From assembly GCA_015068705.1 (NCBI GenBank), contig SVJZ01000001.1, positions 62,001-126,000 of the forward strand: a stretch of 64,000 nucleotides of DNA. Reading direction: 5' to 3'. A program made the translations under genes and the position numbers. This document shows, piece by piece, positions 1 through 64,000 of this stretch; the first letter of the stretch is position 1; each line of letters opens with the position of its first letter. The notes beneath the pieces are model-generated. The model was not told where the DNA came from, searched no databases, and worked only from the letters and a program-made list of their open reading frames with translations. The DNA is from Oscillospiraceae bacterium (GTDB lineage Bacteria > Bacillota > Clostridia > UMGS1810).

Positions 1-1151
1 CCACTACCGGGTTTGCCGTGATATTTGCTCAAGCTGCGCAATTTTGGTTTGCCGTCTGCAATGGCGATATGATGGGGACCGTCATGCCCCACCAAAATGA
101 AATCTTCCTGAAAATCAAACGGATGAAATTCTGCAAAGCTGCCGCCGATGTTCAACCGATCCATAATCAGCATGGCGATACAGGTTTTGAGGTCAAACTC
201 TCCACACATGGGAACGCCCTGCGCATTGAGAATGGAATTTCCCACAATAAAAGTGGATGCCAGTGTACGATGCAGGCTTCCCTCTAACCCCTCGTAATAA
301 TAAGCAAGTCCGGTCAGACGATGGGTTTCTACAAAATGGTCGAGTGCGACTGCGGTCTTTGCCGCCTGATACTTATCTGCGTCGGTCAGTTTGGTGGTAA
401 TGGGATCAGATTTTGGTTCGGGCATATCAAATTCGCGGTCAATCAGGCGGATTTTTTCTTCTACCTCTTCTTTGGTTATCGTCTGATATGCGGCAATCAT
501 GTCATCCATTTCCAAAAGCGGCACATGCAATCCAAAAGCACGGGAAACTGCGGTGGGATCTGCGTGCATATCATACATTGCCTCCAGGGCGTGCCCCATC
601 AGACCAATGCGTGCGCCCTTTAATCCGTTGAGTACTTTGGCAATATCGCACCAACGGGTAATCTCGGCATCTGCCTCGGCATCATCATGCAGAGTGCCAA
701 TGATCACATCATCCACCTTTTTGCCCATCCGGATGGCAACGCCGGTAAACTCGGGCACCGAGCATATATTATCATTTTCCAACTGCATTCTGGTGTTTGC
801 CTGCGTATAATCCATCGCCCTTCTCGGCTGCAACGCCACCATCACCATGGGAATCTCCATCTCACGGATGATGGGAGCAAAAACAGAAGAGGTGGCATAG
901 GTAATCATGTTGCAGAACAGCAAATCCAGCCCTGCCGATTTCATTTTTCCAACAGCATCATACGCTTTTTCACTGGTATCGATGATACCAAAATCCACCA
1001 TTTCCACATCATTTTGCTTTACCTTATCACAAAATTCACCGTGGAATCCGGTAAGGGTTTCTTGAAGTCCGGGAAACTGTGCCCAGTAAGTTCCGTGTGC
1101 CACAGCAAATATACCGATTTTTGCATTTCTTTTCTTTAATCTCTCAATCAT
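1..1151 (-). CDS. L-arabinose/L-fucose isomerase-like protein (C-terminus cut by window edge)
   Basis: My own minus-strand translation gives an open frame of about 383 residues from ATG 1151 that runs off the left edge, so the C-terminus is missing. It opens with KKRNAKIGIFAVAHGTYW, typical of the alpha/beta N-domain of the arabinose/fucose isomerase superfamily, and near the visible end carries a GEFDLKT segment and a GHDGPHH segment like the active-site region of that fold. Members interconvert aldoses and ketoses in the cytoplasm with a divalent metal. Divergent from an AraC regulator 112 bases away, which suggests an inducible sugar pathway. The exact sugar cannot be told. The family call is fairly firm, the substrate is not. 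Confidence 0.78.
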   Translation of the reverse strand, partial: MIERLKKRNAKIGIFAVAHGTYWAQFPGLQETLTGFHGEFCDKVKQNDVEMVDFGIIDTSEKAYDAVGKMKSAGLDLLFCNMITYATSSVFAPIIREMEIPMVMVALQPRRAMDYTQANTRMQLENDNICSVPEFTGVAIRMGKKVDDVIIGTLHDDAEADAEITRWCDIAKVLNGLKGARIGLMGHALEAMYDMHADPTAVSRAFGLHVPLLEMDDMIAAYQTITKEEVEEKIRLIDREFDMPEPKSDPITTKLTDADKYQAAKTAVALDHFVETHRLTGLAYYYEGLEGSLHRTLASTFIVGNSILNAQGVPMCGEFDLKTCIAMLIMDRLNIGGSFAEFHPFDFQEDFILVGHDGPHHIAIADGKPKLRSLSKYHGKPGS

Positions 1152-1181
1152 GTAATGCACCCCTATCATTTAAAATTTGTC

Positions 1182-1210
1182 TTGATTTTACACGATGGAT
1201 GGCATATAAT
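1182..1210 (+). promoter_or_regulatory. Sigma-A promoter for the AraC regulator
   Basis: TTGATT at 1182-1187, a 17-base spacer, and TATAAT at 1205-1210. It lies in the divergent spacer, so a regulator bound here could act on both genes. On the other strand a weaker TTTACA-N17-TATACA can be read for the isomerase. Confidence 0.7.
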
Positions 1211-1262
1211 CAATGTATAAATCAAATCTGTTTTTGTGTAAAATAAAGATGGGGGTGTGGCT

Positions 1263-2102
1263 ATGCTTTTGGGTGATATCCATCCGTTTCTGCGATATGT
1301 ACGTTACCTTGTGCTGGATGCCGATTCCGCCTATGCACCGGCGGTCGGATACGATGCACGATTATTTTATACCCATAACGGCACCGGCGTGATATCGGTT
1401 GCAGGAACAGACTATCCCATGCAACGAGGCAGTGCGTTATTTATCAATGCCGGTATCCCCTATCATCTCAAAACGCCCGACCACGGGGTTACCTATCTTG
1501 CATTCAACTTTGACTACACCCAATATGCGTGTGAAAGAAAAATGCCCATCGCACCGGATGAGCCGGCACGCTTTTCGCCCGACCGCATCACCGAACGGGT
1601 GAGTTTTACCGATTGTCCCGATTGGAACGTGGCGGTATTTTTGGAGCATGTCTTGGACGAGGAAACTGCCCTCGAACAAATGGAACGGGAATTTTCCCAG
1701 CGTCTGCTCTACTATGAGTGTTCCATCAGCAGTCGGTTTTCTCTCTTTTTACTCAAATGCGCCCGCGCCTATCATGCACCGCACGGACAAAGCGTTACCC
1801 ATCGGGTGATCGACTATGTGCATACCCACTTTGATGAGCCACTTACCAATCAAACCTTGGGCGCACACTTTGGGCTGCACCCCAATCATATCAGCAGCCT
1901 CATCAAGCAGATGACCGGAATGCCGCTGCACCAGTATGTGCTACACGTTCGCCTGACCAATGCCATCTCCATGTTGGAGGAAGGGAAGCACAGCATCGGC
2001 GAAATTGCAGAAAAATGCGGATTTTGTGATGTGTACTACTTTTCCAGATATTTTAAGCAGGCAACCGGCACCCCGCCAAATAAATATAGAGGAAAACAAT
2101 AA
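1263..2102 (+). CDS. AraC family transcriptional regulator
   Basis: About 279 residues. The N-terminal half is a cupin-like sensor domain (small-ligand binding is the family norm); the last ~100 residues hold the two AraC helix-turn-helix motifs, ending in the signature IAEKCGFCDVYYFSRYFKQ followed by a GTPPNKYR tail. I chose ATG 1263 because the GGGGG run about 8 bases upstream fits a Shine-Dalgarno; GTG 1257 is an in-frame alternative. Divergent from the isomerase-like gene and convergent with a TIM-barrel isomerase, so it probably controls one or both in response to a sugar. The inducer is unknown. Confidence 0.88.
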   Translation: MLLGDIHPFLRYVRYLVLDADSAYAPAVGYDARLFYTHNGTGVISVAGTDYPMQRGSALFINAGIPYHLKTPDHGVTYLAFNFDYTQYACERKMPIAPDEPARFSPDRITERVSFTDCPDWNVAVFLEHVLDEETALEQMEREFSQRLLYYECSISSRFSLFLLKCARAYHAPHGQSVTHRVIDYVHTHFDEPLTNQTLGAHFGLHPNHISSLIKQMTGMPLHQYVLHVRLTNAISMLEEGKHSIGEIAEKCGFCDVYYFSRYFKQATGTPPNKYRGKQ

Positions 2103-2127
2103 AAGGCGCAGGATCTGCGCCTTTTTT
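2101..2127. terminator. Bidirectional intrinsic terminator
   Basis: AAAAGGCGCA, a short loop, TGCGCCTTTTTT. It sits between two convergent stops and has A and T tracts on both sides, so it can serve the AraC gene and the opposite isomerase gene. Confidence 0.85.
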
Positions 2128-2129
2128 GC

Positions 2130-2987
2130 TTATTTTCTTTTTACAATATCCTTTGCAATTGCATTGAGGAGCAGACACGCCTGCTCAAAAAGCGGGTCGG
2201 ACAATCCCTCGGGAAGTTTGGTTTCGATGGAAAATACCCCATCAAATCCGATTTCATAAAGTGCGTCGGCAAAATCCTCCCACTTTACCCGCCCCATCCG
2301 CGGAATCATGTGCAAATCATCCCCAGGAATGCTATCGTGTACATGAAGGGTACGAATTTCCCTTCCTAATCTTCGCACCTCATCCCCGATTGACAATCCA
2401 AACGCCTTGGCGTGCCCCGTGTCCAGACAAATCTTAAAATGGGGATCATCCATTTCCTGCACAAAACGCAGGATATCCTCCGGCTTTGCAATGGAAAAAC
2501 CTAAAAAAGGCATGTTTTCCAGGCAAACAGTTACGCCGTATTCCTTTGCGACACCTAGCAATTCCTTCATAAACGAAAGGTTGATATCCCATGTTTTCTG
2601 CTCGTTTCCGGAGCCAACATCCTCCACGCCAAAGGGCATCAAGGGATGAATGACCCAATTTTTGCACCCAAGCATAGCTGCCGCACGAATGGAAATGGTC
2701 ATTTTTTCCATACGCTCGGCTCTATCCTGCTCTGTGGCATCCATGGGCGGGCAGCGCCACGGCCCGTGCACCTGATGGATCTTGATACCTGCTGCATCGG
2801 CAAGCAACTTTTCCCGACGCAGAATGGAATCTACCAGCACCTCATCCGCGGTGTAAAGTTCACCGGAAGTATTTGACATATTAAAATCTGCGCAATCATA
2901 CCCGTGGGATTTTAGTTTTTGGTAGCGATTGTCGCCCCATCTGCCGTATGCGTAATCCCCGATTGCAAAACTCATGCCAAGTTTCAT
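2130..2987 (-). CDS. Sugar phosphate isomerase/epimerase family (TIM barrel)
   Basis: 285 residues from ATG 2987. AGGAG lies 8 bases before this start; the upstream ATG 2993 is too close to the SD. The sequence follows the AP-endonuclease-2-like TIM barrel of xylose-isomerase-like enzymes: barrel strands with acidic and histidine metal ligands are visible at VCLENMPF (Glu), ICLDTGHAKAF (Asp/His), TLHVHDS (His/Asp) and FSIETK (Glu). Such proteins isomerise or epimerise sugars, keto-sugars or inositols. It faces the AraC gene tail to tail. The substrate is undetermined. Confidence 0.82.
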   Translation of the reverse strand: MKLGMSFAIGDYAYGRWGDNRYQKLKSHGYDCADFNMSNTSGELYTADEVLVDSILRREKLLADAAGIKIHQVHGPWRCPPMDATEQDRAERMEKMTISIRAAAMLGCKNWVIHPLMPFGVEDVGSGNEQKTWDINLSFMKELLGVAKEYGVTVCLENMPFLGFSIAKPEDILRFVQEMDDPHFKICLDTGHAKAFGLSIGDEVRRLGREIRTLHVHDSIPGDDLHMIPRMGRVKWEDFADALYEIGFDGVFSIETKLPEGLSDPLFEQACLLLNAIAKDIVKRK

Positions 2988-3061
2988 ATTCATCGCTCCT
3001 GTTTATGTAAAAATTTTGTTCCTGTATCATCTACACTTGTCTTAACATGAAAAATCAAATA

Positions 3062-3090
3062 TTGCCATTCTCACCGTAATATGTTACAAT
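3062..3090 (+). promoter_or_regulatory. Promoter of trmB
   Basis: TTGCCA at 3062-3067, 17 bases, TACAAT at 3085-3090. A transcript starting about 7 bases downstream would exclude the upstream ATG at 3089 and so supports ATG 3125 as the trmB start. Confidence 0.75.
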
Positions 3091-3124
3091 GATATCCTCA
3101 ACCAAAGTAAAAGGAGATTGTAAC

Positions 3125-3772
3125 ATGAGATTTCGAAGAAAAAAACATTTGGATGAACGTCTGGAAGCTTGCTCGGACATCATCATATATGACATAGAAA
3201 AGTTTAACAGCAACATCAAATCCGTTTTTGAAAACAACAACCCGGTTTGTATGGAAATCGGTTGCGGAAAGGGTCGCTTTATATTAGAAACTGCAACGAA
3301 AAATCCTGACACAAACTACATTGCCGTTGAAAAAAACCTAAACGCACTTTTGAGTGCTGCTGAAAAAATCAAGGCGGCAGGTTTATCAAACGTAATATTT
3401 CTTGCCGGCGATGTAAATATGCTCCGTAATTTTGAAACAACAACAAAGTGCGAGATTATATACATCAATTTCTGCGACCCCTGGCACAAAAACGCTTACA
3501 GAAAACGCAGATTAACCCATCGCAACCACTTGATTTTATGGGAAAAGCTTTTAAAACCAAATGGCGAAATTCACTTTAAAACAGATAACCGGATGTTGTT
3601 TGAGTTTTCCTTAAATTCCTTTTCGGAATATGATATGAAGCTGAAAAACATCACCCTTGACCTTCATAATTCGGGTTTTGAGGGAAACGTTGTAACAGAA
3701 TACGAACAGATTTTTTCCGAAAAAGGTCAACCCATTTACAGGTGCGAAGCAAGCTTTCGTTTCAGGGAATAG
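3125..3772 (+). CDS. trmB: tRNA (guanine-N7-)-methyltransferase TrmB
   Basis: 215 residues. It methylates G46 of tRNA to m7G using S-adenosylmethionine. The SAM-binding motif CMEIGCGKGRF, the acidic strand end IAVEKN and the TrmB hallmark FCDPWHKNAYRKRRLTH are all visible, and the length is normal. ATG 3125 is preceded by AAAGGAG at good spacing and is the first ATG after the likely transcription start. The reading frame is visibly richer in A and T than its neighbours and the gene stands alone, which could mean separate acquisition; trmB is nonetheless a housekeeping gene in most bacteria. A hairpin cluster follows the stop. Confidence 0.93.
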   Translation: MRFRRKKHLDERLEACSDIIIYDIEKFNSNIKSVFENNNPVCMEIGCGKGRFILETATKNPDTNYIAVEKNLNALLSAAEKIKAAGLSNVIFLAGDVNMLRNFETTTKCEIIYINFCDPWHKNAYRKRRLTHRNHLILWEKLLKPNGEIHFKTDNRMLFEFSLNSFSEYDMKLKNITLDLHNSGFEGNVVTEYEQIFSEKGQPIYRCEASFRFRE

Positions 3773-3808
3773 CAAACATCATTTAAGATGCATCCCGTTA
3801 TACCATAA

Positions 3809-3912
3809 GTAAAAATGCTTGCTTGCAAGGGCATTTTTACGCAGCCGTCAATATTACAGGATGTACATAGTACATATGCGACGGAGTCGCAAAGACTTGC
3901 TATGCAAGTCTT
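3809..3912 (+). repeat. Cluster of hairpins after trmB (terminator plus possible dispersed element)
   Basis: Three perfect stems follow each other: GTAAAAATGC at 3809-3818 with GCATTTTTAC at 3831-3840; GCGAC/GTCGC at 3878-3890; and AAGACTTGC/GCAAGTCTT at 3892-3912 with a 3-base loop. Between the first two lies TGTAC-ATA-GTACA (about 3862-3874). The first stem may terminate trmB. The rest of the ~320-base spacer 3773-4096 holds no gene I can support, only the next promoter. The close packing of stems resembles a non-coding repeat element, but I see no second copy in this window. Confidence 0.5.
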
Positions 3913-4008
3913 ACTGTATATATTATACCACAAAAAACCAAACGCGGTCAACACAAATGATGGATGCATGGGTGCGATATGTTGCTCCTTTTCATGAGGT
4001 GTAAACAA

Positions 4009-4037
4009 TTGACACAAAATGCATTTTATGGTAAACT
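4009..4037 (+). promoter_or_regulatory. Promoter of the LRR surface protein
   Basis: TTGACA at 4009-4014, exactly 17 bases, TAAACT at 4032-4037. This is a near-consensus sigma-A promoter. Confidence 0.8.
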
Positions 4038-4050
4038 GTGGTTGTTATCT

Positions 4051-4069
4051 TCCCGGTTTTTATCCGGGA
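4051..4069 (+). other. 5' UTR hairpin before the LRR gene
   Basis: TCCCGG, a 7-base loop, CCGGGA. It begins only a few bases after the expected transcription start and ends about 14 bases before the ribosome site. It lacks a T tract next to the stem, so it looks like an mRNA-stabilising or translation-modulating stem rather than a terminator. Confidence 0.45.
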
Positions 4070-4096
4070 TAAAATAAATTTTACGGAGTGATAGAA

Positions 4097-6718
4097 TTGA
4101 AACGAGCAATTTCCATTTTGTTATGTGCGCTGATGCTGTTGCCCATCTTTCCTGCTATTCATGCATTTGCCGCCATCAGACCCGGTTCGGGCACTTGCGG
4201 TGATGGCATTACCTGGACGGTGGATGCCGACGGTGTGCTTACCATCACCGGTACCGGCGATATCAAAGATTACACCGGCAACGGTTCTCTTTACGATCCT
4301 ACACAATATTTATTTTTCAACGAGATAATTACAAGAGCAGTGGTGGGCGAAGGAATTACTTCGATTGGAAATAAATTCTTTTATGAGTGTGAAAATCTGA
4401 CCGAGGTGTCTCTCCCATCCACACTTACCTCGATTGGAGAAGATGCATTTTATTATTGCTCCAAACTTACCTCAATTGACCTGCCGGACAGTGTAACTAC
4501 TATTGGAAATAATGCGTTTTATTATTGTCGGGCACTTGCACAGGTGAAATGGTCTGCAAATCTAACTACCATCGGGGATAAGGCGTTTTATCGCTCTGCC
4601 CTGACCTCGGTTTCTCTGCCATCGAAATTGGTCAGCGTAGGTTGGGAAGCATTTTCGCAAAATGGTATGACTGAGCTCACCCTCCCTGCGTCCCTGGAGC
4701 ACATTGGCAAGGGCGCATTCGCTACCAACAGAATCGCATCGCTCCAATTGCCGCAGGGGTTAAAAACCCTTGGTGAAGAAGCATTCAAGGGTAATGCCTT
4801 TACATCTGTGACCATTCCGGCAGCAATTACCGACTTGGAAGATGGTGTATTTATGGGATGTGAGAGCCTTGCTTCGGTCACCTTCCCGCCTGCTATGAAT
4901 TCCATCGGTAACTCTGCCTTTTACGGTTGTACCGCACTGACCGAACTTTCCCTTCCATCTACTCTTACCTTTATTGGAGCAGACGCATTCTCCGCCTATG
5001 CATCCAATCAGGACAACTGGACAGATGGTTTCTTGTGCTGGGACGATTATTTGCTGGCAACAGATGAAATAAGTGGCGCCGTTTCCATCCCGAACGGAAT
5101 CCGTCTGATTGCCGGCGGTGCTTTTTCCTACAATGAAGATATCACCTCAGTAACGATTCCCGGCAGTGTGGTCAGTATCGGTGATTTGGCTTTTGCAGGT
5201 TGTTCGAAAATGACCTCTGTTTCATTTTCTCCCGGTCTTGCCTCCATTGGTTACCAGGCTTTCCAGAACTGCTCTGCGCTAACTAATATTTCCCTTCCAA
5301 ATACCGTCACCTTTATCGACGAATATGCTTTTGAGAGATGTAGCAAATTGGAAACCATATCACTTTCCAATGCATTAACCTCATTGGGATACATGGCTTT
5401 TTCTGATTGCACTTCTCTGTCTTCCATCGCCCTGCCCGACAAGCTGACAGAAATGGGGGATTGGATATTTAATGAATGTACCGCATTGGAAACTGTTACC
5501 TTTGGTACCGGACTTACCAAAATCCCGGAGGCGGCTTTTAACAATTGCTCATCGCTCGCATCGGTTTCTCTTCCTGAAAATGTCAAGACTGTTTCTTACC
5601 AGGCGTTTTACGGTTGTGAAGCGCTGGATTCATTTTCGGCAACAGGGGTGCAAACCATTGATGGATGGGCTTTTGATGGTTGCGCGGCTCTTTCGTCCAT
5701 CAGCTTACCCGATGCCGCTATTTTGACCGCAAGCGGTGTGTTTGAGGACACTGCCTATTACAAAAACGAGAGCAACTGGGAAAACAATGTACTCTATATT
5801 GGCTCGCTTCTGGTTGATGCCCGAACAGGAATTGCATCCGACTATACGGTAAAAACAGGAACCAAAAGTCTTGGCGGATCAGCATTTTCCGGTGTTCGTC
5901 TTACCTCTCTCTCCCTACCCGACGGACTTCTCCTCATCGGCGAAAGTGCATTGGCAGATGCCACCTATACCAGACTTACCGTGCCGAATTCCGTTACCTA
6001 TATCGGTGACAGTGCCTTTGCCAACTCGCTCAGCCTGTCCTCTATCACTCTTCCCGAAACAGCGACCTATGTAGGTGCGCGGGCATTCCACGGTTGTAAC
6101 AGATTGACCAACGTGGTGCTTCCCAAGGGAATTACCGCCATCAACGATTATCTGTTTTTCGGTTGCAACGGGTTACAATCGGTTACCATTCCCAATGGCG
6201 TAACCACCATTGGTACCCAGAGTTTTGTCAAATGTGGTGCAGTACCCAAAATCATCCTGCCGGCAACCGTTACCCTGATTAAAGAATATGCATTTACTTA
6301 TGCCACCTATCTGCCGGTGGTGAAAAAGCTCTATATCCCCGCCGGCGCTGTGCTGGAAGAAAGTTGTATCAACGGTGGCACCGACATTTACGGATTTTCC
6401 GGCACATCAGCCGAAGCATATGCCCAAAAATACGGCAACAATTTTTATTCCAGAGGCGGTGCAACCACCAAAACCGCTTCCTACGCGACACGTTCGGACA
6501 ACACCATTACCCTTAATGTTTCGACAACAGAAGATACCGGCACAGTGAGCATCGGTTTGTACGATGCATCTAACAAGCTCATCGACTGCTGCACGCAGGC
6601 ACAGTATGAGGCAACCTTTGCTGACGACCCCACCATTGCTTATGCAAAAATATTTGCATGGAATTCTATGGACAGCATGGCGGCAAGTGGCACAGCAGAA
6701 ACGGCACAAATCAATTAA
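4097..6718 (+). CDS. BspA-type leucine-rich repeat surface protein
   Basis: 873 residues from TTG 4097, chosen because ACGGAG lies 8 bases upstream; GTG 4088 would overlap that SD. The N-terminus is a signal peptide (KR followed by a hydrophobic run ending at HAFA). From about residue 60 to 760 it is built of LRR_5 units of about 23 residues, with recurring cores such as LTSIGEDAFYYCSKL and VTTIGNNAFYYC. One non-repeat insertion lies near residues 300-320 and another near 555-580. The last ~90 residues form a non-repeat domain with no sortase motif or transmembrane anchor. Such proteins are secreted or surface-bound, and some mediate adhesion. It is monocistronic, with its own promoter and terminator. 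Confidence 0.88.
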   Translation: MKRAISILLCALMLLPIFPAIHAFAAIRPGSGTCGDGITWTVDADGVLTITGTGDIKDYTGNGSLYDPTQYLFFNEIITRAVVGEGITSIGNKFFYECENLTEVSLPSTLTSIGEDAFYYCSKLTSIDLPDSVTTIGNNAFYYCRALAQVKWSANLTTIGDKAFYRSALTSVSLPSKLVSVGWEAFSQNGMTELTLPASLEHIGKGAFATNRIASLQLPQGLKTLGEEAFKGNAFTSVTIPAAITDLEDGVFMGCESLASVTFPPAMNSIGNSAFYGCTALTELSLPSTLTFIGADAFSAYASNQDNWTDGFLCWDDYLLATDEISGAVSIPNGIRLIAGGAFSYNEDITSVTIPGSVVSIGDLAFAGCSKMTSVSFSPGLASIGYQAFQNCSALTNISLPNTVTFIDEYAFERCSKLETISLSNALTSLGYMAFSDCTSLSSIALPDKLTEMGDWIFNECTALETVTFGTGLTKIPEAAFNNCSSLASVSLPENVKTVSYQAFYGCEALDSFSATGVQTIDGWAFDGCAALSSISLPDAAILTASGVFEDTAYYKNESNWENNVLYIGSLLVDARTGIASDYTVKTGTKSLGGSAFSGVRLTSLSLPDGLLLIGESALADATYTRLTVPNSVTYIGDSAFANSLSLSSITLPETATYVGARAFHGCNRLTNVVLPKGITAINDYLFFGCNGLQSVTIPNGVTTIGTQSFVKCGAVPKIILPATVTLIKEYAFTYATYLPVVKKLYIPAGAVLEESCINGGTDIYGFSGTSAEAYAQKYGNNFYSRGGATTKTASYATRSDNTITLNVSTTEDTGTVSIGLYDASNKLIDCCTQAQYEATFADDPTIAYAKIFAWNSMDSMAASGTAETAQIN

Positions 6719-6737
6719 ATGCATCAAATAAATGTAT

Positions 6738-6772
6738 CAAAAAACGCACACCCTGTGGTGTGCGTTTTTTCT
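6738..6772. terminator. Bidirectional intrinsic terminator
   Basis: AAAAAACGCACACC, a 4-base loop, GGTGTGCGTTTTTT. It separates the LRR gene from the convergent esterase gene and is symmetrical enough to work both ways. Confidence 0.9.
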
Positions 6773-7788
6773 TATAAATCCTGCCAGATGAAATCAAAGC
6801 CGGTATCTTCGGGATTGAATTCATGCCCTCCGGAAAATACGCAGAAGGAAAATTCGTTTTCCTTACCCAATTGCTCATAAACCTTTTTCAGACGGGATGC
6901 CTGCCCATGTGCACCTGTTACATCAAACACATCGTCCTTGTCTGCCACCTCGATGTATAACCGACGAGGCGCAATGAGTGCCGCAATTTCTGCATCCAGG
7001 AAGGTAAAACCTGAGTTAAACCATGTCCAGTCTGCCCACGAGTACGCCAGACGGTCATTAAACCAACAACTGCTGCATGCACGTTTGACACGAGTATCCA
7101 ACGCCGTATGTAAAATGGTATAGAATCCACCATAGGACAATCCTGCCATGGAAAATTCGTCGCAATTTAAATCCTCTCTGCCATGCAGATAATCGGTTGC
7201 CACAGAAAGGGCAAACAACTCCAATGCGGTAATGGAACCGCCCAGTTGTTTGAGTTTTGCGTCGATTGCAACACGGTCAAATTTCTCGCCGCATGCATCG
7301 GGATTCCACAAGAGCATCTGCGGTGCATAAACCGCCATGCCACGGTGCAAAATGCGACCGGAAAAATTGCGGTAATTTTGCCCGCGGTCATCATAAAACG
7401 CACTGATCATTTCTGGAGTACCGCTCCCTCCATGCTGGGCGATAACCACGCGCGGTTTTTCAACGCCGGTCGGAAGCATCAGGATTCCGTATGCTTTCAG
7501 ACCCATTTCCATATCCAGAGTAACACGGTAAATGCGGCACAGTTCATCCTCTGCCACAAACTCCTCATGTGCAGAAAATTCCCTACTTACATCCCCCACC
7601 AAAGGCCATCCGAACATCTGTTTGAGTTTGTCGCGATACTGCTCCGGATTCTGCATCACCTGTTCCAAAAAGAGCTCTCTTGCGCCAAGCGTTTCCGCCT
7701 CTCTTTTTGCGATAACATCCTTGATGCTATTTAAGTAGGTTGTACGATATGCATTTCCGATTGCTTTGTCTGTTTCCCGATACTGCAT
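6772..7788 (-). CDS. Alpha/beta hydrolase, acetyl-xylan-esterase/dienelactone-hydrolase-like
   Basis: 338 residues from ATG 7788, which has GGGGG six bases upstream; ATG 7812 is an alternative with a weaker site. The fold is shown by GILMLPTG, VVIAQHGGSGTPE (oxyanion region) and the nucleophile elbow GLSYGGFYT (Ser), with later Asp (VADKDDVFD) and His (SGGHEFNPE) completing a triad. The family removes acyl or acetyl groups from polysaccharides or small esters. It has no signal peptide, so it is likely cytoplasmic. It lies 46 bases after glpP on the same strand and may be read through from that operon, though a link to glycerol is not obvious. Confidence 0.75.
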   Translation of the reverse strand: MQYRETDKAIGNAYRTTYLNSIKDVIAKREAETLGARELFLEQVMQNPEQYRDKLKQMFGWPLVGDVSREFSAHEEFVAEDELCRIYRVTLDMEMGLKAYGILMLPTGVEKPRVVIAQHGGSGTPEMISAFYDDRGQNYRNFSGRILHRGMAVYAPQMLLWNPDACGEKFDRVAIDAKLKQLGGSITALELFALSVATDYLHGREDLNCDEFSMAGLSYGGFYTILHTALDTRVKRACSSCWFNDRLAYSWADWTWFNSGFTFLDAEIAALIAPRRLYIEVADKDDVFDVTGAHGQASRLKKVYEQLGKENEFSFCVFSGGHEFNPEDTGFDFIWQDL

Positions 7789-7834
7789 GCCAATCCCCCA
7801 TTTCGTTGTCATTTGCCGTCAACACAAAATATCT

Positions 7835-8386
7835 TTACGCCTTATTCCACAAGCTCTGCTTACCAGTAGAAATTGCCGTTGCCCCCGCGTCAAATGCTGC
7901 GCTTGCCGCATCCTCGTCATCAATAAGGCCCCCTGCAATAACAGGGATTTGTTGCATCCGGCAAAGCCGTCTGATGGGAGAAAGTGCAATTCCGGGCATG
8001 ATTTCTATCATATCTGCCTTAGAGCCTTTGAGGGTTTCCAGGGCCGTTTCCACCGAATGAGAATCCACCGCAAAGAAACGTTGCACCGTAAACATGCCCA
8101 GCTCGTGCGCCGTTCTAATGAGATTTGCCCGCGTGCTGATGATTCCGTCCACACCAATGTGGCGGACGTAAACCATCCCACTCTTATCTTTGCCTAACCC
8201 TGATGCAAGATCCAAATGGATGAGCATCTGCTTGCCACTTTCATGGGCGCGGTCAAGGCGTTTTTTGATGGTCAAAAGGTCGGGGCTTAAATCAAAAATG
8301 GTGGTTACATCCGATTTGAGCGCCGCGTCAAATTCCTCCTGGGTTCTTATGGCGGCAATGATACTGCCGGGTTCCAACAAATTCAT
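7835..8386 (-). CDS. glpP: Glycerol-3-phosphate-responsive antiterminator GlpP
   Basis: 183 residues from ATG 8386 (AGGGG about 9 bases upstream). GlpP is an RNA-binding TIM-barrel-like protein that, with glycerol-3-phosphate bound, prevents termination in leaders of glycerol genes. Family-typical segments are LIHLDLASGLGKD, GIISTRANLI, VQRFFAVDSHSVETAL, EIMPGIALSPIR and PVIAGGLIDDEDA. The gene is fourth in the glycerol oxidation operon, 4 bases after the DUF1667 gene, and the leader of that operon holds a strong terminator (11426-11474). The sequence therefore suggests that GlpP controls its own operon. Confidence 0.93.
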   Translation of the reverse strand: MNLLEPGSIIAAIRTQEEFDAALKSDVTTIFDLSPDLLTIKKRLDRAHESGKQMLIHLDLASGLGKDKSGMVYVRHIGVDGIISTRANLIRTAHELGMFTVQRFFAVDSHSVETALETLKGSKADMIEIMPGIALSPIRRLCRMQQIPVIAGGLIDDEDAASAAFDAGATAISTGKQSLWNKA

Positions 8387-8390
8387 ACGG

Positions 8391-8735
8391 TCATCCCCTG
8401 TTTTGTGTAGCGACAATTTTGGTACCAAATACCTCCCCTATTATAACATCCCCTACTTGAATTGGCAAGGGGGCAATGACAGAATTGATCAAATTCATGC
8501 ATTCCGCCATTTTCTCCTTGGGAATGGTGCCTTGGGTTTTTACTGCAACCATGCTGCCATCCGTGCAACGAACGGTAGAGGTTACCGTTCGCATAGGATT
8601 GATGCACTCGGTCTCGGCATATCGTTTCCCCTTGGGGCAGGTGTTTCCTGTTACTCTGGTTACTGTGCCGTTTTCCAGGGTGACCGACAAGGTGCACCCC
8701 AACGGGCACACGATACAGGTAAGTTCTCTCTCCAT
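8391..8735 (-). CDS. DUF1667 domain protein of the glycerol-3-phosphate dehydrogenase operon
   Basis: 114 residues from ATG 8735, which overlaps the stop of the preceding gene (TGATG); GTG 8738 is an in-frame alternative. The N-terminus holds a cysteine motif CIVCPLGC and a fourth Cys in NTCPKGKRY, consistent with a metal or Fe-S site. DUF1667 proteins are regularly the third member of clostridial GlpA-like/oxidoreductase/DUF1667 operons. Its role is not established; electron transfer within the dehydrogenase complex is an inference. Confidence 0.88.
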   Translation of the reverse strand: MERELTCIVCPLGCTLSVTLENGTVTRVTGNTCPKGKRYAETECINPMRTVTSTVRCTDGSMVAVKTQGTIPKEKMAECMNLINSVIAPLPIQVGDVIIGEVFGTKIVATQNRG

Positions 8736-9970
8736 CACGCTTCCTCCAACACAAAATTCAATTCTTCCGCCCCGTCAAACAGTTCTTTTTTGAGCACGAT
8801 ACTCTCCATCTCGCCCGGGGCAACTTTTGGGCGTTTTTTGGTATAAACAATCTCGTCTTCGCGCATCACGCACACCTTTACATTTTTATACACATCTGCA
8901 ACCCGGAAATATACTGTAACATCTTTTGCCCGGGTGATTTTTTGCGGTACGGTATAACGGATTTTTCCGTCTGTTTTTAGTTGCACACAAACCGGCTCGC
9001 CTCCTTCGCCACGGATATATGCCGCCGCGCTTTTTCCGGCGATTTCTGCTTCCTCGGATACAAAATCCACCAAATCGTGCACATGAAGCACATTACCGCA
9101 CGAAAATATCCCCTCCACCGAGGTTTGCCTATCCTGATCCACCATCGCGCCGCTTGTGATACCGCTCAAAGCCACGCCTGCGCTCTTGGACAACTCATTT
9201 TCCGGAATGAGTCCCACCGACAAAAGCAGGGTGTCGCACGGGATATATTCTCTCGTTTCAGGGATGGGCTTTCTGTTTTCATCTACCTGAGCGATGGTAA
9301 CCCCTTCTACCCGTTCCCTTCCGTGGATTTCCACCACCGTGTGGCTCAGCTTTAAAGGAATGTCAAAGTCGTTGAGGCATTGTTCGATATTTCTGGCAAG
9401 GCCGCCCGAATAGGGCATCAGTTCGCACACGGCATGTACCTTTGCACCCTCTAATGTCATCCGGCGTGCCATAATCAATCCAATGTCACCCGAGCCCAAA
9501 ATTACCACATTTTTTCCCGGCATATAGCCTTTGATATTGACAAATTTCTGTGCGGTTCCGGCACTGTAAATGCCGGCAGGACGACTTCCGGCGATATTGA
9601 GTGCGCCTTTGGCACGTTCCCGGCATCCCATTGCAAGGATGATTGCCTTTGCCTGAATCTGAAATACGCCATCTTCTGAATTGGTAGCGGTAATTACCTT
9701 ATCCTCGGTGATATCCAGCACCATGGTATTGAGTTTTACGGGGATGTTTCTTTTCTTTACCTGCACCTCATACCGCCATGCGTATTCGGGTCCGGTAAGC
9801 TCCTCTCCGAATTTATGCAAGCCAAATCCATTGTGAATACACTGTTGCAAAATGCCGCCGAGGCTTGCATCACGTTCTAAAATCAAAATATCCCGTATGC
9901 CACTGTCGTATGCCGCAACCGCTGCACTCATGCCGGCAGGACCGCCGCCGATGATAACCAGTTCTGTCAT
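8735..9970 (-). CDS. NAD(P)/FAD-dependent oxidoreductase, partner of GlpA-like dehydrogenase
   Basis: 411 residues. The N-terminal FAD motif is GGGPAGMSAAVAA; a second dinucleotide site GSGDIGLIMARRM lies near residue 165; and FSCGNVLHVHDLVD matches the second FAD-binding segment of Pyr_redox_2 enzymes. There is no redox-active CxxC. The last ~85 residues form a small C-terminal domain. It starts inside the end of the GlpA-like gene (4-base overlap) and overlaps the DUF1667 gene, so the three are translationally coupled. It probably passes electrons from glycerol-3-phosphate oxidation to NAD(P) or another carrier; this is inferred from context. Confidence 0.88.
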   Translation of the reverse strand: MTELVIIGGGPAGMSAAVAAYDSGIRDILILERDASLGGILQQCIHNGFGLHKFGEELTGPEYAWRYEVQVKKRNIPVKLNTMVLDITEDKVITATNSEDGVFQIQAKAIILAMGCRERAKGALNIAGSRPAGIYSAGTAQKFVNIKGYMPGKNVVILGSGDIGLIMARRMTLEGAKVHAVCELMPYSGGLARNIEQCLNDFDIPLKLSHTVVEIHGRERVEGVTIAQVDENRKPIPETREYIPCDTLLLSVGLIPENELSKSAGVALSGITSGAMVDQDRQTSVEGIFSCGNVLHVHDLVDFVSEEAEIAGKSAAAYIRGEGGEPVCVQLKTDGKIRYTVPQKITRAKDVTVYFRVADVYKNVKVCVMREDEIVYTKKRPKVAPGEMESIVLKKELFDGAEELNFVLEEA

Positions 9971-11400
9971 GAGAGCACCTCCTTTGTTTTTCCTATATTG
10001 ATGATGGATGTTCCGCCCGATTTTGTGACACTTTCATACGGCACATTCATCTCGTTTGCCAACAGTTCTACAATATAGGGGGAGCAAAATCCGCCCTGAC
10101 ACCTGCCCATCTGCGCTCTTGTTCTGCGCTTTACACCATCCAGATCATGCGGTTTTGGATTGGTGCGGATTGCGGCAAGAATTTCACCCTCGGTTACCAT
10201 CTCGCACCGGCATATGATTTTACCATAGGCAGGGTCTTTTTTGATTACCTCATTCTTCTGTTGGATGCTCATTTCACGAAACGCATGCATGGGTGCCCTT
10301 TTGGCGCAAAAATCAGATTTTTCGGTCAGGGTCATTTCCTTTTTCAACATATCGCACACATATTCTGCAATGGCAGGCGAAGCGGAAAGTCCGGGAGATT
10401 CTATGCCGGCAACATGGATAAACCCTTTGCGCGGTGCGGTGATGATAAAATCACCGGTACTGCCGGTTGCCCGTAATCCGCAAAAGGATGTGATGGTTTT
10501 TCCCATGGGAATTCCATCCACATTTTCGCATGCCTCGGCAATAATTTTGGAAAAGCCCTCTGCAGTGGTGCATTTATCTTCTTTATCCTCCATATCCACA
10601 GAGGTGGGACCAAGCAGTAAATTTCCATCCACGGTGGGGGTTACCAGTATGCCCTTTCCCATCTTTGACGGCGTGCGGAAAATGGTGTGGGACACCAGAT
10701 TGCCACACTCTTTGTCCAGCAATATGTACTCCCCTCTTCGCGGATGGATGTGGAAAGTGTCATCTCCCACCATCTGTGCAATTTTATCTGCATAAAGCCC
10801 TGCCGCATTGATTACAATTCTGGAAACAATCCGTTCATCACCGCAGGACAGCACATATCCCTCATCGGTTGACTCGATTTTTTCCACCGAAAAACCAAGG
10901 CGAAGGTCTGCACCATTATCCATGGCATTTCCCATTGCCGCAACGGTAAGCTCATACGGACAAACAATGCCTGCGGTGGGGGCATACAGTGCGCACTGCA
11001 CCCGATCCGAAAGGTTTGGTTCCAACTCTTTCAGTTCTTTCCCTTCCACAATACCAAGATCCTCTACCCCGTTTTGGATTCCTCGTTCCAACAGGATTTG
11101 CAAGGTTTTCCGGTCTTCCTCATCGAATCCGATGACCATTGAGCCGTTATTGCGATATTTGACCCCCAATTCCTCGCAAAGCGCGCCCATCATCTTTGCG
11201 CCCCTGACATTGAGCAAGGCTTTTAATGTGCCGCACTCTGCGTCAAATCCGGCGTGCACAATGGCAGAGTTGGCTTTGGTTGCTCCCATTGCAACGTCGT
11301 GCTCTTTGTCTACCACACACACCGTTACATCATACCGGCTTAGGCTACGAGCAATCATTGCCCCTACAACACCTGCACCGATGATCGCTACATCGTACAT
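9967..11400 (-). CDS. GlpA-like FAD-dependent glycerol-3-phosphate dehydrogenase with BFD-type Fe-S domain
   Basis: 477 residues from ATG 11400, which has GGGAGG seven bases upstream; the longer open frame extends through the leader terminator and promoter and is not coding. The N-terminus is a DAO-type Rossmann motif (AIIGAGVVGAMIARSL). The C-terminal ~75 residues are a BFD-like [2Fe-2S] domain with IICRCEMVTEGEI and GRCQGGFCSP. This layout is that of anaerobic GlpA and its clostridial homologues, which oxidise glycerol-3-phosphate to dihydroxyacetone phosphate. It is the first gene of the operon and is controlled by promoter 11498-11526 and the GlpP-type leader. Specificity for a related polyol phosphate or hydroxy acid cannot be ruled out. 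Confidence 0.87.
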   Translation of the reverse strand: MYDVAIIGAGVVGAMIARSLSRYDVTVCVVDKEHDVAMGATKANSAIVHAGFDAECGTLKALLNVRGAKMMGALCEELGVKYRNNGSMVIGFDEEDRKTLQILLERGIQNGVEDLGIVEGKELKELEPNLSDRVQCALYAPTAGIVCPYELTVAAMGNAMDNGADLRLGFSVEKIESTDEGYVLSCGDERIVSRIVINAAGLYADKIAQMVGDDTFHIHPRRGEYILLDKECGNLVSHTIFRTPSKMGKGILVTPTVDGNLLLGPTSVDMEDKEDKCTTAEGFSKIIAEACENVDGIPMGKTITSFCGLRATGSTGDFIITAPRKGFIHVAGIESPGLSASPAIAEYVCDMLKKEMTLTEKSDFCAKRAPMHAFREMSIQQKNEVIKKDPAYGKIICRCEMVTEGEILAAIRTNPKPHDLDGVKRRTRAQMGRCQGGFCSPYIVELLANEMNVPYESVTKSGGTSIINIGKTKEVLS

Positions 11401-11425
11401 TTTTCTACCTCCCGTTTTTTGAGAA

Positions 11426-11474
11426 ATAAAAAAACGCATCAAAACAAACCCGTTTCCGGTTTGCTTTGATACGT
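11426..11474 (-). promoter_or_regulatory. Leader terminator, probable GlpP antitermination site
   Basis: In the minus-strand transcript, ACGUAUCAAAGCAAACC (11474-11458) pairs over all 17 bases, with two G-U wobbles, with GGUUUGUUUUGAUGCGU (11450-11434), and a run of U follows at once. It lies between the promoter and the ribosome site of the first operon gene. With glpP in the same operon this is the expected target of GlpP. The terminator is seen directly; GlpP binding is inferred. Confidence 0.85.
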
Positions 11475-11497
11475 CTCCATTTCTCTGTATCGTGCTC

Positions 11498-11526
11498 ATT
11501 ATATCCCCATTTTCTGCCCTTGTCAA
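11498..11526 (-). promoter_or_regulatory. Consensus promoter of the glycerol-3-phosphate operon
   Basis: Read on the minus strand: TTGACA (11526-11521), 17 bases, TATAAT (11503-11498). It matches the sigma-A consensus at every position and gives a leader of about 90 bases. Confidence 0.92.
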
Positions 11527-11600
11527 GTGGTTTTCCCTTCTTTTTTGCGCACAATCGGTAAAATGCATAAAAAATTTTTTTATTTGCAAAAAAATTTTAT

Positions 11601-11629
11601 TTTCATTTTGGTGCATTGTATGGTATACT
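11601..11629 (+). promoter_or_regulatory. Likely promoter of the ddl operon
   Basis: TATACT at 11624-11629 with a weak TTTCAT 17 bases upstream, in a very A/T-rich stretch. The -10 is convincing, the -35 is not. Confidence 0.5.
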
Positions 11630-11699
11630 ATATAAATAGATATGATAACATGGATATAATATGCGTTACATTACATCATTTTAAGAGGGGACTTGCATC

Positions 11700-12758
11700 A
11701 TGAAACAAATTATATGTGTATTGTTTGGCGGTTGTTCCACCGAATATGAAATTTCTCTGCGTTCTGCAGAATCGGTGCTTGCCAATCTTGACCGTACCCA
11801 ATATGAGGTGATTACGGTCGGTATTACAAAAGAGGGGAAATGGTTCTGGTATGACGGCCCGACCGACCGCATTGCCGCTGATGAATGGTACTCCCCTTCT
11901 CTTCGTCCGGTTGCAGTGCCGCTCGACCATAGCTCATCCCTTTTGGTGATGGGAAATGACGGTACCTATTCCCACATCCGTGTGGATGCCGTTTTCCCGG
12001 TGCTTCACGGCAAAAACGGTGAGGACGGAACGGTGCAGGGACTATTGGAGCTGGCAGAAATTCCCTATGTTGGAGTTGGTGTTTTGGCAAGTGCCGTCGG
12101 CATGGATAAAGACCACGCAAAAATGGTGTTTGCCCACGCAGGAATCGGTCAGGCAAACTGGATTACCCTGCGCCGACAGGATGATCAGACCGCCATGCTC
12201 GATGAGGCAGAGCGCAAGCTGGGTTACCCCATGTTTGTAAAACCTGCCAATGCAGGCTCTTCCATCGGCATTGGCAAGGCAAAAGACCGCAATGAGCTAA
12301 ATCAGGCGGTTGCCAATGCATTTGAATATGACCAAAAGATTATCATAGAAGAATTTTTGTGCGGTCACGAGGTAGAGTGTGCCGTGCTTGGCGGCAAGGG
12401 AAACATTATCGCCTCCTGTGTGGGTGAAGTGCTTGCATCTCAGGAATTTTATACATACGATGCCAAATATGCCGCAGACAGCACCAGCGTGGTTGTAATT
12501 CCTGCCGACCTTGACGAGTCTGTTTCGGAACAGGTACGAGAAAATGCCATCAAAGCTTTTGCGGCACTGGATGGCTACGGGTTATCCCGGGTGGATTTCT
12601 TTGTGGATGGCGACAAGGTGCGCATCAACGAAATCAACACCATGCCCGGTTTTACCAGCATCAGCATGTATCCCAAACTGTTTGCACAGTCGGGCATTCC
12701 CTATTCGGAGTTACTGACCAGACTAATTAACCTTGCATTGGAGAGAAATCATGGATAA
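11700..12758 (+). CDS. ddl: D-alanine--D-alanine ligase
   Basis: 352 residues with GAGGGG upstream of ATG 11700. This cytoplasmic ATP-grasp enzyme makes the D-Ala-D-Ala dipeptide of peptidoglycan. Visible motifs: N-terminal LFGGCSTEYEIS, HGKNGEDGTVQG, PMFVKPANAGSSIGIGKA (ATP grasp), and INEINTMPGFTSISMYP (metal and phosphate binding). The omega loop reads FYTYDAKY with Lys256-Tyr257, the form found in D-Ala-D-Ala ligases rather than in VanA-type D-Ala-D-Lac ligases, so the product should be vancomycin-sensitive wall precursor. First gene of an operon; its 3' end overlaps murI by 8 bases. Confidence 0.95.
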   Translation: MKQIICVLFGGCSTEYEISLRSAESVLANLDRTQYEVITVGITKEGKWFWYDGPTDRIAADEWYSPSLRPVAVPLDHSSSLLVMGNDGTYSHIRVDAVFPVLHGKNGEDGTVQGLLELAEIPYVGVGVLASAVGMDKDHAKMVFAHAGIGQANWITLRRQDDQTAMLDEAERKLGYPMFVKPANAGSSIGIGKAKDRNELNQAVANAFEYDQKIIIEEFLCGHEVECAVLGGKGNIIASCVGEVLASQEFYTYDAKYAADSTSVVVIPADLDESVSEQVRENAIKAFAALDGYGLSRVDFFVDGDKVRINEINTMPGFTSISMYPKLFAQSGIPYSELLTRLINLALERNHG

Positions 12759-13560
12759 CAGAGCAATCGGCGTTTTTGATTCCGGTTTGGGCGGTCTGAC
12801 GGGGGTGCGTGAGCTGATTAACCTGCTCCCCCAGGAATCCACCGTCTATTTCGGGGACACCGGACGTGTGCCGTACGGTTCACGTTCCAACCAAACCATT
12901 ATCCGCTATGTGCAAGAAGACATCCGGTTTCTGCTCACCTTTGATATCAAGCTCATCATGGTAGCTTGCGGCACGGCAAGCTCTGTTGCATTGCCACACA
13001 TTCCGGATTGCCCCGTTCCCGTCATTGGCGTGGTAGAGCCTGCCGTAAAACGTGCATTGGAAGTAACAAAAAACAATCGTATCGGCGTAATCGGCACATC
13101 GGGTACCATCAATAATGGAATGTACGAACGGCTTTTGAGAGAAAACCGTCCTGATGTTACGGTGTTTTCCAACGCCTGCCCGTTGTTTGTTCCGTTGGTG
13201 GAAAACGGGTTGACCGACGGAGAAATTGCCTATCTTGCGGCAAAGGAATACCTTGCACCACTCAAAGAGAAACAAATCGACACACTGATACTGGGCTGCA
13301 CTCATTATCCCCTGCTCGTCGGTGCCATCCGCGCCTTTTTGGGTGATGATGTTACGCTCATCGATCCGGGGTATGAAACTGCACGCTTTGTCCGCGACCA
13401 TCTTACCAACCATGATATGCTTTCCGACCGCAAGCAGGGCGACCATCAATACTTTGTGAGCGACTCGATAGAAAACTTTTCCAAAAATGCAGGTGCTTTT
13501 CTTCAGGAGGAAATCGGGCAACAGATACAAAAAATTGAAATTGAACGCTTTGGCGTATAA
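12751..13560 (+). CDS. murI: Glutamate racemase
   Basis: 269 residues from ATG 12751, inside the last codons of ddl, with GGAGAG just upstream. It makes D-glutamate for peptidoglycan. IGVFDSGLGGLTG at the start and the two catalytic cysteines, Cys73 in VACGTAS and Cys183 in GCTHYPLL, are present. The length is normal. Coupling to ddl puts two D-amino-acid steps of wall synthesis under one promoter. Confidence 0.95.
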   Translation: MDNRAIGVFDSGLGGLTGVRELINLLPQESTVYFGDTGRVPYGSRSNQTIIRYVQEDIRFLLTFDIKLIMVACGTASSVALPHIPDCPVPVIGVVEPAVKRALEVTKNNRIGVIGTSGTINNGMYERLLRENRPDVTVFSNACPLFVPLVENGLTDGEIAYLAAKEYLAPLKEKQIDTLILGCTHYPLLVGAIRAFLGDDVTLIDPGYETARFVRDHLTNHDMLSDRKQGDHQYFVSDSIENFSKNAGAFLQEEIGQQIQKIEIERFGV

Positions 13561-13577
13561 CAGATGCGGAGGATACC

Positions 13578-14006
13578 ATGAATGACAAAAACTATTTAAT
13601 CACCATCCGGGGATTACAAACCTATGCAGATGACCCCGAAACAAACGATGTGGAGCTCATCACCGAGGGTGACTTTTTTGTAGAGGATGGAAAATACTTT
13701 ATCAAATATTCAGAATCCGAGGTAACCGGAATGGAGGGTACCACCACCCACATCGAGGCGGATGGCGACTATGTGGCGCTGATGCGCGAGGGTACGGTAA
13801 ATACCCGTCTTATCTTTATGAAGGACAAGCGAACCACTACATATTACGAAACCCCCTATGGCACCTTATCGGTGGGCGTAAAGTCGGACAAGCTGGACAC
13901 CAGTCTTAACGAACACGGCGGCACCATTTTGGTAGATTACACCATCGACATCAACAACTGCCAAAGCGGGCATAATCAATTTCAAATTCATGTCAAAGAA
14001 GTTTAA
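13578..14006 (+). CDS. DUF1934 family protein
   Basis: 142 residues with GCGGAGG before ATG 13578. The sequence is rich in beta strands (YLITIRGLQ, FFVEDGKYFIKYSESEVTGMEG, TILVDYTIDINNC) in the pattern of the small calycin-like barrel DUF1934 (YwiB-like). Function is not known. In many Firmicutes it is encoded directly before argS, as here (24-base gap). It has no signal peptide. Confidence 0.88.
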   Translation: MNDKNYLITIRGLQTYADDPETNDVELITEGDFFVEDGKYFIKYSESEVTGMEGTTTHIEADGDYVALMREGTVNTRLIFMKDKRTTTYYETPYGTLSVGVKSDKLDTSLNEHGGTILVDYTIDINNCQSGHNQFQIHVKEV

Positions 14007-14030
14007 ACAGACGAAAGGACGGAAATTCAC

Positions 14031-15722
14031 ATGAACAAATCGACCAATGATATTGTCGCAAAAATCAAGGCGCAGGTAATTGACACGGTGGAGGCCGCAC
14101 TGAAAGCTGCAAATATTGAGGCGGAACTGCCCGAAATCGAGGTAGAAGTACCTGCCGACAAGGCACACGGTGATTTTTCCACCAACACAGCCATGAAGCT
14201 GACCCGTTTGCTCAAGCAACCGCCCCGTGCCATTGCACAGACTCTTCTGGACAGTTTTGATTTTTCGGGTACCTATATTGAGCGGGCAGAAATCGCCGGT
14301 CCGGGATTTATCAACTTTTTCCTGAATCCTGCGTGGCGGTATGACGGATTGCGCGCCATTGGTGAGATGGGAAATCAATTTGGTAAAACCGAATTTGGAA
14401 AAGGCAAAAAGGTCATGGTGGAATTTGTAAGTGCAAATCCCACCGGTCCCATGCACATGGGAAATGCCCGTGGCGGTGCCTTGGGCGACAGCCTTGCCTG
14501 CGCCATGCAGTGGGCAGGATTTGACGTAACCAAGGAGTTTTATGTCAATGATGCCGGTGCACAGATTGAAAAATTTGGCATTTCCTTGGAAGCCCGTTAT
14601 ATCCAATTGATCAAGGGCGAGGATGCCATTGAATTCCCCGAGGATGGTTATCAGGGCGACGACATCCGGGAGCACGCAAAGAATTTCATCGAAATTCACG
14701 GTGACAAATACATTGACGCGGATGTGGAAACACGCCGGAAAGCACTGGTTGACTATGCGCTGGAATTAAATATTGCCGCACTGGAACGTGATTTGGCAAA
14801 ATACCGCATTATCTATGATGTGTGGTTCCGCGAAAGCACCATCCACGCAAACGGCGAAGTGGCAGAAACCATCGAGGCACTGCGCAAAAGCGGTCTGACC
14901 TATGAGGCAGATGGCGCATTATGGCTCAAAACAACCGAATTTGGTTGCGAAAAGGATGAGGTTCTCATTCGTGCAAATGGTTTCCCAACCTACTTTGCAG
15001 TGGATATCGCCTACCACAGAAACAAATTTGAAAAGCGTGGGTTTGACCAGGTAATCAACGTGTGGGGCGCAGACCATCACGGTCATGTGGCACGCATGAA
15101 GGGCGCCATGGATGCCATCGGTGTGGATTCGTCCAAATTGGATGTTGCCATCATTCAGTTGGTGCGTCTGATGCGAAACGGCGAAGTTGCCCGTATGTCC
15201 AAACGTACCGGAAAAATGATTACCATGTCCGACCTTATTGATGAAATCGGCGTAGATGCAGCCCGTTTCTTCTTTAACTTCCGTCAGGCAGGCAGCCATC
15301 TGGACTTTGACCTTGACCTTGCGGTTGCTCAAAACAGCGAAAACCCGGTATTTTATGTGCAGTACGCACACGCGCGTATTTGCAGTATCCTGCGCAATCT
15401 TGCAGCCGAGGGTATCTCCTGCAAGCCCATTGCCGAGGTTGACTTGAGCCTTCTGACCGCACCCGAGGAAGAGGCGCTTATCGAAAAACTGGTTTCTCTG
15501 CCGCAGGAAATCATCGCAGTGGCGCAGACCATGGAGCCGAGCAAGCTGACCCGTTATGTACTCGAACTTGCCGGTATGTTCCATGCATTCTATACTGCAT
15601 GCCGTGTAAAATGCGATGATGATGCACTCATGCAGGCACGTCTTACCCTGTGCAACGCAACCCGTACTGTAATCAGCAATGTACTGGAAATACTGCGTAT
15701 TGATGCACCCGAAAAAATGTAA
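14031..15722 (+). CDS. argS: Arginyl-tRNA synthetase
   Basis: 563 residues, the usual length. This class I enzyme charges tRNA-Arg in the cytoplasm. The N-terminal Add-1 domain covers about residues 1-90. The HIGH-type motif appears as SANPTGPMHMGNARGGALGD, and the KMSKS-like loop as ARMSKRTGKMITM. An anticodon-binding (DALR) domain forms the C-terminus (VQYAHARICSILR and onward). RBS AAAGGAC. It belongs to the ddl-murI-DUF1934-argS run, all on one strand with short gaps. Confidence 0.96.
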   Translation: MNKSTNDIVAKIKAQVIDTVEAALKAANIEAELPEIEVEVPADKAHGDFSTNTAMKLTRLLKQPPRAIAQTLLDSFDFSGTYIERAEIAGPGFINFFLNPAWRYDGLRAIGEMGNQFGKTEFGKGKKVMVEFVSANPTGPMHMGNARGGALGDSLACAMQWAGFDVTKEFYVNDAGAQIEKFGISLEARYIQLIKGEDAIEFPEDGYQGDDIREHAKNFIEIHGDKYIDADVETRRKALVDYALELNIAALERDLAKYRIIYDVWFRESTIHANGEVAETIEALRKSGLTYEADGALWLKTTEFGCEKDEVLIRANGFPTYFAVDIAYHRNKFEKRGFDQVINVWGADHHGHVARMKGAMDAIGVDSSKLDVAIIQLVRLMRNGEVARMSKRTGKMITMSDLIDEIGVDAARFFFNFRQAGSHLDFDLDLAVAQNSENPVFYVQYAHARICSILRNLAAEGISCKPIAEVDLSLLTAPEEEALIEKLVSLPQEIIAVAQTMEPSKLTRYVLELAGMFHAFYTACRVKCDDDALMQARLTLCNATRTVISNVLEILRIDAPEKM

Positions 15723-15748
15723 TCTGCACTTTGTTAGGAGGTAACGCC

Positions 15749-16768
15749 ATGCATGTAAGGCGTGTCGCATTACTGGTATGTCTGGCTTCTCTCCTTTCCC
15801 TGCCCGTCGGCGCGGCAAATATTTCGCTTACCGGAACGCCTGCGCGGGAAATGGAGCAACTTACCTTTTCATCCGACCTATCAGAACAGTCACAAATATA
15901 TCAGTCGCTCATTGCAGCCGGAATTCTCTGTGCAGAGGATGTGACACTCGAGCCGGCGGCACTGGTGGAAAAGCTTATTGGCAGCGCGCCTGAGGGCAAC
16001 ACCAATCAGGAGTTGGTGCACGCTCTTTGCAGCGCGTTAGATACCCCTGCACCGGACGAGCGTGCCGCAAATGCGCTCATGCAGTTTTCCGACTTTGGAT
16101 TTATTCACCCTGCATACCGTGCAGATTATGCATACATTGCGCCCCGACTGGTACTGTCCGATTCTTTCCTGCATCCCACACAGGTTGCCACCAAAGAGTC
16201 GCTGCTTCCGGTCATCACTGCGCTCCATGCAGAATTATTTGCAAAATTTGGTTTTTCTGTCTATGAGGGACAGGTAACCGAAAGCAGTGCCATGAAAAAC
16301 AACCGGACGGTAAAGCTTTCCTCCCAGTCCGACACCATTACCCTCAAAATCGCCGCAAACGAGCGAGTTGCACTCATTCGCGACGGCTCTGCAGACCTTT
16401 TTGAAGGATCGTTGCGTGCAGGAGATCGGGTTACCATTCTCACGAAGGACGGCGATACATTGGCAATTACGGTGGCATCCGGCAGTGCTGATTCGGCACT
16501 TACCCTCTGGCGTGCGCGCCTGTACTATTGCGATGTGCCCGGGGCACAAATCGTCTTTACCGACGCATTTCGCGAAGAAAATGGAAACATGGTTTTGGTG
16601 GAAAACGGTTTTTACAGTATGCAGGTGGCTCCGGCAGTGCTCTGCTTTCACAACATATCCCCCAGGGATTGGCGACAGCTCAACATGACCGCACTCGACC
16701 GCACCGTTACTCTGCTGACAAATGAGAAAAATCAAATCGTATATATTAATATGGAAGAAGGTGCTTAA
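15749..16768 (+). CDS. Secreted protein of unknown function
   Basis: 339 residues from ATG 15749, with TAGGAGG about 8 bases upstream; the earlier TTG 15731 lies before that SD. The N-terminus is a signal peptide (HVRR, then a hydrophobic stretch ending PVGAA). After cleavage there is an alpha-helical part (about residues 30-150) and a beta-rich part (about 180-330) with repeated Thr/Val strands. I recognise no domain. It lies 26 bases after argS and 3 bases before a CtpA-type protease gene, so it may be a partner, adaptor or substrate of that protease. Confidence 0.75.
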   Translation: MHVRRVALLVCLASLLSLPVGAANISLTGTPAREMEQLTFSSDLSEQSQIYQSLIAAGILCAEDVTLEPAALVEKLIGSAPEGNTNQELVHALCSALDTPAPDERAANALMQFSDFGFIHPAYRADYAYIAPRLVLSDSFLHPTQVATKESLLPVITALHAELFAKFGFSVYEGQVTESSAMKNNRTVKLSSQSDTITLKIAANERVALIRDGSADLFEGSLRAGDRVTILTKDGDTLAITVASGSADSALTLWRARLYYCDVPGAQIVFTDAFREENGNMVLVENGFYSMQVAPAVLCFHNISPRDWRQLNMTALDRTVTLLTNEKNQIVYINMEEGA

Positions 16769-16771
16769 ACC

Positions 16772-18289
16772 ATGATTTTTACAAAAAAACGACTGTTGTC
16801 CTTGACCTTGGCTCTCTTTCTGATGGGGTCCGGATTGGTTCCTGTATTTGCGCAGGAGCAAGCCGCCGAATCTGCATCTGCCGAAACGGTTGAGCAGGAC
16901 AAAAGTGAACACCATGCCGATTTACTGGATGCGGCGATATCGTTGGTAATGCAACGATACAAATTTGATATTTCCAAAGAAGAACTCTATCGCAACGCGG
17001 TGCGCGAAATGCTCATCAATCACCCTGAATTATTTGATGATGCCATGAGTGGTGTATTTAACAACCTTGACCAGCACAGTGCCTACTACACCGCCGAGGA
17101 ATACGCAGCATTCACCGAATCGCTCACAGGCGAGATTTGCGGAATTGGCGTATCCATCATGGATTTTTCCGAAGGGTTGCAAATTACCACCGTATACCCC
17201 AATACGCCTGCCGAGGAAGCAGGTCTGATGCCGGGAGATATTATTATCTCGGCAAACGGAACAGATATCCGCGGTCTTGATCTGAATGTTGCAAAATCCC
17301 ATATTGTGGGTGAAGAAGGGACTTGGGTAAAAATCGGTTATCTGCGAAACGGTACATATGCCGAGGTGGACATCCAGCGCCGCTTTTTCACGGTGGAATC
17401 GGGCTATTATCAAGCAATCAACAATGACACCATCGGTTATATCGCCCTCTACTCATTTGAACTTCATTCGGATGAATTTGTGCGTGAGGCATTGAGTGAG
17501 TTTGACCGAAAAGGCATTACCGATATCATTCTGGACCTACGCTACAATCCGGGCGGTATGCTGGAAATGTACAACAACATTGCCAATATGTTTATCCCCG
17601 AGGGGCCGATTATCCATATCGAATTCCGCAATCCCATACGAAATACCACCTTTTATTCGGAAAACAAAGATCCGAAATACAATCTGGTGGTGCTTGCCAA
17701 CGAGTTTACCGCCAGTGCCGCAGAGGCATTTTCCGGCGCGGTGCAGGACACCGGCATCGGCATTGTGGTGGGCAATCGTACCTACGGAAAAGGTACCGTA
17801 CAGCAATTGAGGGAAATTGTAACCGGCGCAGGCTTGCGACTAACCGAGGCAGTATATCTTACCCCAGCCAGACGAAATATCAATGAGGAAGGGATTTCTC
17901 CCAATGTAAAGGTTTTCCCCGAAGTGATTCCGTTTGAACAGGCAGGATACGGCGTTCCCACCTATGAACGTGTAATGCGTGAAGGCGATACCGGCGAAGA
18001 TGTGTTTATGATGGAAAAACGATTGAATGCACTGGGTTATGATGTTGGGATTCCGGACGAAATTTACGACAACAAAACATTTTTTGCAGTCAAGCGGTTT
18101 CAGCAGGCGGTATCTCTTTACCCCTATGGCGTACTGGATATCAACACCCAACTTGCGGTACAATCTGCATTAAACGGCAAAGAGATTGTGCTGGATCGTC
18201 CGTTGGAACGGGCAATCAAGCTCATTGAAACGGATATGGTGGATAACTACAAACCCCTCCCCACCGAGGAAGAAACCAAAACCGAATAA
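16772..18289 (+). CDS. S41 family carboxyl-terminal processing protease with PDZ and peptidoglycan-binding domains
   Basis: 505 residues. A signal peptide or N-terminal anchor (KKRLLSLTLALFLMGSGLVPVFA) is followed by a PDZ domain (about residues 120-200) and the S41 core with the catalytic dyad Ser315 (FTASAAEAF) and Lys340 (GNRTYGKGTVQQ). The C-terminus (about 405-470) is a PG_binding_1 domain (VFMMEKRLNALGYDVG, FFAVKRFQ). The CtpA/CtpB type acts outside the membrane and trims or degrades exported proteins; the wall domain should hold it at peptidoglycan. It ends the ddl operon and is followed by a terminator. CtpB-like signalling roles are possible but not shown here. Confidence 0.92.
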   Translation: MIFTKKRLLSLTLALFLMGSGLVPVFAQEQAAESASAETVEQDKSEHHADLLDAAISLVMQRYKFDISKEELYRNAVREMLINHPELFDDAMSGVFNNLDQHSAYYTAEEYAAFTESLTGEICGIGVSIMDFSEGLQITTVYPNTPAEEAGLMPGDIIISANGTDIRGLDLNVAKSHIVGEEGTWVKIGYLRNGTYAEVDIQRRFFTVESGYYQAINNDTIGYIALYSFELHSDEFVREALSEFDRKGITDIILDLRYNPGGMLEMYNNIANMFIPEGPIIHIEFRNPIRNTTFYSENKDPKYNLVVLANEFTASAAEAFSGAVQDTGIGIVVGNRTYGKGTVQQLREIVTGAGLRLTEAVYLTPARRNINEEGISPNVKVFPEVIPFEQAGYGVPTYERVMREGDTGEDVFMMEKRLNALGYDVGIPDEIYDNKTFFAVKRFQQAVSLYPYGVLDINTQLAVQSALNGKEIVLDRPLERAIKLIETDMVDNYKPLPTEEETKTE

Positions 18290-18307
18290 AAAACAGATGA
18301 AAATCTA

Positions 18308-18344
18308 ACCGCCCCATATACATTTGTAGAAGGGGCGGTTTTTG
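18308..18344 (+). terminator. Terminator of the ddl-ctp operon
   Basis: AACCGCCCC, loop, GGGGCGGTTTTT, 18 bases after the protease stop codon. Confidence 0.9.
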
Positions 18345-18369
18345 CAAGCGATTCTATCCCCAGAGTCAC

Positions 18370-18402
18370 AAAAACCCCTCCTGCGTTTGCAGGAGGGGCT
18401 TT
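18370..18402 (-). terminator. Terminator after dnaJ
   Basis: On the minus strand: GCCCCTCCTGC, AAAC loop, GCAGGAGGGG, then TTTTT. It starts 2 bases after the dnaJ stop and ends the heat-shock operon. Confidence 0.9.
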
Positions 18403-18404
18403 GA

Positions 18405-19547
18405 TTATAATCCAAAGATATCTTTCATTTTTTCAAAGAAATTTTTCTGTTGCTTGTGATTGCTATCACCCGTCAGCTCACCAAATGCGCGCAGTGCATC
18501 CTTTTGCTCGTTGTTGAGGTTTTTGGGTACCTCTACCATGATGTGCAACACCTGATCGCCCCGGATGCCCGAACGAACATGCGGGATTCCTTTTCCGCGC
18601 AAGCGGAATGTGGTACCCGGCTGCGTTCCATCGGGGATATCGTACTTTATTTTACCATCAAGCGTAGGAATATCCAATTCTGCGCCCAGTGTAGCCTGCA
18701 CAAAGGTGATGGGAACATCCACATGCACTTCGTTGCCCTGACGGGTAAAAATGGGGTGACGTTTTATGGAAACGGTCACCAGTAAATCGCCTGCTGGTCC
18801 GCCTTTGGTGCCGTGATTTCCGGCACCTCGGAAGGATACTGTTTCGCCCGAATTGATGCCTGCCGGAATATCAATATCCACCGTGCGCGCAATCTTGATT
18901 TTTCCTTTTCCTTTGCACTTGGTACAGGGGTTATTGATGATATAGCCCTCACCACCGCAACGGGAACAAGCAGTGACATTGACAAACTGCCCCAACGGTG
19001 TACGCTGGGTGGTACGCACCTCGCCCGTTCCATTACAGGTAGGACAGGTCTGGCGGTCGGATGCAGATTTTGCACCTGCTCCATGACACTCATCACAATC
19101 TTCCACACGATAAATCTTAATCTGTTTCTTCACACCGAAAGCCGCTTCCTCAAACGAAAGCAGGATGTTTTCCATCACATCACTGCCCCTGCGCGGACCG
19201 TTTTTGCGCCGTGTACTGCCGCCGCCAAAACCGCCGCCAAAGAAAGAACCGAAAATATCGGATATATCAAAATCGTTAAACCCGCCAAAACCACCTGCGC
19301 CGCCACCAAAGCCGCCCTGTTCGAATGCGGCGTGTCCGTACTGGTCATACTGCGCACGTTTCTGCGCATCGCTGAGCACCTCGTACGCCTCGCCTGCCTC
19401 TTTAAAGCTCGCCTCTGCCTGCTTGTCGCCGGGGTTTAAATCGGGGTGATATTTTTTTGCCATTTTACGGTAGGCGCGCTTGATTTCATCATCGCTGGCG
19501 CCCTTTTGTATGCCAAGCACCTCGTAGTAATCCCGTTTATCCGCCAT
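18405..19547 (-). CDS. dnaJ: Chaperone DnaJ (Hsp40)
   Basis: 380 residues. A J domain with the HPD triad ([11 protein letters not shown]) activates DnaK ATP hydrolysis. A Gly/Phe-rich linker follows (about residues 75-105), then four zinc repeats [24 protein letters not shown] and CTKCKGKG (about 150-215), and the C-terminal substrate-binding domain. This is a full-length type I DnaJ. Last gene of the hrcA operon, 156 bases after dnaK, with a stem-loop in the gap. Confidence 0.97.
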
Positions 19548-19651
19548 AAAACTGCCTTCCTTTCAACCTCACAACAATTTCATATAGGTAAAATCATACA
19601 CCATGATATGTCAAAAGTCAACCGAAAATTCTTGTGCTCCATAACATGACT

Positions 19652-19685
19652 ATGCATCGCACACCATATCGGGCGTGCGATGCAT
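19652..19685 (-). other. Stem-loop between dnaK and dnaJ
   Basis: ATGCATCGCACGCC pairs with GGTGTGCGATGCAT (14 bp with one G-U, 6-base loop). No T tract follows on either strand, so it is not a standard terminator. It may be a processing or stability element that sets the dnaK to dnaJ ratio. Confidence 0.65.
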
Positions 19686-19703
19686 CATCTGTTCATTTCA
19701 ATG

Positions 19704-21539
19704 TCAGTTCTTGGGCTCGTCGTCTACCACGGTGTAGTCACCATCGTAGGTTCCGCCCTGTGCGCCATCACCCGGGTTTGCTCCCATATTGGGGTCGCCC
19801 TGCGGATTTGCCTGCTGATAAATCTTTGCAGATACGTCATAGAACTTTTTCTGCAAATCCTCGGTGGCAGCCTTGATCATTTCCACATCGGTGCCCTCGA
19901 GCGCTTTCTTTGCAGCGGAAATTTTGCCCTCGATTTCACTCTTATCGCCTGCATCAATCTTATCGCCCAGATCAGCCAATGCCTTTTCACACTGATATAC
20001 CAGGGAATCTGCGTTGTTGCGTGCGTCAACTTCTTCTTTCTTTTTCTTATCCTCTTCGGCAAATTTTTCTGCCTCTTTTACGGCTTTGTCGATGTCTTCA
20101 TCCGACAGATTGGAGCTTGCAGTAATGGTAATGTTCTGCTCGTTTCCGGTTGCCATATCCTTGGCATATACATGTACGATACCATTTGCATCGATATCGA
20201 AGGTAACCTCAATCTGCGGCACACCACGGGGAGCCGGAGCAATACCAGACAGGCTGAATTTACCAAGGGTTTTATTGTATGCAGCCATCTCGCGCTCGCC
20301 CTGGAGAACGTGAATTTCTACGCTGGTCTGATTATCTGCTGCAGTGGAGAAAATCTGGCTCTTCTTTGCAGGAATGGTGGTATTGCGTTCAATCAATCTG
20401 GTGCAAACGCCGCCCATGGTTTCAATACCAAGAGAAAGCGGAGTAACATCAAGGAGCAACAAATCTTTTACGTCGCCACCCAATACGCCTGCCTGAATTG
20501 CGGCACCCATTGCCACACACTCGTCGGGATTGATTCCCTTATGCGGCTCGGAGCCAATCAGACGTTTTACTGCCTCCTGCACTGCAGGGATACGGGAAGA
20601 ACCGCCAACCAGCAATACTTTGTGAATATCGCTCGGGGACAGACCTGCATCCGAAAGTGCGTTACGGGTGGGAACCATGGTCTGCTCTACCAAATCGGCA
20701 GTGAGTTCATCAAACTTACTGCGGGTCAGGGTAACATCCAAGTGTTTGGGACCGGTTGCATCCGCGGTGATAAAGGGCAGGTTGATATTGGAGGTGGTTA
20801 CACCGGAAAGCTCAATTTTTGCTTTCTCAGCAGCCTCTTTCAAACGCTGCATTGCCATCTTATCGATGCTTAAATCAATACCATTTTCGCGTTTGAATTC
20901 ATCCACCAGGTATTTCATGACGCGGTCGTCGAAATCATCGCCGCCCAAACGGTTGTTACCGGAGGTTGCCAGCACCTCAAATACGCCATCACCAATTTCC
21001 AGAATGGAAACGTCGAAGGTACCGCCGCCCAGGTCATATACCATGATTTTCTGCTCGTTATCTTTATCCATGCCGTACGCCAGTGCAGCTGCGGTCGGCT
21101 CGTTGATGATACGGAGCACTTCCAGACCTGCTACCTTGCCGGCATCCTTGGTTGCCTGACGCTGTGCATCGCTGAAATATGCAGGAACGGTGATAACCGC
21201 CTGGGTTACTGTTTCACCCAGATAAGCCTCTGCATCTGCTTTGAGCTTTTGCAGTACCATTGCGGAAATCTCCTGCGGTGTGTACTTTTTGTCATCAATG
21301 TCTACCTTGCGGTCGGAACCCATATCACGCTTGATGGAGCTGATAGTGCGCTCGGGGTTGGTGATTGCCTGACGCTTTGCAACCTGACCAACCAAACGCT
21401 CGCCCGTTTTGGTAAACGCTACCACAGACGGTGTGGTACGCGCGCCCTCTGCGTTTGCAATAACAACCGGCTCGCCGCCTTCCATTACTGCCACGCAGGA
21501 GTTTGTGGTACCCAAGTCAATACCAATAATTTTTGCCAT
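19704..21539 (-). CDS. dnaK: Chaperone DnaK (Hsp70)
   Basis: 611 residues. The nucleotide-binding domain has [14 protein letters not shown] at the start, [30 protein letters not shown] and the [11 protein letters not shown] motif. The interdomain linker [10 protein letters not shown] is followed by the substrate-binding domain and a helical lid. The Gly/Asp-rich tail ends in DDEPKN. RBS AAAGGAT. It works with GrpE and DnaJ encoded on either side. No truncation is seen. Confidence 0.98.
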
Positions 21540-21573
21540 AATAAATCATCCTTTCCAAAATATACAAGTAAGA

Positions 21574-22119
21574 TTAGTTTGCTACTTTTACCATACTGTA
21601 ACGGATTACCTTATCTTTATATTTGTAACCCTTTTGAAACTCTTCCACAACTGTGTTGTCAGCTACCGTTTCGTCCTCAATGTGCATTACGGCACTATGC
21701 AGTTCGGGGTTAAATTCCTCTCCAACCGATGGAATCTCGGTTACACCAAGGTTGGTAAAAATGTCCTGCGTCTGTTTGAGCACCATCTCGACGCCCTTAT
21801 AATACTCCCCTTCTTTGTCGGGGAAGGATGCCAGAGCACGGGACAGGTTATCCATCACCGGAAGTAATGCCGCTACCGTATCCCCTACGCTATCGGTGTA
21901 AATTGCCTCTTTTTCGCGAATGGTACGCTTTTTGAAATTATCATACTCTGCCGCCAGACGCATGTATCTGTCGTTGAGTGCAGACAATGCCTCATCCTTC
22001 TCTTTGAGCAACGCATCCGCCTCATTGACCTGCTCGGTTTCTTCTAAAACCTCTTGCTCCGCGGTATCGGTTTCGAGCACTTCCTGCTCACCCTGCTCCG
22101 CCTTGGTCTTTTTTGCCAT
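21574..22119 (-). CDS. grpE: Nucleotide exchange factor GrpE
   Basis: 181 residues. The acidic N-terminus (EQGEQEVLETDTAEQEVLEE) leads into a long helix (ALNDRYMRLAAEYDNFKKRT), and the GrpE signature is present near the C-terminus (GVTEIPSVGEEFNPELHSAV through GYKYKDKVIRYSMVKV). It releases ADP from DnaK. Second gene of the HrcA-controlled operon. Confidence 0.97.
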   Translation of the reverse strand: MAKKTKAEQGEQEVLETDTAEQEVLEETEQVNEADALLKEKDEALSALNDRYMRLAAEYDNFKKRTIREKEAIYTDSVGDTVAALLPVMDNLSRALASFPDKEGEYYKGVEMVLKQTQDIFTNLGVTEIPSVGEEFNPELHSAVMHIEDETVADNTVVEEFQKGYKYKDKVIRYSMVKVAN

Positions 22120-22159
22120 GGGTTTAACCCTTCCTTTCTCTTTTCCTGTTCATTTATTT

Positions 22160-23191
22160 TCAATCGGTTTTATCCCGAATATATTCATTTAAATAAGTAG
22201 TGAGATAATCCAGTGTGGAAACCACCCGGGAATAGTTCATACGGGTCGGACCGATTACCGCCACCTTACCACGGGCATTGCCGCCAAGCGAATAATCGGA
22301 TACCACGATGGACAAATCGTGCTCTTTGAGGAGCGGATTTTCATCACCAATAATGACATGGATGGTATCTTCACTATTTGCAATGACTTCTTTGATAAAA
22401 CGCTTATTGTCTTTGAGCAACGTGAGAAAATCTCTTGTCCGCTCGATGCTTTGAAATTCGGGGTAATTGAAAATATTGGTAGTGCCCGAAATGACTGCAT
22501 CCACCTCGGTCAGATCGTCGATTGTATCGGCAAGAAAATCAAACACCGAACAGAGCAGCCCGTCCTCTACCGGAATGGTTGCCTGCTCACGCGCAAGCAC
22601 ATCGGGTGTGATATCACCAACCGCAACATCGGCAAATTTATTGTTTAAATAATTGGACAGTTTTTCAAGCACCTGCATATCAAACGGCTTTTTGGTGCGG
22701 ATGGTACGATTTTTCACCGCGCCCTCGCCCGTTACCACAATCATCACAAAGCTATTACTGTCGATACCGATCAGTTTGATGCTGCGCAGTGTATACTTGC
22801 TGCTTACCGGCGTGGTGACCACTGCAGTGTAATGGGTTAACACCGAAAGCATTTCGGACATATCCGCAATCATACGGTTCATTTCTACATATTGCTTTTG
22901 CATGGCATTTTTGATGCGGTTAATCTCACCCAATGTAAGCTCGTATTCGCGCATCAGCTCATTGACATACAAGCGATAGCCCCGATAGGACGGCACACGC
23001 CCTGCAGAGGTATGGGGCTTATCCAGATATCCGCTTTCCTCCAGTGCCGCCATCTCATTTCGCACGGTAGCAGAGCTTACGCCGAGGTTATGATTGCCCA
23101 GAAGATAGGACGACCCCACCGGTTCGGCGGTCTGGATATAATCATCTACGATGGCCTGAAGAATTTTTAATTTTCGTTCGTTGAATTTCAT
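22160..23191 (-). CDS. hrcA: Heat-inducible transcription repressor HrcA
   Basis: 343 residues with an N-terminal winged helix (ERKLKILQAIVDDYIQTAEPVGS, VSSATVRNEMAALEESGYL) and the typical C-terminal domain ending in a glycine-rich patch (VVSDYSLGGNARGKVAVIGPTRMNYSRVV). It binds CIRCE and represses the operon until heat stress titrates chaperones. RBS AAAGGAG. First gene of hrcA-grpE-dnaK-dnaJ, with CIRCE 26 bases upstream of its start codon. Confidence 0.97.
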   Translation of the reverse strand: MKFNERKLKILQAIVDDYIQTAEPVGSSYLLGNHNLGVSSATVRNEMAALEESGYLDKPHTSAGRVPSYRGYRLYVNELMREYELTLGEINRIKNAMQKQYVEMNRMIADMSEMLSVLTHYTAVVTTPVSSKYTLRSIKLIGIDSNSFVMIVVTGEGAVKNRTIRTKKPFDMQVLEKLSNYLNNKFADVAVGDITPDVLAREQATIPVEDGLLCSVFDFLADTIDDLTEVDAVISGTTNIFNYPEFQSIERTRDFLTLLKDNKRFIKEVIANSEDTIHVIIGDENPLLKEHDLSIVVSDYSLGGNARGKVAVIGPTRMNYSRVVSTLDYLTTYLNEYIRDKTD

Positions 23192-23216
23192 TTCCGACCA
23201 TCTCCTTTGTTTGGAT

Positions 23217-23243
23217 TTAGCACTCTTTTTGTTTGAGTGCTAA
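23217..23243 (-). promoter_or_regulatory. CIRCE operator (HrcA binding site)
   Basis: A perfect TTAGCACTC-N9-GAGTGCTAA inverted repeat between the hrcA promoter and its RBS. It is identical to the canonical CIRCE arms. Confidence 0.97.
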
Positions 23244-23252
23244 CACAAGTAT

Positions 23253-23281
23253 AAAATACCACGTCTGTTACCATTTGTCAA
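23253..23281 (-). promoter_or_regulatory. Promoter of the hrcA operon
   Basis: On the minus strand TTGACA (23281-23276), 17 bases, TATTTT (23258-23253). Transcription would begin at the edge of CIRCE, as expected for HrcA repression. Confidence 0.8.
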
Positions 23282-23350
23282 GGGGTTCGGGAAAAATTCA
23301 CATTTTATTCATATGTTTCCGCTTTTTTCTCGTGTTTTTTGTTTGTACAT

Positions 23351-24448
23351 CTATATAAAATCAGCAAAAATCGCATTGGAAACAAAATATGCCTCGGGTG
23401 TCAGGGTAAGCACTCCACCCTCTCGTTTGATAAATTTCTGATGCTTTTGTAATTGTTTCCCAAAAACGGCATCCATATCCACGCCAAACCGCTTTTTGAA
23501 TTCCTGCTCCGAGATACCATCCCGCACCATGCGAAGCCCCAAAATCACAAATTCGCTCATTTGTTCCTCAATGGAAATCTCTTCCTCTTCCACTGCACGT
23601 TTTCCCGAAAGATATTCCTGCAAATCGGGAGTATTGCAATAGCGTTTGCTATTGTAATAGGATGCCGCTCCTGCCCCAAGCCCGATGTATTCGCCGCACT
23701 GCCAATATACGCTATTGTGACGGGATTGACGTCCGGTAAGACAGAAATTGGACAGTTCATACTGAGTATAGCCTGCGCCCGTAAGGGTTTCCCTCACCAA
23801 GGTATACAGGTCAGCGACCGCATCATCCTCCATGGGCAAAAAATCCTGTGCAAGCCACGCCGCATACAGGGGGGTTCCCTCTTCGATTTTCAGTGCGTAG
23901 CAGGAAATGTGTTCGGGACAAAGTGCAATGGCACGTTCAAGGCTTTTTTTCAAAGTTTTTACTTCCTGATTGGGCAGACCAAACATCAAATCAAGGCTCG
24001 CATTATCAAAACCACTCTCGCGCACCAGTGAAAGGGTTTGCTCTGCCTGCGCTGCACTATGCAGTCGCCCCAAAAAGGAAAGTTCTTTATCATCAAATGA
24101 TTGCACGCCCACGCTGATACGATTGATGCCTGCATTGCGGTAGGCAAGTAATTTTTCTCTCGTAAGGGTTGCCGGGTTTGCCTCTATGGTAATCTCTGCA
24201 TCTTCTGACAAGCAAAAATGCACCCTCACTTCATTCATCAGGCGGACAATCTGCTCTTTTTCAAGCGAAGATGGTGTTCCGCCACCCAGGTATACCGTTT
24301 GGATTGGTTGGGGAGGATATTCTTTCATCTCCGCAATCACCGCATCGACATATCGCTCTGCCGCATCATAGCATCCAGCATAGGATGCAAAGTCACAATA
24401 ATTACACTTTTTTATACAAAACGGCAGGTGAATATACAACGAACGCAT
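23351..24448 (-). CDS. hemW: Radical SAM heme chaperone HemW (HemN-like)
   Basis: 365 residues from ATG 24448, with a strong AGGAGGGG site; the longer open frame upstream reads into the lepA terminator and is not used. SLYIHLPFCIKKCNYCDF holds the CxxxCxxC radical SAM cluster with the extra Cys pattern of HemN-like proteins. ETVYLGGGTPSSL-type glycine motif, SVGVQSFDD and LDLMFGLPNQ follow. The short length and position after lepA fit HemW, which binds and delivers heme, rather than true coproporphyrinogen oxidase HemN. Located between lepA and hrcA, the usual Firmicutes order. Confidence 0.93.
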   Translation of the reverse strand: MRSLYIHLPFCIKKCNYCDFASYAGCYDAAERYVDAVIAEMKEYPPQPIQTVYLGGGTPSSLEKEQIVRLMNEVRVHFCLSEDAEITIEANPATLTREKLLAYRNAGINRISVGVQSFDDKELSFLGRLHSAAQAEQTLSLVRESGFDNASLDLMFGLPNQEVKTLKKSLERAIALCPEHISCYALKIEEGTPLYAAWLAQDFLPMEDDAVADLYTLVRETLTGAGYTQYELSNFCLTGRQSRHNSVYWQCGEYIGLGAGAASYYNSKRYCNTPDLQEYLSGKRAVEEEEISIEEQMSEFVILGLRMVRDGISEQEFKKRFGVDMDAVFGKQLQKHQKFIKREGGVLTLTPEAYFVSNAIFADFI

Positions 24449-24478
24449 GGGTCCCCTCCTCTCGAAACAGAGAAAATT

Positions 24479-24499
24479 CCCCCTCCTGACCGAAGGGGG
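24479..24499 (-). terminator. Weak hairpin between lepA and hemW
   Basis: CCCCCT, loop, AGGGGG on the minus strand, followed by AATTTTCT. It may partly terminate lepA transcripts before hemW. The T tract is poor. Confidence 0.4.
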
Positions 24500-24509
24500 A
24501 TGATTTTTA

Positions 24510-26318
24510 TTATTCGTCCAGTTTGAGTACCGACATAAATGCCTCCTGCGGCACCTCCACCGTGCCCACCTGACGCATTCTCTTTTTACCTTCTTTCTGC
24601 TTTTCCAGCAGCTTTTTCTTACGGGTAATGTCACCGCCATAGCACTTGGCAAGCACGTCCTTGCGCAGTGCTTTTACCGTTTCTCTGGCAATGATTTTTC
24701 CACCGATTGCCGCCTGGATGGGGATTTCAAACAACTGTCTGGGGATTGCCTCTTTGAGTTTTTCGGCAATTCTTCTCCCACGGGCATACGCCTTTTCCTC
24801 ATGGATAATAAACGAAAGTGCATCCACCACATCGCCATTTAACATCATATCCATCTTCACCAGCTTGGAGCGCTGGTAACCTTTTAACTCATAATCAAAG
24901 GATGCATACCCCTTGGTGCGTGATTTAAGTGCATCAAAAAAGTCATAAATAATTTCATTTAGGGGCAGGTCATAGTGCAGGGTGACACGCGTCTGGTCAA
25001 GATACTTCATATCCTTGAATACGCCACGCCGTTCCTGACACAGTTCCATGATATTTCCCACATAATCGGTGGGAACCATGATATCGGCGTTCACCAATGG
25101 TTCTTCCATATATTCAATCTCGGCAACAGGCGGAAGATTGGTGGGGTTATCAATCTCCACCATGGTGCCATCGGTTTTCTTTACCTTATATACTACGCTC
25201 GGTGCAGTGGTGACCAGATCCAGATTGTACTCGCGTTCCAACCGCTCCTGGATGATTTCCATATGCAAAAGTCCCAAAAATCCGCATCGGAATCCAAAGC
25301 CCAACGCGATGGAGGTTTCCGGCTCAAAAGTAAGCGCCGCATCATTTAACTGCAACTTTTCCAGTGCATCGCGCAGGTCGCCGTATTTGGCACCATCGGC
25401 AGGATAGATACCGCAAAACACCATGGGCTGTACTTTTTTATAACCGGGCAACGGCTCTACCGCACCATTTTCCACCGTGGTAACCGTATCACCCACACGG
25501 GCATCCGACACATTTTTGATGCTAGCGGCAATATATCCTACCTCGCCTGCCGAAAGTCCGTCGGACGGAATCATTCCCATAGGTGACAGATAGCCTGCCT
25601 CCACGACATTGAATTCCTTTCCGGTTGCCATAAAGCGGATGGTATCGCCCGGTTTTACCTTGCCATCCATCACACGGACGTACACAATAACGCCTTTATA
25701 TGCATCATAATAAGAATCGAAAATCAGGCATTTGAGGGGAGCATCCGGATTTCCGGACGGCGCCGGAATACGGTGTGCAATTTCCTCCAAAACATCTTCG
25801 ATACCAATACCCTGCTTTGCTGAAATGAGAGGGGCATCCTGTGCCTCAATGCCAATGACATCTTCAATCTCTGTCTTTACCTCGTCGGGGCGGGCACTGG
25901 GCAAATCAATTTTATTGATCACCGGCACCAGTTCCAGATTATGGTCAATGGCAAGATAGGTGTTTGCCAAGGTTTGCGCCTCTATTCCCTGGGCAGCATC
26001 CACAATCAGGATGGCACCTTCGCAAGCAGCAAGAGAACGGGACACTTCATAGTTAAAGTCTACATGACCGGGGGTATCGATGAGATTAAAAATATACTCC
26101 TTCCCGTCCCGTGCTTTATAAACCACCTTAACGGCACGCGCCTTAATGGTGATGCCCTTTTCCCTCTCCAGATCCATATTGTCCAGAATCTGGTCCTGCA
26201 TCTCACGCGCGGTGAGCACGCCCGTTTTTTCCAGAATACGGTCGGCAAGGGTGGATTTGCCATGGTCGATATGTGCAATAATGCAAAAATTTCTGATATT
26301 GTCCTGCGAGTGTGACAT
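24510..26318 (-). CDS. lepA: Elongation factor 4 (LepA)
   Basis: 602 residues. This GTPase acts on ribosomes (proposed back-translocation or initiation role). The G1 motif is [14 protein letters not shown]3 is DTPGHVDF and G4 is [12 protein letters not shown]. The EF-G-like domains II, III and V and the LepA-specific C-terminal domain ([34 protein letters not shown]) are all present. RBS GAAGGAG. It has its own promoter and heads the lepA-hemW pair. Confidence 0.98.
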
Positions 26319-26414
26319 GTGGTACGCTCCTTCAGTTTCGGATTGATATATGATACCGCGGGAATGCTGACAATTGCTCCCATTTTGGTAACTTTCAAAA
26401 ATTACATATATAGT

Positions 26415-26443
26415 AGTATACCATCTTTTTTCCGGTTTGACAA
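26415..26443 (-). promoter_or_regulatory. Promoter of lepA
   Basis: On the minus strand TTGTCA (26443-26438), 17 bases, TATACT (26420-26415). Confidence 0.75.
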
Positions 26444-26504
26444 TATGTCAATTGGAAAAATTCGTTTATGGCAAAACTTTTGTGGGTTTTCCCCTTATCA
26501 GGTA

Positions 26505-26533
26505 TTGACTTTGTCAAAATCCTGTGCTAAACT
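26505..26533 (+). promoter_or_regulatory. Promoter of the LacI-family regulator
   Basis: TTGACT at 26505-26510, 17 bases, TAAACT at 26528-26533. The -10 lies inside the palindromic operator 26526-26541, which implies autorepression. Confidence 0.8.
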
Positions 26534-26541
26534 GGTTTAGT
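26526..26541 (+). promoter_or_regulatory. LacI-type operator 1
   Basis: GCTAAACTGGTTTAGT: an inverted repeat with arms CTAAAC/GTTTAG around TG. It nearly matches the second copy at 27613-27628, and together the two frame the regulator gene. Confidence 0.85.
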
Positions 26542-26555
26542 AAGGGGTTTTGCAA

Positions 26556-27563
26556 ATGAATTATTCGTTGGATAAAATCGCCAGAGAGCTGGGCGTAAGC
26601 AAATCAACCGTTTCCCTTGTGCTAAACGGTCATGCAAGCGAAAACAGAATCAGTGCCGAACTGGAGCGTACCATCAAGGACTACTGCCGGAAGGTAAATT
26701 ATGTGCCAAACATCCATGCCAAGCGGGCAGGCAGTAAGTATGTGAAAAACATCGGTCTTCTGATCAACGAAAATCTGCTCTGTGACGGCAGCAATCCGTT
26801 TTCCGACCAGAACGCCGCCGAGATTACAGGTGGTGTGGTATCTGCCGCCGCAAAAAAGGGGTTTCGTGTTACCATTCAGTTTTACAACCAGACCACCGCA
26901 GAATCTGATATTTTCAACTGGCTCCGTGACCGCGAGATTGACGGATTGATTTATTACGGATACTCCTTTGATGCGCGTTGGCACAAGTGCTTTATGGATG
27001 AAAAGCGCTGTGTGGTGGGCATTGGCATCCAACCGTGCGAAGGGATTGCCACTGTAAATGTGGACAATGTGGGTGCCATGTATGAGCTTGGAAAATTGTT
27101 GCTCAAAAAGGGAAGAAGACGTTTTTTCTATCTTTCGGGAAACCAGACAGGATATGTTTCCGGACAACGATTGGAAGGGCTTAGAAAGGCACTGGAAGAG
27201 GAAGGCATTTCCCTCTCCCCCGAACGAATTGTGTGTGCAGATTTTTCGGAAGAAATCGCATACTGCAAAATCAGCGAACAAATTCCCGATGCAGATGCAA
27301 TCGTATGTGCCAATGACGATATGGCAATTGGCGTGATTCGTGCGCTAACCGAAAAGGGAATTTCGGTCCCCGATGAGGTGAGTGTGACGGGTGCCGACAA
27401 CATCAAAATTTCCCGTTATTTTTCTCCGGCAATTACCACCATTGACAACTGCAATGCGTTACTTGGAAAGTATGCGTTTGAAGAACTGTTACACCTGATA
27501 AAAGGCGGAAAAGCGCGCAACAAAATCGTAGAGAGCCGTGTTGTTTCGCGCGCCTCCTGTTAA
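26556..27563 (+). CDS. LacI family transcriptional regulator
   Basis: 335 residues from ATG 26556 (AAGGGG upstream). The N-terminal helix-turn-helix reads SLDKIARELGVSKSTVSLVLNG, followed by the hinge region and a periplasmic-binding-protein-like effector domain (IGLLINENLL, DGLIYYGYSF, VNVDNVGAMYELGKLL, ADAIVCANDDMAIGVIRAL). It should repress itself and the downstream four-gene operon through the two matching palindromes, and release on binding a sugar or sugar derivative. The effector is unknown. A hairpin terminator follows before operator 2. Confidence 0.92.
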   Translation: MNYSLDKIARELGVSKSTVSLVLNGHASENRISAELERTIKDYCRKVNYVPNIHAKRAGSKYVKNIGLLINENLLCDGSNPFSDQNAAEITGGVVSAAAKKGFRVTIQFYNQTTAESDIFNWLRDREIDGLIYYGYSFDARWHKCFMDEKRCVVGIGIQPCEGIATVNVDNVGAMYELGKLLLKKGRRRFFYLSGNQTGYVSGQRLEGLRKALEEEGISLSPERIVCADFSEEIAYCKISEQIPDADAIVCANDDMAIGVIRALTEKGISVPDEVSVTGADNIKISRYFSPAITTIDNCNALLGKYAFEELLHLIKGGKARNKIVESRVVSRASC

Positions 27564-27572
27564 TGTGAAGTC

Positions 27573-27607
27573 AAGGCAATTTGCAAAAATTGCCTTACTA
27601 TATTTTT
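27573..27607 (+). terminator. Terminator after the LacI-family gene
   Basis: AAGGCAATTT, GCAA loop, AAATTGCCTT, then ACTATATTTTTT. It separates the regulator transcript from the operon downstream. Confidence 0.75.
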
Positions 27608-27612
27608 TATTT

Positions 27613-27628
27613 GCTAAACAGGTTTAGC
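27613..27628 (+). promoter_or_regulatory. LacI-type operator 2, before the GH57-like/radical SAM operon
   Basis: GCTAAACAGGTTTAGC: a perfect 7-base inverted repeat around AG, one base outside the same palindrome as operator 1. It lies 24 bases before the dehydrogenase start. I do not see a clear -35/-10 pair here, so the exact promoter is open. Confidence 0.88.
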
Positions 27629-27651
27629 ATGACAAAGAAAGGATGGTTGTG

Positions 27652-28701
27652 ATGGATTACAAGGATTACAAAACAAGCAGGGCTGTTGTCATCGAAAAAC
27701 CGTATGACGCGACCTTGCGCGAAATCAAGCTGACAGAACCGATGGAGGATGCCTACATCGCCCAAACCCTCTTCAGTGCCATTTCTACCGGAACCGACAT
27801 GAAAACCTACAAGGGCATGCAGCACCCCGAGCAGTGCTACTATCCCCTCGTTCCGGGATACGAAACCGCTGGTGTGGTGGTTGCAAAAGGTCCCAACACC
27901 GACGGAACGCTTGAAGTGGGCGACCGTGTAATGATCAACGAATGCCGCAAATATGGTGATGTGTGTGCGGCATGGGGCGGCGGCAGTGAATTTACCGTGA
28001 AGGATTCCAACACCACCAACGACCAGTTTGACTACATGGTAAAAATTCCCGACAATGTAACCGATGTGCAGGCGGTTTTGGCATATCTAGCATGTGTTCC
28101 CCTCAAAGGCATCCGCAGACTCACCCTCCGCCCCAACGAAACCTTTGTGGTAATCGGCGCAGGTATGGTGGGTATCTCTGCCATTCAGGAGCTCAAAATC
28201 CTTGAGCCTACCCTGAAGGTAATCTGCATTGAGCGAAATGCCTTCCGCAGAAGCATTGCAGAAAACTATGCAGACCTGGTGGTTGCACCCGAGGAAGCAG
28301 TAGAGAAAATCCGTGAATTTACAAACGGTAAGATGGCAGACCAACTCATGGAATGCAGTGGCAATCCCGAAGTGTTTGGTTCGCTGCACAAATACATCAA
28401 GGACGGCGGTTGGGAGGATGACGATATCCCTGCACACATCCATCTGCAGGGCGACTATCCCGACAAGCTGGTATTTGACCACTATCACAGATGGTTTGTC
28501 AAAAATGCGACCATCACCATGACCTGCGCACTGCGTGCAGGCTGCAAGGAGCAGGTACTCCAATGGATTTCGGAGGGCAAATTTGACACCTCCAAGCTTC
28601 CCATCGAAATCTGGCCCGTTTCCAAATGCAAAGAGGCATTTGAGTATCAGAACGAAAAGGGTGCCGATTGCTTCAAAATCCTGTTTGATTGGAGTAAATA
28701 A
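27652..28701 (+). CDS. Medium-chain dehydrogenase/reductase, zinc-ligand-poor subgroup
   Basis: 349 residues from ATG 27652 (AAAGGA 8 bases upstream; ATG 27643 sits on the SD). It has a GroES-like domain with PGYETAGVVVAKGPN and VGDRVMINE, and a Rossmann fold with FVVIGAGMVGISAIQEL. The usual catalytic-zinc cysteine region is replaced by SAISTGTDMKTY, as in the zinc-free BchC-like/bi-domain oxidoreductases. It probably oxidises a hydroxyl of a sugar or cyclitol with NAD(P). First gene behind LacI operator 2. Confidence 0.85.
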   Translation: MDYKDYKTSRAVVIEKPYDATLREIKLTEPMEDAYIAQTLFSAISTGTDMKTYKGMQHPEQCYYPLVPGYETAGVVVAKGPNTDGTLEVGDRVMINECRKYGDVCAAWGGGSEFTVKDSNTTNDQFDYMVKIPDNVTDVQAVLAYLACVPLKGIRRLTLRPNETFVVIGAGMVGISAIQELKILEPTLKVICIERNAFRRSIAENYADLVVAPEEAVEKIREFTNGKMADQLMECSGNPEVFGSLHKYIKDGGWEDDDIPAHIHLQGDYPDKLVFDHYHRWFVKNATITMTCALRAGCKEQVLQWISEGKFDTSKLPIEIWPVSKCKEAFEYQNEKGADCFKILFDWSK

Positions 28702-28703
28702 TT

Positions 28704-29510
28704 ATGATATTCGGTAATGCAGCATGGGGATTTCGCGAGCTGCCCCTGGAAGAACAGCTTGCCATCACAAAACGGATGGGACTTTCGGTGCTGGAGCTTG
28801 GCATTGCAAATGCGCCAAAAGACCTGCCCCTCGGCGGTGACACCGCCGCAGTCAAAGCACTGTATGAAGCATACGGAATTTCACTGGTGTGTGCTGCTAC
28901 GGGCAATGATTTTACCAATGGCAACCGCGATGATGTGTGCAAAATCAAAACTGTGATTGATATGTGTGCCGATATGGGCATCACCTACCTGCGTATTTTT
29001 GCAGGATTTTCCCCGGTTGACGAGGTAGTTGGAGAAGATTGGGACAATATGATTTCCTGCCTGACTGAAGTAGCAGAATATGCCAAAGACAAGAGGGTTA
29101 TTCCGGTGGTGGAAACCCATGGTGGTGTAAACGCCTATGAGGATGGCGTGGAGCATTTTCACACGGTTACAACCAATCCCGAAACCCTCCAGAAATTACT
29201 GGCACTGATCCCTGAAAATGTGGGAATAAACTATGATCCTGCCAACCTCTATGCGGTGGGAATTACCCGACCGGACGAGGTATATCAGGCAATCAAGGAC
29301 CGTGTATGCTACATCCACATGAAGGATTTTGCCCCCCTGCCCTCGGGTCACCTCAAGCCCGACGCCTGCGGCACAAGCAACATGGATTGGAAGGAAATCC
29401 TTTCGGGAATTGGCGAGCGCGACATCATCGCCCTGTTTGAGTATGAAAATACCGAAGATGTCGAGGACGGATGCCGTGCATCCATGGAATTTATTCAAAA
29501 TATCAGATAA
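28704..29510 (+). CDS. Sugar phosphate isomerase/epimerase family (TIM barrel)
   Basis: 268 residues; ATG 28704 lies 2 bases after the dehydrogenase stop and GGAG lies 9 bases before it. The xylose-isomerase-like barrel shows metal-ligand segments VLELGIAN, VIPVVETHGG (Glu/His), VGINYDPANLYAVG (Asp), CYIHMKDF (His/Asp) and ALFEYEN (Glu). Paired with an MDR dehydrogenase it may act on the keto product, as in inositol or keto-sugar catabolism. This is an inference. Confidence 0.85.
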   Translation: MIFGNAAWGFRELPLEEQLAITKRMGLSVLELGIANAPKDLPLGGDTAAVKALYEAYGISLVCAATGNDFTNGNRDDVCKIKTVIDMCADMGITYLRIFAGFSPVDEVVGEDWDNMISCLTEVAEYAKDKRVIPVVETHGGVNAYEDGVEHFHTVTTNPETLQKLLALIPENVGINYDPANLYAVGITRPDEVYQAIKDRVCYIHMKDFAPLPSGHLKPDACGTSNMDWKEILSGIGERDIIALFEYENTEDVEDGCRASMEFIQNIR

Positions 29511-29522
29511 GGAGAATTTATC

Positions 29523-30893
29523 ATGAAACCCAAAGTAATTTTTATGCCCCACGCAAACATTCAGTATTCCCAGCTCGCGCCCGAAAAGCGGCTGTGGGTA
29601 ATGAAAAACTGCTATGAAAAGCTGTTTGACCTCATTGACGGCGGTGACTACAAAATCGCATTTGAGGCAAGTGGTATTACCATTGAGGAAATGGCAAAGC
29701 AGGCACCCGAAGTGCTGGCAAAGCTCAAAAAGCTGGTGCAGGAGGGCAAGGTAGAGCCTGTGTCTTCCCCTTACATTCATTTTATGCTCAGCAACATTCC
29801 CAAGCAGGTGTGTGTTCATTCGTTAAAGCACGCCCTTGACGTGTGGGAAAAATATGTAGGCAAGCGTCCTAAAATCGGTTGGAACCCCGAATGCGGATGG
29901 GCAAGTTACATACCCGAAGTATACAAAGAGTGCGGTCTGGAGGCATTGGTAATGGATGCAGATTCGCTCATGCTCTCCTTTGATGAAATTCGCCGTGCCA
30001 CCGGACTTGCTTTTGACGTGCAGGGTCACTCCAACAAAAATCACCTCTTTAAAATTGAGGAGTATATCAAGGACAAGCCGCAGTTCCTCAAATTTATTAC
30101 CAATCCGTCGGTAGCACCAAACGGACTTAAAATGATTTTCCGCAGCGACTGCATGGCAAACTTGCTGCTCTGGTATCTGATGGGCGCAACTGAAGGAATG
30201 CGCGAAGAACCTATCAACATGAACGAAATCCGCAACATGCTCGGCAACTGGCAGGAACGCATCGCACAGACAGGTTCCTTTATCATGCCCTATGCCGAGG
30301 ATGCTGAATATATCGGCTCGAGTGCATATTTCTATGTCAAACAGTTTAATCAGGCAAGATTTTTTGAAGAGGAGCCGGACAGCGTGGTGCGCTTTAAAGA
30401 AATTCTCGATGCCGCAAAAGAGGCAGGCTATGAATTTGCCACTCCGTCCGAGGTACTGGAAAGCAGTGAGATTATCGAAAACCCCTATGTGGACAATATC
30501 GAAAACGGTGTTGCTTGGCATGGCGGAACGGCAAAAGCTTGGGCAAACACCGAATATTCCCGTATCATGGACCCGGTGTGCATGAGCATATTGACCGGCA
30601 TCAATGCGGTGGCTGAAAAAATTGGTTGGAACGACGAGCTTCACAATGCGATGATGGCACTGGCAAGCGCATGGGTTTCCGACTCCAGATGGCCTCCTGC
30701 CCCCACCTCTCCGGGCAGATTCAATGTGCGCGAAAGTCTGGACGATATGTATCTGGCAAATGACTGCATTGCAAAAGCAATGGAGATGGGAGGCATTGCC
30801 GAAAAACGCGGCTTGTATTCACCCAACCTGATGAAAACACAAATCAAGGCAATTGACGACAAACTGATGGGAATGAGCTATTTTGGAGAATAA
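29523..30893 (+). CDS. Glycoside hydrolase family 57-like protein
   Basis: 456 residues, no signal peptide, RBS AAGGAG. The N-terminal (beta/alpha)7 barrel carries the GH57 pattern: an early His (MPHANIQYSQL), PEVLAKLKKLVQEGKVEPVSS, the nucleophile region NPECGW with Glu123, and PYAEDAEYIG with Asp260/Glu262 at the place of the acid/base region. GH57 enzymes are cytoplasmic alpha-glucan or alpha-galactoside hydrolases or transferases. This one is shorter than amylopullulanases and its specificity cannot be read. The deacetylase-like NodB barrel is a more distant alternative. It is co-transcribed with a dehydrogenase, an isomerase and a radical SAM gene. Confidence 0.72.
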   Translation: MKPKVIFMPHANIQYSQLAPEKRLWVMKNCYEKLFDLIDGGDYKIAFEASGITIEEMAKQAPEVLAKLKKLVQEGKVEPVSSPYIHFMLSNIPKQVCVHSLKHALDVWEKYVGKRPKIGWNPECGWASYIPEVYKECGLEALVMDADSLMLSFDEIRRATGLAFDVQGHSNKNHLFKIEEYIKDKPQFLKFITNPSVAPNGLKMIFRSDCMANLLLWYLMGATEGMREEPINMNEIRNMLGNWQERIAQTGSFIMPYAEDAEYIGSSAYFYVKQFNQARFFEEEPDSVVRFKEILDAAKEAGYEFATPSEVLESSEIIENPYVDNIENGVAWHGGTAKAWANTEYSRIMDPVCMSILTGINAVAEKIGWNDELHNAMMALASAWVSDSRWPPAPTSPGRFNVRESLDDMYLANDCIAKAMEMGGIAEKRGLYSPNLMKTQIKAIDDKLMGMSYFGE

Positions 30894-31848
30894 GCCGGAG
30901 CTGATCCATTTTCAAATTACCAGAAATTGCAATTTAAGATGCTATTTTTGTGGTCAATGGGGCAAAAAAGGTTTTTTTGCCGATGCATCGGGCAAAGAAA
31001 TGACACTCGATGAATGGAAACGGCTTGCCCTTACCCTTAAACAAACTTACTCCCCTGCCCCTCATATCATACTGTGGGGCGGGGAGCCGCTGGTATGCCC
31101 GTTTTTTGATGAGCTGGTGGAATACCTCAAAGCACTGGATTTCACCCTCGGTCTGGTGACCAACGGCGTTTTACTGGATAAGCACATGGATTTGTGTCGG
31201 CGTGCATTTCGCACCATCTATCTTTCGATAGACGGACCTGCACACATTCACAATGCAATTCGCGGAGAAGGTGTTTTTGAAAAGGTAAGCAAAAATCTTG
31301 CGCTCCTTTCCGGTGGAAATGCAAAGGTGGAAGTGATGAGTGTGCTCTCTCCTGCCCTGCTGGATGAACTGGACGGGTTTCCGGAATTGATGGCAGAATA
31401 TGGCGCAAACAGTTTGCTCCTGCAGGATTACATCCAACTGTCTGCCCAAGAGGCATACCAGTACAAAAAATGGATGAAAGAACGTTTTGACACGGATGCC
31501 AGGGAAATCGATGCTTGGGTCGGGCAACTGCCCGAGCATTACCCTGCGCGCAAAAAAGCAGCATTACAAAGCCTGTTGGAAAAGACGCATCCCATTCCGG
31601 TTACTTACATCCCACATCATGCAGACGGGCAATGTTTATCGCCGTGCAAGCATATTCATATCTCGTGGAATGGCGATGTGATGTATTGCACAGACTTTTA
31701 TGATTTTTGCGCAGGAAATGTGCGAAATGAGGACATAGCAGATATCTTTGAGAACGAGAAAACCCGTCGGTTTCGGGATGAATTGCATCACAACCCCACC
31801 TGCGCACACTGTGCATGGAAAAACAACAAAAGCTTTTATCTTCAATAA
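30883..31848 (+). CDS. Radical SAM protein with SPASM-like C-terminal cysteines
   Basis: 321 residues from TTG 30883, overlapping the GH57-like gene by 11 bases. The SAM cluster is ITRNCNLRCYFCGQWG (CxxxCxxC) and the glycine motif is LWGGEPL. The C-terminal part has CLSPCKHIHISWNGDVMYC, then FCAGNV and CAHCAW, which is a SPASM/twitch-type auxiliary Fe-S layout. SPASM proteins mature peptides or activate enzymes. No precursor peptide is visible nearby, so a role on a sugar, on the GH57-like protein, or as a sulfatase-maturase-like activator is open. No sulfatase is seen in the window. Last gene of the LacI-controlled operon. Confidence 0.85.
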   Translation: MENKPELIHFQITRNCNLRCYFCGQWGKKGFFADASGKEMTLDEWKRLALTLKQTYSPAPHIILWGGEPLVCPFFDELVEYLKALDFTLGLVTNGVLLDKHMDLCRRAFRTIYLSIDGPAHIHNAIRGEGVFEKVSKNLALLSGGNAKVEVMSVLSPALLDELDGFPELMAEYGANSLLLQDYIQLSAQEAYQYKKWMKERFDTDAREIDAWVGQLPEHYPARKKAALQSLLEKTHPIPVTYIPHHADGQCLSPCKHIHISWNGDVMYCTDFYDFCAGNVRNEDIADIFENEKTRRFRDELHHNPTCAHCAWKNNKSFYLQ

Positions 31849-31855
31849 CAGTATA

Positions 31856-31884
31856 TTGACTTTTTAATATGTTCGGATTATAAT
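31856..31884 (+). promoter_or_regulatory. Promoter of the AraC regulator at 31956
   Basis: TTGACT at 31856-31861, 17 bases, TATAAT at 31879-31884. It begins 7 bases after the radical SAM stop codon. Confidence 0.85.
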
Positions 31885-31885
31885 G

Positions 31886-31924
31886 AACGCATACGAGGTT
31901 TACTGCTAAAACTTCGTGTGCGTT
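31886..31924 (+). promoter_or_regulatory. Long stem-loop at the 5' end of the AraC transcript
   Basis: AACGCATACGAGGTTT pairs over 16 bases (two G-U) with AAACTTCGTGTGCGTT, loop of 7, then TATATATTTT. It can terminate read-through from the upstream operon, or act as a 5' stabiliser or attenuator, because transcription from promoter 31856-31884 would start within its first arm. Confidence 0.65.
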
Positions 31925-31955
31925 TATATATTTTGATTATTATTGGTGATGTGTG

Positions 31956-32759
31956 ATGGAATTTCGTATTCTGGAAGTCAAGCGCTTTATTGCCCCTTCT
32001 TCCAAAACAGTGCTCCGTCGGGTGGTAAAGGATTATGAACTGGATTTATACCTCAAAGGCGACCGTGTGATCTATACCGATGGTGTCCGCCAATCCATCT
32101 GTGCTGGCGATATCTGTTTTCGTTACCCCGGGCAGGAAGTTTATAGTTTTGGAGATTATGACTGCTACATAGTCACACTGGATTTTTCCGGTGGTACGCC
32201 GATTGACAATTATTCCCGTGGTGCAAAGGGTCCCCTTCAACCCATATCCGAACACCCGTTGCTCCAAAACATCCCCTCGGTATTTTCGCCCATCCGTGCC
32301 GCCGAATTAAAGGAATGTTTTTCGAATCTTACCAGACAGGCCGATTTTGATACCGATGTCGCCCGTGCGCTGGTAATCGAAATACTCCACCTCATTCGCG
32401 CAGATTTGTGCCGCATATTCTACAACAATCACAAACCCGCCGAACAAAGTGTGGATATGGCAAAGCGTCACATTGATCTCAACTACCGCAATCGTATCAC
32501 ATTGGAATCCCTTGCGGAGCTGACCCACCTGGAAAAAAGCTATTTAAGCCGGATTTTCAAAAAGAAATTCCACCAGTCCCCCATCGACTATCTGATTTTA
32601 TTGCGGTTGAGCCGTGCCCGCGATTTGCTTTTGAGCACCGACATGACGATAAATGAAATTGCAATTTCCTGTGGCTATACCAACATTTCATTTTTCATAG
32701 CCAGCTACAAGAAAAACTATGGAATGACCCCTGCGCAGTACCGGGCATATCATCTGTAA
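31956..32759 (+). CDS. AraC family transcriptional regulator
   Basis: 267 residues from ATG 31956 (GTG 31953 directly before it in frame). The N-terminal cupin-like part has DLYLKGDRVIYTDG and AGDICFRYPG; the C-terminal helix-turn-helix pair includes LTHLEKSYLSRIFKKKF and INEIAISCGYTNISFFIASYKK, with GMTPAQYRAYHL at the end. It lies directly upstream of and in line with the GH78 rhamnosidase gene and so probably controls rhamnoside use. Confidence 0.88.
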   Translation: MEFRILEVKRFIAPSSKTVLRRVVKDYELDLYLKGDRVIYTDGVRQSICAGDICFRYPGQEVYSFGDYDCYIVTLDFSGGTPIDNYSRGAKGPLQPISEHPLLQNIPSVFSPIRAAELKECFSNLTRQADFDTDVARALVIEILHLIRADLCRIFYNNHKPAEQSVDMAKRHIDLNYRNRITLESLAELTHLEKSYLSRIFKKKFHQSPIDYLILLRLSRARDLLLSTDMTINEIAISCGYTNISFFIASYKKNYGMTPAQYRAYHL

Positions 32760-32763
32760 ATTT

Positions 32764-32809
32764 TACCCCTCCGAAAAACGGATTTGTTCCGCACCCGGAG
32801 GGGCTTTTG
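32764..32809 (+). terminator. Terminator after AraC gene
   Basis: ACCCCTCCG, a long loop, CGGAGGGGCTTTT, directly after the stop codon. Confidence 0.8.
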
Positions 32810-32814
32810 TTTGC

Positions 32815-32844
32815 TTGACTTTCTCCCCCTTTCCATGCTATAAT
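32815..32844 (+). promoter_or_regulatory. Promoter of the GH78 rhamnosidase gene
   Basis: TTGACT at 32815-32820, 18 bases, TATAAT at 32839-32844. Confidence 0.8.
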
Positions 32845-32870
32845 TTACCTATCATTTTGGAGGTGTTTTT

Positions 32871-35426
32871 ATGGTAAGACCCATCAATCTGCGTGCCGAT
32901 TTTGGAAGTTTAAACGGCGACGCACAAAACAGAATCATTTCCTGCCCCACTCCAGTACTCTCGTGGGGCGGTTATAGCGATGAAACAAACGATTTTCAAA
33001 CCGCATATCATATTACCGTATCTCACAATGGCACACTTTTATGGGATAGCGGAAAGGTGGAGTCGGCAGAGCCGTTTGCACGTTATAGCGGCACACCCCT
33101 CCCGGTTGGAAAACGGATTGACTTTTCGGTGTCGATTGCCGGAAATGACGGCGTGATGAGCGAACCGGAAAGCAATTATTTTTATCCGGGAACATTTGAC
33201 ATGCTCCCTCAAGCAGCCTGGATTTGCGCATCCGAGGATGAAGAAAGTGTGCCGGTGTGTTTTCGAAAAGAATTTTTGGTGAAAGAAGAAATTACCGAGG
33301 CGGCTCTTTTTGTGAGCGGTATCGGTTATTTTGAGGTTACATTAAACGGACAAAACCCATGCAATTCCTACCTCAACCCTTCCATCAGTGATTACACCAA
33401 AACCTGTTATTATTGCACCATTCCCGATATTCAGTCCTTTTTTACACAGGGAAACAACTGCATTGGCATTACGGTTGCAGATGGCTGGCGCAGAAACAAC
33501 GGCGATTATCTTCGTATCTACAACAACAATCCGGCGTTTTTTGGCACTCCCTGCCTGTGGGCGGCATTGCGTCTTACCCTTGCGAGCGGCGAGGAACAGT
33601 GGCTATGCACCGATCAATCGTGGCAATGGTGCCGCGGTGCAATTACATATTCCCATCTGTTTAACGGGGAAACCTACAACGCGGCAAATCACATCCCGGG
33701 TTGGAATATGGCAGGTGCAACACAAGATTTTTCGAAGGTTACCCTCTTTGCAGGAACTCTTGGCAAGTTAAAGCCCATGACCATTCCGCCCATCCGCGTG
33801 CACAAGGAGTTTTCTCCCATCAGCATTCACCATATCGGGGAAGGCAGATATATCGCGGATTTTGGAACAAACATGGCAGGTGTTTTGAGAATTACCCTGC
33901 CGAAAAACATGGAAAAAGGCAGCAAAATTACCCTCCAGCATGCGCAACTGTTGCATGAGGACGGTTCCCTCAACAGCGACAACCTTCGTGGTGCGCTTTG
34001 CGAGGATACCTATATTGCATCGGGTGATGATCGGGATTTAACGGTCTGGCAACCAACCTTTACCTATCACGGATTCCGCTATGCCGAAATCTGCGGCATT
34101 CCCCTCCTGAAAAAAGAAGACATAACCGCAGTGATGCTTTGCACCGATCTGGAATCCTGCAGCCAATTTCATTGCGGAAATGCTACCATAAACACGTTGC
34201 ATCAGATGCTCATTCAAACCGAGCGTTCTACCACCCACAGTGCATTTAATGATACCTGTGGCAGAAGTGAGCGGATGCACTGGATTGATGATGGATTTGC
34301 ACGTTACCCTGAAATCGCCTACAATTTTGAAATCGGGAAAATGTTTCCGCATATCATGTCGCTCATTTGCGATACGCAAGCAGAGGATGGCTCTACCACC
34401 TGCACGGCACCCCACATCTACGGGAAACGCCCTGCCGACCCGTATAATGTTGCCTATACCATGCTTGCAGAGCAGGCATATCTGTGCACCGGCAATACCG
34501 ACCTTTTGGAAAACTATTACGATAGTCTTTGCGCATGGCAGAATTGTCTGCTGGCAAACAGTACCGATTATATTATGAACTACACCTATTACGGCGACTG
34601 GGTACCACCCAAATATGCCTGCGACCCCAATACCATGGGCGGTGGTGCCGGTTCTGCCTATGTTCCGCCGGTTATGGTGGGAACGGGATGTTTACTGTTT
34701 AATGCCCGTATGTTGGGACATATCGCCAAAATTCTGGGACGGGAATCAGATGTTGCCCACTATGGTGAACTGGAAGAGAAAATCAAACACTCATTTTTGG
34801 AAAAATGGTATGACCCTGCCACCTGTAAGGTGTTCAACGGTGCGCAAGGATGCCAGGCGTTGGCACTCTGGCTGGATATTCTGCCCGAAGGCGACAGGAC
34901 GAAGGCGGCAAAAATTCTGCGTGACGATCTGGTGGACAACGATTATCGCTACACCACCGGTTATTTCTGTCTGGGATTTATCTGCGATGTGCTCATCCGT
35001 TATGGTTATGTAGATGAGTTTTATGAGCTGATGACCCGTGACTCCTATCCTGCATTAGGATATATGATTCAGTGCGATGCAACTACCGGTTGGGAAAAAC
35101 CGGAATATCTCACCGGAAATAGCATGAATGCGCACATCCACCCCTGCCGTGTGCAGTTGGTGCAGACCTTCTACCGCCATATTGTGGGCATAGTCCCCAT
35201 CGGCAAAGGTGCAGGCGAATTTGACATCAAGCCCCATTTTCCGCAAAAACTCCTGTCGGCATCCATGACCTATCGCACAGTGCGTGGCGACCTTTCGGTT
35301 TGCTGGAAAAAGATAGATGGCACAACAAATCTTACTGTATCCGTTCCGTTTAACGCCAAAGCCAATATTTATACCCCTCAAGGCGTAAAAACAGTTGGAA
35401 GTGGTTTCCATACCTTTACATGGTAA
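32871..35426 (+). CDS. Glycoside hydrolase family 78 alpha-L-rhamnosidase
   Basis: 851 residues with GGAGG before ATG 32871 and no signal peptide, so probably cytoplasmic. The N-terminal beta domains carry AAWICASEDEE and the lectin-like carbohydrate-binding part (LFVSGIGYFEVTLNGQ, NYLRIYNNNP-type loops). The (alpha/alpha)6 barrel spans about residues 430-770, followed by a C-terminal beta sandwich. The GH78 acidic motif is present in altered form at residues 461-475: Asp461, Glu467 and Asp474 keep the family spacing, but the usual CPQRDERLGWTGD reads CGRSERMHWIDDG. It should release L-rhamnose from imported glycosides, which rhaA downstream can use. A variant specificity is possible. Confidence 0.9.
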   Translation: MVRPINLRADFGSLNGDAQNRIISCPTPVLSWGGYSDETNDFQTAYHITVSHNGTLLWDSGKVESAEPFARYSGTPLPVGKRIDFSVSIAGNDGVMSEPESNYFYPGTFDMLPQAAWICASEDEESVPVCFRKEFLVKEEITEAALFVSGIGYFEVTLNGQNPCNSYLNPSISDYTKTCYYCTIPDIQSFFTQGNNCIGITVADGWRRNNGDYLRIYNNNPAFFGTPCLWAALRLTLASGEEQWLCTDQSWQWCRGAITYSHLFNGETYNAANHIPGWNMAGATQDFSKVTLFAGTLGKLKPMTIPPIRVHKEFSPISIHHIGEGRYIADFGTNMAGVLRITLPKNMEKGSKITLQHAQLLHEDGSLNSDNLRGALCEDTYIASGDDRDLTVWQPTFTYHGFRYAEICGIPLLKKEDITAVMLCTDLESCSQFHCGNATINTLHQMLIQTERSTTHSAFNDTCGRSERMHWIDDGFARYPEIAYNFEIGKMFPHIMSLICDTQAEDGSTTCTAPHIYGKRPADPYNVAYTMLAEQAYLCTGNTDLLENYYDSLCAWQNCLLANSTDYIMNYTYYGDWVPPKYACDPNTMGGGAGSAYVPPVMVGTGCLLFNARMLGHIAKILGRESDVAHYGELEEKIKHSFLEKWYDPATCKVFNGAQGCQALALWLDILPEGDRTKAAKILRDDLVDNDYRYTTGYFCLGFICDVLIRYGYVDEFYELMTRDSYPALGYMIQCDATTGWEKPEYLTGNSMNAHIHPCRVQLVQTFYRHIVGIVPIGKGAGEFDIKPHFPQKLLSASMTYRTVRGDLSVCWKKIDGTTNLTVSVPFNAKANIYTPQGVKTVGSGFHTFTW

Positions 35427-35458
35427 AAACCGCTATTCCGGAAATTTCAAGCATGCAA

Positions 35459-35495
35459 CAGCCCCCGCTCAAACTATTGAACGGGGGCTGATTTT
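35459..35495. terminator. Bidirectional terminator between the rhamnosidase gene and rhaA
   Basis: CAGCCCCCG(C)TCAA, loop, TTGAACGGGGGCTG, then ATTTTTA. It lies between two convergent genes. Confidence 0.85.
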
Positions 35496-36739
35496 TATCT
35501 TTTTAACTGTACTTGCTGCTCGTATTTCTTTACTTCTTCAAACCATTCGGTGCCACTCGGAACGTTGCACTGTCTGCAATATTCCTCCCAGACTTCGCCA
35601 AACGGATACATCTTGATATCTTCCTGCAACACCATGAGCTCGGTCATATTTGCCTCGTCCTGAAGCTTTTTCAGTGCCTCATGCGGCATGCACAGTGCGT
35701 TGAGCATCGCCTTTTGCCAACTGCAAAAGCCCACAACCCATGCAGATACACGATTGATACTTGCATCAAAGAAGTCCAGCGCCATATACACGCGGTCGGT
35801 GGCGTTGCAACGAACAATTTCCTTTGCCATCTCACGGGTTTCGTCATCAAAAAGCACTACATGGTCACTATCCCAGCGGATGGGTCTGGTGATGTGCAGA
35901 GCAATTTCGGGGAAAAACGCAAGCAATGCCGGGATTTTATCCGATACCACCTCGGTGGGATGGTAATGTCCGTTATCCATCAGGGGGAGGCAACCATCAT
36001 GGGTTGCGGCAAAAGTGAGGCTGAATTCTGCTGAGCCTGCGGTGTATGCCTCCACACCTACGCCAAACACTTTGGACTCCACACAGGGTTTTACCAGTGT
36101 CTTATCAAAGGGCTGGGACAAAATCTGCTCGATGGAATCCTTATACCGCTCACGGGGACCCAGACGGTCTGCAGGGATATCCTTGAATCCGTCGCCAATC
36201 CAGATATTCATAACACAAGGAACACCCGTTTCCTTGGCAAAATACTCCGAAATGCGGATGCAGGCTTTTCCATGCTCAATCCAGAATTTTCTGATTTCCT
36301 CATCGGGACTGGTGAGGGTGAGATTGTCCTTTACCTTATCATGTGAAAAGAAGGTGGGGTTAAAATCGATTCCCATGTTGCGCGCCTTGGCAAATTCCAC
36401 CCACTTTGCAAAATGTTTGGGTTCCAGTTTATCGCGGTCTACAAATTCGCCATCTTCAAAAATGGCATAGCTTGCATGCAGATTGAGTTTCTTTTTGCCG
36501 GGCATGAGGCTGATTGCCTTATCCATGTCCGCCATCAACTGTTCGGGCGTTCTCGCCTTTCCGGGATAATTGCCGGTGGTCTGAATTCCGCCGGTAAGTG
36601 GTCCGTCATGATCAAAGCCGGTTACATCATCACCCTGCCAGCAGTGCAGAGAAACCGACAGTTCTTTCATCTTTGCAATCGCCGCATCGGTATCCACACC
36701 GATTTTGGCATATTTTTGTTTTGCTTGCTGATAACTCAT
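35495..36739 (-). CDS. rhaA: L-rhamnose isomerase
   Basis: 414 residues from ATG 36739 with GGAGGGG upstream; the TTG just before it is not needed. It converts L-rhamnose to L-rhamnulose with Mn2+ in the cytoplasm. Typical segments are SLHCWQGDDVTGFD, GGIQTTGNYPGKA, KLNLHASYA, GIDFNPTFFSH and DNGHYHPTE (metal-binding His/Asp). The length fits the RhaA family. No rhamnulokinase or aldolase is seen in the window. It lies next to the GH78 rhamnosidase gene (convergent) and is divergent from an AraC regulator. Confidence 0.95.
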   Translation of the reverse strand: MSYQQAKQKYAKIGVDTDAAIAKMKELSVSLHCWQGDDVTGFDHDGPLTGGIQTTGNYPGKARTPEQLMADMDKAISLMPGKKKLNLHASYAIFEDGEFVDRDKLEPKHFAKWVEFAKARNMGIDFNPTFFSHDKVKDNLTLTSPDEEIRKFWIEHGKACIRISEYFAKETGVPCVMNIWIGDGFKDIPADRLGPRERYKDSIEQILSQPFDKTLVKPCVESKVFGVGVEAYTAGSAEFSLTFAATHDGCLPLMDNGHYHPTEVVSDKIPALLAFFPEIALHITRPIRWDSDHVVLFDDETREMAKEIVRCNATDRVYMALDFFDASINRVSAWVVGFCSWQKAMLNALCMPHEALKKLQDEANMTELMVLQEDIKMYPFGEVWEEYCRQCNVPSGTEWFEEVKKYEQQVQLKR

Positions 36740-36850
36740 CAAAACCCCTCCGTTTTTTTACTAAATTTATATCTCTATTATAGAATATTATGGATACAAA
36801 ATTAAGAACGATTTTTTTCTAAAAACAGGACGAAATTTTCCAAAAAAAGA

Positions 36851-36879
36851 TTGCGTTTTTTTGCACTTTGCGGTATAAT
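36851..36879 (+). promoter_or_regulatory. Promoter of the AraC regulator at 36903
   Basis: TTGCGT at 36851-36856, 17 bases, TATAAT at 36874-36879, within the rhaA/AraC divergent spacer. Confidence 0.75.
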
Positions 36880-36902
36880 CGGTAAAAAGGCGGTGAAGTA
36901 GC

Positions 36903-37865
36903 ATGCGAGAAGAATTATTGAAACAATTAAAAAACATATCAGAGGAAGAGCGGAATATTTTGTCCCAAAATAAAATTGACCGTTCTCTCTACACTACCCA
37001 AAGCAGATTTGATATTGACAGCGAAAAATTACTCTCTTTGGGAAAGTACATTGCCGCCCGTCCCCACACCCGTTTTACCGATTTTCCGCTCCACCGCCAC
37101 AATTACATCGAAATCATGTATGTATGCAGCGGCGAGATTACCCATGTGATTGATGGCAAAACCATCACCATGTCGGCAGGAGATTTGTTATTTATGAATC
37201 GAAATGTCAGCCACTGCATCCAAAAAACCGGCTTTGACGATATCGGCATCAATTTTATTATTCTGCCCGAATTTTTTGACATCCCCCTGGTCATGCTCAA
37301 GGAGGACAGAAATAACGCATTGGCAGACTTTCTGATTGGCGCACTGCGCATCGACGAAAAGCGTCCGCAGTATCTTCACTTTCGCACTGCCGGCAATCAT
37401 GCCATTGAAAACCTGATGGAAAATATTATTTCCTCACTCATGAGCGGAAAGGGCGAAGAAAACATCAATCAATTTACCATGGGACTCATTTTTCTGCAAC
37501 TTTTGAGCAATATTGAAACCATCAGCGATGATTCTCTGCTGTCCGGTTTTGATATGATGGCAGATACTGCACTGCGCTATATCAACACGCGCTATCAGGA
37601 TGCAAGCCTCACGGAGCTTGCCGCAAGCATGCACCAATCCCCCTCCAACATGAGTAAAATTATCAAAAAAAGTACCGGGCACACCTTTTCGGAGCTATTA
37701 CAAAAAAAGCGATTTCAGCAAGCCGTGGTGTTTTTAGAGGATACCAAAATGACCGTTTCGGAAATTATGAATGCGGTCGGCTATGAAAACAGTAGCCATT
37801 TTTATCGGCTTTTCCGTGAGCATTACGGGCTATCGCCCCGGGAATACCGATTAAAAAACAAATGA
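36903..37865 (+). CDS. AraC family transcriptional regulator (cupin type)
   Basis: 320 residues. After a ~50-residue leader of charged helices the cupin domain is clear (FPLHRHNYIEIMYVCSGEI, ITMSAGDLLFMNRNVSHC). The C-terminal DNA-binding part has LTELAASMHQSPSNMSKIIKK and VSEIMNAVGYENSSHFYRLFREHYGLSPREYR. It is transcribed away from rhaA and is the likely rhamnose-responsive activator of that gene; this is inferred from position. Confidence 0.9.
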   Translation: MREELLKQLKNISEEERNILSQNKIDRSLYTTQSRFDIDSEKLLSLGKYIAARPHTRFTDFPLHRHNYIEIMYVCSGEITHVIDGKTITMSAGDLLFMNRNVSHCIQKTGFDDIGINFIILPEFFDIPLVMLKEDRNNALADFLIGALRIDEKRPQYLHFRTAGNHAIENLMENIISSLMSGKGEENINQFTMGLIFLQLLSNIETISDDSLLSGFDMMADTALRYINTRYQDASLTELAASMHQSPSNMSKIIKKSTGHTFSELLQKKRFQQAVVFLEDTKMTVSEIMNAVGYENSSHFYRLFREHYGLSPREYRLKNK

Positions 37866-37905
37866 CCCCTGCAGACTTTTCCACGCCTGCAAGGGTCATT
37901 TTATT
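37861..37905. terminator. Bidirectional terminator
   Basis: AATGACCC and GGGTCATT arms with an inner CTGCAG/CTGCA match, followed by TTATTTT. It lies between the AraC gene and the convergent flavodiiron gene, and its arm includes the AraC stop codon. Confidence 0.75.
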
Positions 37906-37935
37906 TTAATTTTTGGTCATTCAACTCTCGTTTGC

Positions 37936-39129
37936 TTATAATTGTGCAGCAAACCCAACTGCCCAGTCATAGGCGTTCTTCAGCTCTGCATCATCCGGAA
38001 CGAAATTTGCCCGTACACTCTCGCCAAATAATTTCAGTTTGAGACCTTTCAGGCGTTCTTCCAACATCTGAAACCCTTCTCCGCTCCAGCCATATGAGCC
38101 AAAGACACCGCAAGGCTTATCCTTATTCTTGAGTACCTCAATCACCGAGAGCACATCCCATATCGGCTTCAACGCATCCTTGTTTATGGTGGGCGAGCCT
38201 ACAACAACCCCGTCCGCCTCGTCGATTGCCGCCTTTATCTCGAATAAATCGTGTTTTAATGCGTCCATCAGTACTACCTGATTACCATCTACACTTTCGA
38301 TACCCGATTTGATTTCCTGCGCCAAACGTTTGGTACACCCATACGCCGAAACATACACAATCACCGTTTTCTTTGGTGCGACCGGAACAACCGTCTTTGT
38401 GCTCCAATTCCGGTATGTTTCGATTGCCTTTTCAATACCGGCAACCAATATGGGTCCATGGCTGGGACAAACCATATCATAATCCAAATCGGAAATTTTC
38501 TCTATGCCCGCCAACACAAACTCGGTAAACGGTGAGAAAATCGCATCGTAATACTCCTTGAACGCCACATCATATTTAGCAGGATATGCAATTCTGTCGT
38601 CAAACATTCTCGGTTCGCAATAATGACAACCAAACATATCGCACGAAAACAACACCTTATCCTCATTCACATAGGTGAACATGGAATCCGGCCAGTGCAA
38701 AAACGGTGCCACCCGGAAGGTGAGCGTTTTTCCACCCAAATCAAGGGTGTCTCCGTTTTTAACCACCATCGAGCGAAAATCACGATTTACAATCTTGCCC
38801 AGATACTTCTTTCCTGCCATGGTGGAAACCACTGTGATATCAGGGTTTTCCTCCAACAGATACCGGATGCTTCCTGAATGATCCGGCTCGGTGTGGTTGG
38901 AAATGATATAATCAATTTCTTTTATATCAACCACGCGCCTGACGTTTTCTAAGTATTCATCAAAAAAACGTCCATGCACGGTATCAATCAGGGCAGTCTT
39001 TTCACCCCGCACAATATAAGCATTATAACTGGTGCCATATTCGGTGTGCATGATGATGTCAAAGGTGCGCATATTTGGATTGAGTGCCCCGACAGAATAA
39101 ATTCCGTCTTTTAATTGCATCATCGACAT
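37936..39129 (-). CDS. fprA: Flavodiiron protein (FprA-type A-type flavoprotein)
   Basis: 397 residues. The N-terminal metallo-beta-lactamase-like domain shows the diiron ligands of the family: NHTEPDHSGS (H-x-E-x-D-H), a His in FLHWPDSMFTY, SCDMFGCHY (Asp) and CPSHGPI (His). The C-terminal flavodoxin domain begins at VIVYVSAYGCTKRLAQEI and binds FMN. The enzyme reduces O2 to water or NO to N2O in strict anaerobes. It lies 37 bases after a rubredoxin gene, its usual electron donor, in one operon. No rubredoxin domain is fused. Confidence 0.95.
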   Translation of the reverse strand: MSMMQLKDGIYSVGALNPNMRTFDIIMHTEYGTSYNAYIVRGEKTALIDTVHGRFFDEYLENVRRVVDIKEIDYIISNHTEPDHSGSIRYLLEENPDITVVSTMAGKKYLGKIVNRDFRSMVVKNGDTLDLGGKTLTFRVAPFLHWPDSMFTYVNEDKVLFSCDMFGCHYCEPRMFDDRIAYPAKYDVAFKEYYDAIFSPFTEFVLAGIEKISDLDYDMVCPSHGPILVAGIEKAIETYRNWSTKTVVPVAPKKTVIVYVSAYGCTKRLAQEIKSGIESVDGNQVVLMDALKHDLFEIKAAIDEADGVVVGSPTINKDALKPIWDVLSVIEVLKNKDKPCGVFGSYGWSGEGFQMLEERLKGLKLKLFGESVRANFVPDDAELKNAYDWAVGFAAQL

Positions 39130-39166
39130 ACTTTTTCATTACTCCTCGTTTAAGTTAAATTACCTG

Positions 39167-39328
39167 TCAGGAAAGCGGCTCAAACGCATCCTTCGACAAT
39201 CCGCACATCGGACATGTCCAATCCTCCGGCAATTCTTCAAATGGCGTGCCGGGCGCAATCCCATTATCCGGATCGCCCTCCGCCGGATCATATATATACC
39301 CACACGCCGTGCATTCATACTGGCCCAT
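39167..39328 (-). CDS. Rubredoxin
   Basis: 53 residues, read by me from ATG 39328 to TGA 39169-39167, with GAGGAGGAT upstream. The Fe(SCys)4 motifs are [10 protein letters not shown] and [12 protein letters not shown], with the family core [19 protein letters not shown] between them. This small cytoplasmic one-electron carrier, cotranscribed with FprA just downstream, very likely feeds electrons to it for O2 or NO removal. Confidence 0.96.
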
Positions 39329-39364
39329 CGGCTTTATCCTCCTCTACTAAGTTATTGTACTTAT

Positions 39365-39394
39365 AATATACCACACTTTTGTGCTTTGAAACAA
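39365..39394 (-). promoter_or_regulatory. Promoter of the rubredoxin-fprA operon
   Basis: On the minus strand TTGTTT (39394-39389), 18 bases, TATATT (39370-39365). The spacer includes the palindrome-like CACAAAAGTGTG. Confidence 0.6.
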
Positions 39395-39473
39395 TATTTT
39401 TCGAAAAATCTGTAACTTTTTTCAAAAATCCGCATACAATGAGCTATGTTATCAAATTCCGAGGTGAAATGGT

Positions 39474-39620
39474 ATGAGAAAAGATATTCCCAAAAAAGCC
39501 GCCGGTGTGCGGGAACTATATGACTTGCCCGAAGCACATTGCAGAAAATCCCAAAAACCAAAGGGGGATGTGGATGACTTTATTTTTTCAGAACAAGAAC
39601 GAAAAATCAGTCAACGTTAA
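39474..39620 (+). CDS. Small hypothetical protein (48 aa)
   Basis: An open frame from ATG 39474 to TAA 39620 with GAGGTG about 9 bases upstream. The product is hydrophilic and strongly charged (MRKDIPKKAAGVRELYDLPEA at the start, GDVDDFIFSEQERKISQR at the end), with one Cys and no membrane segment. I recognise no family. It overlaps the tail of the convergent HtrA gene by 4 bases. It is plausible because of its SD and the otherwise gene-free gap, but needs conservation support. Confidence 0.45.
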   Translation: MRKDIPKKAAGVRELYDLPEAHCRKSQKPKGDVDDFIFSEQERKISQR

Positions 39621-40756
39621 ATCCCTTTTGCTATGCGGTTTCGTTCGGTTGCGGTGACGGTTACTTCATGTTGTTGTCCTGAGCGCATCATTGTAAGGTG
39701 TATTCTATCTCCTGGTTTTTTGGCAAAAAAACGTTCGGTAAGGGAAATCGCATCTGCTACACTGTTTCCATCAATGGCAGTGATGGTGTCACCCACCCGG
39801 ACACCGGCACGAAACGCAGGACCTTTTACATCGAGTGCTGCCACATACATTCCTTGGGCACGCCCCTCGCCTTGCATCACAAAATCCGACACCGCACGAT
39901 CATATCCGCCAATCCCCAGATATGGTGCACGATAAGTTCCCTCTTTCAAAAACGCCTCTACCACTGGCTTACAGATGTTGATGGGTACAGCAAATCCCAT
40001 CCCCTCTGCACTGGTTAGTTTCACCGTGTTGATGCCGATTACCTCGCCATTACGGTTGACCAATGGTCCGCCCGAATTACCCGGATTGATGGACGCATCA
40101 GTCTGTAACAGGCCCGTCATATAGTTTTCTTCGCCATCTGCAGGAACACTGATATTACGATTAAGTGCACTGACAATGCCGAAGGTGACAGTGCGTTGAA
40201 ACTGCATACTGAGCGGATTTCCGATGGCAATCACAGGGTCACCGATATGCATTTTGGTTGCATCTCCCAATGTTGCAGGAACCAAATCCCCCACCGCCAC
40301 TTTCACAATGGCAATATCCAGATTGGAATCACTCCATTCGGTTTTCCCCTCGGTAACCCTGCCATCCGACAAGGTTACCATTACCTGTTCGGGACGTCCT
40401 GAAACCACATGATGATTGGTGAGAATATATCCTCCATCCGATACCACCACCCCCGACCCCACACTCTGCGTTTGGGTGCCGCGAAGGTGAAACATACTTG
40501 CCGCATCCCGTTCGATGGTGGAAATTCCCACTACCGATGCGGTTAAATGCTCTGCAGTGTCGGCAACTGTTTCGGTCTGGGCAACTGCATCTGTAGTTCC
40601 GGCTGTTCCACCATCAGCCACCATATGCTGTGCCTGCGATTGCGCGATGGGTTGCGGCATTGCATATCTTACATATGCCGCTGTCATTCCCAACGATAAT
40701 CCAACCGAAAGGGCAACCACCCCTGCTCCTCTCCAAAACCCGTGCATTCTCTTCAT
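39617..40756 (-). CDS. htrA: HtrA-like serine protease with PDZ domain
   Basis: 379 residues from ATG 40756; ATG 40747, which has AAAGGA at better spacing, is a close alternative. A single N-terminal transmembrane segment (GVVALSVGLSLGMTAAYV) anchors it with the catalytic part outside. The trypsin-like triad is seen as His in ILTNHHVVSG, Asp in NLDIAIVKV and Ser in INPGNSGGPLV. One PDZ domain follows (about residues 275-365). It degrades or refolds damaged exported proteins. It is downstream of rpoC, separated from it by a terminator. Confidence 0.94.
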   Translation of the reverse strand: MKRMHGFWRGAGVVALSVGLSLGMTAAYVRYAMPQPIAQSQAQHMVADGGTAGTTDAVAQTETVADTAEHLTASVVGISTIERDAASMFHLRGTQTQSVGSGVVVSDGGYILTNHHVVSGRPEQVMVTLSDGRVTEGKTEWSDSNLDIAIVKVAVGDLVPATLGDATKMHIGDPVIAIGNPLSMQFQRTVTFGIVSALNRNISVPADGEENYMTGLLQTDASINPGNSGGPLVNRNGEVIGINTVKLTSAEGMGFAVPINICKPVVEAFLKEGTYRAPYLGIGGYDRAVSDFVMQGEGRAQGMYVAALDVKGPAFRAGVRVGDTITAIDGNSVADAISLTERFFAKKPGDRIHLTMMRSGQQHEVTVTATERNRIAKGI

Positions 40757-40818
40757 CCTTTCCTGCGTTTTTGGATAGTTTACCCCGCAAAAATGGAAAT
40801 ATGCCCTTTGTGCCAAAC

Positions 40819-40860
40819 GAAAAACCTTGCCCTATCTTTCCAGACAGGACAAGGTTTTTA
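40819..40860 (-). terminator. Terminator after rpoC
   Basis: On the minus strand AAAACCTTGTCCT, loop, AGGGCAAGGTTTTT, starting about 14 bases after the rpoC stop. Confidence 0.85.
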
Positions 40861-40873
40861 AAATTACAATAAA

Positions 40874-43800
40874 TTATTTTACATCCATATAATCGTCGGC
40901 GCTCTGCACGATGGGAGTTACAATCTCCACATCCGAATAGCACTGCATGCCGGTACCGGCAGGGATCAGTTTACCAATGATTACATTTTCCTTCAAGCCG
41001 ATGAGCGGGTCTTTCTTACCCTTGATAGCGGCATCGGTCAGCACGCGAGTAGTTTCCTGGAAGGATGCTGCCGACAGGAAGGATTCGGTTGCCAAAGCGG
41101 TTTTGGTGATACCCAGCAGAACCGGTTTGCACTCGGGAAGAGTAAGACCTGCGTCCATTGCAGACTGGTATACTGCATCAAACTCGGACTTATCCACCAT
41201 AGCACCAACCAACAAATTGGTATCGCCCGGCTCTTCCACGCGAACCTTACGCAGCATCTGACGTACGATAACCTCGATATGCTTATCGTTGATATCGATA
41301 CCCTGCAGACGATATACACGCTGTACTTCCTGGATGAGATAATCCTGTACTGCGCTTACGCCTTTGATACGGAGCAAATCGTGCGGATAGATGGAGCCTT
41401 CGGTTAACTCGTCACCAGCGGCGATTACATCGCCTTCGGCAACCTTAAGACGCGAGCCGTACGGAATGAGATAGGTAACGCTTGCACCAGTCTCACCGTT
41501 AGTAATAACAACCTCACGCTTTTTCTTGGTTTCTTCGATATGAACGGTACCCGATTCATCCGAAACAATTGCAAGTCCCTTGGGCTTTCTCGCCTCGAAC
41601 AATTCCTCGACACGAGGCAGACCCTGGGTGATGTCATCACCTGCCACACCGCCGGTATGGAAGGTACGCATGGTAAGCTGTGTACCCGGCTCACCGATGG
41701 ACTGTGCAGCAATGATACCAACCGCTTCACCGGCATTGACCAGGTCGCCGCCTGCCAGGTTGGAACCATAACATTTTGCACAGACACCCACACGGGACGA
41801 GCAGGTAAGAATACTGCGGATTTTAACCTCTTTGATGCCGGCTGCCACAATGCGATCGGCATCTTCTTCGGTCATCAGTGCATCGGCAGGCATGATAACC
41901 TCGCCGGTTTCGGGATGAACGATTTCATCAATGGTAACGCGTCCAATCAAGCGATCGCGCAGGCTTTCGATGATTTCATTACCATCGCGGATATCGTGCA
42001 CAATGATTCCTTCGTGCGTTCCGCAATCGTGTTCACGGATGATAACGTCCTGCGATACGTCAACCAGACGACGGGTCAGATAACCCGAGTCAGCGGTACG
42101 CAGTGCGGTATCTGCCAGACCCTTACGGGCACCGTGCGTGGAAATGAAGTATTCCAAAACGTTCAAACCTTCACGGAAGTTTGCACGGATGGGGATTTCG
42201 ATTGCACGACCCGAGGTATCCGCCATCAGACCACGCATACCTGCGAGCTGTTTGATCTGGTCCTTACTACCACGCGCACCGGAAGTTGCCATCATGTAGA
42301 TGGGGTTGTAGTTGTCCAGATTATCCATCAGTGCGTTGGAAATCTTATCCACGGTGTCATTCCAGATGCCAATGACAAGGTCATAGCGTTCTTCATCCGA
42401 AATCATACCGCGCTTATACTGCTTGGTAACCTTCTCAACCTGCTTTTCTGCTTCTGCCAGCAACGCCTGTTTTGCCTCGGGAATTTCCATATCCGATACG
42501 CTGATGGTGATTGCACCGCGGGTGGAGAAACGGAAACCGAGCGACTTGATTTTATCCAGTACAACTGCGGTTTCGTTGGTATTATGCACACGGATACAAC
42601 GGTCGATAATCTTGCCCAGACCTTTCTTATCCGCTACAAAATCAACCTCAAGGTTAAACATGGTTTCCGGATTGGTACGATCCACAAACCCCAAATCCTG
42701 CGGAATGTTTTCATTGAAGATGATACGTCCCACAGTAGCATCAATCAGCTTGCTCTGTTCTTCACCGTTTACCATACGGGTAGCACGCACTTTGATGGGC
42801 GCATGCAGACCGAGCGCACCGCTATTGTATGCCATAATCGCTTCATCAAAATTGGTAAAATATTTGCCCTCGCCCGGCTCATTCGGCTTGGTGATGGTCA
42901 GGTAATAGCTGCCCAAAACCATGTCCTGAGTCGGAACGGTAACGGGTTTACCATCCTGAGGCTTGAGCAGGTTGTTTGCAGAGAGCATCAGGAAACGAGC
43001 TTCTGCCTGTGCCTCGGGCGACAGGGGAACGTGAACTGCCATCTGGTCGCCGTCAAAGTCTGCATTGTATGCAGTACATACCAACGGATGCAGTTTGAGT
43101 GCGCGACCTTCTACCAGGATGGGTTCAAATGCCTGAATACCCAATCTGTGCAGTGTAGGTGCACGGTTTAAGAGTACGGGGTGCTCTTTGATTACATCTT
43201 CAAGCATATCCCAAACCTCGGGACGTACCCGCTCTACCATGCGTTTTGCACTCTTGATATTGTGGCAGAAACCGTCACTTACCAGTTTCTTCATAACAAA
43301 GGGTTTGAACAGTTCCAGTGCCATTTCTTTGGGCAGACCACACTGGTAGATGTTGAGTTCGGGACCTACAACGATAACAGAACGTCCCGAATAGTCAACA
43401 CGTTTACCCAGCAGATTCTGACGGAAACGGCCCTGCTTACCTTTGAGCATATCCGACAGGGATTTGAGCGGACGGTTACCCGGTCCGGTAACGGGACGTC
43501 CACGACGACCGTTATCGATCAGTGCATCCACTGCTTCCTGCAGCATACGTTTTTCGTTGCGCACGATGATATCGGGAGCTTCCAACTCCAACAACCGTTT
43601 CAGACGATTGTTACGGTTGATAACGCGACGATACAAATCGTTCAGGTCAGAGGTAGCAAATCTGCCACCGTCCAACTGCACCATCGGGCGGATTTCGGGC
43701 GGAATAACCGGAATAACATCCATTACCATCCACTCGGGTTTGTTGCCCGACAGACGGAATGCCTCTACCACTTCAAGGCGCTTTACAATGCGCATTTTCT

Positions 43801-44407
43801 TCTGTCCCTGTGCGTCTTCCAACTCCTGTTTGAGTTCCTCGGACAGTTTTTCCAAATCAATGGCACACAGCAAATCCTTGATTGCCTCTGCGCCCATTGC
43901 GGCCTTGAACTTGTCGCGGCCGTATTTTTCCAGATTGTCACGATATTCTTTCTCGCTCAAAATCTGTTTTTCAGCAAGATTGGTCTTGCCGGGGTCGATT
44001 ACAATGTAAGATGCAAAATAGAGCACCTTTTCCAGTACACGGGGGCTGATATCCAGAATCAATCCCATGCGGCTGGGGATACCTTTAAAATACCAGATGT
44101 GCGATACCGGGGCTGCCAGTTCGATGTGACCCATACGCTCACGGCGTACCTTGGAACGGGTAACTTCAACGCCGCATCGGTCACAGACAATGCCCTTATA
44201 ACGGATTCTCTTGTACTTACCGCAATAGCACTCCCAGTCCTTCTGGGGACCGAAAATACGCTCGCAGAACAAGCCGTCGCGCTCAGGTTTTAAGGTACGG
44301 TAGTTGATGGTTTCCGGTTTCTTAACCTCGCCATGTGACCATTCGCGAATTTTCTCCGGAGACGCCAACCCAATCTTAATTGCTTCAAAATTATTATATT
44401 CTAACAT
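40874..44407 (-). CDS. rpoC: DNA-directed RNA polymerase subunit beta'
   Basis: 1177 residues, full length. N-terminal zinc ribbon ([20 protein letters not shown]), the catalytic Mg2+ loop [12 protein letters not shown], the bridge-helix/trigger-loop region ([24 protein letters not shown] and [19 protein letters not shown]), and a second zinc site ([20 protein letters not shown]) are all visible. The gene starts 15 bases after rpoB and ends before a strong terminator. Confidence 0.99.
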
Positions 44408-44422
44408 AGGCCCTCTCCTTCA

Positions 44423-47400
44423 TCAAAAATCGTCGTCCAGATCGTCTGCAAGATCGTCCAGATCGTCCATATCATCCAAACCACTGATATCTTCAACGCC
44501 TTCAAAATCCAAAACGTCAAGATAATCGTCTTCTTCTACTTCCCGGATAAACGGCATATCTTCCTCGATTTCGGCAAATTCGTCTTCTTCCTCTTCATAC
44601 TCCTCGATTTCATCGCCAAAATCGTCATCCAGTACTTCAAATTCTTCGTCTTCATTGCCTTCCAGATTCAGGCGCAGGTTGATGTTATCTTCTTCCTCCA
44701 CCGACTCCAAAATGGGAATTTCAACGTCATCACCATCAAGCACTTTTACGTCCAGTGCAAGGCTCTGCAATTCCTTGATCAAAACCTTGAAGGATTCGGG
44801 AACACCCGGTTTGGGAACGTTTTCGCCCTTGACAATGCTCTCGTAGGTTTTCACACGACCGGTTACATCGTCCGACTTAACCGTCAGGATTTCCTGCAGT
44901 GTGTATGCGGCGCCATAAGCTTCCAGCGCCCAAACCTCCATCTCACCAAAACGCTGTCCACCGAACTGCGCCTTACCACCCAACGGCTGCTGGGTAACCA
45001 GCGAGTACGGGCCGGTAGAACGTGCGTGAATCTTATCGTCTACCAAGTGCGCCAGTTTGAGATAGTACATATATCCAACCGTAACCGGATTGTCAAACGG
45101 CTCACCGGTACGACCGTCATACAAAATTGTCTTTCCATCTTCGCGTTTGCCTGCCATCTTGAGTGTTTCCATGATGTCATGCTCGCTCGCGCCATCAAAA
45201 ACAGGAGTAGCAATCTTCCAGTTAAGCGCCTTGGCGGCATAACCAAGGTGAACCTCCAACACCTGTCCGATATTCATACGGGACGGTACACCCAAGGGAT
45301 TGAGCACAATCTGCAACGGGGTTCCGTCGGGCAGGAACGGCATATCCTCTTCGGGGAGAATTCTGGAAATAACACCCTTGTTACCGTGGCGACCTGCCAT
45401 CTTATCACCCACAGAGATTTTTCTCTTCTGAGCAATGTAGCAACGCACCAACTGGTTTACACCCGGCGGCAATTCGTCGCCATTTTCACGAGTAAATATC
45501 TTGACATCCACGATGATACCATACTCACCGTGCGGTACACGCAAGGAAGTATCACGAACATCGCGCGCTTTCTCGCCAAAGATGGCACGGAGCAGACGTT
45601 CTTCTGCAGAAAGCTCGGTTTCTCCCTTGGGAGTAACCTTACCTACCAGAATATCCCCTGCACGCACCTCGGCACCAATGCGGATGATACCACGTTCGTC
45701 CAGATCCTTGAGGGCATCTTCGCCAACATTGGAAATATCGCGGGTGATTTCCTCGGGACCCAGTTTGGTGTCACGTGCTTCACACTCGTATTCCTCAATG
45801 TGGATGGAGGTAAACACATCATCTTTAACCAGACGTTCGTTGATGAGGATAGCATCCTCGTAGTTATAGCCTTCCCATGTCATAAAGCCAATGAGAATAT
45901 TTTTACCAAGTGCAATCTCGCCGTCTTTGGTGGAGGGACCGTCTGCAATGACATCGCCCTTTTTCACCCGTTCGCCGTTGTTTACAATCGGTTTCTGGTT
46001 GATACAGGTGCTCTGGTTGGAACGCAGGAACTTGGTGAACTTATAGGTACGCAGATTGCCGTCATCCTCGCGGATCTGTACTTCATCTGCACCAACACGT
46101 TCTACCACACCATCTTCCTTGGCAAGCACCACAACGCCCGAATCGCGCGCCGCTTTATATTCCATACCGGTACCTACGATAGGCGACTCGGTGGTCAACA
46201 GCGGAACTGCCTGACGTTGCATGTTTGAACCCATCAATGCACGAACTGCGTCGTCATTTTCCAGGAAGGGAATCATTGCCGTTGCAACAGAAACAATCTG
46301 CTTGGGCGAAACGTCCATATAGTCTACCTTATCGGGTTCTACCTCGATGAATTCGTCACGGTAACGGACAATGATTTTCTTATTGACAAACTGACCGTTT
46401 TCATCCAGTTTTTCACTTGCAGGAGCAACCATGTAGTTGTCCTCGATGTCGGCGGTCATGTATTCAATCTCATCGGTAACCTTGAGATTTTTCTTGTCGA
46501 ATTTGCGATATGGTGCTTCGATGAAGCCGTATTCGTTGATGCGGGCATAGGTTGCCAACGAGTTAATCAGACCGATGTTGGGTCCCTCAGGGGTCTCAAT
46601 CGGACACATACGACCATAGTGGGAATGGTGAACGTCACGCACTTCGAAACCTGCGCGCTCACGGCTCAAACCACCGGGACCGAGTGCAGAAAGTCTGCGC
46701 TTATGAGTCAGCTCTGCCAACGGGTTGGTCTGGTCCATAAACTGGGACAACTGGGAAGAACCAAAGAACTCCTTGATTGCCGAAACAACCGGACGGGAGT
46801 TGATGAGCAACTGCGGGGTAACTGCATCCAGATCCTGGATGGTCATGCGCTCACGCACCACACGTTCCAGACGGGACAGACCAATGCGGAACTGATTCTG
46901 CAGAAGCTCGCCTACTGCACGAAGGCGGCGGTTGCCCAGATGGTCGATATCATCGGTGGTACCGATGCCATAAGTAAGGTTGATGTGATAGTTGATGGAT
47001 GCCAGAATATCCTCTACGATGATGTGCTTGGGCACCAGTTCATCCATCCGCTTACGCAGCTCATTCTTGATATCCTCTTCGCTATCAAACTGCTCCATAA
47101 TTTCCTTGAGCACACTGAATTTTACTTTTTCAGTGATTTCCAGTTCGCTCACGTCAAAACCGATATGATCTTCAATGCGCACCATATCATTGGAGAAAAT
47201 CTTTACTTCGCGGTCTTCTGCCTCAACCCAAACAGTGTTGACACCTGCACGTTCAATTGCAGCTGCGGTTTCGCGGTCGATGATGTCGCCTGCCTTTGCA
47301 AGCACCTCGCCGGTTTCCTCGTCCACCACATCACGGGTAATCTTCATATTGCAGATACGGGCAGAAATGGAAAGTTTTTTATTGAACTTAAACCGTCCTA

Positions 47401-48205
47401 CTTTGGACAGGTCATAGCGTTTTGCATCAAAGAACAACGAATTGATGAGTGAAGTTGCACTCTCCACCGTGGGCGGCTCGCCCGGACGCAAACGCTTGTA
47501 TACTTCAAGCAATGCCTCCTCGGTATTGGTGGTACTATCCTTTTCCAGGGTAACCAGCAATTTCTCATCCTCACCAAACAGGTCGAGAATCTGTGCATTG
47601 GTACCAAAACCAAGCGCACGAATCAGGACGGTTACCGGAATTTTACGAGTACGGTCAATGCGCACCGAAAGAACGTCATTGGAATCGTTTTCATATTCCA
47701 ACCACGCACCACGATTGGGGATTACCGTAGCATCATAGAGCTTTTTACCCACCTTATCAAATTGCATCGCAAAATAGATGCCCGGGCTACGCACTACCTG
47801 GCTAACGATAACGCGCTCGGCACCATTGATGATGAATGTACCCTGATCGGTCATCAGCGGGAACTCTCCCATGAAGATTTCCTGCTCTTTTACCTCACCG
47901 GTTTCCTTATTGATCAGACGAACTTTAATCTTGAGCGGCTTGGAATATGTAGCATCCCTCGCCTTACATTCCTCAATGGAATATTTGGGGTTGTCCTCCA
48001 AATAATAATCATTGAATTCCAGAATTAAGTTGCCGGAGAAGTCACAAATCGGGGATACGTCCTCAAGAACCTCCTTGAGACCCTTATCAATAAACCACTG
48101 ATAAGAGTTTTTCTGTACCTCAATTAAGTTTGGCATCTCCAGAACTTCGTCCATCTTGGAGTAGCTCATTCGCTCGTTCTTGCCAAGCTTGATCGGATGT
48201 ACCAT
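44423..48205 (-). CDS. rpoB: DNA-directed RNA polymerase subunit beta
   Basis: 1260 residues from ATG 48205, with AAGGTGG upstream; the in-frame GTG at the SD itself is not used. The rifampicin region reads [30 protein letters not shown], with the usual sensitive-type residues (Asp, His, Ser/Leu positions). The core ends near the conserved [10 protein letters not shown]; after it comes an unusually long acidic tail of about 100 residues, almost all Glu/Asp with scattered Leu. It forms an operon with rpoC. It is not preceded by rplJ/rplL as in most Firmicutes but by a promoter and a hairpin-rich leader. Confidence 0.99.
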
Positions 48206-48240
48206 AGAATCAACCACCTTGTCAAAAATTTAAAAGAACC

Positions 48241-48287
48241 GCGGCAAGTGCCGCAACACGTTACGACCCGTTCTGCGTATACGCAGA
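48241..48287 (-). promoter_or_regulatory. rpoB leader hairpins (possible attenuator)
   Basis: In the rpoB 5' UTR, a perfect 16-base palindrome TCTGCGTATACGCAGA (48287-48272) is followed by a GCGGCA/TGCCGC hairpin (48254-48241) and then GGTTCTTTTAAATTTTT. An alternative long-range pairing, AGAAC with GTTCT next to the T run, is also possible. Two exclusive folds ahead of a T tract suggest regulated termination or processing. Confidence 0.6.
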
Positions 48288-48387
48288 GATTTCTATATTT
48301 TTCCCAATATTTCCCCACCCTATACACATATTCTCAAGCATTCTTTACAAATAATTTTAACAAAAGAACATATAATAGCAATTTATA

Positions 48388-48416
48388 ATGATATCATAGC
48401 TTTGAAAATATGTCAA
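48388..48416 (-). promoter_or_regulatory. Promoter of rpoBC
   Basis: On the minus strand TTGACA (48416-48411), 17 bases, TATCAT (48393-48388). It gives a leader of about 175 bases. The remaining part of the spacer up to 48525 is A/T-rich and shows no gene. Confidence 0.85.
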
Positions 48417-48525
48417 GGGGAATTTGAAAATTTTCTGCACATTTTTTCAAAAAATTGGCAACAAAAAACGACCCTCCAACGCATGTTTTTCTACACAAGT
48501 CGGAAAATCGTTTCCTTATTATATA

Positions 48526-49344
48526 TTACAGTCGGATTTCTCCCCGATCCAATTGATCGATAATGTGGGCAATTGCATCCTCCTGATTACTCACAGTGGA
48601 TAAATCAGCCGCCTGTTTTGCTGCAGGAGTGGCGTTTGCCACGGCAATCCCTACCTGCGCCGCCTCCAGCATACTCACATCATTATCATTATCGCCAACC
48701 GCAATGGTATGGGTTACCTTTTCGCCAAGTTGCCCGGCAAGTTTTTTCAAAAGACTGCCCTTTCCCACTCCCTTGGGAAGAATCTCGTGATAAATGTGAT
48801 CTGAACGCAAGAATTGAAACTGCTTCTGCTCGGAACAAGTTGAAATGGCACGGATAAATTCTTCCAATCGGTCGGGCACTGCCGCAAAGAGAATTTTTGC
48901 AATGGGCTCATCAAATCCATCGATGTCGGCGGTTACCAGTTGAATACCTTCATCGCTCAAATGCTTTTTGATGCAATCATTTACCCGAGCGCAATAGATA
49001 CGGTCATGGGTGGTGATTTCAATGCCGATTTCGGGGAAGGTTTCGTATACCTTCTTTACAAATGTTAAAACCGATGAATCGGTAAAACTCAGGTGCAATT
49101 TTTGATTATGCTCAAAATCGTATATCCCCAATCCATTGCCAAAGCCAACCGGTACATTGGGTTTTACCGCCTCAATAATGGGTTCCAGTACAAAAGACAT
49201 CCGACCCGTCATCACCGAAAGCATACCGCCGTTTTCTTTAAAATAGTTCAGTGCCTGCTCATCGCGAGCGGAAATGCTTTTGTCATTTTTCAAGAGTGTT
49301 CCGTCCAGGTCGGTACACAGCAATATGCCATCAAACTTTCCCAT
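48526..49344 (-). CDS. Cof-type HAD-IIB family hydrolase (sugar-phosphatase-like)
   Basis: 272 residues. HAD motif I is LCTDLDGTLLKND, motif II lies in LSVMTGR, the motif III Lys is near GKGSLLKKLA, and motif IV is AVGDNDNDVSMLEAA. The C2B-type cap lies between about residues 85 and 190. Such cytosolic enzymes dephosphorylate sugar phosphates, flavin or PLP precursors; the substrate cannot be read. It lies 24 bases after mscL and is likely co-transcribed with it. Confidence 0.92.
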   Translation of the reverse strand: MGKFDGILLCTDLDGTLLKNDKSISARDEQALNYFKENGGMLSVMTGRMSFVLEPIIEAVKPNVPVGFGNGLGIYDFEHNQKLHLSFTDSSVLTFVKKVYETFPEIGIEITTHDRIYCARVNDCIKKHLSDEGIQLVTADIDGFDEPIAKILFAAVPDRLEEFIRAISTCSEQKQFQFLRSDHIYHEILPKGVGKGSLLKKLAGQLGEKVTHTIAVGDNDNDVSMLEAAQVGIAVANATPAAKQAADLSTVSNQEDAIAHIIDQLDRGEIRL

Positions 49345-49368
49345 TCTTTCTGTTCTCCCTCTATGCTG

Positions 49369-49758
49369 TTATTTTTCCTTTATTGCACCAAGCAGCTCTT
49401 TGATCTCTGTGAGCAACACAATATCTTCTGCAATCTCAACCACTTCTTCTTTTGGCTCTTCCTTCTTACGCTTGAGCGAATTGATGGTTTTCACCAGCAG
49501 GAACAAGCAGAACGCAGTAATGAGAAAGTTAAACACATTTTGCACAAACAAGCCGTACTGGATGGTTGCGTTTCCAACAACAATGCTAAGTCCCGAAAAA
49601 TCCTTGCCGCCCATGATAATTCCGATAACCGGCATAAATATGTCCTTTACCAGCGAAGAGACGATTGCATTAAATGCAGTGCCGATCATAACGCCGACAG
49701 CCAGGTCAATCATATTGCCCTTTACCGCAAACTCTTTAAATTCTTTTAAAATTTTCAT
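49369..49758 (-). CDS. mscL: Large-conductance mechanosensitive channel MscL
   Basis: 129 residues. The N-terminal helix [22 protein letters not shown] is the MscL signature and first transmembrane segment; the second ([15 protein letters not shown]) is followed by a charged cytoplasmic helix bundle. It opens under membrane tension to release solutes in hypo-osmotic shock. RBS AGGAGG, own promoter. Confidence 0.97.
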
Positions 49759-49790
49759 AACTGCCTCCTATGTGTTTTTTCTTGTGGATT

Positions 49791-49819
49791 ATTGTAACAT
49801 ATTGTCGAACACAATGCAA
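49791..49819 (-). promoter_or_regulatory. Promoter of mscL
   Basis: On the minus strand TTGCAT (49819-49814), 17 bases, TACAAT (49796-49791). Confidence 0.75.
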
Positions 49820-49895
49820 GATAAAGTAAGCAAATTTCTCACCCAAATTTTCATCATAGTCCAACTGCCCTCTTGATAAAATAATCAAAAAAGAT

Positions 49896-49924
49896 TTGCT
49901 TTCCCGGGATGTATCTGTTATAAT
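49896..49924 (+). promoter_or_regulatory. Promoter of the FAD-dependent oxidoreductase
   Basis: TTGCTT at 49896-49901, 17 bases, TATAAT at 49919-49924. Confidence 0.75.
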
Positions 49925-49991
49925 ACTGTCTTAGACACTAAGAAACACAATACAAAACAAACAAGATGCCCTTTAGAAAGGATATGAAGCA

Positions 49992-51665
49992 ATGAAAACG
50001 GTAAAGCATAAGGTAGATTTGTGTGTGGTCGGAGGCGGTATTGCCGGACTGTGTACCGCTGTTTCTGCGGCAAGACATGGGATTTCGGTAGTGCTCATGC
50101 AGGATCGTCCTGTTTTGGGCGGAAATGCATCCAGTGAGATTCGCATGTGGGTTTGCGGCGCAGACGGAACCGATGTGCGCGAAACCGGCATCGTGGAAGA
50201 ACTCATGCTGGAAAACTATTACCGCAACCAAAGCTTGAGCTACAGTGTGTGGGATAGCGTATTATATGAAAAAGCACGGTTTCAGCCGGGGCTTACGTTA
50301 TTGTGCAACTGCAGTTGCCACAAGGCAGAGATGGATGGCACACACATCAAAAATGTTACCGGTTGGCAACTGACCACCGAAACCTTCCATGTGGTTGAGG
50401 CAACCTATTTTGCAGACTGCTCGGGCGATTCCATTCTTGCTCCCCTCACTGGTGCACAATATATGCAGGGGCGTGAGGCGCGATTGCAATACGGCGAAAA
50501 TATTGCCCCCGAAATCGCAGACAAAAAGACCATGGGAATGAGTTGCCTGTTTCAGATTCGCGAAATGAATTCCCCCCAAACTTATATTCCTCCTGCATGG
50601 GCATACGAATATCCGGATGACAGTGCCCTGCCCTACCGAGAACATGGATTTGACTTGAAAAATAATTTCTGGTGGATGGAGCTGGGCGGCACTGCCGACA
50701 CCATCCACGATACCGAAGACCTCAAGGACGAGCTTTTGAAAATTGCCTTTGGTGTATGGGATCACATCAAAAACAAAGGTGACCACGGATTTGAAAACTG
50801 GGCACTCGATTGGGTTGGCTTTCTTCCCGGCAAACGGGAAAGCCGCCGCTATGTAGGTGCGCACATCCTCACCCAGAATGATGTAGAATCCGAAGGAAGA
50901 TTTCCCGATATCGTCGCCTATGCAGGGTGGACCATGGACGACCACTTCCCCGAAGGATTTTATTATCAGCACGGGTGCTCCACCATATGGCATCCGGCAC
51001 CCTCTCCCTGGGGAATCCCCTGGCGTGCGCTCTATTCTGCCAATATAGACAACCTGTGCTTTGCAGGGCGAAATATCAGCACCACCCACGTTGCACTCAG
51101 TTCCACAAGGGTAATGGCAACCTGTGGTGTCATCGGGCAGGCGTTGGGAACCGGTGTGGCACAGGCAGTACATACCAATGTATCCCTGGCAGATATCGAC
51201 ATTGCACAGTTGCAACAAACCCTGATGTATGACGATTGTTATATTCCCTTTACCTCCAGAGATATTTCACCCCTTACTCAAAAAGCAAGGGTAAATACCG
51301 AGCTGATTCGAAATGGCGTGGAACGCGGCGAAGAAAACTGCTACAAAGGCGACAGAATCATCTTTTCTTTTGATGCGCCGGAAGAAATCAAGGAAATCCG
51401 CTTGGTATTTGACAGTTGCCTGAACCGACCTTACGACAATATGCCCTGCAATTATCCCCTTCACCAGCCGCATTATAAATTGCCAAACACTCTGGTAAAG
51501 GAGTATTCCATCTATGCAGACGGGGAACTGGTCGTTTGTGAAAAAAACAATTATCAACGCCTGCGCCGACATGCGGTATCTCTTACCGCAAAAGAAATAG
51601 AAGTTCGCATGACCACCCCGCCCGGGCAGGAAAAAGGCAGAATTTTCGCCGTGGATCTGGTATAA
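49992..51665 (+). CDS. FAD-dependent oxidoreductase (FAD_oxidored family)
   Basis: 557 residues, RBS AAAGGA. The N-terminal Rossmann motif VVGGGIAGLCTAVSAARHG is followed by VLGGNASSEIRMWVCGA, the hallmark of the PF12831-type family; YFADCSGDSILAPLTGA and NLCFAGRNISTTHVALSSTRVMATCGVIGQA bind FAD. The last ~130 residues form a beta-rich domain. There is no signal peptide. Family members are often found in carbohydrate loci of gut bacteria; the substrate is unknown. It faces an amidohydrolase gene tail to tail. Confidence 0.87.
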   Translation: MKTVKHKVDLCVVGGGIAGLCTAVSAARHGISVVLMQDRPVLGGNASSEIRMWVCGADGTDVRETGIVEELMLENYYRNQSLSYSVWDSVLYEKARFQPGLTLLCNCSCHKAEMDGTHIKNVTGWQLTTETFHVVEATYFADCSGDSILAPLTGAQYMQGREARLQYGENIAPEIADKKTMGMSCLFQIREMNSPQTYIPPAWAYEYPDDSALPYREHGFDLKNNFWWMELGGTADTIHDTEDLKDELLKIAFGVWDHIKNKGDHGFENWALDWVGFLPGKRESRRYVGAHILTQNDVESEGRFPDIVAYAGWTMDDHFPEGFYYQHGCSTIWHPAPSPWGIPWRALYSANIDNLCFAGRNISTTHVALSSTRVMATCGVIGQALGTGVAQAVHTNVSLADIDIAQLQQTLMYDDCYIPFTSRDISPLTQKARVNTELIRNGVERGEENCYKGDRIIFSFDAPEEIKEIRLVFDSCLNRPYDNMPCNYPLHQPHYKLPNTLVKEYSIYADGELVVCEKNNYQRLRRHAVSLTAKEIEVRMTTPPGQEKGRIFAVDLV

Positions 51666-51676
51666 TCACATACAAT

Positions 51677-51716
51677 AAAAATCATGCCTTTTGTGCACAC
51701 AAAAGACATGATTTTC
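51677..51716. terminator. Bidirectional terminator
   Basis: AAAATCATGCCTTTTGTG pairs with CACAAAAGACATGATTTT with one mismatch. It lies between two convergent genes. Confidence 0.88.
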
Positions 51717-51731
51717 TTCTTGTTGAATTTT

Positions 51732-52625
51732 CTATATCCCGTCCGAAAGTCGCCATGCCACGGCACAATCGGGAGATTGCGGACGGTGGGTAAAATCTTT
51801 TTTCATCACACCGATAAAGCGCAGGAAGTTTTCACCAAATACTTTTTGGCGGATGTTTTCCGTTACACCGAATTTATCATACAGTTTGTTGTCAAATGCA
51901 ATCCAGTCCTTTACCCATGCACCACCGTAGGTTGCCGCAGAGGAGTCGGTGCCAAACATAATATTGTGCGGCACATCATATCCCACATGGAAGAGTTTGA
52001 AGAGCAGATCCTCGCGATAAATTTCGGGTGTGCCGGGCGTGAGGTCAAAAAACATCTCGCAACTTGCATCCGGATTTTCCACATAGGCATTCATAAATTT
52101 CCCATACAATGCGATACACTCATCGTACCACGGCCAGGAGCAATGTCCCATGGAAAATTTCAGTTCGGGAACCGCCAGAAGCGCCTCCCAATTGACCGGT
52201 TTGTTGTAGGTGGAGGAAATGCCGCCATTCCACAAAATACCCGAATGGAAAAACACCGGTTTTCCCAAAGAAGCAATCAGATTCAATGCCTCCATGGATT
52301 TGGGGTCATATACATAATAATCATCACAAATCATCTTAAATGCGGTAATGCCGTTTTCCACCGCATGGCGGATTCGTTTGGTCAAATCCTTTTCACGGGG
52401 GTGAATCCAGAGTACCGGAAAGAGCCTGCCATCAAAACCATCTGTCCAGCCAAGCATATTTTGGAGACGCTCCTCATAATCGGCGCAGGTTTCTCCCCCC
52501 GATTCCAACGGGCATCTGGAAAAAACTGCACCGCCATATACGCCCGATTCCTCCATACGGGAAATCAGTTCTTTCGCATTGGGAACGCCAAAATCCGCAT
52601 GAATATGCATATCATATATCTTCAT
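51732..52625 (-). CDS. Amidohydrolase-family TIM-barrel protein
   Basis: 297 residues from ATG 52625, overlapping the stop of the preceding gene by 4 bases. The N-terminal YDMHIHAD (H-x-H), VFFHSGILW (His), FSMGHCSWPW (His) and IMFGTDSSA (Asp) give the metal ligand set of amidohydrolase_2 (ACMSD-like) enzymes, which hydrolyse or decarboxylate small ring compounds or act as lactonases. The substrate is unknown. Confidence 0.85.
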   Translation of the reverse strand: MKIYDMHIHADFGVPNAKELISRMEESGVYGGAVFSRCPLESGGETCADYEERLQNMLGWTDGFDGRLFPVLWIHPREKDLTKRIRHAVENGITAFKMICDDYYVYDPKSMEALNLIASLGKPVFFHSGILWNGGISSTYNKPVNWEALLAVPELKFSMGHCSWPWYDECIALYGKFMNAYVENPDASCEMFFDLTPGTPEIYREDLLFKLFHVGYDVPHNIMFGTDSSAATYGGAWVKDWIAFDNKLYDKFGVTENIRQKVFGENFLRFIGVMKKDFTHRPQSPDCAVAWRLSDGI

Positions 52626-53398
52626 TTTCCTGCCTCCCTTTCCATGAATGTTTCCTTATTTATCACACCATATCCCTCAAACAGTTTTCCGCCGCCATCT
52701 AAATGTGCACGGATTTTTTTCTGTATTCCACTCATATTCTGCTTGTCGGGATTGATATCAAACAAATACCGCAGTGCCTGTGGCGAATCGTAGTAACCAA
52801 TCACATCAAACATCTGCTGAAATTTTAAAATATTGGAGTCGGCTCTTACAAACTCCTTTAACTGGAAATCCAAAAGCCAGGACTCGCAGGTAAAATAACT
52901 GTAGCGATATTCCGGATAATATGTAGCAAAAAACTCCACCGCACGCCGGCAGGACTGCACACACTCGGCAATATCCAGCGGTTCTCCCTGCGGAACGTGT
53001 ATTTCGATGATGTCGGCACCTTTTTCAAAGCCCAGCCGTTTGCTCGCCATGATGGTTTTACCAAATCGGAATTGTAACCGACCCAGGCGGAAAATTTCCG
53101 CATTGACATGGGATGACGCCCAATCCATTTCCGAAATACCCATTTCACCGGTGCACAGATGGTGGTTTTTTGCCCAAGTAACCAAATCAGACAGGGTGTA
53201 TCGCAATATATCCTCTCCGATTCCCTTTTGTGCATAGATGTCTGCCGTATTATCGCAACGGCTCAACAGATAAAGCAAGTTATCCATTGCAGTTTTTCGC
53301 TCTGCTGCAGGGTCAAAATGTTGTGCTGCAGCGACCACCGCATCCTCCCACTCCAGCGGAAAAGACAGGGCATAATACCACTTTAATATATCAGACAC
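52622..53398 (-). CDS. Acyltransferase-like protein with GNAT_C-type C-terminal domain
   Basis: 258 residues starting at GTG 53398 with GGGAGG five bases or so upstream. The helical N-terminal part (ALSFPLEWEDAVVAAAQHF) is followed by a C-terminal part with RLGRLQFRFG, IEIHVPQGEPLDIAECVQS and YFTCESWLLDFQLKEFV, the pattern of the GNAT_C/DUF5596 acyltransferase-domain proteins. Their function is poorly known. It is first in a two-gene operon, translationally coupled (ATGA) to the amidohydrolase, so both probably act on the same compound. Confidence 0.75.
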   Translation of the reverse strand: MSDILKWYYALSFPLEWEDAVVAAAQHFDPAAERKTAMDNLLYLLSRCDNTADIYAQKGIGEDILRYTLSDLVTWAKNHHLCTGEMGISEMDWASSHVNAEIFRLGRLQFRFGKTIMASKRLGFEKGADIIEIHVPQGEPLDIAECVQSCRRAVEFFATYYPEYRYSYFTCESWLLDFQLKEFVRADSNILKFQQMFDVIGYYDSPQALRYLFDINPDKQNMSGIQKKIRAHLDGGGKLFEGYGVINKETFMEREAGK

Positions 53399-53434
53399 AC
53401 CTTTTCCTCCCGTCTGTAACGTTTTCTTGGAATC

Positions 53435-53463
53435 ATTGTATCATGATTCTATCGCCGATTCAA
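53435..53463 (-). promoter_or_regulatory. Promoter of the GNAT_C-like/amidohydrolase operon
   Basis: On the minus strand TTGAAT (53463-53458), 17 bases, TACAAT (53440-53435). Confidence 0.75.
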
Positions 53464-53501
53464 CCCGAAAAAGAATTGTTTTGGTATAATTTTTTACACA
53501 G

Positions 53502-53530
53502 AAAAAGAACGGATTTCTCCGTTCTTTTTC
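53502..53530 (-). terminator. Terminator after trkH
   Basis: GAAAAAGAACGGA, loop, TCCGTTCTTTTTC on the minus strand directly after the trkH stop. It is nearly symmetrical. Confidence 0.88.
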
Positions 53531-53533
53531 AAT

Positions 53534-54973
53534 TTATTTTTTCCATGTATAAGGACTAAATAGCATAAGCATGGGGAAAATCTCCAATCTTCCCACCAGC
53601 ATACATATACTCATGACCATTTTGGATAATGGTGAAAATGCCGAAAAATTACCCATAGGTCCTACCATGTTCAAGCCGGGACCTATGTTGTTCATGGTCG
53701 CCGCAATCGCCGTGAAATTGGTGGTAAAATCAAAATTATCAAAGCTGATAATGAGCAGTGCTCCTACGAAAAAGCAAACATATGCCGACATATAAACATT
53801 GACACCGCGCACTGTTTCGTGCTCAATCGTTCTCCCGCTCATTTTTAGTTTGAGAGTGGTTCTCGGGTGTGCATACAGACGAATTTCTTTTACGATACTC
53901 TTGCACAAAATCATAATTCTGGACACCTTAATACCGCCGCCCGTGCTGCCTGCACATGCGCCGATAAACATCAGCAGCACCAGTATGGTTTTGGAAAATT
54001 GCGGCCAGAGGTTAAAGTCATAGGTCGAATATCCGGTAGTGGTAATAATAGATCCCACCGTAAATGAAACATTCCGGAAGGTTTCCTCGGTTGTGTCAAA
54101 CAAATACCGGGTATTACAGAAAATGAGGAAAATTGCCGCCGCAATAATAAGGAGATATGTTTTAAGTTCGTCCGATTTAAAAAACGATTTGGGGTTGCGG
54201 AAAAAGAGCATATAATACAGCGAGAAATCCACACCAAACGCAATCATGAATACTGTAATAAGATACTGCGTATACCGGCTATAACCCGCAATTCCGGAAT
54301 TCAATATACCGAATCCACCGGTACCCGCAGTACCAAAGGTAAGGGTGAGCGAAGTGAACAAATCCTCGCCGCCCAAAAGCATCAGTACGATTTGAAATAC
54401 GGTAAATGCAATGTAAATCAAATACAACAGTTTGGCGGTAGATTTTACCTTGGGCACCAGTTTGCTCACCGCTGGTCCGGGGCTTTCCGCTTTGAGCAAA
54501 AATACATTTCCGCTGCCGGATAAGGGCAATATTGCCATCAAAAACACCAACACCCCCATACCGCCCAACCAATGGCTGAAACTACGCCACATCAGAAGTG
54601 ATTTGGGGAGAGCCTCTACGTCGGTAAGGATGGATGCTCCCGTGGTGGTGAACCCCGAAACCGTTTCAAAAAAAGCATCAATAAAATTGGGAATATTTTT
54701 AGAAATCACAAACGGTAATGCGCCAAAAATACTAAGCAGCACCCAACTCAACGCCACCGCTACAAATCCTTCTCTGGCATACATCACCTTGTTTTTGGGA
54801 CGGCGAAGTGAAATCCCGGTGCCAACCAGCAAGCACAACAGTGCACACAACACAAATACATATATCTCGGCGGTTTCGCCATAGCAAACTGCACACAAAA
54901 GCGGAAGGAGCATACATGCTGCCTCAATCTTCAAAACCCATCCGAGGATATTTAAAATCATTTTATAATTCAT
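53534..54973 (-). CDS. trkH: TrkH-family potassium uptake protein
   Basis: 479 residues, with many hydrophobic membrane segments in the M1-P-M2 repeat pattern. Selectivity-filter loops are seen as SGFTTTGASIL, GTAGTGGFGILNSG, ITTTGYSTYDFN and AATMNNIGPGLNMVG. It is the membrane channel of the Trk/Ktr K+ uptake system gated by the TrkA protein encoded 11 bases upstream. The length and topology are normal. Confidence 0.95.
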   Translation of the reverse strand: MNYKMILNILGWVLKIEAACMLLPLLCAVCYGETAEIYVFVLCALLCLLVGTGISLRRPKNKVMYAREGFVAVALSWVLLSIFGALPFVISKNIPNFIDAFFETVSGFTTTGASILTDVEALPKSLLMWRSFSHWLGGMGVLVFLMAILPLSGSGNVFLLKAESPGPAVSKLVPKVKSTAKLLYLIYIAFTVFQIVLMLLGGEDLFTSLTLTFGTAGTGGFGILNSGIAGYSRYTQYLITVFMIAFGVDFSLYYMLFFRNPKSFFKSDELKTYLLIIAAAIFLIFCNTRYLFDTTEETFRNVSFTVGSIITTTGYSTYDFNLWPQFSKTILVLLMFIGACAGSTGGGIKVSRIMILCKSIVKEIRLYAHPRTTLKLKMSGRTIEHETVRGVNVYMSAYVCFFVGALLIISFDNFDFTTNFTAIAATMNNIGPGLNMVGPMGNFSAFSPLSKMVMSICMLVGRLEIFPMLMLFSPYTWKK

Positions 54974-54984
54974 GGCAAAACCCT

Positions 54985-56343
54985 CTATTTCAGTATATCG
55001 CTAATGTCGGTAACCCGGTTTTTCAACGCAACAACCACTACCGAATCTCCCGAAACGATCATATCCTGACCATGCGGGATGATATGCTTGCCATTTCGTG
55101 TGATACAGGCAATCAGAATGTTTTCTTTCAAATTAAGTTCTTCCAGCTTGATGTTGGAAATGGGGGAATTTTCCTTGATGATGAATTCCAGTGCCTCTGC
55201 CTTGCCATCTAAAATATAGTGGAGGGTTTCAATGTCGCTGCCCATGGAATTTTTCAGCGCACGCACAAAACGCACAATATACTCTGCCGTGATGTTTTTG
55301 GGATATATGGTGGTTCCCAGTTGCAAATCACCAATTACCTTGCCATACTCAATCCGGTTGATTTTGGTGATGACTTTACCATCTATTTTGCTCTTTGCAT
55401 AAAGGGAAAGCAACACATTTTCCTCGTCGATATTGGTCAGGGAAACGAAGGAACCAAAATGCGTCAGCCCCTCCTCCATCAAAATTTTATTATCGGTGCC
55501 GTCGCCATGGGCAATCACCGCACCCGGAAGTGACTGAAACAGTTGCTCGCATCGTTCCTGATTCTGTTCGATAATTTTAACCGCAATTCCTCGTTGGAGC
55601 AGTTGTTTTGCCAGATAATACGCCGTATCGCCGCCCCCCACAATCATGGTATCCTTCACGCGATCGGTACGGATGCCGATTTTTTTGAAAAATGCGCCTG
55701 CTTGCCCAATCGGTGCAACAATGCTCAAAAAATCTCCCGACTGGATTTCAAAATTACCCGACGGAATAAATGCTTCCTCGCCACGTTCGACACCGCATAT
55801 GAGGATGCCACTTTTGAGCTTGGAAGAAATATCCATCACTTTCATGCTGTTTAAGATACAGTCTTGGGGCACTAAAAATTTGAGTATTTCTACTCTGCCC
55901 TTGGCAAAAGTGTCTATTTTGATTGCCGTTGGAAAACGCAATATTCTTGCAATCTCGTTTGCCGAGGTATATTCCGGATTCACCACCATAGCCAAGCCAA
56001 GTTCTTCTTTAATCAAGTGAATGGTTTTAAAATATTCCGGCTTACGTACCCTTGCGATGGTCTGACAATCCCCCAGTTTTTTTGCCATCAGGCAAAGCAT
56101 GAGGTTGAGTTCGTCCGACCCGGCAACTGCAATGAGCACATCTGCCTTGGCAATTCCTGCCTCGGCAAGAGTGTCCACATCCACACCACTGCCAACCACA
56201 CCCATCACATCATATTCATTTACCACTTCTTGTACAACATCTGCATTGGTATCAATGAGTGTGATATTGTGTTCTTCTTCGCGAGAAAGCTGTTCGATCA
56301 GCTTTTCTCCAACCTTTCCACAACCAACAATAATAATATTCAT
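54985..56343 (-). CDS. trkA: Trk system potassium uptake regulatory protein TrkA
   Basis: 452 residues made of two tandem RCK units, each a TrkA_N Rossmann domain (MNIIIVGCGKVGEKLIEQL at the start; MIVGGGDTAYYLAKQL near residue 232) followed by a TrkA_C domain. It is a cytoplasmic NAD(H)/nucleotide-binding gate of TrkH. First gene of the trkA-trkH operon, with its own promoter. Confidence 0.96.
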   Translation of the reverse strand: MNIIIVGCGKVGEKLIEQLSREEEHNITLIDTNADVVQEVVNEYDVMGVVGSGVDVDTLAEAGIAKADVLIAVAGSDELNLMLCLMAKKLGDCQTIARVRKPEYFKTIHLIKEELGLAMVVNPEYTSANEIARILRFPTAIKIDTFAKGRVEILKFLVPQDCILNSMKVMDISSKLKSGILICGVERGEEAFIPSGNFEIQSGDFLSIVAPIGQAGAFFKKIGIRTDRVKDTMIVGGGDTAYYLAKQLLQRGIAVKIIEQNQERCEQLFQSLPGAVIAHGDGTDNKILMEEGLTHFGSFVSLTNIDEENVLLSLYAKSKIDGKVITKINRIEYGKVIGDLQLGTTIYPKNITAEYIVRFVRALKNSMGSDIETLHYILDGKAEALEFIIKENSPISNIKLEELNLKENILIACITRNGKHIIPHGQDMIVSGDSVVVVALKNRVTDISDILK

Positions 56344-56431
56344 AGCAAACCCTCTGTGTTCAATATTTTTCCAAAGTTATTTATTACGCAAAACCAAGCC
56401 GTTCATCCCGACAAATGGCTTGCATGCGCTC

Positions 56432-56460
56432 AGTATATCACAACAAACGATAAAATTCAA
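56432..56460 (-). promoter_or_regulatory. Promoter of trkA-trkH
   Basis: On the minus strand TTGAAT (56460-56455), 17 bases, TATACT (56437-56432). Confidence 0.78.
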
Positions 56461-56517
56461 TAAGTTGGATAAATTTTGTGGCAATCTAACAACCCGTTTA
56501 CATATTTGGGGAAACGA

Positions 56518-56546
56518 TTGACACCAACCATTCGTTTTTTTATAAT
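56518..56546 (+). promoter_or_regulatory. Promoter of the secreted-protein pair
   Basis: TTGACA at 56518-56523, 17 bases, TATAAT at 56541-56546: full consensus, so expression could be strong. Confidence 0.9.
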
Positions 56547-56587
56547 AGAAAGAGCAAATATTTCCTGCAAGAGAAAGGAGCAACCAC

Positions 56588-58612
56588 ATGAATATAAAAA
56601 AACTAATTGCCTTGTTGCTGATATGCATGCTATGGTGCGGCAACACATATGCCTCTGTACCAGAGCGCCGCACACTCATCGGCGATATCTCTTATAACCA
56701 CGGAGCAGGTCCCCGAACCGGTCCGAATACTGTTTCCTTTGAATTAAAACGTATGGGCGATATTTACAGCAATCAGGTGCTTGATATTGAGGTGTTGGTA
56801 TCCCCTGCTCCATATACCGAGGAATATGTGAAAGGACGCAGCAAAATTGTACTTACCCGTGGTCATGCCGAGCGTACTGTCAACATGGGCAACCTCTTTT
56901 TGTCCTCTCTGGGAAAAGAACTCAAAACAACCGTCAACATTTACGAAAATGGCGTATTGCTCATATCCGCCACCCATAGCGGCATGGTAACCGAGCGCAC
57001 CGCCCAACCCGGAGACATTGTGTATCAGCCCGTGGGTGGTGGTAAATACATCTATTTCAATAACCCTGAAATCATCACCGAGGAAAACTTACTTGACCCC
57101 GACCTCGGTAATGTTCGCCTGATGGAAGTCAATGACCTGACGGGCGAGTATGTATTTTATGCTGTATTCACCAATACCGCCTCTCTTCTCTCCTTCTATA
57201 CCGATGTGGAGTTTTTTAATCCTAATGACCAGCCTGCGTGCATTGAAGTAGAGCGAATCGGGGTAAAAACCACCGATTATAAGGCACCCGAAGATTATTT
57301 GAGTGCCGGCTACAATTCCACCTCGGCATGGTTGGATTTTTTAGATCTTTCCATTACCGGCACCGAGGATGGAAATTATGAAAATTCCAACTACATCGAA
57401 AATCCGCAGCGCAGTGCCGATTTTTATCAATGTTATTCCCCCAAACGCTACCGCACCACTGTGGAGCTTGCACCAAACGAGGGAAAATGGTTGCTGGAGC
57501 CGATGGGTCTTCGCAAAAAACTGGAAACCTACTACGGACCCGACATGACCCCCACTGCCTATGCATTGGTGATGAAATTCCGGGTAACAGAGGGTTCGCC
57601 CACCTTGAACCTTGCAGCATTTCACCATCCGGATGCGACCAAAACCATCCGGCATTCCAAGGTACAGGACTATGTGTATGAAAGCCGCGGAAAATTTGGC
57701 ACAAAGGCGCAAAAGCAAGCATACTGGAACTGGTTTATTACCCGGGCAGACGGGAAATATTTCTTTGAATTTTACGACCATTTCACCGCCATGCGCCATC
57801 TGGTGGTGAATGACCCCAAATTTTTAGAGGGACAGCCCTTTAGAGAATTTATCCCCGACATCAAAACCCCCGACGATTTGTGGGAGGACGGCTGGCAGCT
57901 CTTTACCAACAGCGAGCAGCAATATCTGCAGGTAAACGGGGTTGCCGACACGCTACCCGAAGTGCACAGTGACATTCTCTTTGTAGCGGATGATAGCATA
58001 GAAGCAGGGCAACGCCTGAAAACCCGTATTTACAATCAATATTACCCCGATGGAAGTGAGGGCGACAGTTGGGTAACCAGTTTTAATCCCCAACGAAACG
58101 AATACAGCGCCTTTCTCACCACCGAGTCGGATATGTTGCGCTTTGACTTTGCCGATTCCAAGCAGGACTGGTATTTTGATGTGTTTCATACCTCTGCACA
58201 GATTGCCGCCAGACAATTGGGTTATCCCACCGAACTGACCAACCAGAACAATTACTCGGTTTCCTACCCACATTCTGCAAATGACACCTGCAATCTGCAA
58301 AACTACGGGGTAATCACCGGACATGACATTACCATCCAAAACAATTCGGACGCCAAACGGACATTTTCTTATAATCTATCCACCAATGCAGGTGTGATAG
58401 TGCTATACGACCTACATGACGGCAAAGGGGAACGGGTGCTTCTCAAAACCACCATTTACGATACCTCCGACCCCGAAATCGGCAGAAAAAAAACACAGGA
58501 AATTTTTACATTTGATGTTCCGGCAAACGGTCAGAAAACCATTACTGTCAAAACTCTACTCACCAATCTGGATGTGGGGGCATTTGAACATTTTGTGGAG
58601 GTGGAAAACTGA
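56588..58612 (+). CDS. Large secreted protein of unknown function
   Basis: 674 residues, RBS AAAGGAG. A clear signal peptide (KKLIALLLICMLWCGNTYAS) directs export. The mature part is rich in Asp, Tyr and beta-strand-like segments and has no repeats, no SLH units and no C-terminal anchor that I can see. I recognise no domain. The gene overlaps the following SLH-protein gene by 1 base (TGATG), which implies fixed-ratio synthesis; the SLH partner could hold it at the cell wall. A consensus promoter suggests abundance. Confidence 0.8.
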   Translation: MNIKKLIALLLICMLWCGNTYASVPERRTLIGDISYNHGAGPRTGPNTVSFELKRMGDIYSNQVLDIEVLVSPAPYTEEYVKGRSKIVLTRGHAERTVNMGNLFLSSLGKELKTTVNIYENGVLLISATHSGMVTERTAQPGDIVYQPVGGGKYIYFNNPEIITEENLLDPDLGNVRLMEVNDLTGEYVFYAVFTNTASLLSFYTDVEFFNPNDQPACIEVERIGVKTTDYKAPEDYLSAGYNSTSAWLDFLDLSITGTEDGNYENSNYIENPQRSADFYQCYSPKRYRTTVELAPNEGKWLLEPMGLRKKLETYYGPDMTPTAYALVMKFRVTEGSPTLNLAAFHHPDATKTIRHSKVQDYVYESRGKFGTKAQKQAYWNWFITRADGKYFFEFYDHFTAMRHLVVNDPKFLEGQPFREFIPDIKTPDDLWEDGWQLFTNSEQQYLQVNGVADTLPEVHSDILFVADDSIEAGQRLKTRIYNQYYPDGSEGDSWVTSFNPQRNEYSAFLTTESDMLRFDFADSKQDWYFDVFHTSAQIAARQLGYPTELTNQNNYSVSYPHSANDTCNLQNYGVITGHDITIQNNSDAKRTFSYNLSTNAGVIVLYDLHDGKGERVLLKTTIYDTSDPEIGRKKTQEIFTFDVPANGQKTITVKTLLTNLDVGAFEHFVEVEN

Positions 58613-59889
58613 TGAAACGCTTACTTTTGATTTTGCTTTGCATTTCGTTATTTCCATTGGGGGTATCAGCAGATACCCCTCAGGAGTCATCCTTTGACGC
58701 CCTCTTTTCGGCATTTCAGGATGCATCCGACCCCGACATTGCCTCGCTTGCGACTTTGGGAGAATACGATACCGACAAACTGGCGCAAAAGAAGAATATT
58801 TTCTATTACCCCGGTTATTACCACGCCGCGCCCAACGAGGAACTGGATTACCGTAACATGCCTGCGAAGGTATACCCCCATCTGATTTTCAAAGTGGGTA
58901 CCTTCCGCAACCCCAACTATGTATCATACTATTTGGGCAAAGATAGCCTGCAATCCCTCATGGCAGAGGATTGGTACATCCTGCCCGCCTCGGTGGGCGG
59001 CTCTTTCGGCGCCCTCTACTACCGGAAGAATACAGAAGGTGAATGGGAGTGCTGCGGCGCGAGTGCCTATCTCATCCCACACGGCAGAGGTGCCTATTTC
59101 AATAAATTTCTTGCCGAGCGCCGTGCCGGTGAATTGGGCATGAGTACGATTGTCGAGGTAAAACCCATGCTGTTTGCGGAAAAACATATCTTCCTGTATC
59201 TGCGTGATGCAGACGGACGGGAAGAATTGCTCTCACTGACCGACAATTATTACCTCGGACGTACCAACGGCAAGAACTACCTTCGGCAGTTTGATGCAAT
59301 CATCCCAAAAGCAGGCGCAGCAGGGGTAAGCCCTGCGACAGATTTGCCCCAAGGCGGACTGCAATATGACAAAAAAGATTACACCCCGGAGGCGCAGATA
59401 TTAAATGCGGCAGGACTTGTGCGCGGTGATGAACGCGGATTCGGTCTGGATACGTTCCCCACTCGTATGGAGGCAATTGCACTACTGATACGGGTGATGA
59501 ATTTAGAGGAAGATGCCCTTTCCTCCGATTGCCCCAATCCGTTTACAGCAGATTTGCCCGACACCCACTGGGGTGCACGCTACGCGGCGTTCGCCTATGA
59601 AAGAGGCATTACCGCAGGCACAGGGGCAGATACCTTCTCGCCCGATATGCCTATTACCCAACGGCAGTTTCTCACCCTGCTATTGCGTGCAAAAGGTGAA
59701 ACCGCTCCCACCGATCCGTTCGATCTGGCAGAGGCCGCCGCGCAAAACGGATTGATCGATTCCCCTTACAGTGCAGATTTCCCCATGTTTGAAACAGGGG
59801 ACACGGAAAATACGCATTACGATGTGCGTGATGACCTCAAAAGCTTATTCACCCGTGGGGATATGATAAAACTGATTTCCAATTTTTAA
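58612..59889 (+). CDS. Secreted S-layer homology (SLH) domain protein
   Basis: 425 residues. Signal peptide (KRLLLILLCISLFPLGVSA); an unknown domain at about residues 25-255; then SLH-type repeats: AQILNAAGLVRGDERGFGLDTFPTRMEAIALLIRV-like start near 265 and WGARYAAFAYERGITAGTG with DMPITQRQFLTLLLRA near 325-365, and a degenerate third unit at the end. SLH domains bind pyruvylated secondary wall polymers. Its start codon overlaps the stop of the secreted protein upstream. It is probably the wall anchor of a two-protein surface complex. Confidence 0.83.
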   Translation: MKRLLLILLCISLFPLGVSADTPQESSFDALFSAFQDASDPDIASLATLGEYDTDKLAQKKNIFYYPGYYHAAPNEELDYRNMPAKVYPHLIFKVGTFRNPNYVSYYLGKDSLQSLMAEDWYILPASVGGSFGALYYRKNTEGEWECCGASAYLIPHGRGAYFNKFLAERRAGELGMSTIVEVKPMLFAEKHIFLYLRDADGREELLSLTDNYYLGRTNGKNYLRQFDAIIPKAGAAGVSPATDLPQGGLQYDKKDYTPEAQILNAAGLVRGDERGFGLDTFPTRMEAIALLIRVMNLEEDALSSDCPNPFTADLPDTHWGARYAAFAYERGITAGTGADTFSPDMPITQRQFLTLLLRAKGETAPTDPFDLAEAAAQNGLIDSPYSADFPMFETGDTENTHYDVRDDLKSLFTRGDMIKLISNF

Positions 59890-59892
59890 TAG

Positions 59893-59929
59893 AAAAAAGG
59901 TGCACGGTAAATGCCGTACACCTTTTTAA
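59893..59929. terminator. Bidirectional terminator
   Basis: AAAAAGGTG(C)ACGG, loop, CCGT(A)CACCTTTTT between the SLH gene and the convergent glutaminase-like gene. Confidence 0.88.
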
Positions 59930-59930
59930 T

Positions 59931-61831
59931 TTACAAAAGATTGATAAACAACCCGCCCACAACGGTTCTGTTTTGAAAATAAATGTGCTTTGCATCGGTG
60001 GTGTGATACCAGTCGGTAAGCGGCACACGGTCTGTGGTTTCGTTGATCATATTGACCACACTTTGGCTAACCTTTTCAAAATATTCCTTGTTGTCACAAA
60101 TGCAGGTAGACCAGAGCAACCAGTCCACTTTGGTGTAATCTGCCCTGCAATCGAGCGGAACCCCATACCGGTTGAGTTTGGACAGATACAGGTCAATTTC
60201 TGCATTCTTCACCTCATCCGAGAAGAAATTCCATCCCATCAGGCGATCCCACACCATGTTGTATTTCAAGCTCCATCCGTCCGGACTATCAAATCCCAGA
60301 CGGGTCGCACCATGGCTTGCTTTGGCGTCCTGCTCCCATTTTGATGCATACTGTTTTGCAATTTGCAGGTAGTGTTCCTCACCCGACAGCTTTCCGTATG
60401 CGGCAATGCCGAGGATTGCCTTGAGGCTCAGATTGCAGTTATGGTTAAGATGTCCGGCAAAATCATCGGTACACAACTGACTTGCAGGGTCATATCCGTT
60501 TTCAACCAGATAATCCGCCCACCCTTTCATCATTTCTTTATTCTCGGTAAACAAGTCGGGGGTTTTTCCTGAATAGTGTGCTGCCGCCACAAGGCACAAA
60601 AGCATATTGCCCGACTCCTCGATGGGCATTTGTCCCTCATATTCCTTTTGCTTATCGTGCTGCATATTGTAAACCTGTCCGTTTGCCAACGGATACTGTC
60701 CCACATCATGCGGTACAAATTCATACGGCCACGCATCCGATTTGGCATAGTGGAGGATGGGACGAAGCATTCCCAACACCAGATCGGGATTGTATTTCAA
60801 AAAAGGGGAATGGACGGATAGGTTACATCCAGTGTACCGATACAACCGTTGGATTCACATTCCTTTGAGAGAAACAGAATTTCCCCATTTTCGTCCGCCA
60901 CCAGTTTATGTGCGGCAATCGCCTGACGATATGCCAGAGATACAATGGTCTGATAGTCCTCTCCCAACCTGCCTGCTTCTGCTAACAATTCCCGGTCAAA
61001 TTTGTCGCACAGTGCCTTGATTTGGTCATACTCGGCAACTGTCGCCTTTGCCATATCGCCAAAGGAATCAAAATAACGGGTGTAGAATTCTTTGAGCGGT
61101 TTACCGAAATATTCAATGGGATATACCTCGTCATAGGCAAGGGTAACTACCCCTTTCGGCTTACTGTATGTAACTGTGAGGTATGGCATATCTGCAAAAG
61201 GCGTATAAATCTCGTTCAGCGGCAAGGGTTGCAGCCCTCTCTCGTGAACCGCCTCTGCAACATAGGCATTTCTGTCGCACAGATGCAGATATCCCCAATC
61301 GATAACATCCATATCACCCGATTGAGCAAGGGGAACCTGCGCAGTATTTCCGCAACAGAGCGAATACTCTGTTTTTTGGAACGCAACCATTTGTCGCTGA
61401 TTGCGTACACAGCAACGGGAATTGATGCCAAATACAAACGAAATTTCTTTTTCATTGCCACATTTTCGTTCGATCTCATATGCCACATAGCTTGCAGGAC
61501 GGCAAAGGATGTCCAACCGGTCAAGCAACAGCGGTGTAGTAAATGTAAGGGTAACCCTGGCATCCTCGTTTTCAAAGGTATATTCGGTGGTAAGCGGACT
61601 TACCGTCAAACCCGTCTGGGTCATCTTCATTCTGCACGGCGCAAAGTTTGTTTCGGTGGTGCCCATCGACCAGTAGGTACCGTCAATCAACAGACCAATT
61701 GCAAGGGGTGCCGGAATTTCGGTCCAGTGACGGGTGCAATCGTCATGAAGATGGTCTGCGCAAGACCAGATGGAAAAGAATGGGTCTACCGTTACCAACG
61801 GCACTGCCGCAGGTCTTATTTTTTTTGCCAT
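59931..61831 (-). pseudogene. Glutaminase-A family (GtaA/DUF4965-type) gene split by a one-base frameshift
   Basis: Two overlapping minus-strand frames make one protein of about 633 residues. The first part runs from ATG 61831 (GAGGTG upstream; IRPAAVPLVTVDPFFSIWS, then a beta-rich N-domain) to SNGCIGTLDVTYPSIPLF and a TGA. The homology continues at once in the next frame with LKYNPDLVLGMLRPILHYA, HDVGQYPLANGQ and the (alpha/alpha) C-domain. The break is at the T6 run of the coding strand (60799-60804); one extra T restores P-L-F-L-K-Y-N-P. The rest of both halves is intact, so this is a recent mutation, phase variation or a sequencing error. No signal peptide is seen. Family enzymes are known as glutaminases in fungi; bacterial substrates are uncertain. 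Confidence 0.82.
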
Positions 61832-61869
61832 AATTTTCACCTCAAACAATTGAATTTCTTTTATTATAC

Positions 61870-61935
61870 TGTTATAATAGGTGTAATACAATGCGAAATA
61901 CCGTTATAAAGATGAGGAAAACTGTTATGAAAGAA
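61870..61935 (+). repeat. Three phased direct repeats at the AraC start, possible operator
   Basis: ACTGTTATAAT (61870), ACCGTTATAAAG (61902) and ACTGTTATGAAAG (61923) are spaced 32 and 21 bases, close to three and two helical turns. The first overlaps a TATAAT (61875-61880). The last two also form a 21-base tandem duplication that would read MRNTVIK-MRKTVMK if translated from ATG 61891. Confidence 0.5.
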
Positions 61936-62733
61936 AAAATCTACCCCATTTTACAACAAGAGGGACTGACCAACTTAATTTGCTTTGATATGTGCGGCAT
62001 CACCTATCCCGATCCGCATTACTCCATCTCTCGCCCATCATCGCACACCGCCTGCATTGAATATATCGAATCGGGAACGGGTGTGGTGCAGATTGGCAAT
62101 CATCAGTTTCAACCCTCCGGGGGCGACAGCTATTTCCTGCACACCGGCATGGATCAACGCTATCACGCCGACCCGGAATCCCCCTGGAAAAAGTACTTTG
62201 TCAATATCACCGGACCATTGGTGGCAGATTTGATAGAAAGTTATCACTTGGCAGGAAGGTATCATTTTAAAAACCTCAACCTGAAAGATGACCTTTGTGC
62301 CATCATATCCCTTGCAAAAAAAACAGGAAAAGACAATTCCGCCCAAATGGTATCCGTGCTCAACAGGATGCTGTTTCGCATGCATTGCCACTGTCTGGCA
62401 GATGATTTGGGTGCCAGCATTGCAAATCGAATGCGGGATTTTTTAAACACAAAAACCGAGAGCGATTTCCGAATGGAGGAGCTTTGCGATTACATTGGAA
62501 AATCCGAATCACAAACCATCAAAATTTTTAAAAACGCATTTGCCACAACCCCCTATCGCTATCTGTTGGACAAAAAAATCGAGCTTGCAAAAAAGCTATT
62601 GAGAAATACCAATCTTTCTGTCAAAGAAATTGCCATGCGTCTTCGTTTTGCAGATGAATACTACTTTTCCAATGTGTTCAAGCAAAAATGTGGCAAATCC
62701 CCAAGTGCCTACCGAAAAAACGACAAACAATAA
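61927..62733 (+). CDS. AraC family transcriptional regulator
   Basis: 268 residues from ATG 61927 (GAGGA 8 bases upstream). ATG 61891 and 61912 are in-frame alternatives with weaker sites, and 61891 lies only about 4 bases after the expected transcription start. The cupin-like sensor (HTACIEYIESGTGVVQIGNHQ, GGDSYFLHTGMDQ) is followed by the helix-turn-helix pair (MEELCDYIGKSESQTIKIFKN and VKEIAMRLRFADEYYFSNVFKQKCGKSPSAYRK). Divergent from the glutaminase-like gene, which it probably regulates. Confidence 0.87.
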   Translation: MKEKIYPILQQEGLTNLICFDMCGITYPDPHYSISRPSSHTACIEYIESGTGVVQIGNHQFQPSGGDSYFLHTGMDQRYHADPESPWKKYFVNITGPLVADLIESYHLAGRYHFKNLNLKDDLCAIISLAKKTGKDNSAQMVSVLNRMLFRMHCHCLADDLGASIANRMRDFLNTKTESDFRMEELCDYIGKSESQTIKIFKNAFATTPYRYLLDKKIELAKKLLRNTNLSVKEIAMRLRFADEYYFSNVFKQKCGKSPSAYRKNDKQ

Positions 62734-62756
62734 GACGTGCATTTTGCACGTCTTAT
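62732..62756. terminator. Bidirectional terminator between two AraC genes
   Basis: AAGACGTGC, ATTTT loop, GCACGTCTT: a perfect 9-bp stem between two convergent stops. Confidence 0.85.
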
Positions 62757-62757
62757 A

Positions 62758-63570
62758 TTATAATTCGATTGCCGTCCGCCGGTATTCACTTGGACTTTTT
62801 CCGGTTACTTTTTTAAACACCCTTCGAAAATATGCCGATGAGGTGAATCCCAACACACTGCTGATATCCTCAATCGATTCATACTCTCTACAAAGAAGCA
62901 ATGCGGATGCGTGGTTGATCAGAATGCGATTTTTATAGTCGATTGGTGTCATCCCCACCTCTTTTCGAAATACTGCATGAAAGTGCGAAACGCTCATGTT
63001 GCACATGGTTGCAAGGCTCGAAACAGACAATTCCTCTTCCGAATGAAGATTGATGTAATCCATCACCCTCCGGATGCGCGGGTCATATTTGCGTTCGCGC
63101 TTATGTGCCAATGTGGGTAAAATCTGAGCAAGCAACCGGTAAAAATCCCCCATCACCGTCATCTGTTCTGAAATATTACCATTATAGTGTTCGGCTGCAT
63201 AGGAAAAGTTTGCTCGAGTTTCCTCGAAATCGGGCAGTTCTACACGCTGTATTACAAACCCGTCCCGTTCCGAAATACCACATTCTGGTGCAAAACAAAA
63301 ATGATAGCTGATATAGCGGATATCGGGGGTACCCCTCCAGCAAGACTTGTACCTTGAGGTGATGGGCACAAAAATAACGTCTCCCTTTTCCACATGCACC
63401 GTCTGTTCTTTCCCGTCACTATAAAAATGAAAATCTGCCTCACCATCCAGCAGAAGCCCCATACAAAAATGGGGTCTAGGGCAATTGGAAAAATCGCATA
63501 CATTGGAGTTTTGGTACCGATACTCATCTACCTTAAAAAAATCGATATTCGCGATTTCTCTGGTATTCAT
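62758..63570 (-). CDS. AraC family transcriptional regulator
   Basis: 270 residues with GAGAGGTG before ATG 63570. The cupin domain is seen in FCMGLLLDGEADFHFYSDGKE and VEKGDVIFVPITSRYKS; the DNA-binding part has VSSLATMCNMSVSHFHAVFRKEVG and IEDISSVLGFTSSAYFRRVFKKVTGKSPSEYRR. It is divergent from the truncated dehydroquinase-like gene at the right edge and convergent with the other AraC gene. Its likely target is the gene starting at 63688. Confidence 0.9.
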   Translation of the reverse strand: MNTREIANIDFFKVDEYRYQNSNVCDFSNCPRPHFCMGLLLDGEADFHFYSDGKEQTVHVEKGDVIFVPITSRYKSCWRGTPDIRYISYHFCFAPECGISERDGFVIQRVELPDFEETRANFSYAAEHYNGNISEQMTVMGDFYRLLAQILPTLAHKRERKYDPRIRRVMDYINLHSEEELSVSSLATMCNMSVSHFHAVFRKEVGMTPIDYKNRILINHASALLLCREYESIEDISSVLGFTSSAYFRRVFKKVTGKSPSEYRRTAIEL

Positions 63571-63687
63571 CTGTAATCACCTCTCAACAAATCATAGAAT
63601 TGTTGCGTTTTTTCGTATTATATAGTATTTTCTTTTATTTGTCAACATGCTAAAATAGATCCAATAAAACCAAAGGAGGGCCTCCCT

Positions 63688-64000
63688 ATGGCAAGCTTTT
63701 TAAATCATAGCAAACCGCTCGTTACCGGTATGGTGCGTATGCCCGACCCGGAAAATATGCTTGCGGCAATCCGCAACTGCATCTGGGATGGTGCTGATGC
63801 CATCGGCTTTCAGGTGTGTATGCTTGACCCGCAATACCGCACCGACAAAACCCTGACCAAATTATTTTCTGCGTGTGCAGAAAAGCCCATTTATGTTACC
63901 AATTTTCGGGTGGGTTTCAATGAACGCCTGACAGATGAGCAATGTGTAGAGGGGCTGTTGCAAGCATTGCGTTGTGGTGGTACCATGGGTGATGTCATGG
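63688..64000 (+). CDS. Type I 3-dehydroquinate dehydratase-like protein (C-terminus cut by window edge)
   Basis: An open frame of at least 104 codons from ATG 63688 with AAAGGAGGG upstream, not closed within the window. KPLVTGMVRMPDPENMLAAIRN, DGADAIGFQVCML and PIYVTNFR follow the strand pattern of type I dehydroquinase (aldolase-type TIM barrel), with the first barrel strands and the loop expected before the Schiff-base lysine. The lysine itself lies beyond the edge. Because it sits with sugar regulators rather than shikimate genes, a catabolic or other TIM-barrel role is possible. Confidence 0.55.
   Translation, partial: MASFLNHSKPLVTGMVRMPDPENMLAAIRNCIWDGADAIGFQVCMLDPQYRTDKTLTKLFSACAEKPIYVTNFRVGFNERLTDEQCVEGLLQALRCGGTMGDVM

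Follow-up and report, generated by a model that had tools for sequence, protein, structure and literature searches.

A short sequence beside the rpoB promoter recurs in many families of Clostridia, while the leader hairpins of the window look lineage-specific

The window analyzed here, a stretch of 64,000 nucleotides, belongs to contig C25; the genome totals 1.77 Mb and is assembled into 36 contigs. Its minus strand carries rpoB (44423..48205), encoding an RNA polymerase beta subunit of 1260 aa from the ATG at 48205 (an in-frame GTG is also present at 48217). The next gene is rpoC (40874..44407, minus strand), identified from its sequence as encoding the beta prime subunit, while a HAD-type hydrolase gene, named likewise, lies upstream of rpoB on the same strand and ends at 48526. 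The C-terminal tail of the beta subunit is strongly acidic: of its final 110 codons (44423-44752, minus strand), 49% encode D/E and 3% K/R. A previous reading of this DNA from its letters alone, hereafter the sequence-only reading, had noted that rplL is missing near rpoB. A genome search bore this out: the sole L7/L12 match lies on contig C9, where the order is rplA, leader, rplJ, rplL and then a hairpin with a T-run (genes besides rplL named from sequence). Given that rplL is on C9 and rpoB on C25, rpoBC is a separate unit.

We found a promoter, TTGACA-17-TATCAT, on the minus strand at 48416-48388, with 11 of 12 consensus matches and a TG ahead of the -10. The promoter scan places the -35 hexamer TTGACA at 48411..48416 and the extended -10 TGATATCAT, that is, TG followed by TATCAT (48393-48388), at 48388..48396; the same promoter type occurs upstream of rpoB in many relatives. 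From promoter to rpoB ATG the leader measures about 175 nt. As predicted from its sequence, the region thus comprises a sigma-A type promoter and a leader that both belong to a stand-alone rpoBC operon.

Both hairpins described in the sequence-only reading are present in this leader. Hairpin 1 is a perfect 16-base palindrome, TCTGCGTATACGCAGA (48272-48287, minus strand), recognized by sequence and folding. The GC-rich hairpin ahead of a T-rich stretch was likewise found, at 48256-48224 on the minus strand: hairpin 2, TTGCGGC(ACTT)GCCGCGG (48239..48256), identified by pattern scan, folding and shuffles, lies 33 nt ahead of the rpoB ATG and is followed by the T-rich tail TTCTTTTAAATTTTT (48224..48238, by pattern scan) and a Shine-Dalgarno sequence, AAGGTGG (48214..48220). 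Nowhere else in the 64 kb is there a perfect palindrome that reaches 16 bp. Base composition predicts 0.98 of these per window, so that finding one in 64 kb is unsurprising, and 0.003 in a 175-nt leader. Folded in isolation, the palindrome reaches -7.4 and the GC hairpin -10.4 kcal/mol. Together with TTCTTTTAAATTTTT, the GC hairpin is terminator-like by pattern scan, with a score equalled by 0 of 100 leader shuffles, and the leader as a whole is mildly more structured than its shuffles (z -1.95, with 7 of 200 as low; second run z -1.60, 7 of 100). A putative MraZ box in the leader, GGGTGGGGAAATATTGGG, was rejected, as judged by eye it differs from the AAAGTGG motif of the genome's own mraZ. 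Upstream of that gene (locus L159, 1435-1490) we observed repeated AAAGTGG boxes, as expected for MraZ self-control. A rifamycin-associated palindrome is mentioned in PMC10719064.

A competing AGAAC/GTTCT pairing had also been proposed for this leader. Both sequences are there (AGAAC at 48270..48274 and GTTCT at 48235..48239, minus strand, from sequence), but they paired in no fold that we ran, being absent from the minimum-energy folds of 6 sub-fragments and 15 growing-chain snapshots. Moreover, this pairing, if formed, would disrupt hairpin 1 while extending hairpin 2, and would therefore be no antiterminator. Among the growing-chain snapshots, hairpin 1 appeared in 7 of the 11 lengths able to contain it, and hairpin 2, at least its core, at all 7 lengths containing it. 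A possible 5′ helix of CTATTATATGTTCT (48378-48365) with AGAATATGTGTATAG (48334-48320), spanning 48320..48378 on the minus strand in minimum-energy folds, was present in most snapshots up to 160 nt. In the snapshots of 165-176 nt, hairpin 1 is gone and a long-range helix lies over the T-tract together with the first part of the Shine-Dalgarno sequence. No mutually exclusive antiterminator pairing was found in these folds, as the long-range helix covers the T-tract only once the T-tract has been made. Rfam gave no match in 48190-48430 at E up to 10, and none at gathering threshold across the whole window.

The sequence-only reading had proposed looking for the stems in close relatives. We found rpoB in 59 of 60 relatives, in 16 of 16 family genomes, in 275 of 291 genomes of the class and in 106 of 109 genomes of the phylum, and took further loci from genome contigs (the best 80 of 594 candidates); the nearest relatives of the window show 86% identity over 735 rpoB residues. 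The 155 loci gave 118 distinct upstream regions, 113 of which had a promoter call; left out of the leader set were L004, from genome G013, whose contig stops short of the promoter, and L023, L060, L101 and L156, which had no promoter call. The family set comprises 15 leaders, several from one genus. Conservation was not observed: the palindrome and GC stem were not seen in the leaders of the family relatives, and a first scanner found terminator-like sites in 1 of 15 family leaders, namely that of the window (1.1 expected), and in 11 of all 113 leaders (8.6 expected). Family leaders do fold better than shuffles (mean z -2.2, n=15, against -1.3 for all 113), with folds that differ from genus to genus. 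The stems of the window are private to its genome among the genomes examined, and thus look lineage-specific.

These data bear on the possibility that the hairpins play no part in regulation, being lineage-specific folding or a product of chance, and that the operon is constitutive. The weak overall folding z of the window's leader (-1.6 to -1.95) and the lack of conservation among the relatives examined are in line with this view, which is nonetheless opposed by the 0.003 palindromes expected in the leader, by the shuffles, none of which equalled the GC hairpin, and by the higher average structure of family leaders. We therefore consider it improbable.

Other signals surfaced in the leaders of relatives. 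In genus g7, three leaders (L010, L051, L012) share a three-armed shape with folding z of -3.2 to -4.8. This fold was rejected as a model for the window, since it could not be extended to it; the 3 sequences gave 14 double-change comparisons but 19 broken cells. A family middle motif, TTTTGGNNAAAAT, was likewise dropped, with a log-likelihood of 57.9 against a shuffle maximum of 54.4 at width 14 (16 shuffles), 39.2 against 39.2 at width 10, and 77.8 against 65.4 at width 18, where the sites chosen were mixed. Class-wide middle-motif searches beat the shuffles, yet yielded Shine-Dalgarno-like or T-rich motifs. Among leaders of other classes, a purine-rich box, RANAATAN2-5AGAT, occurs in 7 of 28 (L279, L283, L287, L288, L292, L295 and L298; shuffles 0.6%); it is found in only 1 of 113 class leaders, is absent from the window, and is not claimed for it. 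Near +50 in the leaders L091, L095, L099, L100, L113 and L127 we noticed recurring TATAGCACA-like letters that approximate the reverse complement of an extended -10, and perhaps mark an antisense promoter in rpoB leaders.

Hairpins just before the rpoB start are found elsewhere. A wider scan, allowing loops to 20 nt with a weak G-C demand, detected a hairpin followed by a T-rich tail in 23 of 95 non-redundant leaders against 8.8 expected; hairpin 2 of the window with its tail was the strongest of the 95, and 0 of 20 shuffles reached it. In the zone 22-45 nt before the start, hairpins occur in 27 of 170 non-redundant upstream regions, from many lineages, against 5.7 expected, while control zones of the same regions held 17 (70-93 nt) and 5 (110-133 nt). 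Two sequence-conserved types stand out among 247 upstream regions, near-duplicates included: type 1, AAGCGAGG..CCTTGCTTTT, in 17, and type 2, CCAAAAG..CTTTTGG with CTATTTTA-like tails, in 18, two regions falling in both. In family f22, the stem is AGCGAC/GTCGCT in L150, L153, L156 and L158 and CCAAAAGTA/TGCTTTTGG in L032, with similar tails, which suggests that the predicted stem is retained as its letters change. A covariance model of type 1, R1, matches 16 members by construction, and also the CCAAAAG-type L219 and L220 at E < 0.001. The helix of alignment A3 is 98.6% paired with 1 pair changed on both sides; since its arms were fixed by the search pattern, this is no test of covariation. 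R1 found no match in the window's leader with filters off at E up to 10, so that the hairpin of the window is a positional counterpart, rather than a member, of the conserved hairpins. Rfam, run on 15 conserved-hairpin loci, returned only the L10 leader (8 of 15). The conserved rpoB hairpins were observed in several families and outside the class (L276-L298, L019, L023, L032, L218-L221, L228, L242-L245 and L273-L275), and possibly represent an undescribed leader family.

Attenuation of polymerase synthesis, as proposed in the sequence-only reading, keeps part of its ground on this evidence and loses the rest. Under it, the leader would be a transcription attenuator in which the GC hairpin and T-tail act as terminator and alternative pairings as the switch, making polymerase synthesis self-limiting. 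The separate rpoBC unit and the hairpin before the ribosome-binding site, whose strength no shuffle reached in either scan, fit this proposal, as do its position within the zone of enrichment, the similar hairpins before rpoB elsewhere and the retained f22 stem. Against it stand the first-scanner counts, close to expectation in the family and overall, the control zone at 70-93 nt, which is raised too, the AGAAC/GTTCT partners, paired in no fold, and the absence of an Rfam match in the leader. The terminator score is marginal to poor as well: with a formula whose result varies with the stem end assumed, the window hairpin scored +1.4 or -36.8, compared with 53 for the rplL terminator of the same genome, and five conserved hairpins tried with this formula gave weak scores of -10 to -45. 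An attenuator between rplL and rpoBC of E. coli was reportedly described by Steward and Linn in 1992 (cited in PMC2659441) and suspected of self-limiting polymerase synthesis. It sits between rplL and rpoB within one operon, and resembles the present case in having a terminator-like hairpin between promoter and rpoB, but in the window's genome rplL lies on another contig and rpoB is served by a separate promoter. Overall, an attenuator here seems unlikely, although it retains some credit.

What the relatives share instead of the hairpins is an element at the beginning of the leader that the sequence-only reading did not remark upon. Once leaders were aligned on the -10, a common beginning became visible, and a motif search in 91 non-redundant leaders returned AAATTGCATTATTAT-like letters, in most cases at offset 3, and a log-likelihood of 302 versus 73 ± 3 (maximum 79) in 8 shuffled sets, using the first-set promoters. 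Motif search, alignments and counts thereby define a conserved 15-bp element, hereafter the start element, with consensus AAAYTGCATTATNAT, located 3 nt past the rpoB -10; the window copy, AAATTGCTATTATAT, lies at 48384-48370 on the minus strand. In the window, T-G-C falls at nt 8-10 past the -10 (T 48380, G 48379, C 48378) in an A/T-rich context (TATAAATTGCTATTATAT), and this core is the probable RNA start. The window copy reads TTGCTATTATAT, deviating from TTGCA with TTGCT instead, and the strict pattern TANNAT-N2-4-AAAYTGCA was unmatched in the window genome (G000) and in the family genomes G001 and G009.

Given that the promoter picker of the first set gave a bonus to TGC-like letters, we added a further 80 regions upstream of rpoB, drawn from 44 families, and called promoters without this bonus. 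A promoter was called in 74 of these 80 held-out regions, and the best match to the element within some 500 nt lay 0-6 nt from the -10 in 43 and exactly 3 nt from it in 38; after removal of 4 regions shared with the first set, the figures were 42 of 70 and again 38. Under a strict whole-region threshold, the 99th percentile of shuffles, 15 of the 80 held-out regions pass, all beside the promoter and from 11 of the 44 families, while the opposite strand gives 0 of 80. Several families (e.g., f17, f18 and f29) showed no convincing element, and with bias-free promoter calls the TG is missing in 30 of 84 first-set leaders and 8 of 46 held-out leaders. Among distinct leaders from other classes of the phylum, the T-G core is present in 23 of 25. 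These alignments and counts show that many families of the class Clostridia carry the candidate start element upstream of rpoB, and that its T-G core is found in other Bacillota classes.

We then considered how specific the element is for rpoB. The pattern TTGACW-N16-18-TANNAT-N2-4-AAAYTGCA gave 31 matches in 98 relatives, at most one per genome, compared with 1 for the backwards control. Twenty-five of the 31 lie before rpoB, as established for 23 by tblastn, for one (G011) by coordinates and for one at a contig end (G013) by leader likeness. The other 6 lie elsewhere, including L175, inside a reading frame, and L177 and L178, which come from two genomes and precede the same small gene. A longer pattern, run on 398 genomes from the phylum, 15 of which belong to the class, gave 3 matches, 2 of them before rpoB, in a family outside the class. 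Using bias-free promoters from the same loci, with 7 promoters (1 with TG) of pattern-fetched loci set aside, TG was found at nt 8-9 past the -10 in 150 of 209 promoters within 560 nt of rpoB versus 8 of 67 other promoters, and, when the rpoB side was extended to 1000 nt, in 157 of 223 versus 1 of 53. These rule-based counts replace a first control count (143/193 for rpoB, 16/90 for controls). Seven of the 8 "other" TG promoters lie 571-883 nt before rpoB on the same strand. A promoter with the start element at this distance is seen in L058, L060, L062, L068, L022, L146 and L156, suggesting that some clostridial lineages may have very long rpoB leaders. The counts thus show that the putative start element is nearly absent from the other promoters sampled.

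The mostly fixed distance from the -10, the phylum-wide T-G and the A/T-rich surroundings together point to initiation. We thus infer that the start element is an initiation element, at which either GTP starts the RNA or the polymerase itself reads the sequence. A Y-R-Y start with G first is compatible with T-G-C, and so is T at +1 followed by G at +2; G as +1 implies an 8-nt gap to the -10, which is above the usual. The main texts of two studies mapping start sites in Clostridia (PMC7438776 and PMC9045289) do not name rpoB. The 5′ element pairs with other parts of the leader at p < 0.05 in 8 of 107 leaders (5 expected), with 38 of 304 for control segments and p = 0.07 for the window; as this is not above chance, pairing does not explain the conservation of the element.

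Two other roles for the element were weighed. It could be the operator of a transcription factor controlling rpoB: its spacing from the -10 is fixed, it is nearly confined to rpoB and, in leader L127, it forms a short dyad by itself, GCACTATTGTGC. However, the class consensus has no dyad, and T-G, the most constant part across the phylum, is too short for a repressor site, which makes an operator quite improbable. Alternatively, the element could be a sigma-dependent promoter-proximal pause site, that is, a second -10-like sequence. A2 and T6 of a -10-like hexamer occur together in 32% of 182 leaders at 12 nt past the -10 and in 68% at 2 nt, over a background of about 10% at many other offsets, yet 27% at 9 and about 20% at 14-15, and the window's TGCTATTAT resembles an extended -10 (5/6). 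The E. coli pause element is located about 11 bp away from the -10 (PMC7876045), whereas the start-to-start distances are here 8 and 18, and 16 in the window. We regard such a pause site as very improbable.

The reading that we prefer, with a rough probability of 0.45, is initiation-centered control through T-G-C, combined with trimming by the hairpin, in a stand-alone rpoBC operon. Control of rpoBC would then act mainly at initiation, with T-G-C at nt 8-10 past the -10 causing the RNA to start with G, or, alternatively, placing G where the core polymerase touches the non-template strand. Output would accordingly track either the GTP pool, as under stringent control in Firmicutes, or the initiation behavior of the polymerase itself. 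The pre-start hairpin would trim expression, by weak premature termination or by an effect on the mRNA 5′ end, and the window's hairpin may be a lineage-specific counterpart of the conserved pre-start hairpins of other lineages.

Known systems offer partial likenesses to this reading. In Firmicutes, ppGpp lowers GTP and thereby represses GTP-starting promoters, as stated in PMC9304144; rpoB is similarly a growth gene with a likely G start in Firmicutes, but here conservation extends beyond the start base, and the G start is predicted from sequence. GTP control leaves the conservation beyond TGC unexplained. The core recognition element, through which the polymerase core prefers G just downstream of the start (PMC5730371), is likewise a start-region sequence read by the polymerase core; it is, however, a general promoter feature, whereas here an rpoB-specific sequence would recur in one class. 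We recognized no report of this start element in the literature searched, most subscription papers being outside the reach of the search. Feedback on the polymerase is the role suggested for the Lacto-rpoB RNA, whose model (RF01709) found no match in 48190-48430 of the window at E up to 10. This RNA, listed for Lactobacillales in PMC2864571, is also a conserved element of the rpoB 5′ untranslated region in Bacillota, but it is a folded RNA, while the start element would be a short sequence at the transcript start.

Taken together, these results suggest that the start element may help set the amount of polymerase made. A broader proposal is that an rpoB-specific start sequence, in Clostridia and some other Bacillota, would let the polymerase set its own beta-subunit output, through T-G core contacts or GTP as first nucleotide, and that this sequence would predate the leader hairpins, which change between lineages, and act independently of them; we consider this rather doubtful. 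To our knowledge, control of the amount of RNA polymerase outside enterics is poorly understood. The window's hairpins look lineage-specific next to the start element, and a class-wide rpoB start sequence, little seen at the other promoters sampled, would provide a direct handle on this control, one that can be mapped, mutated and moved to reporters in laboratory species.
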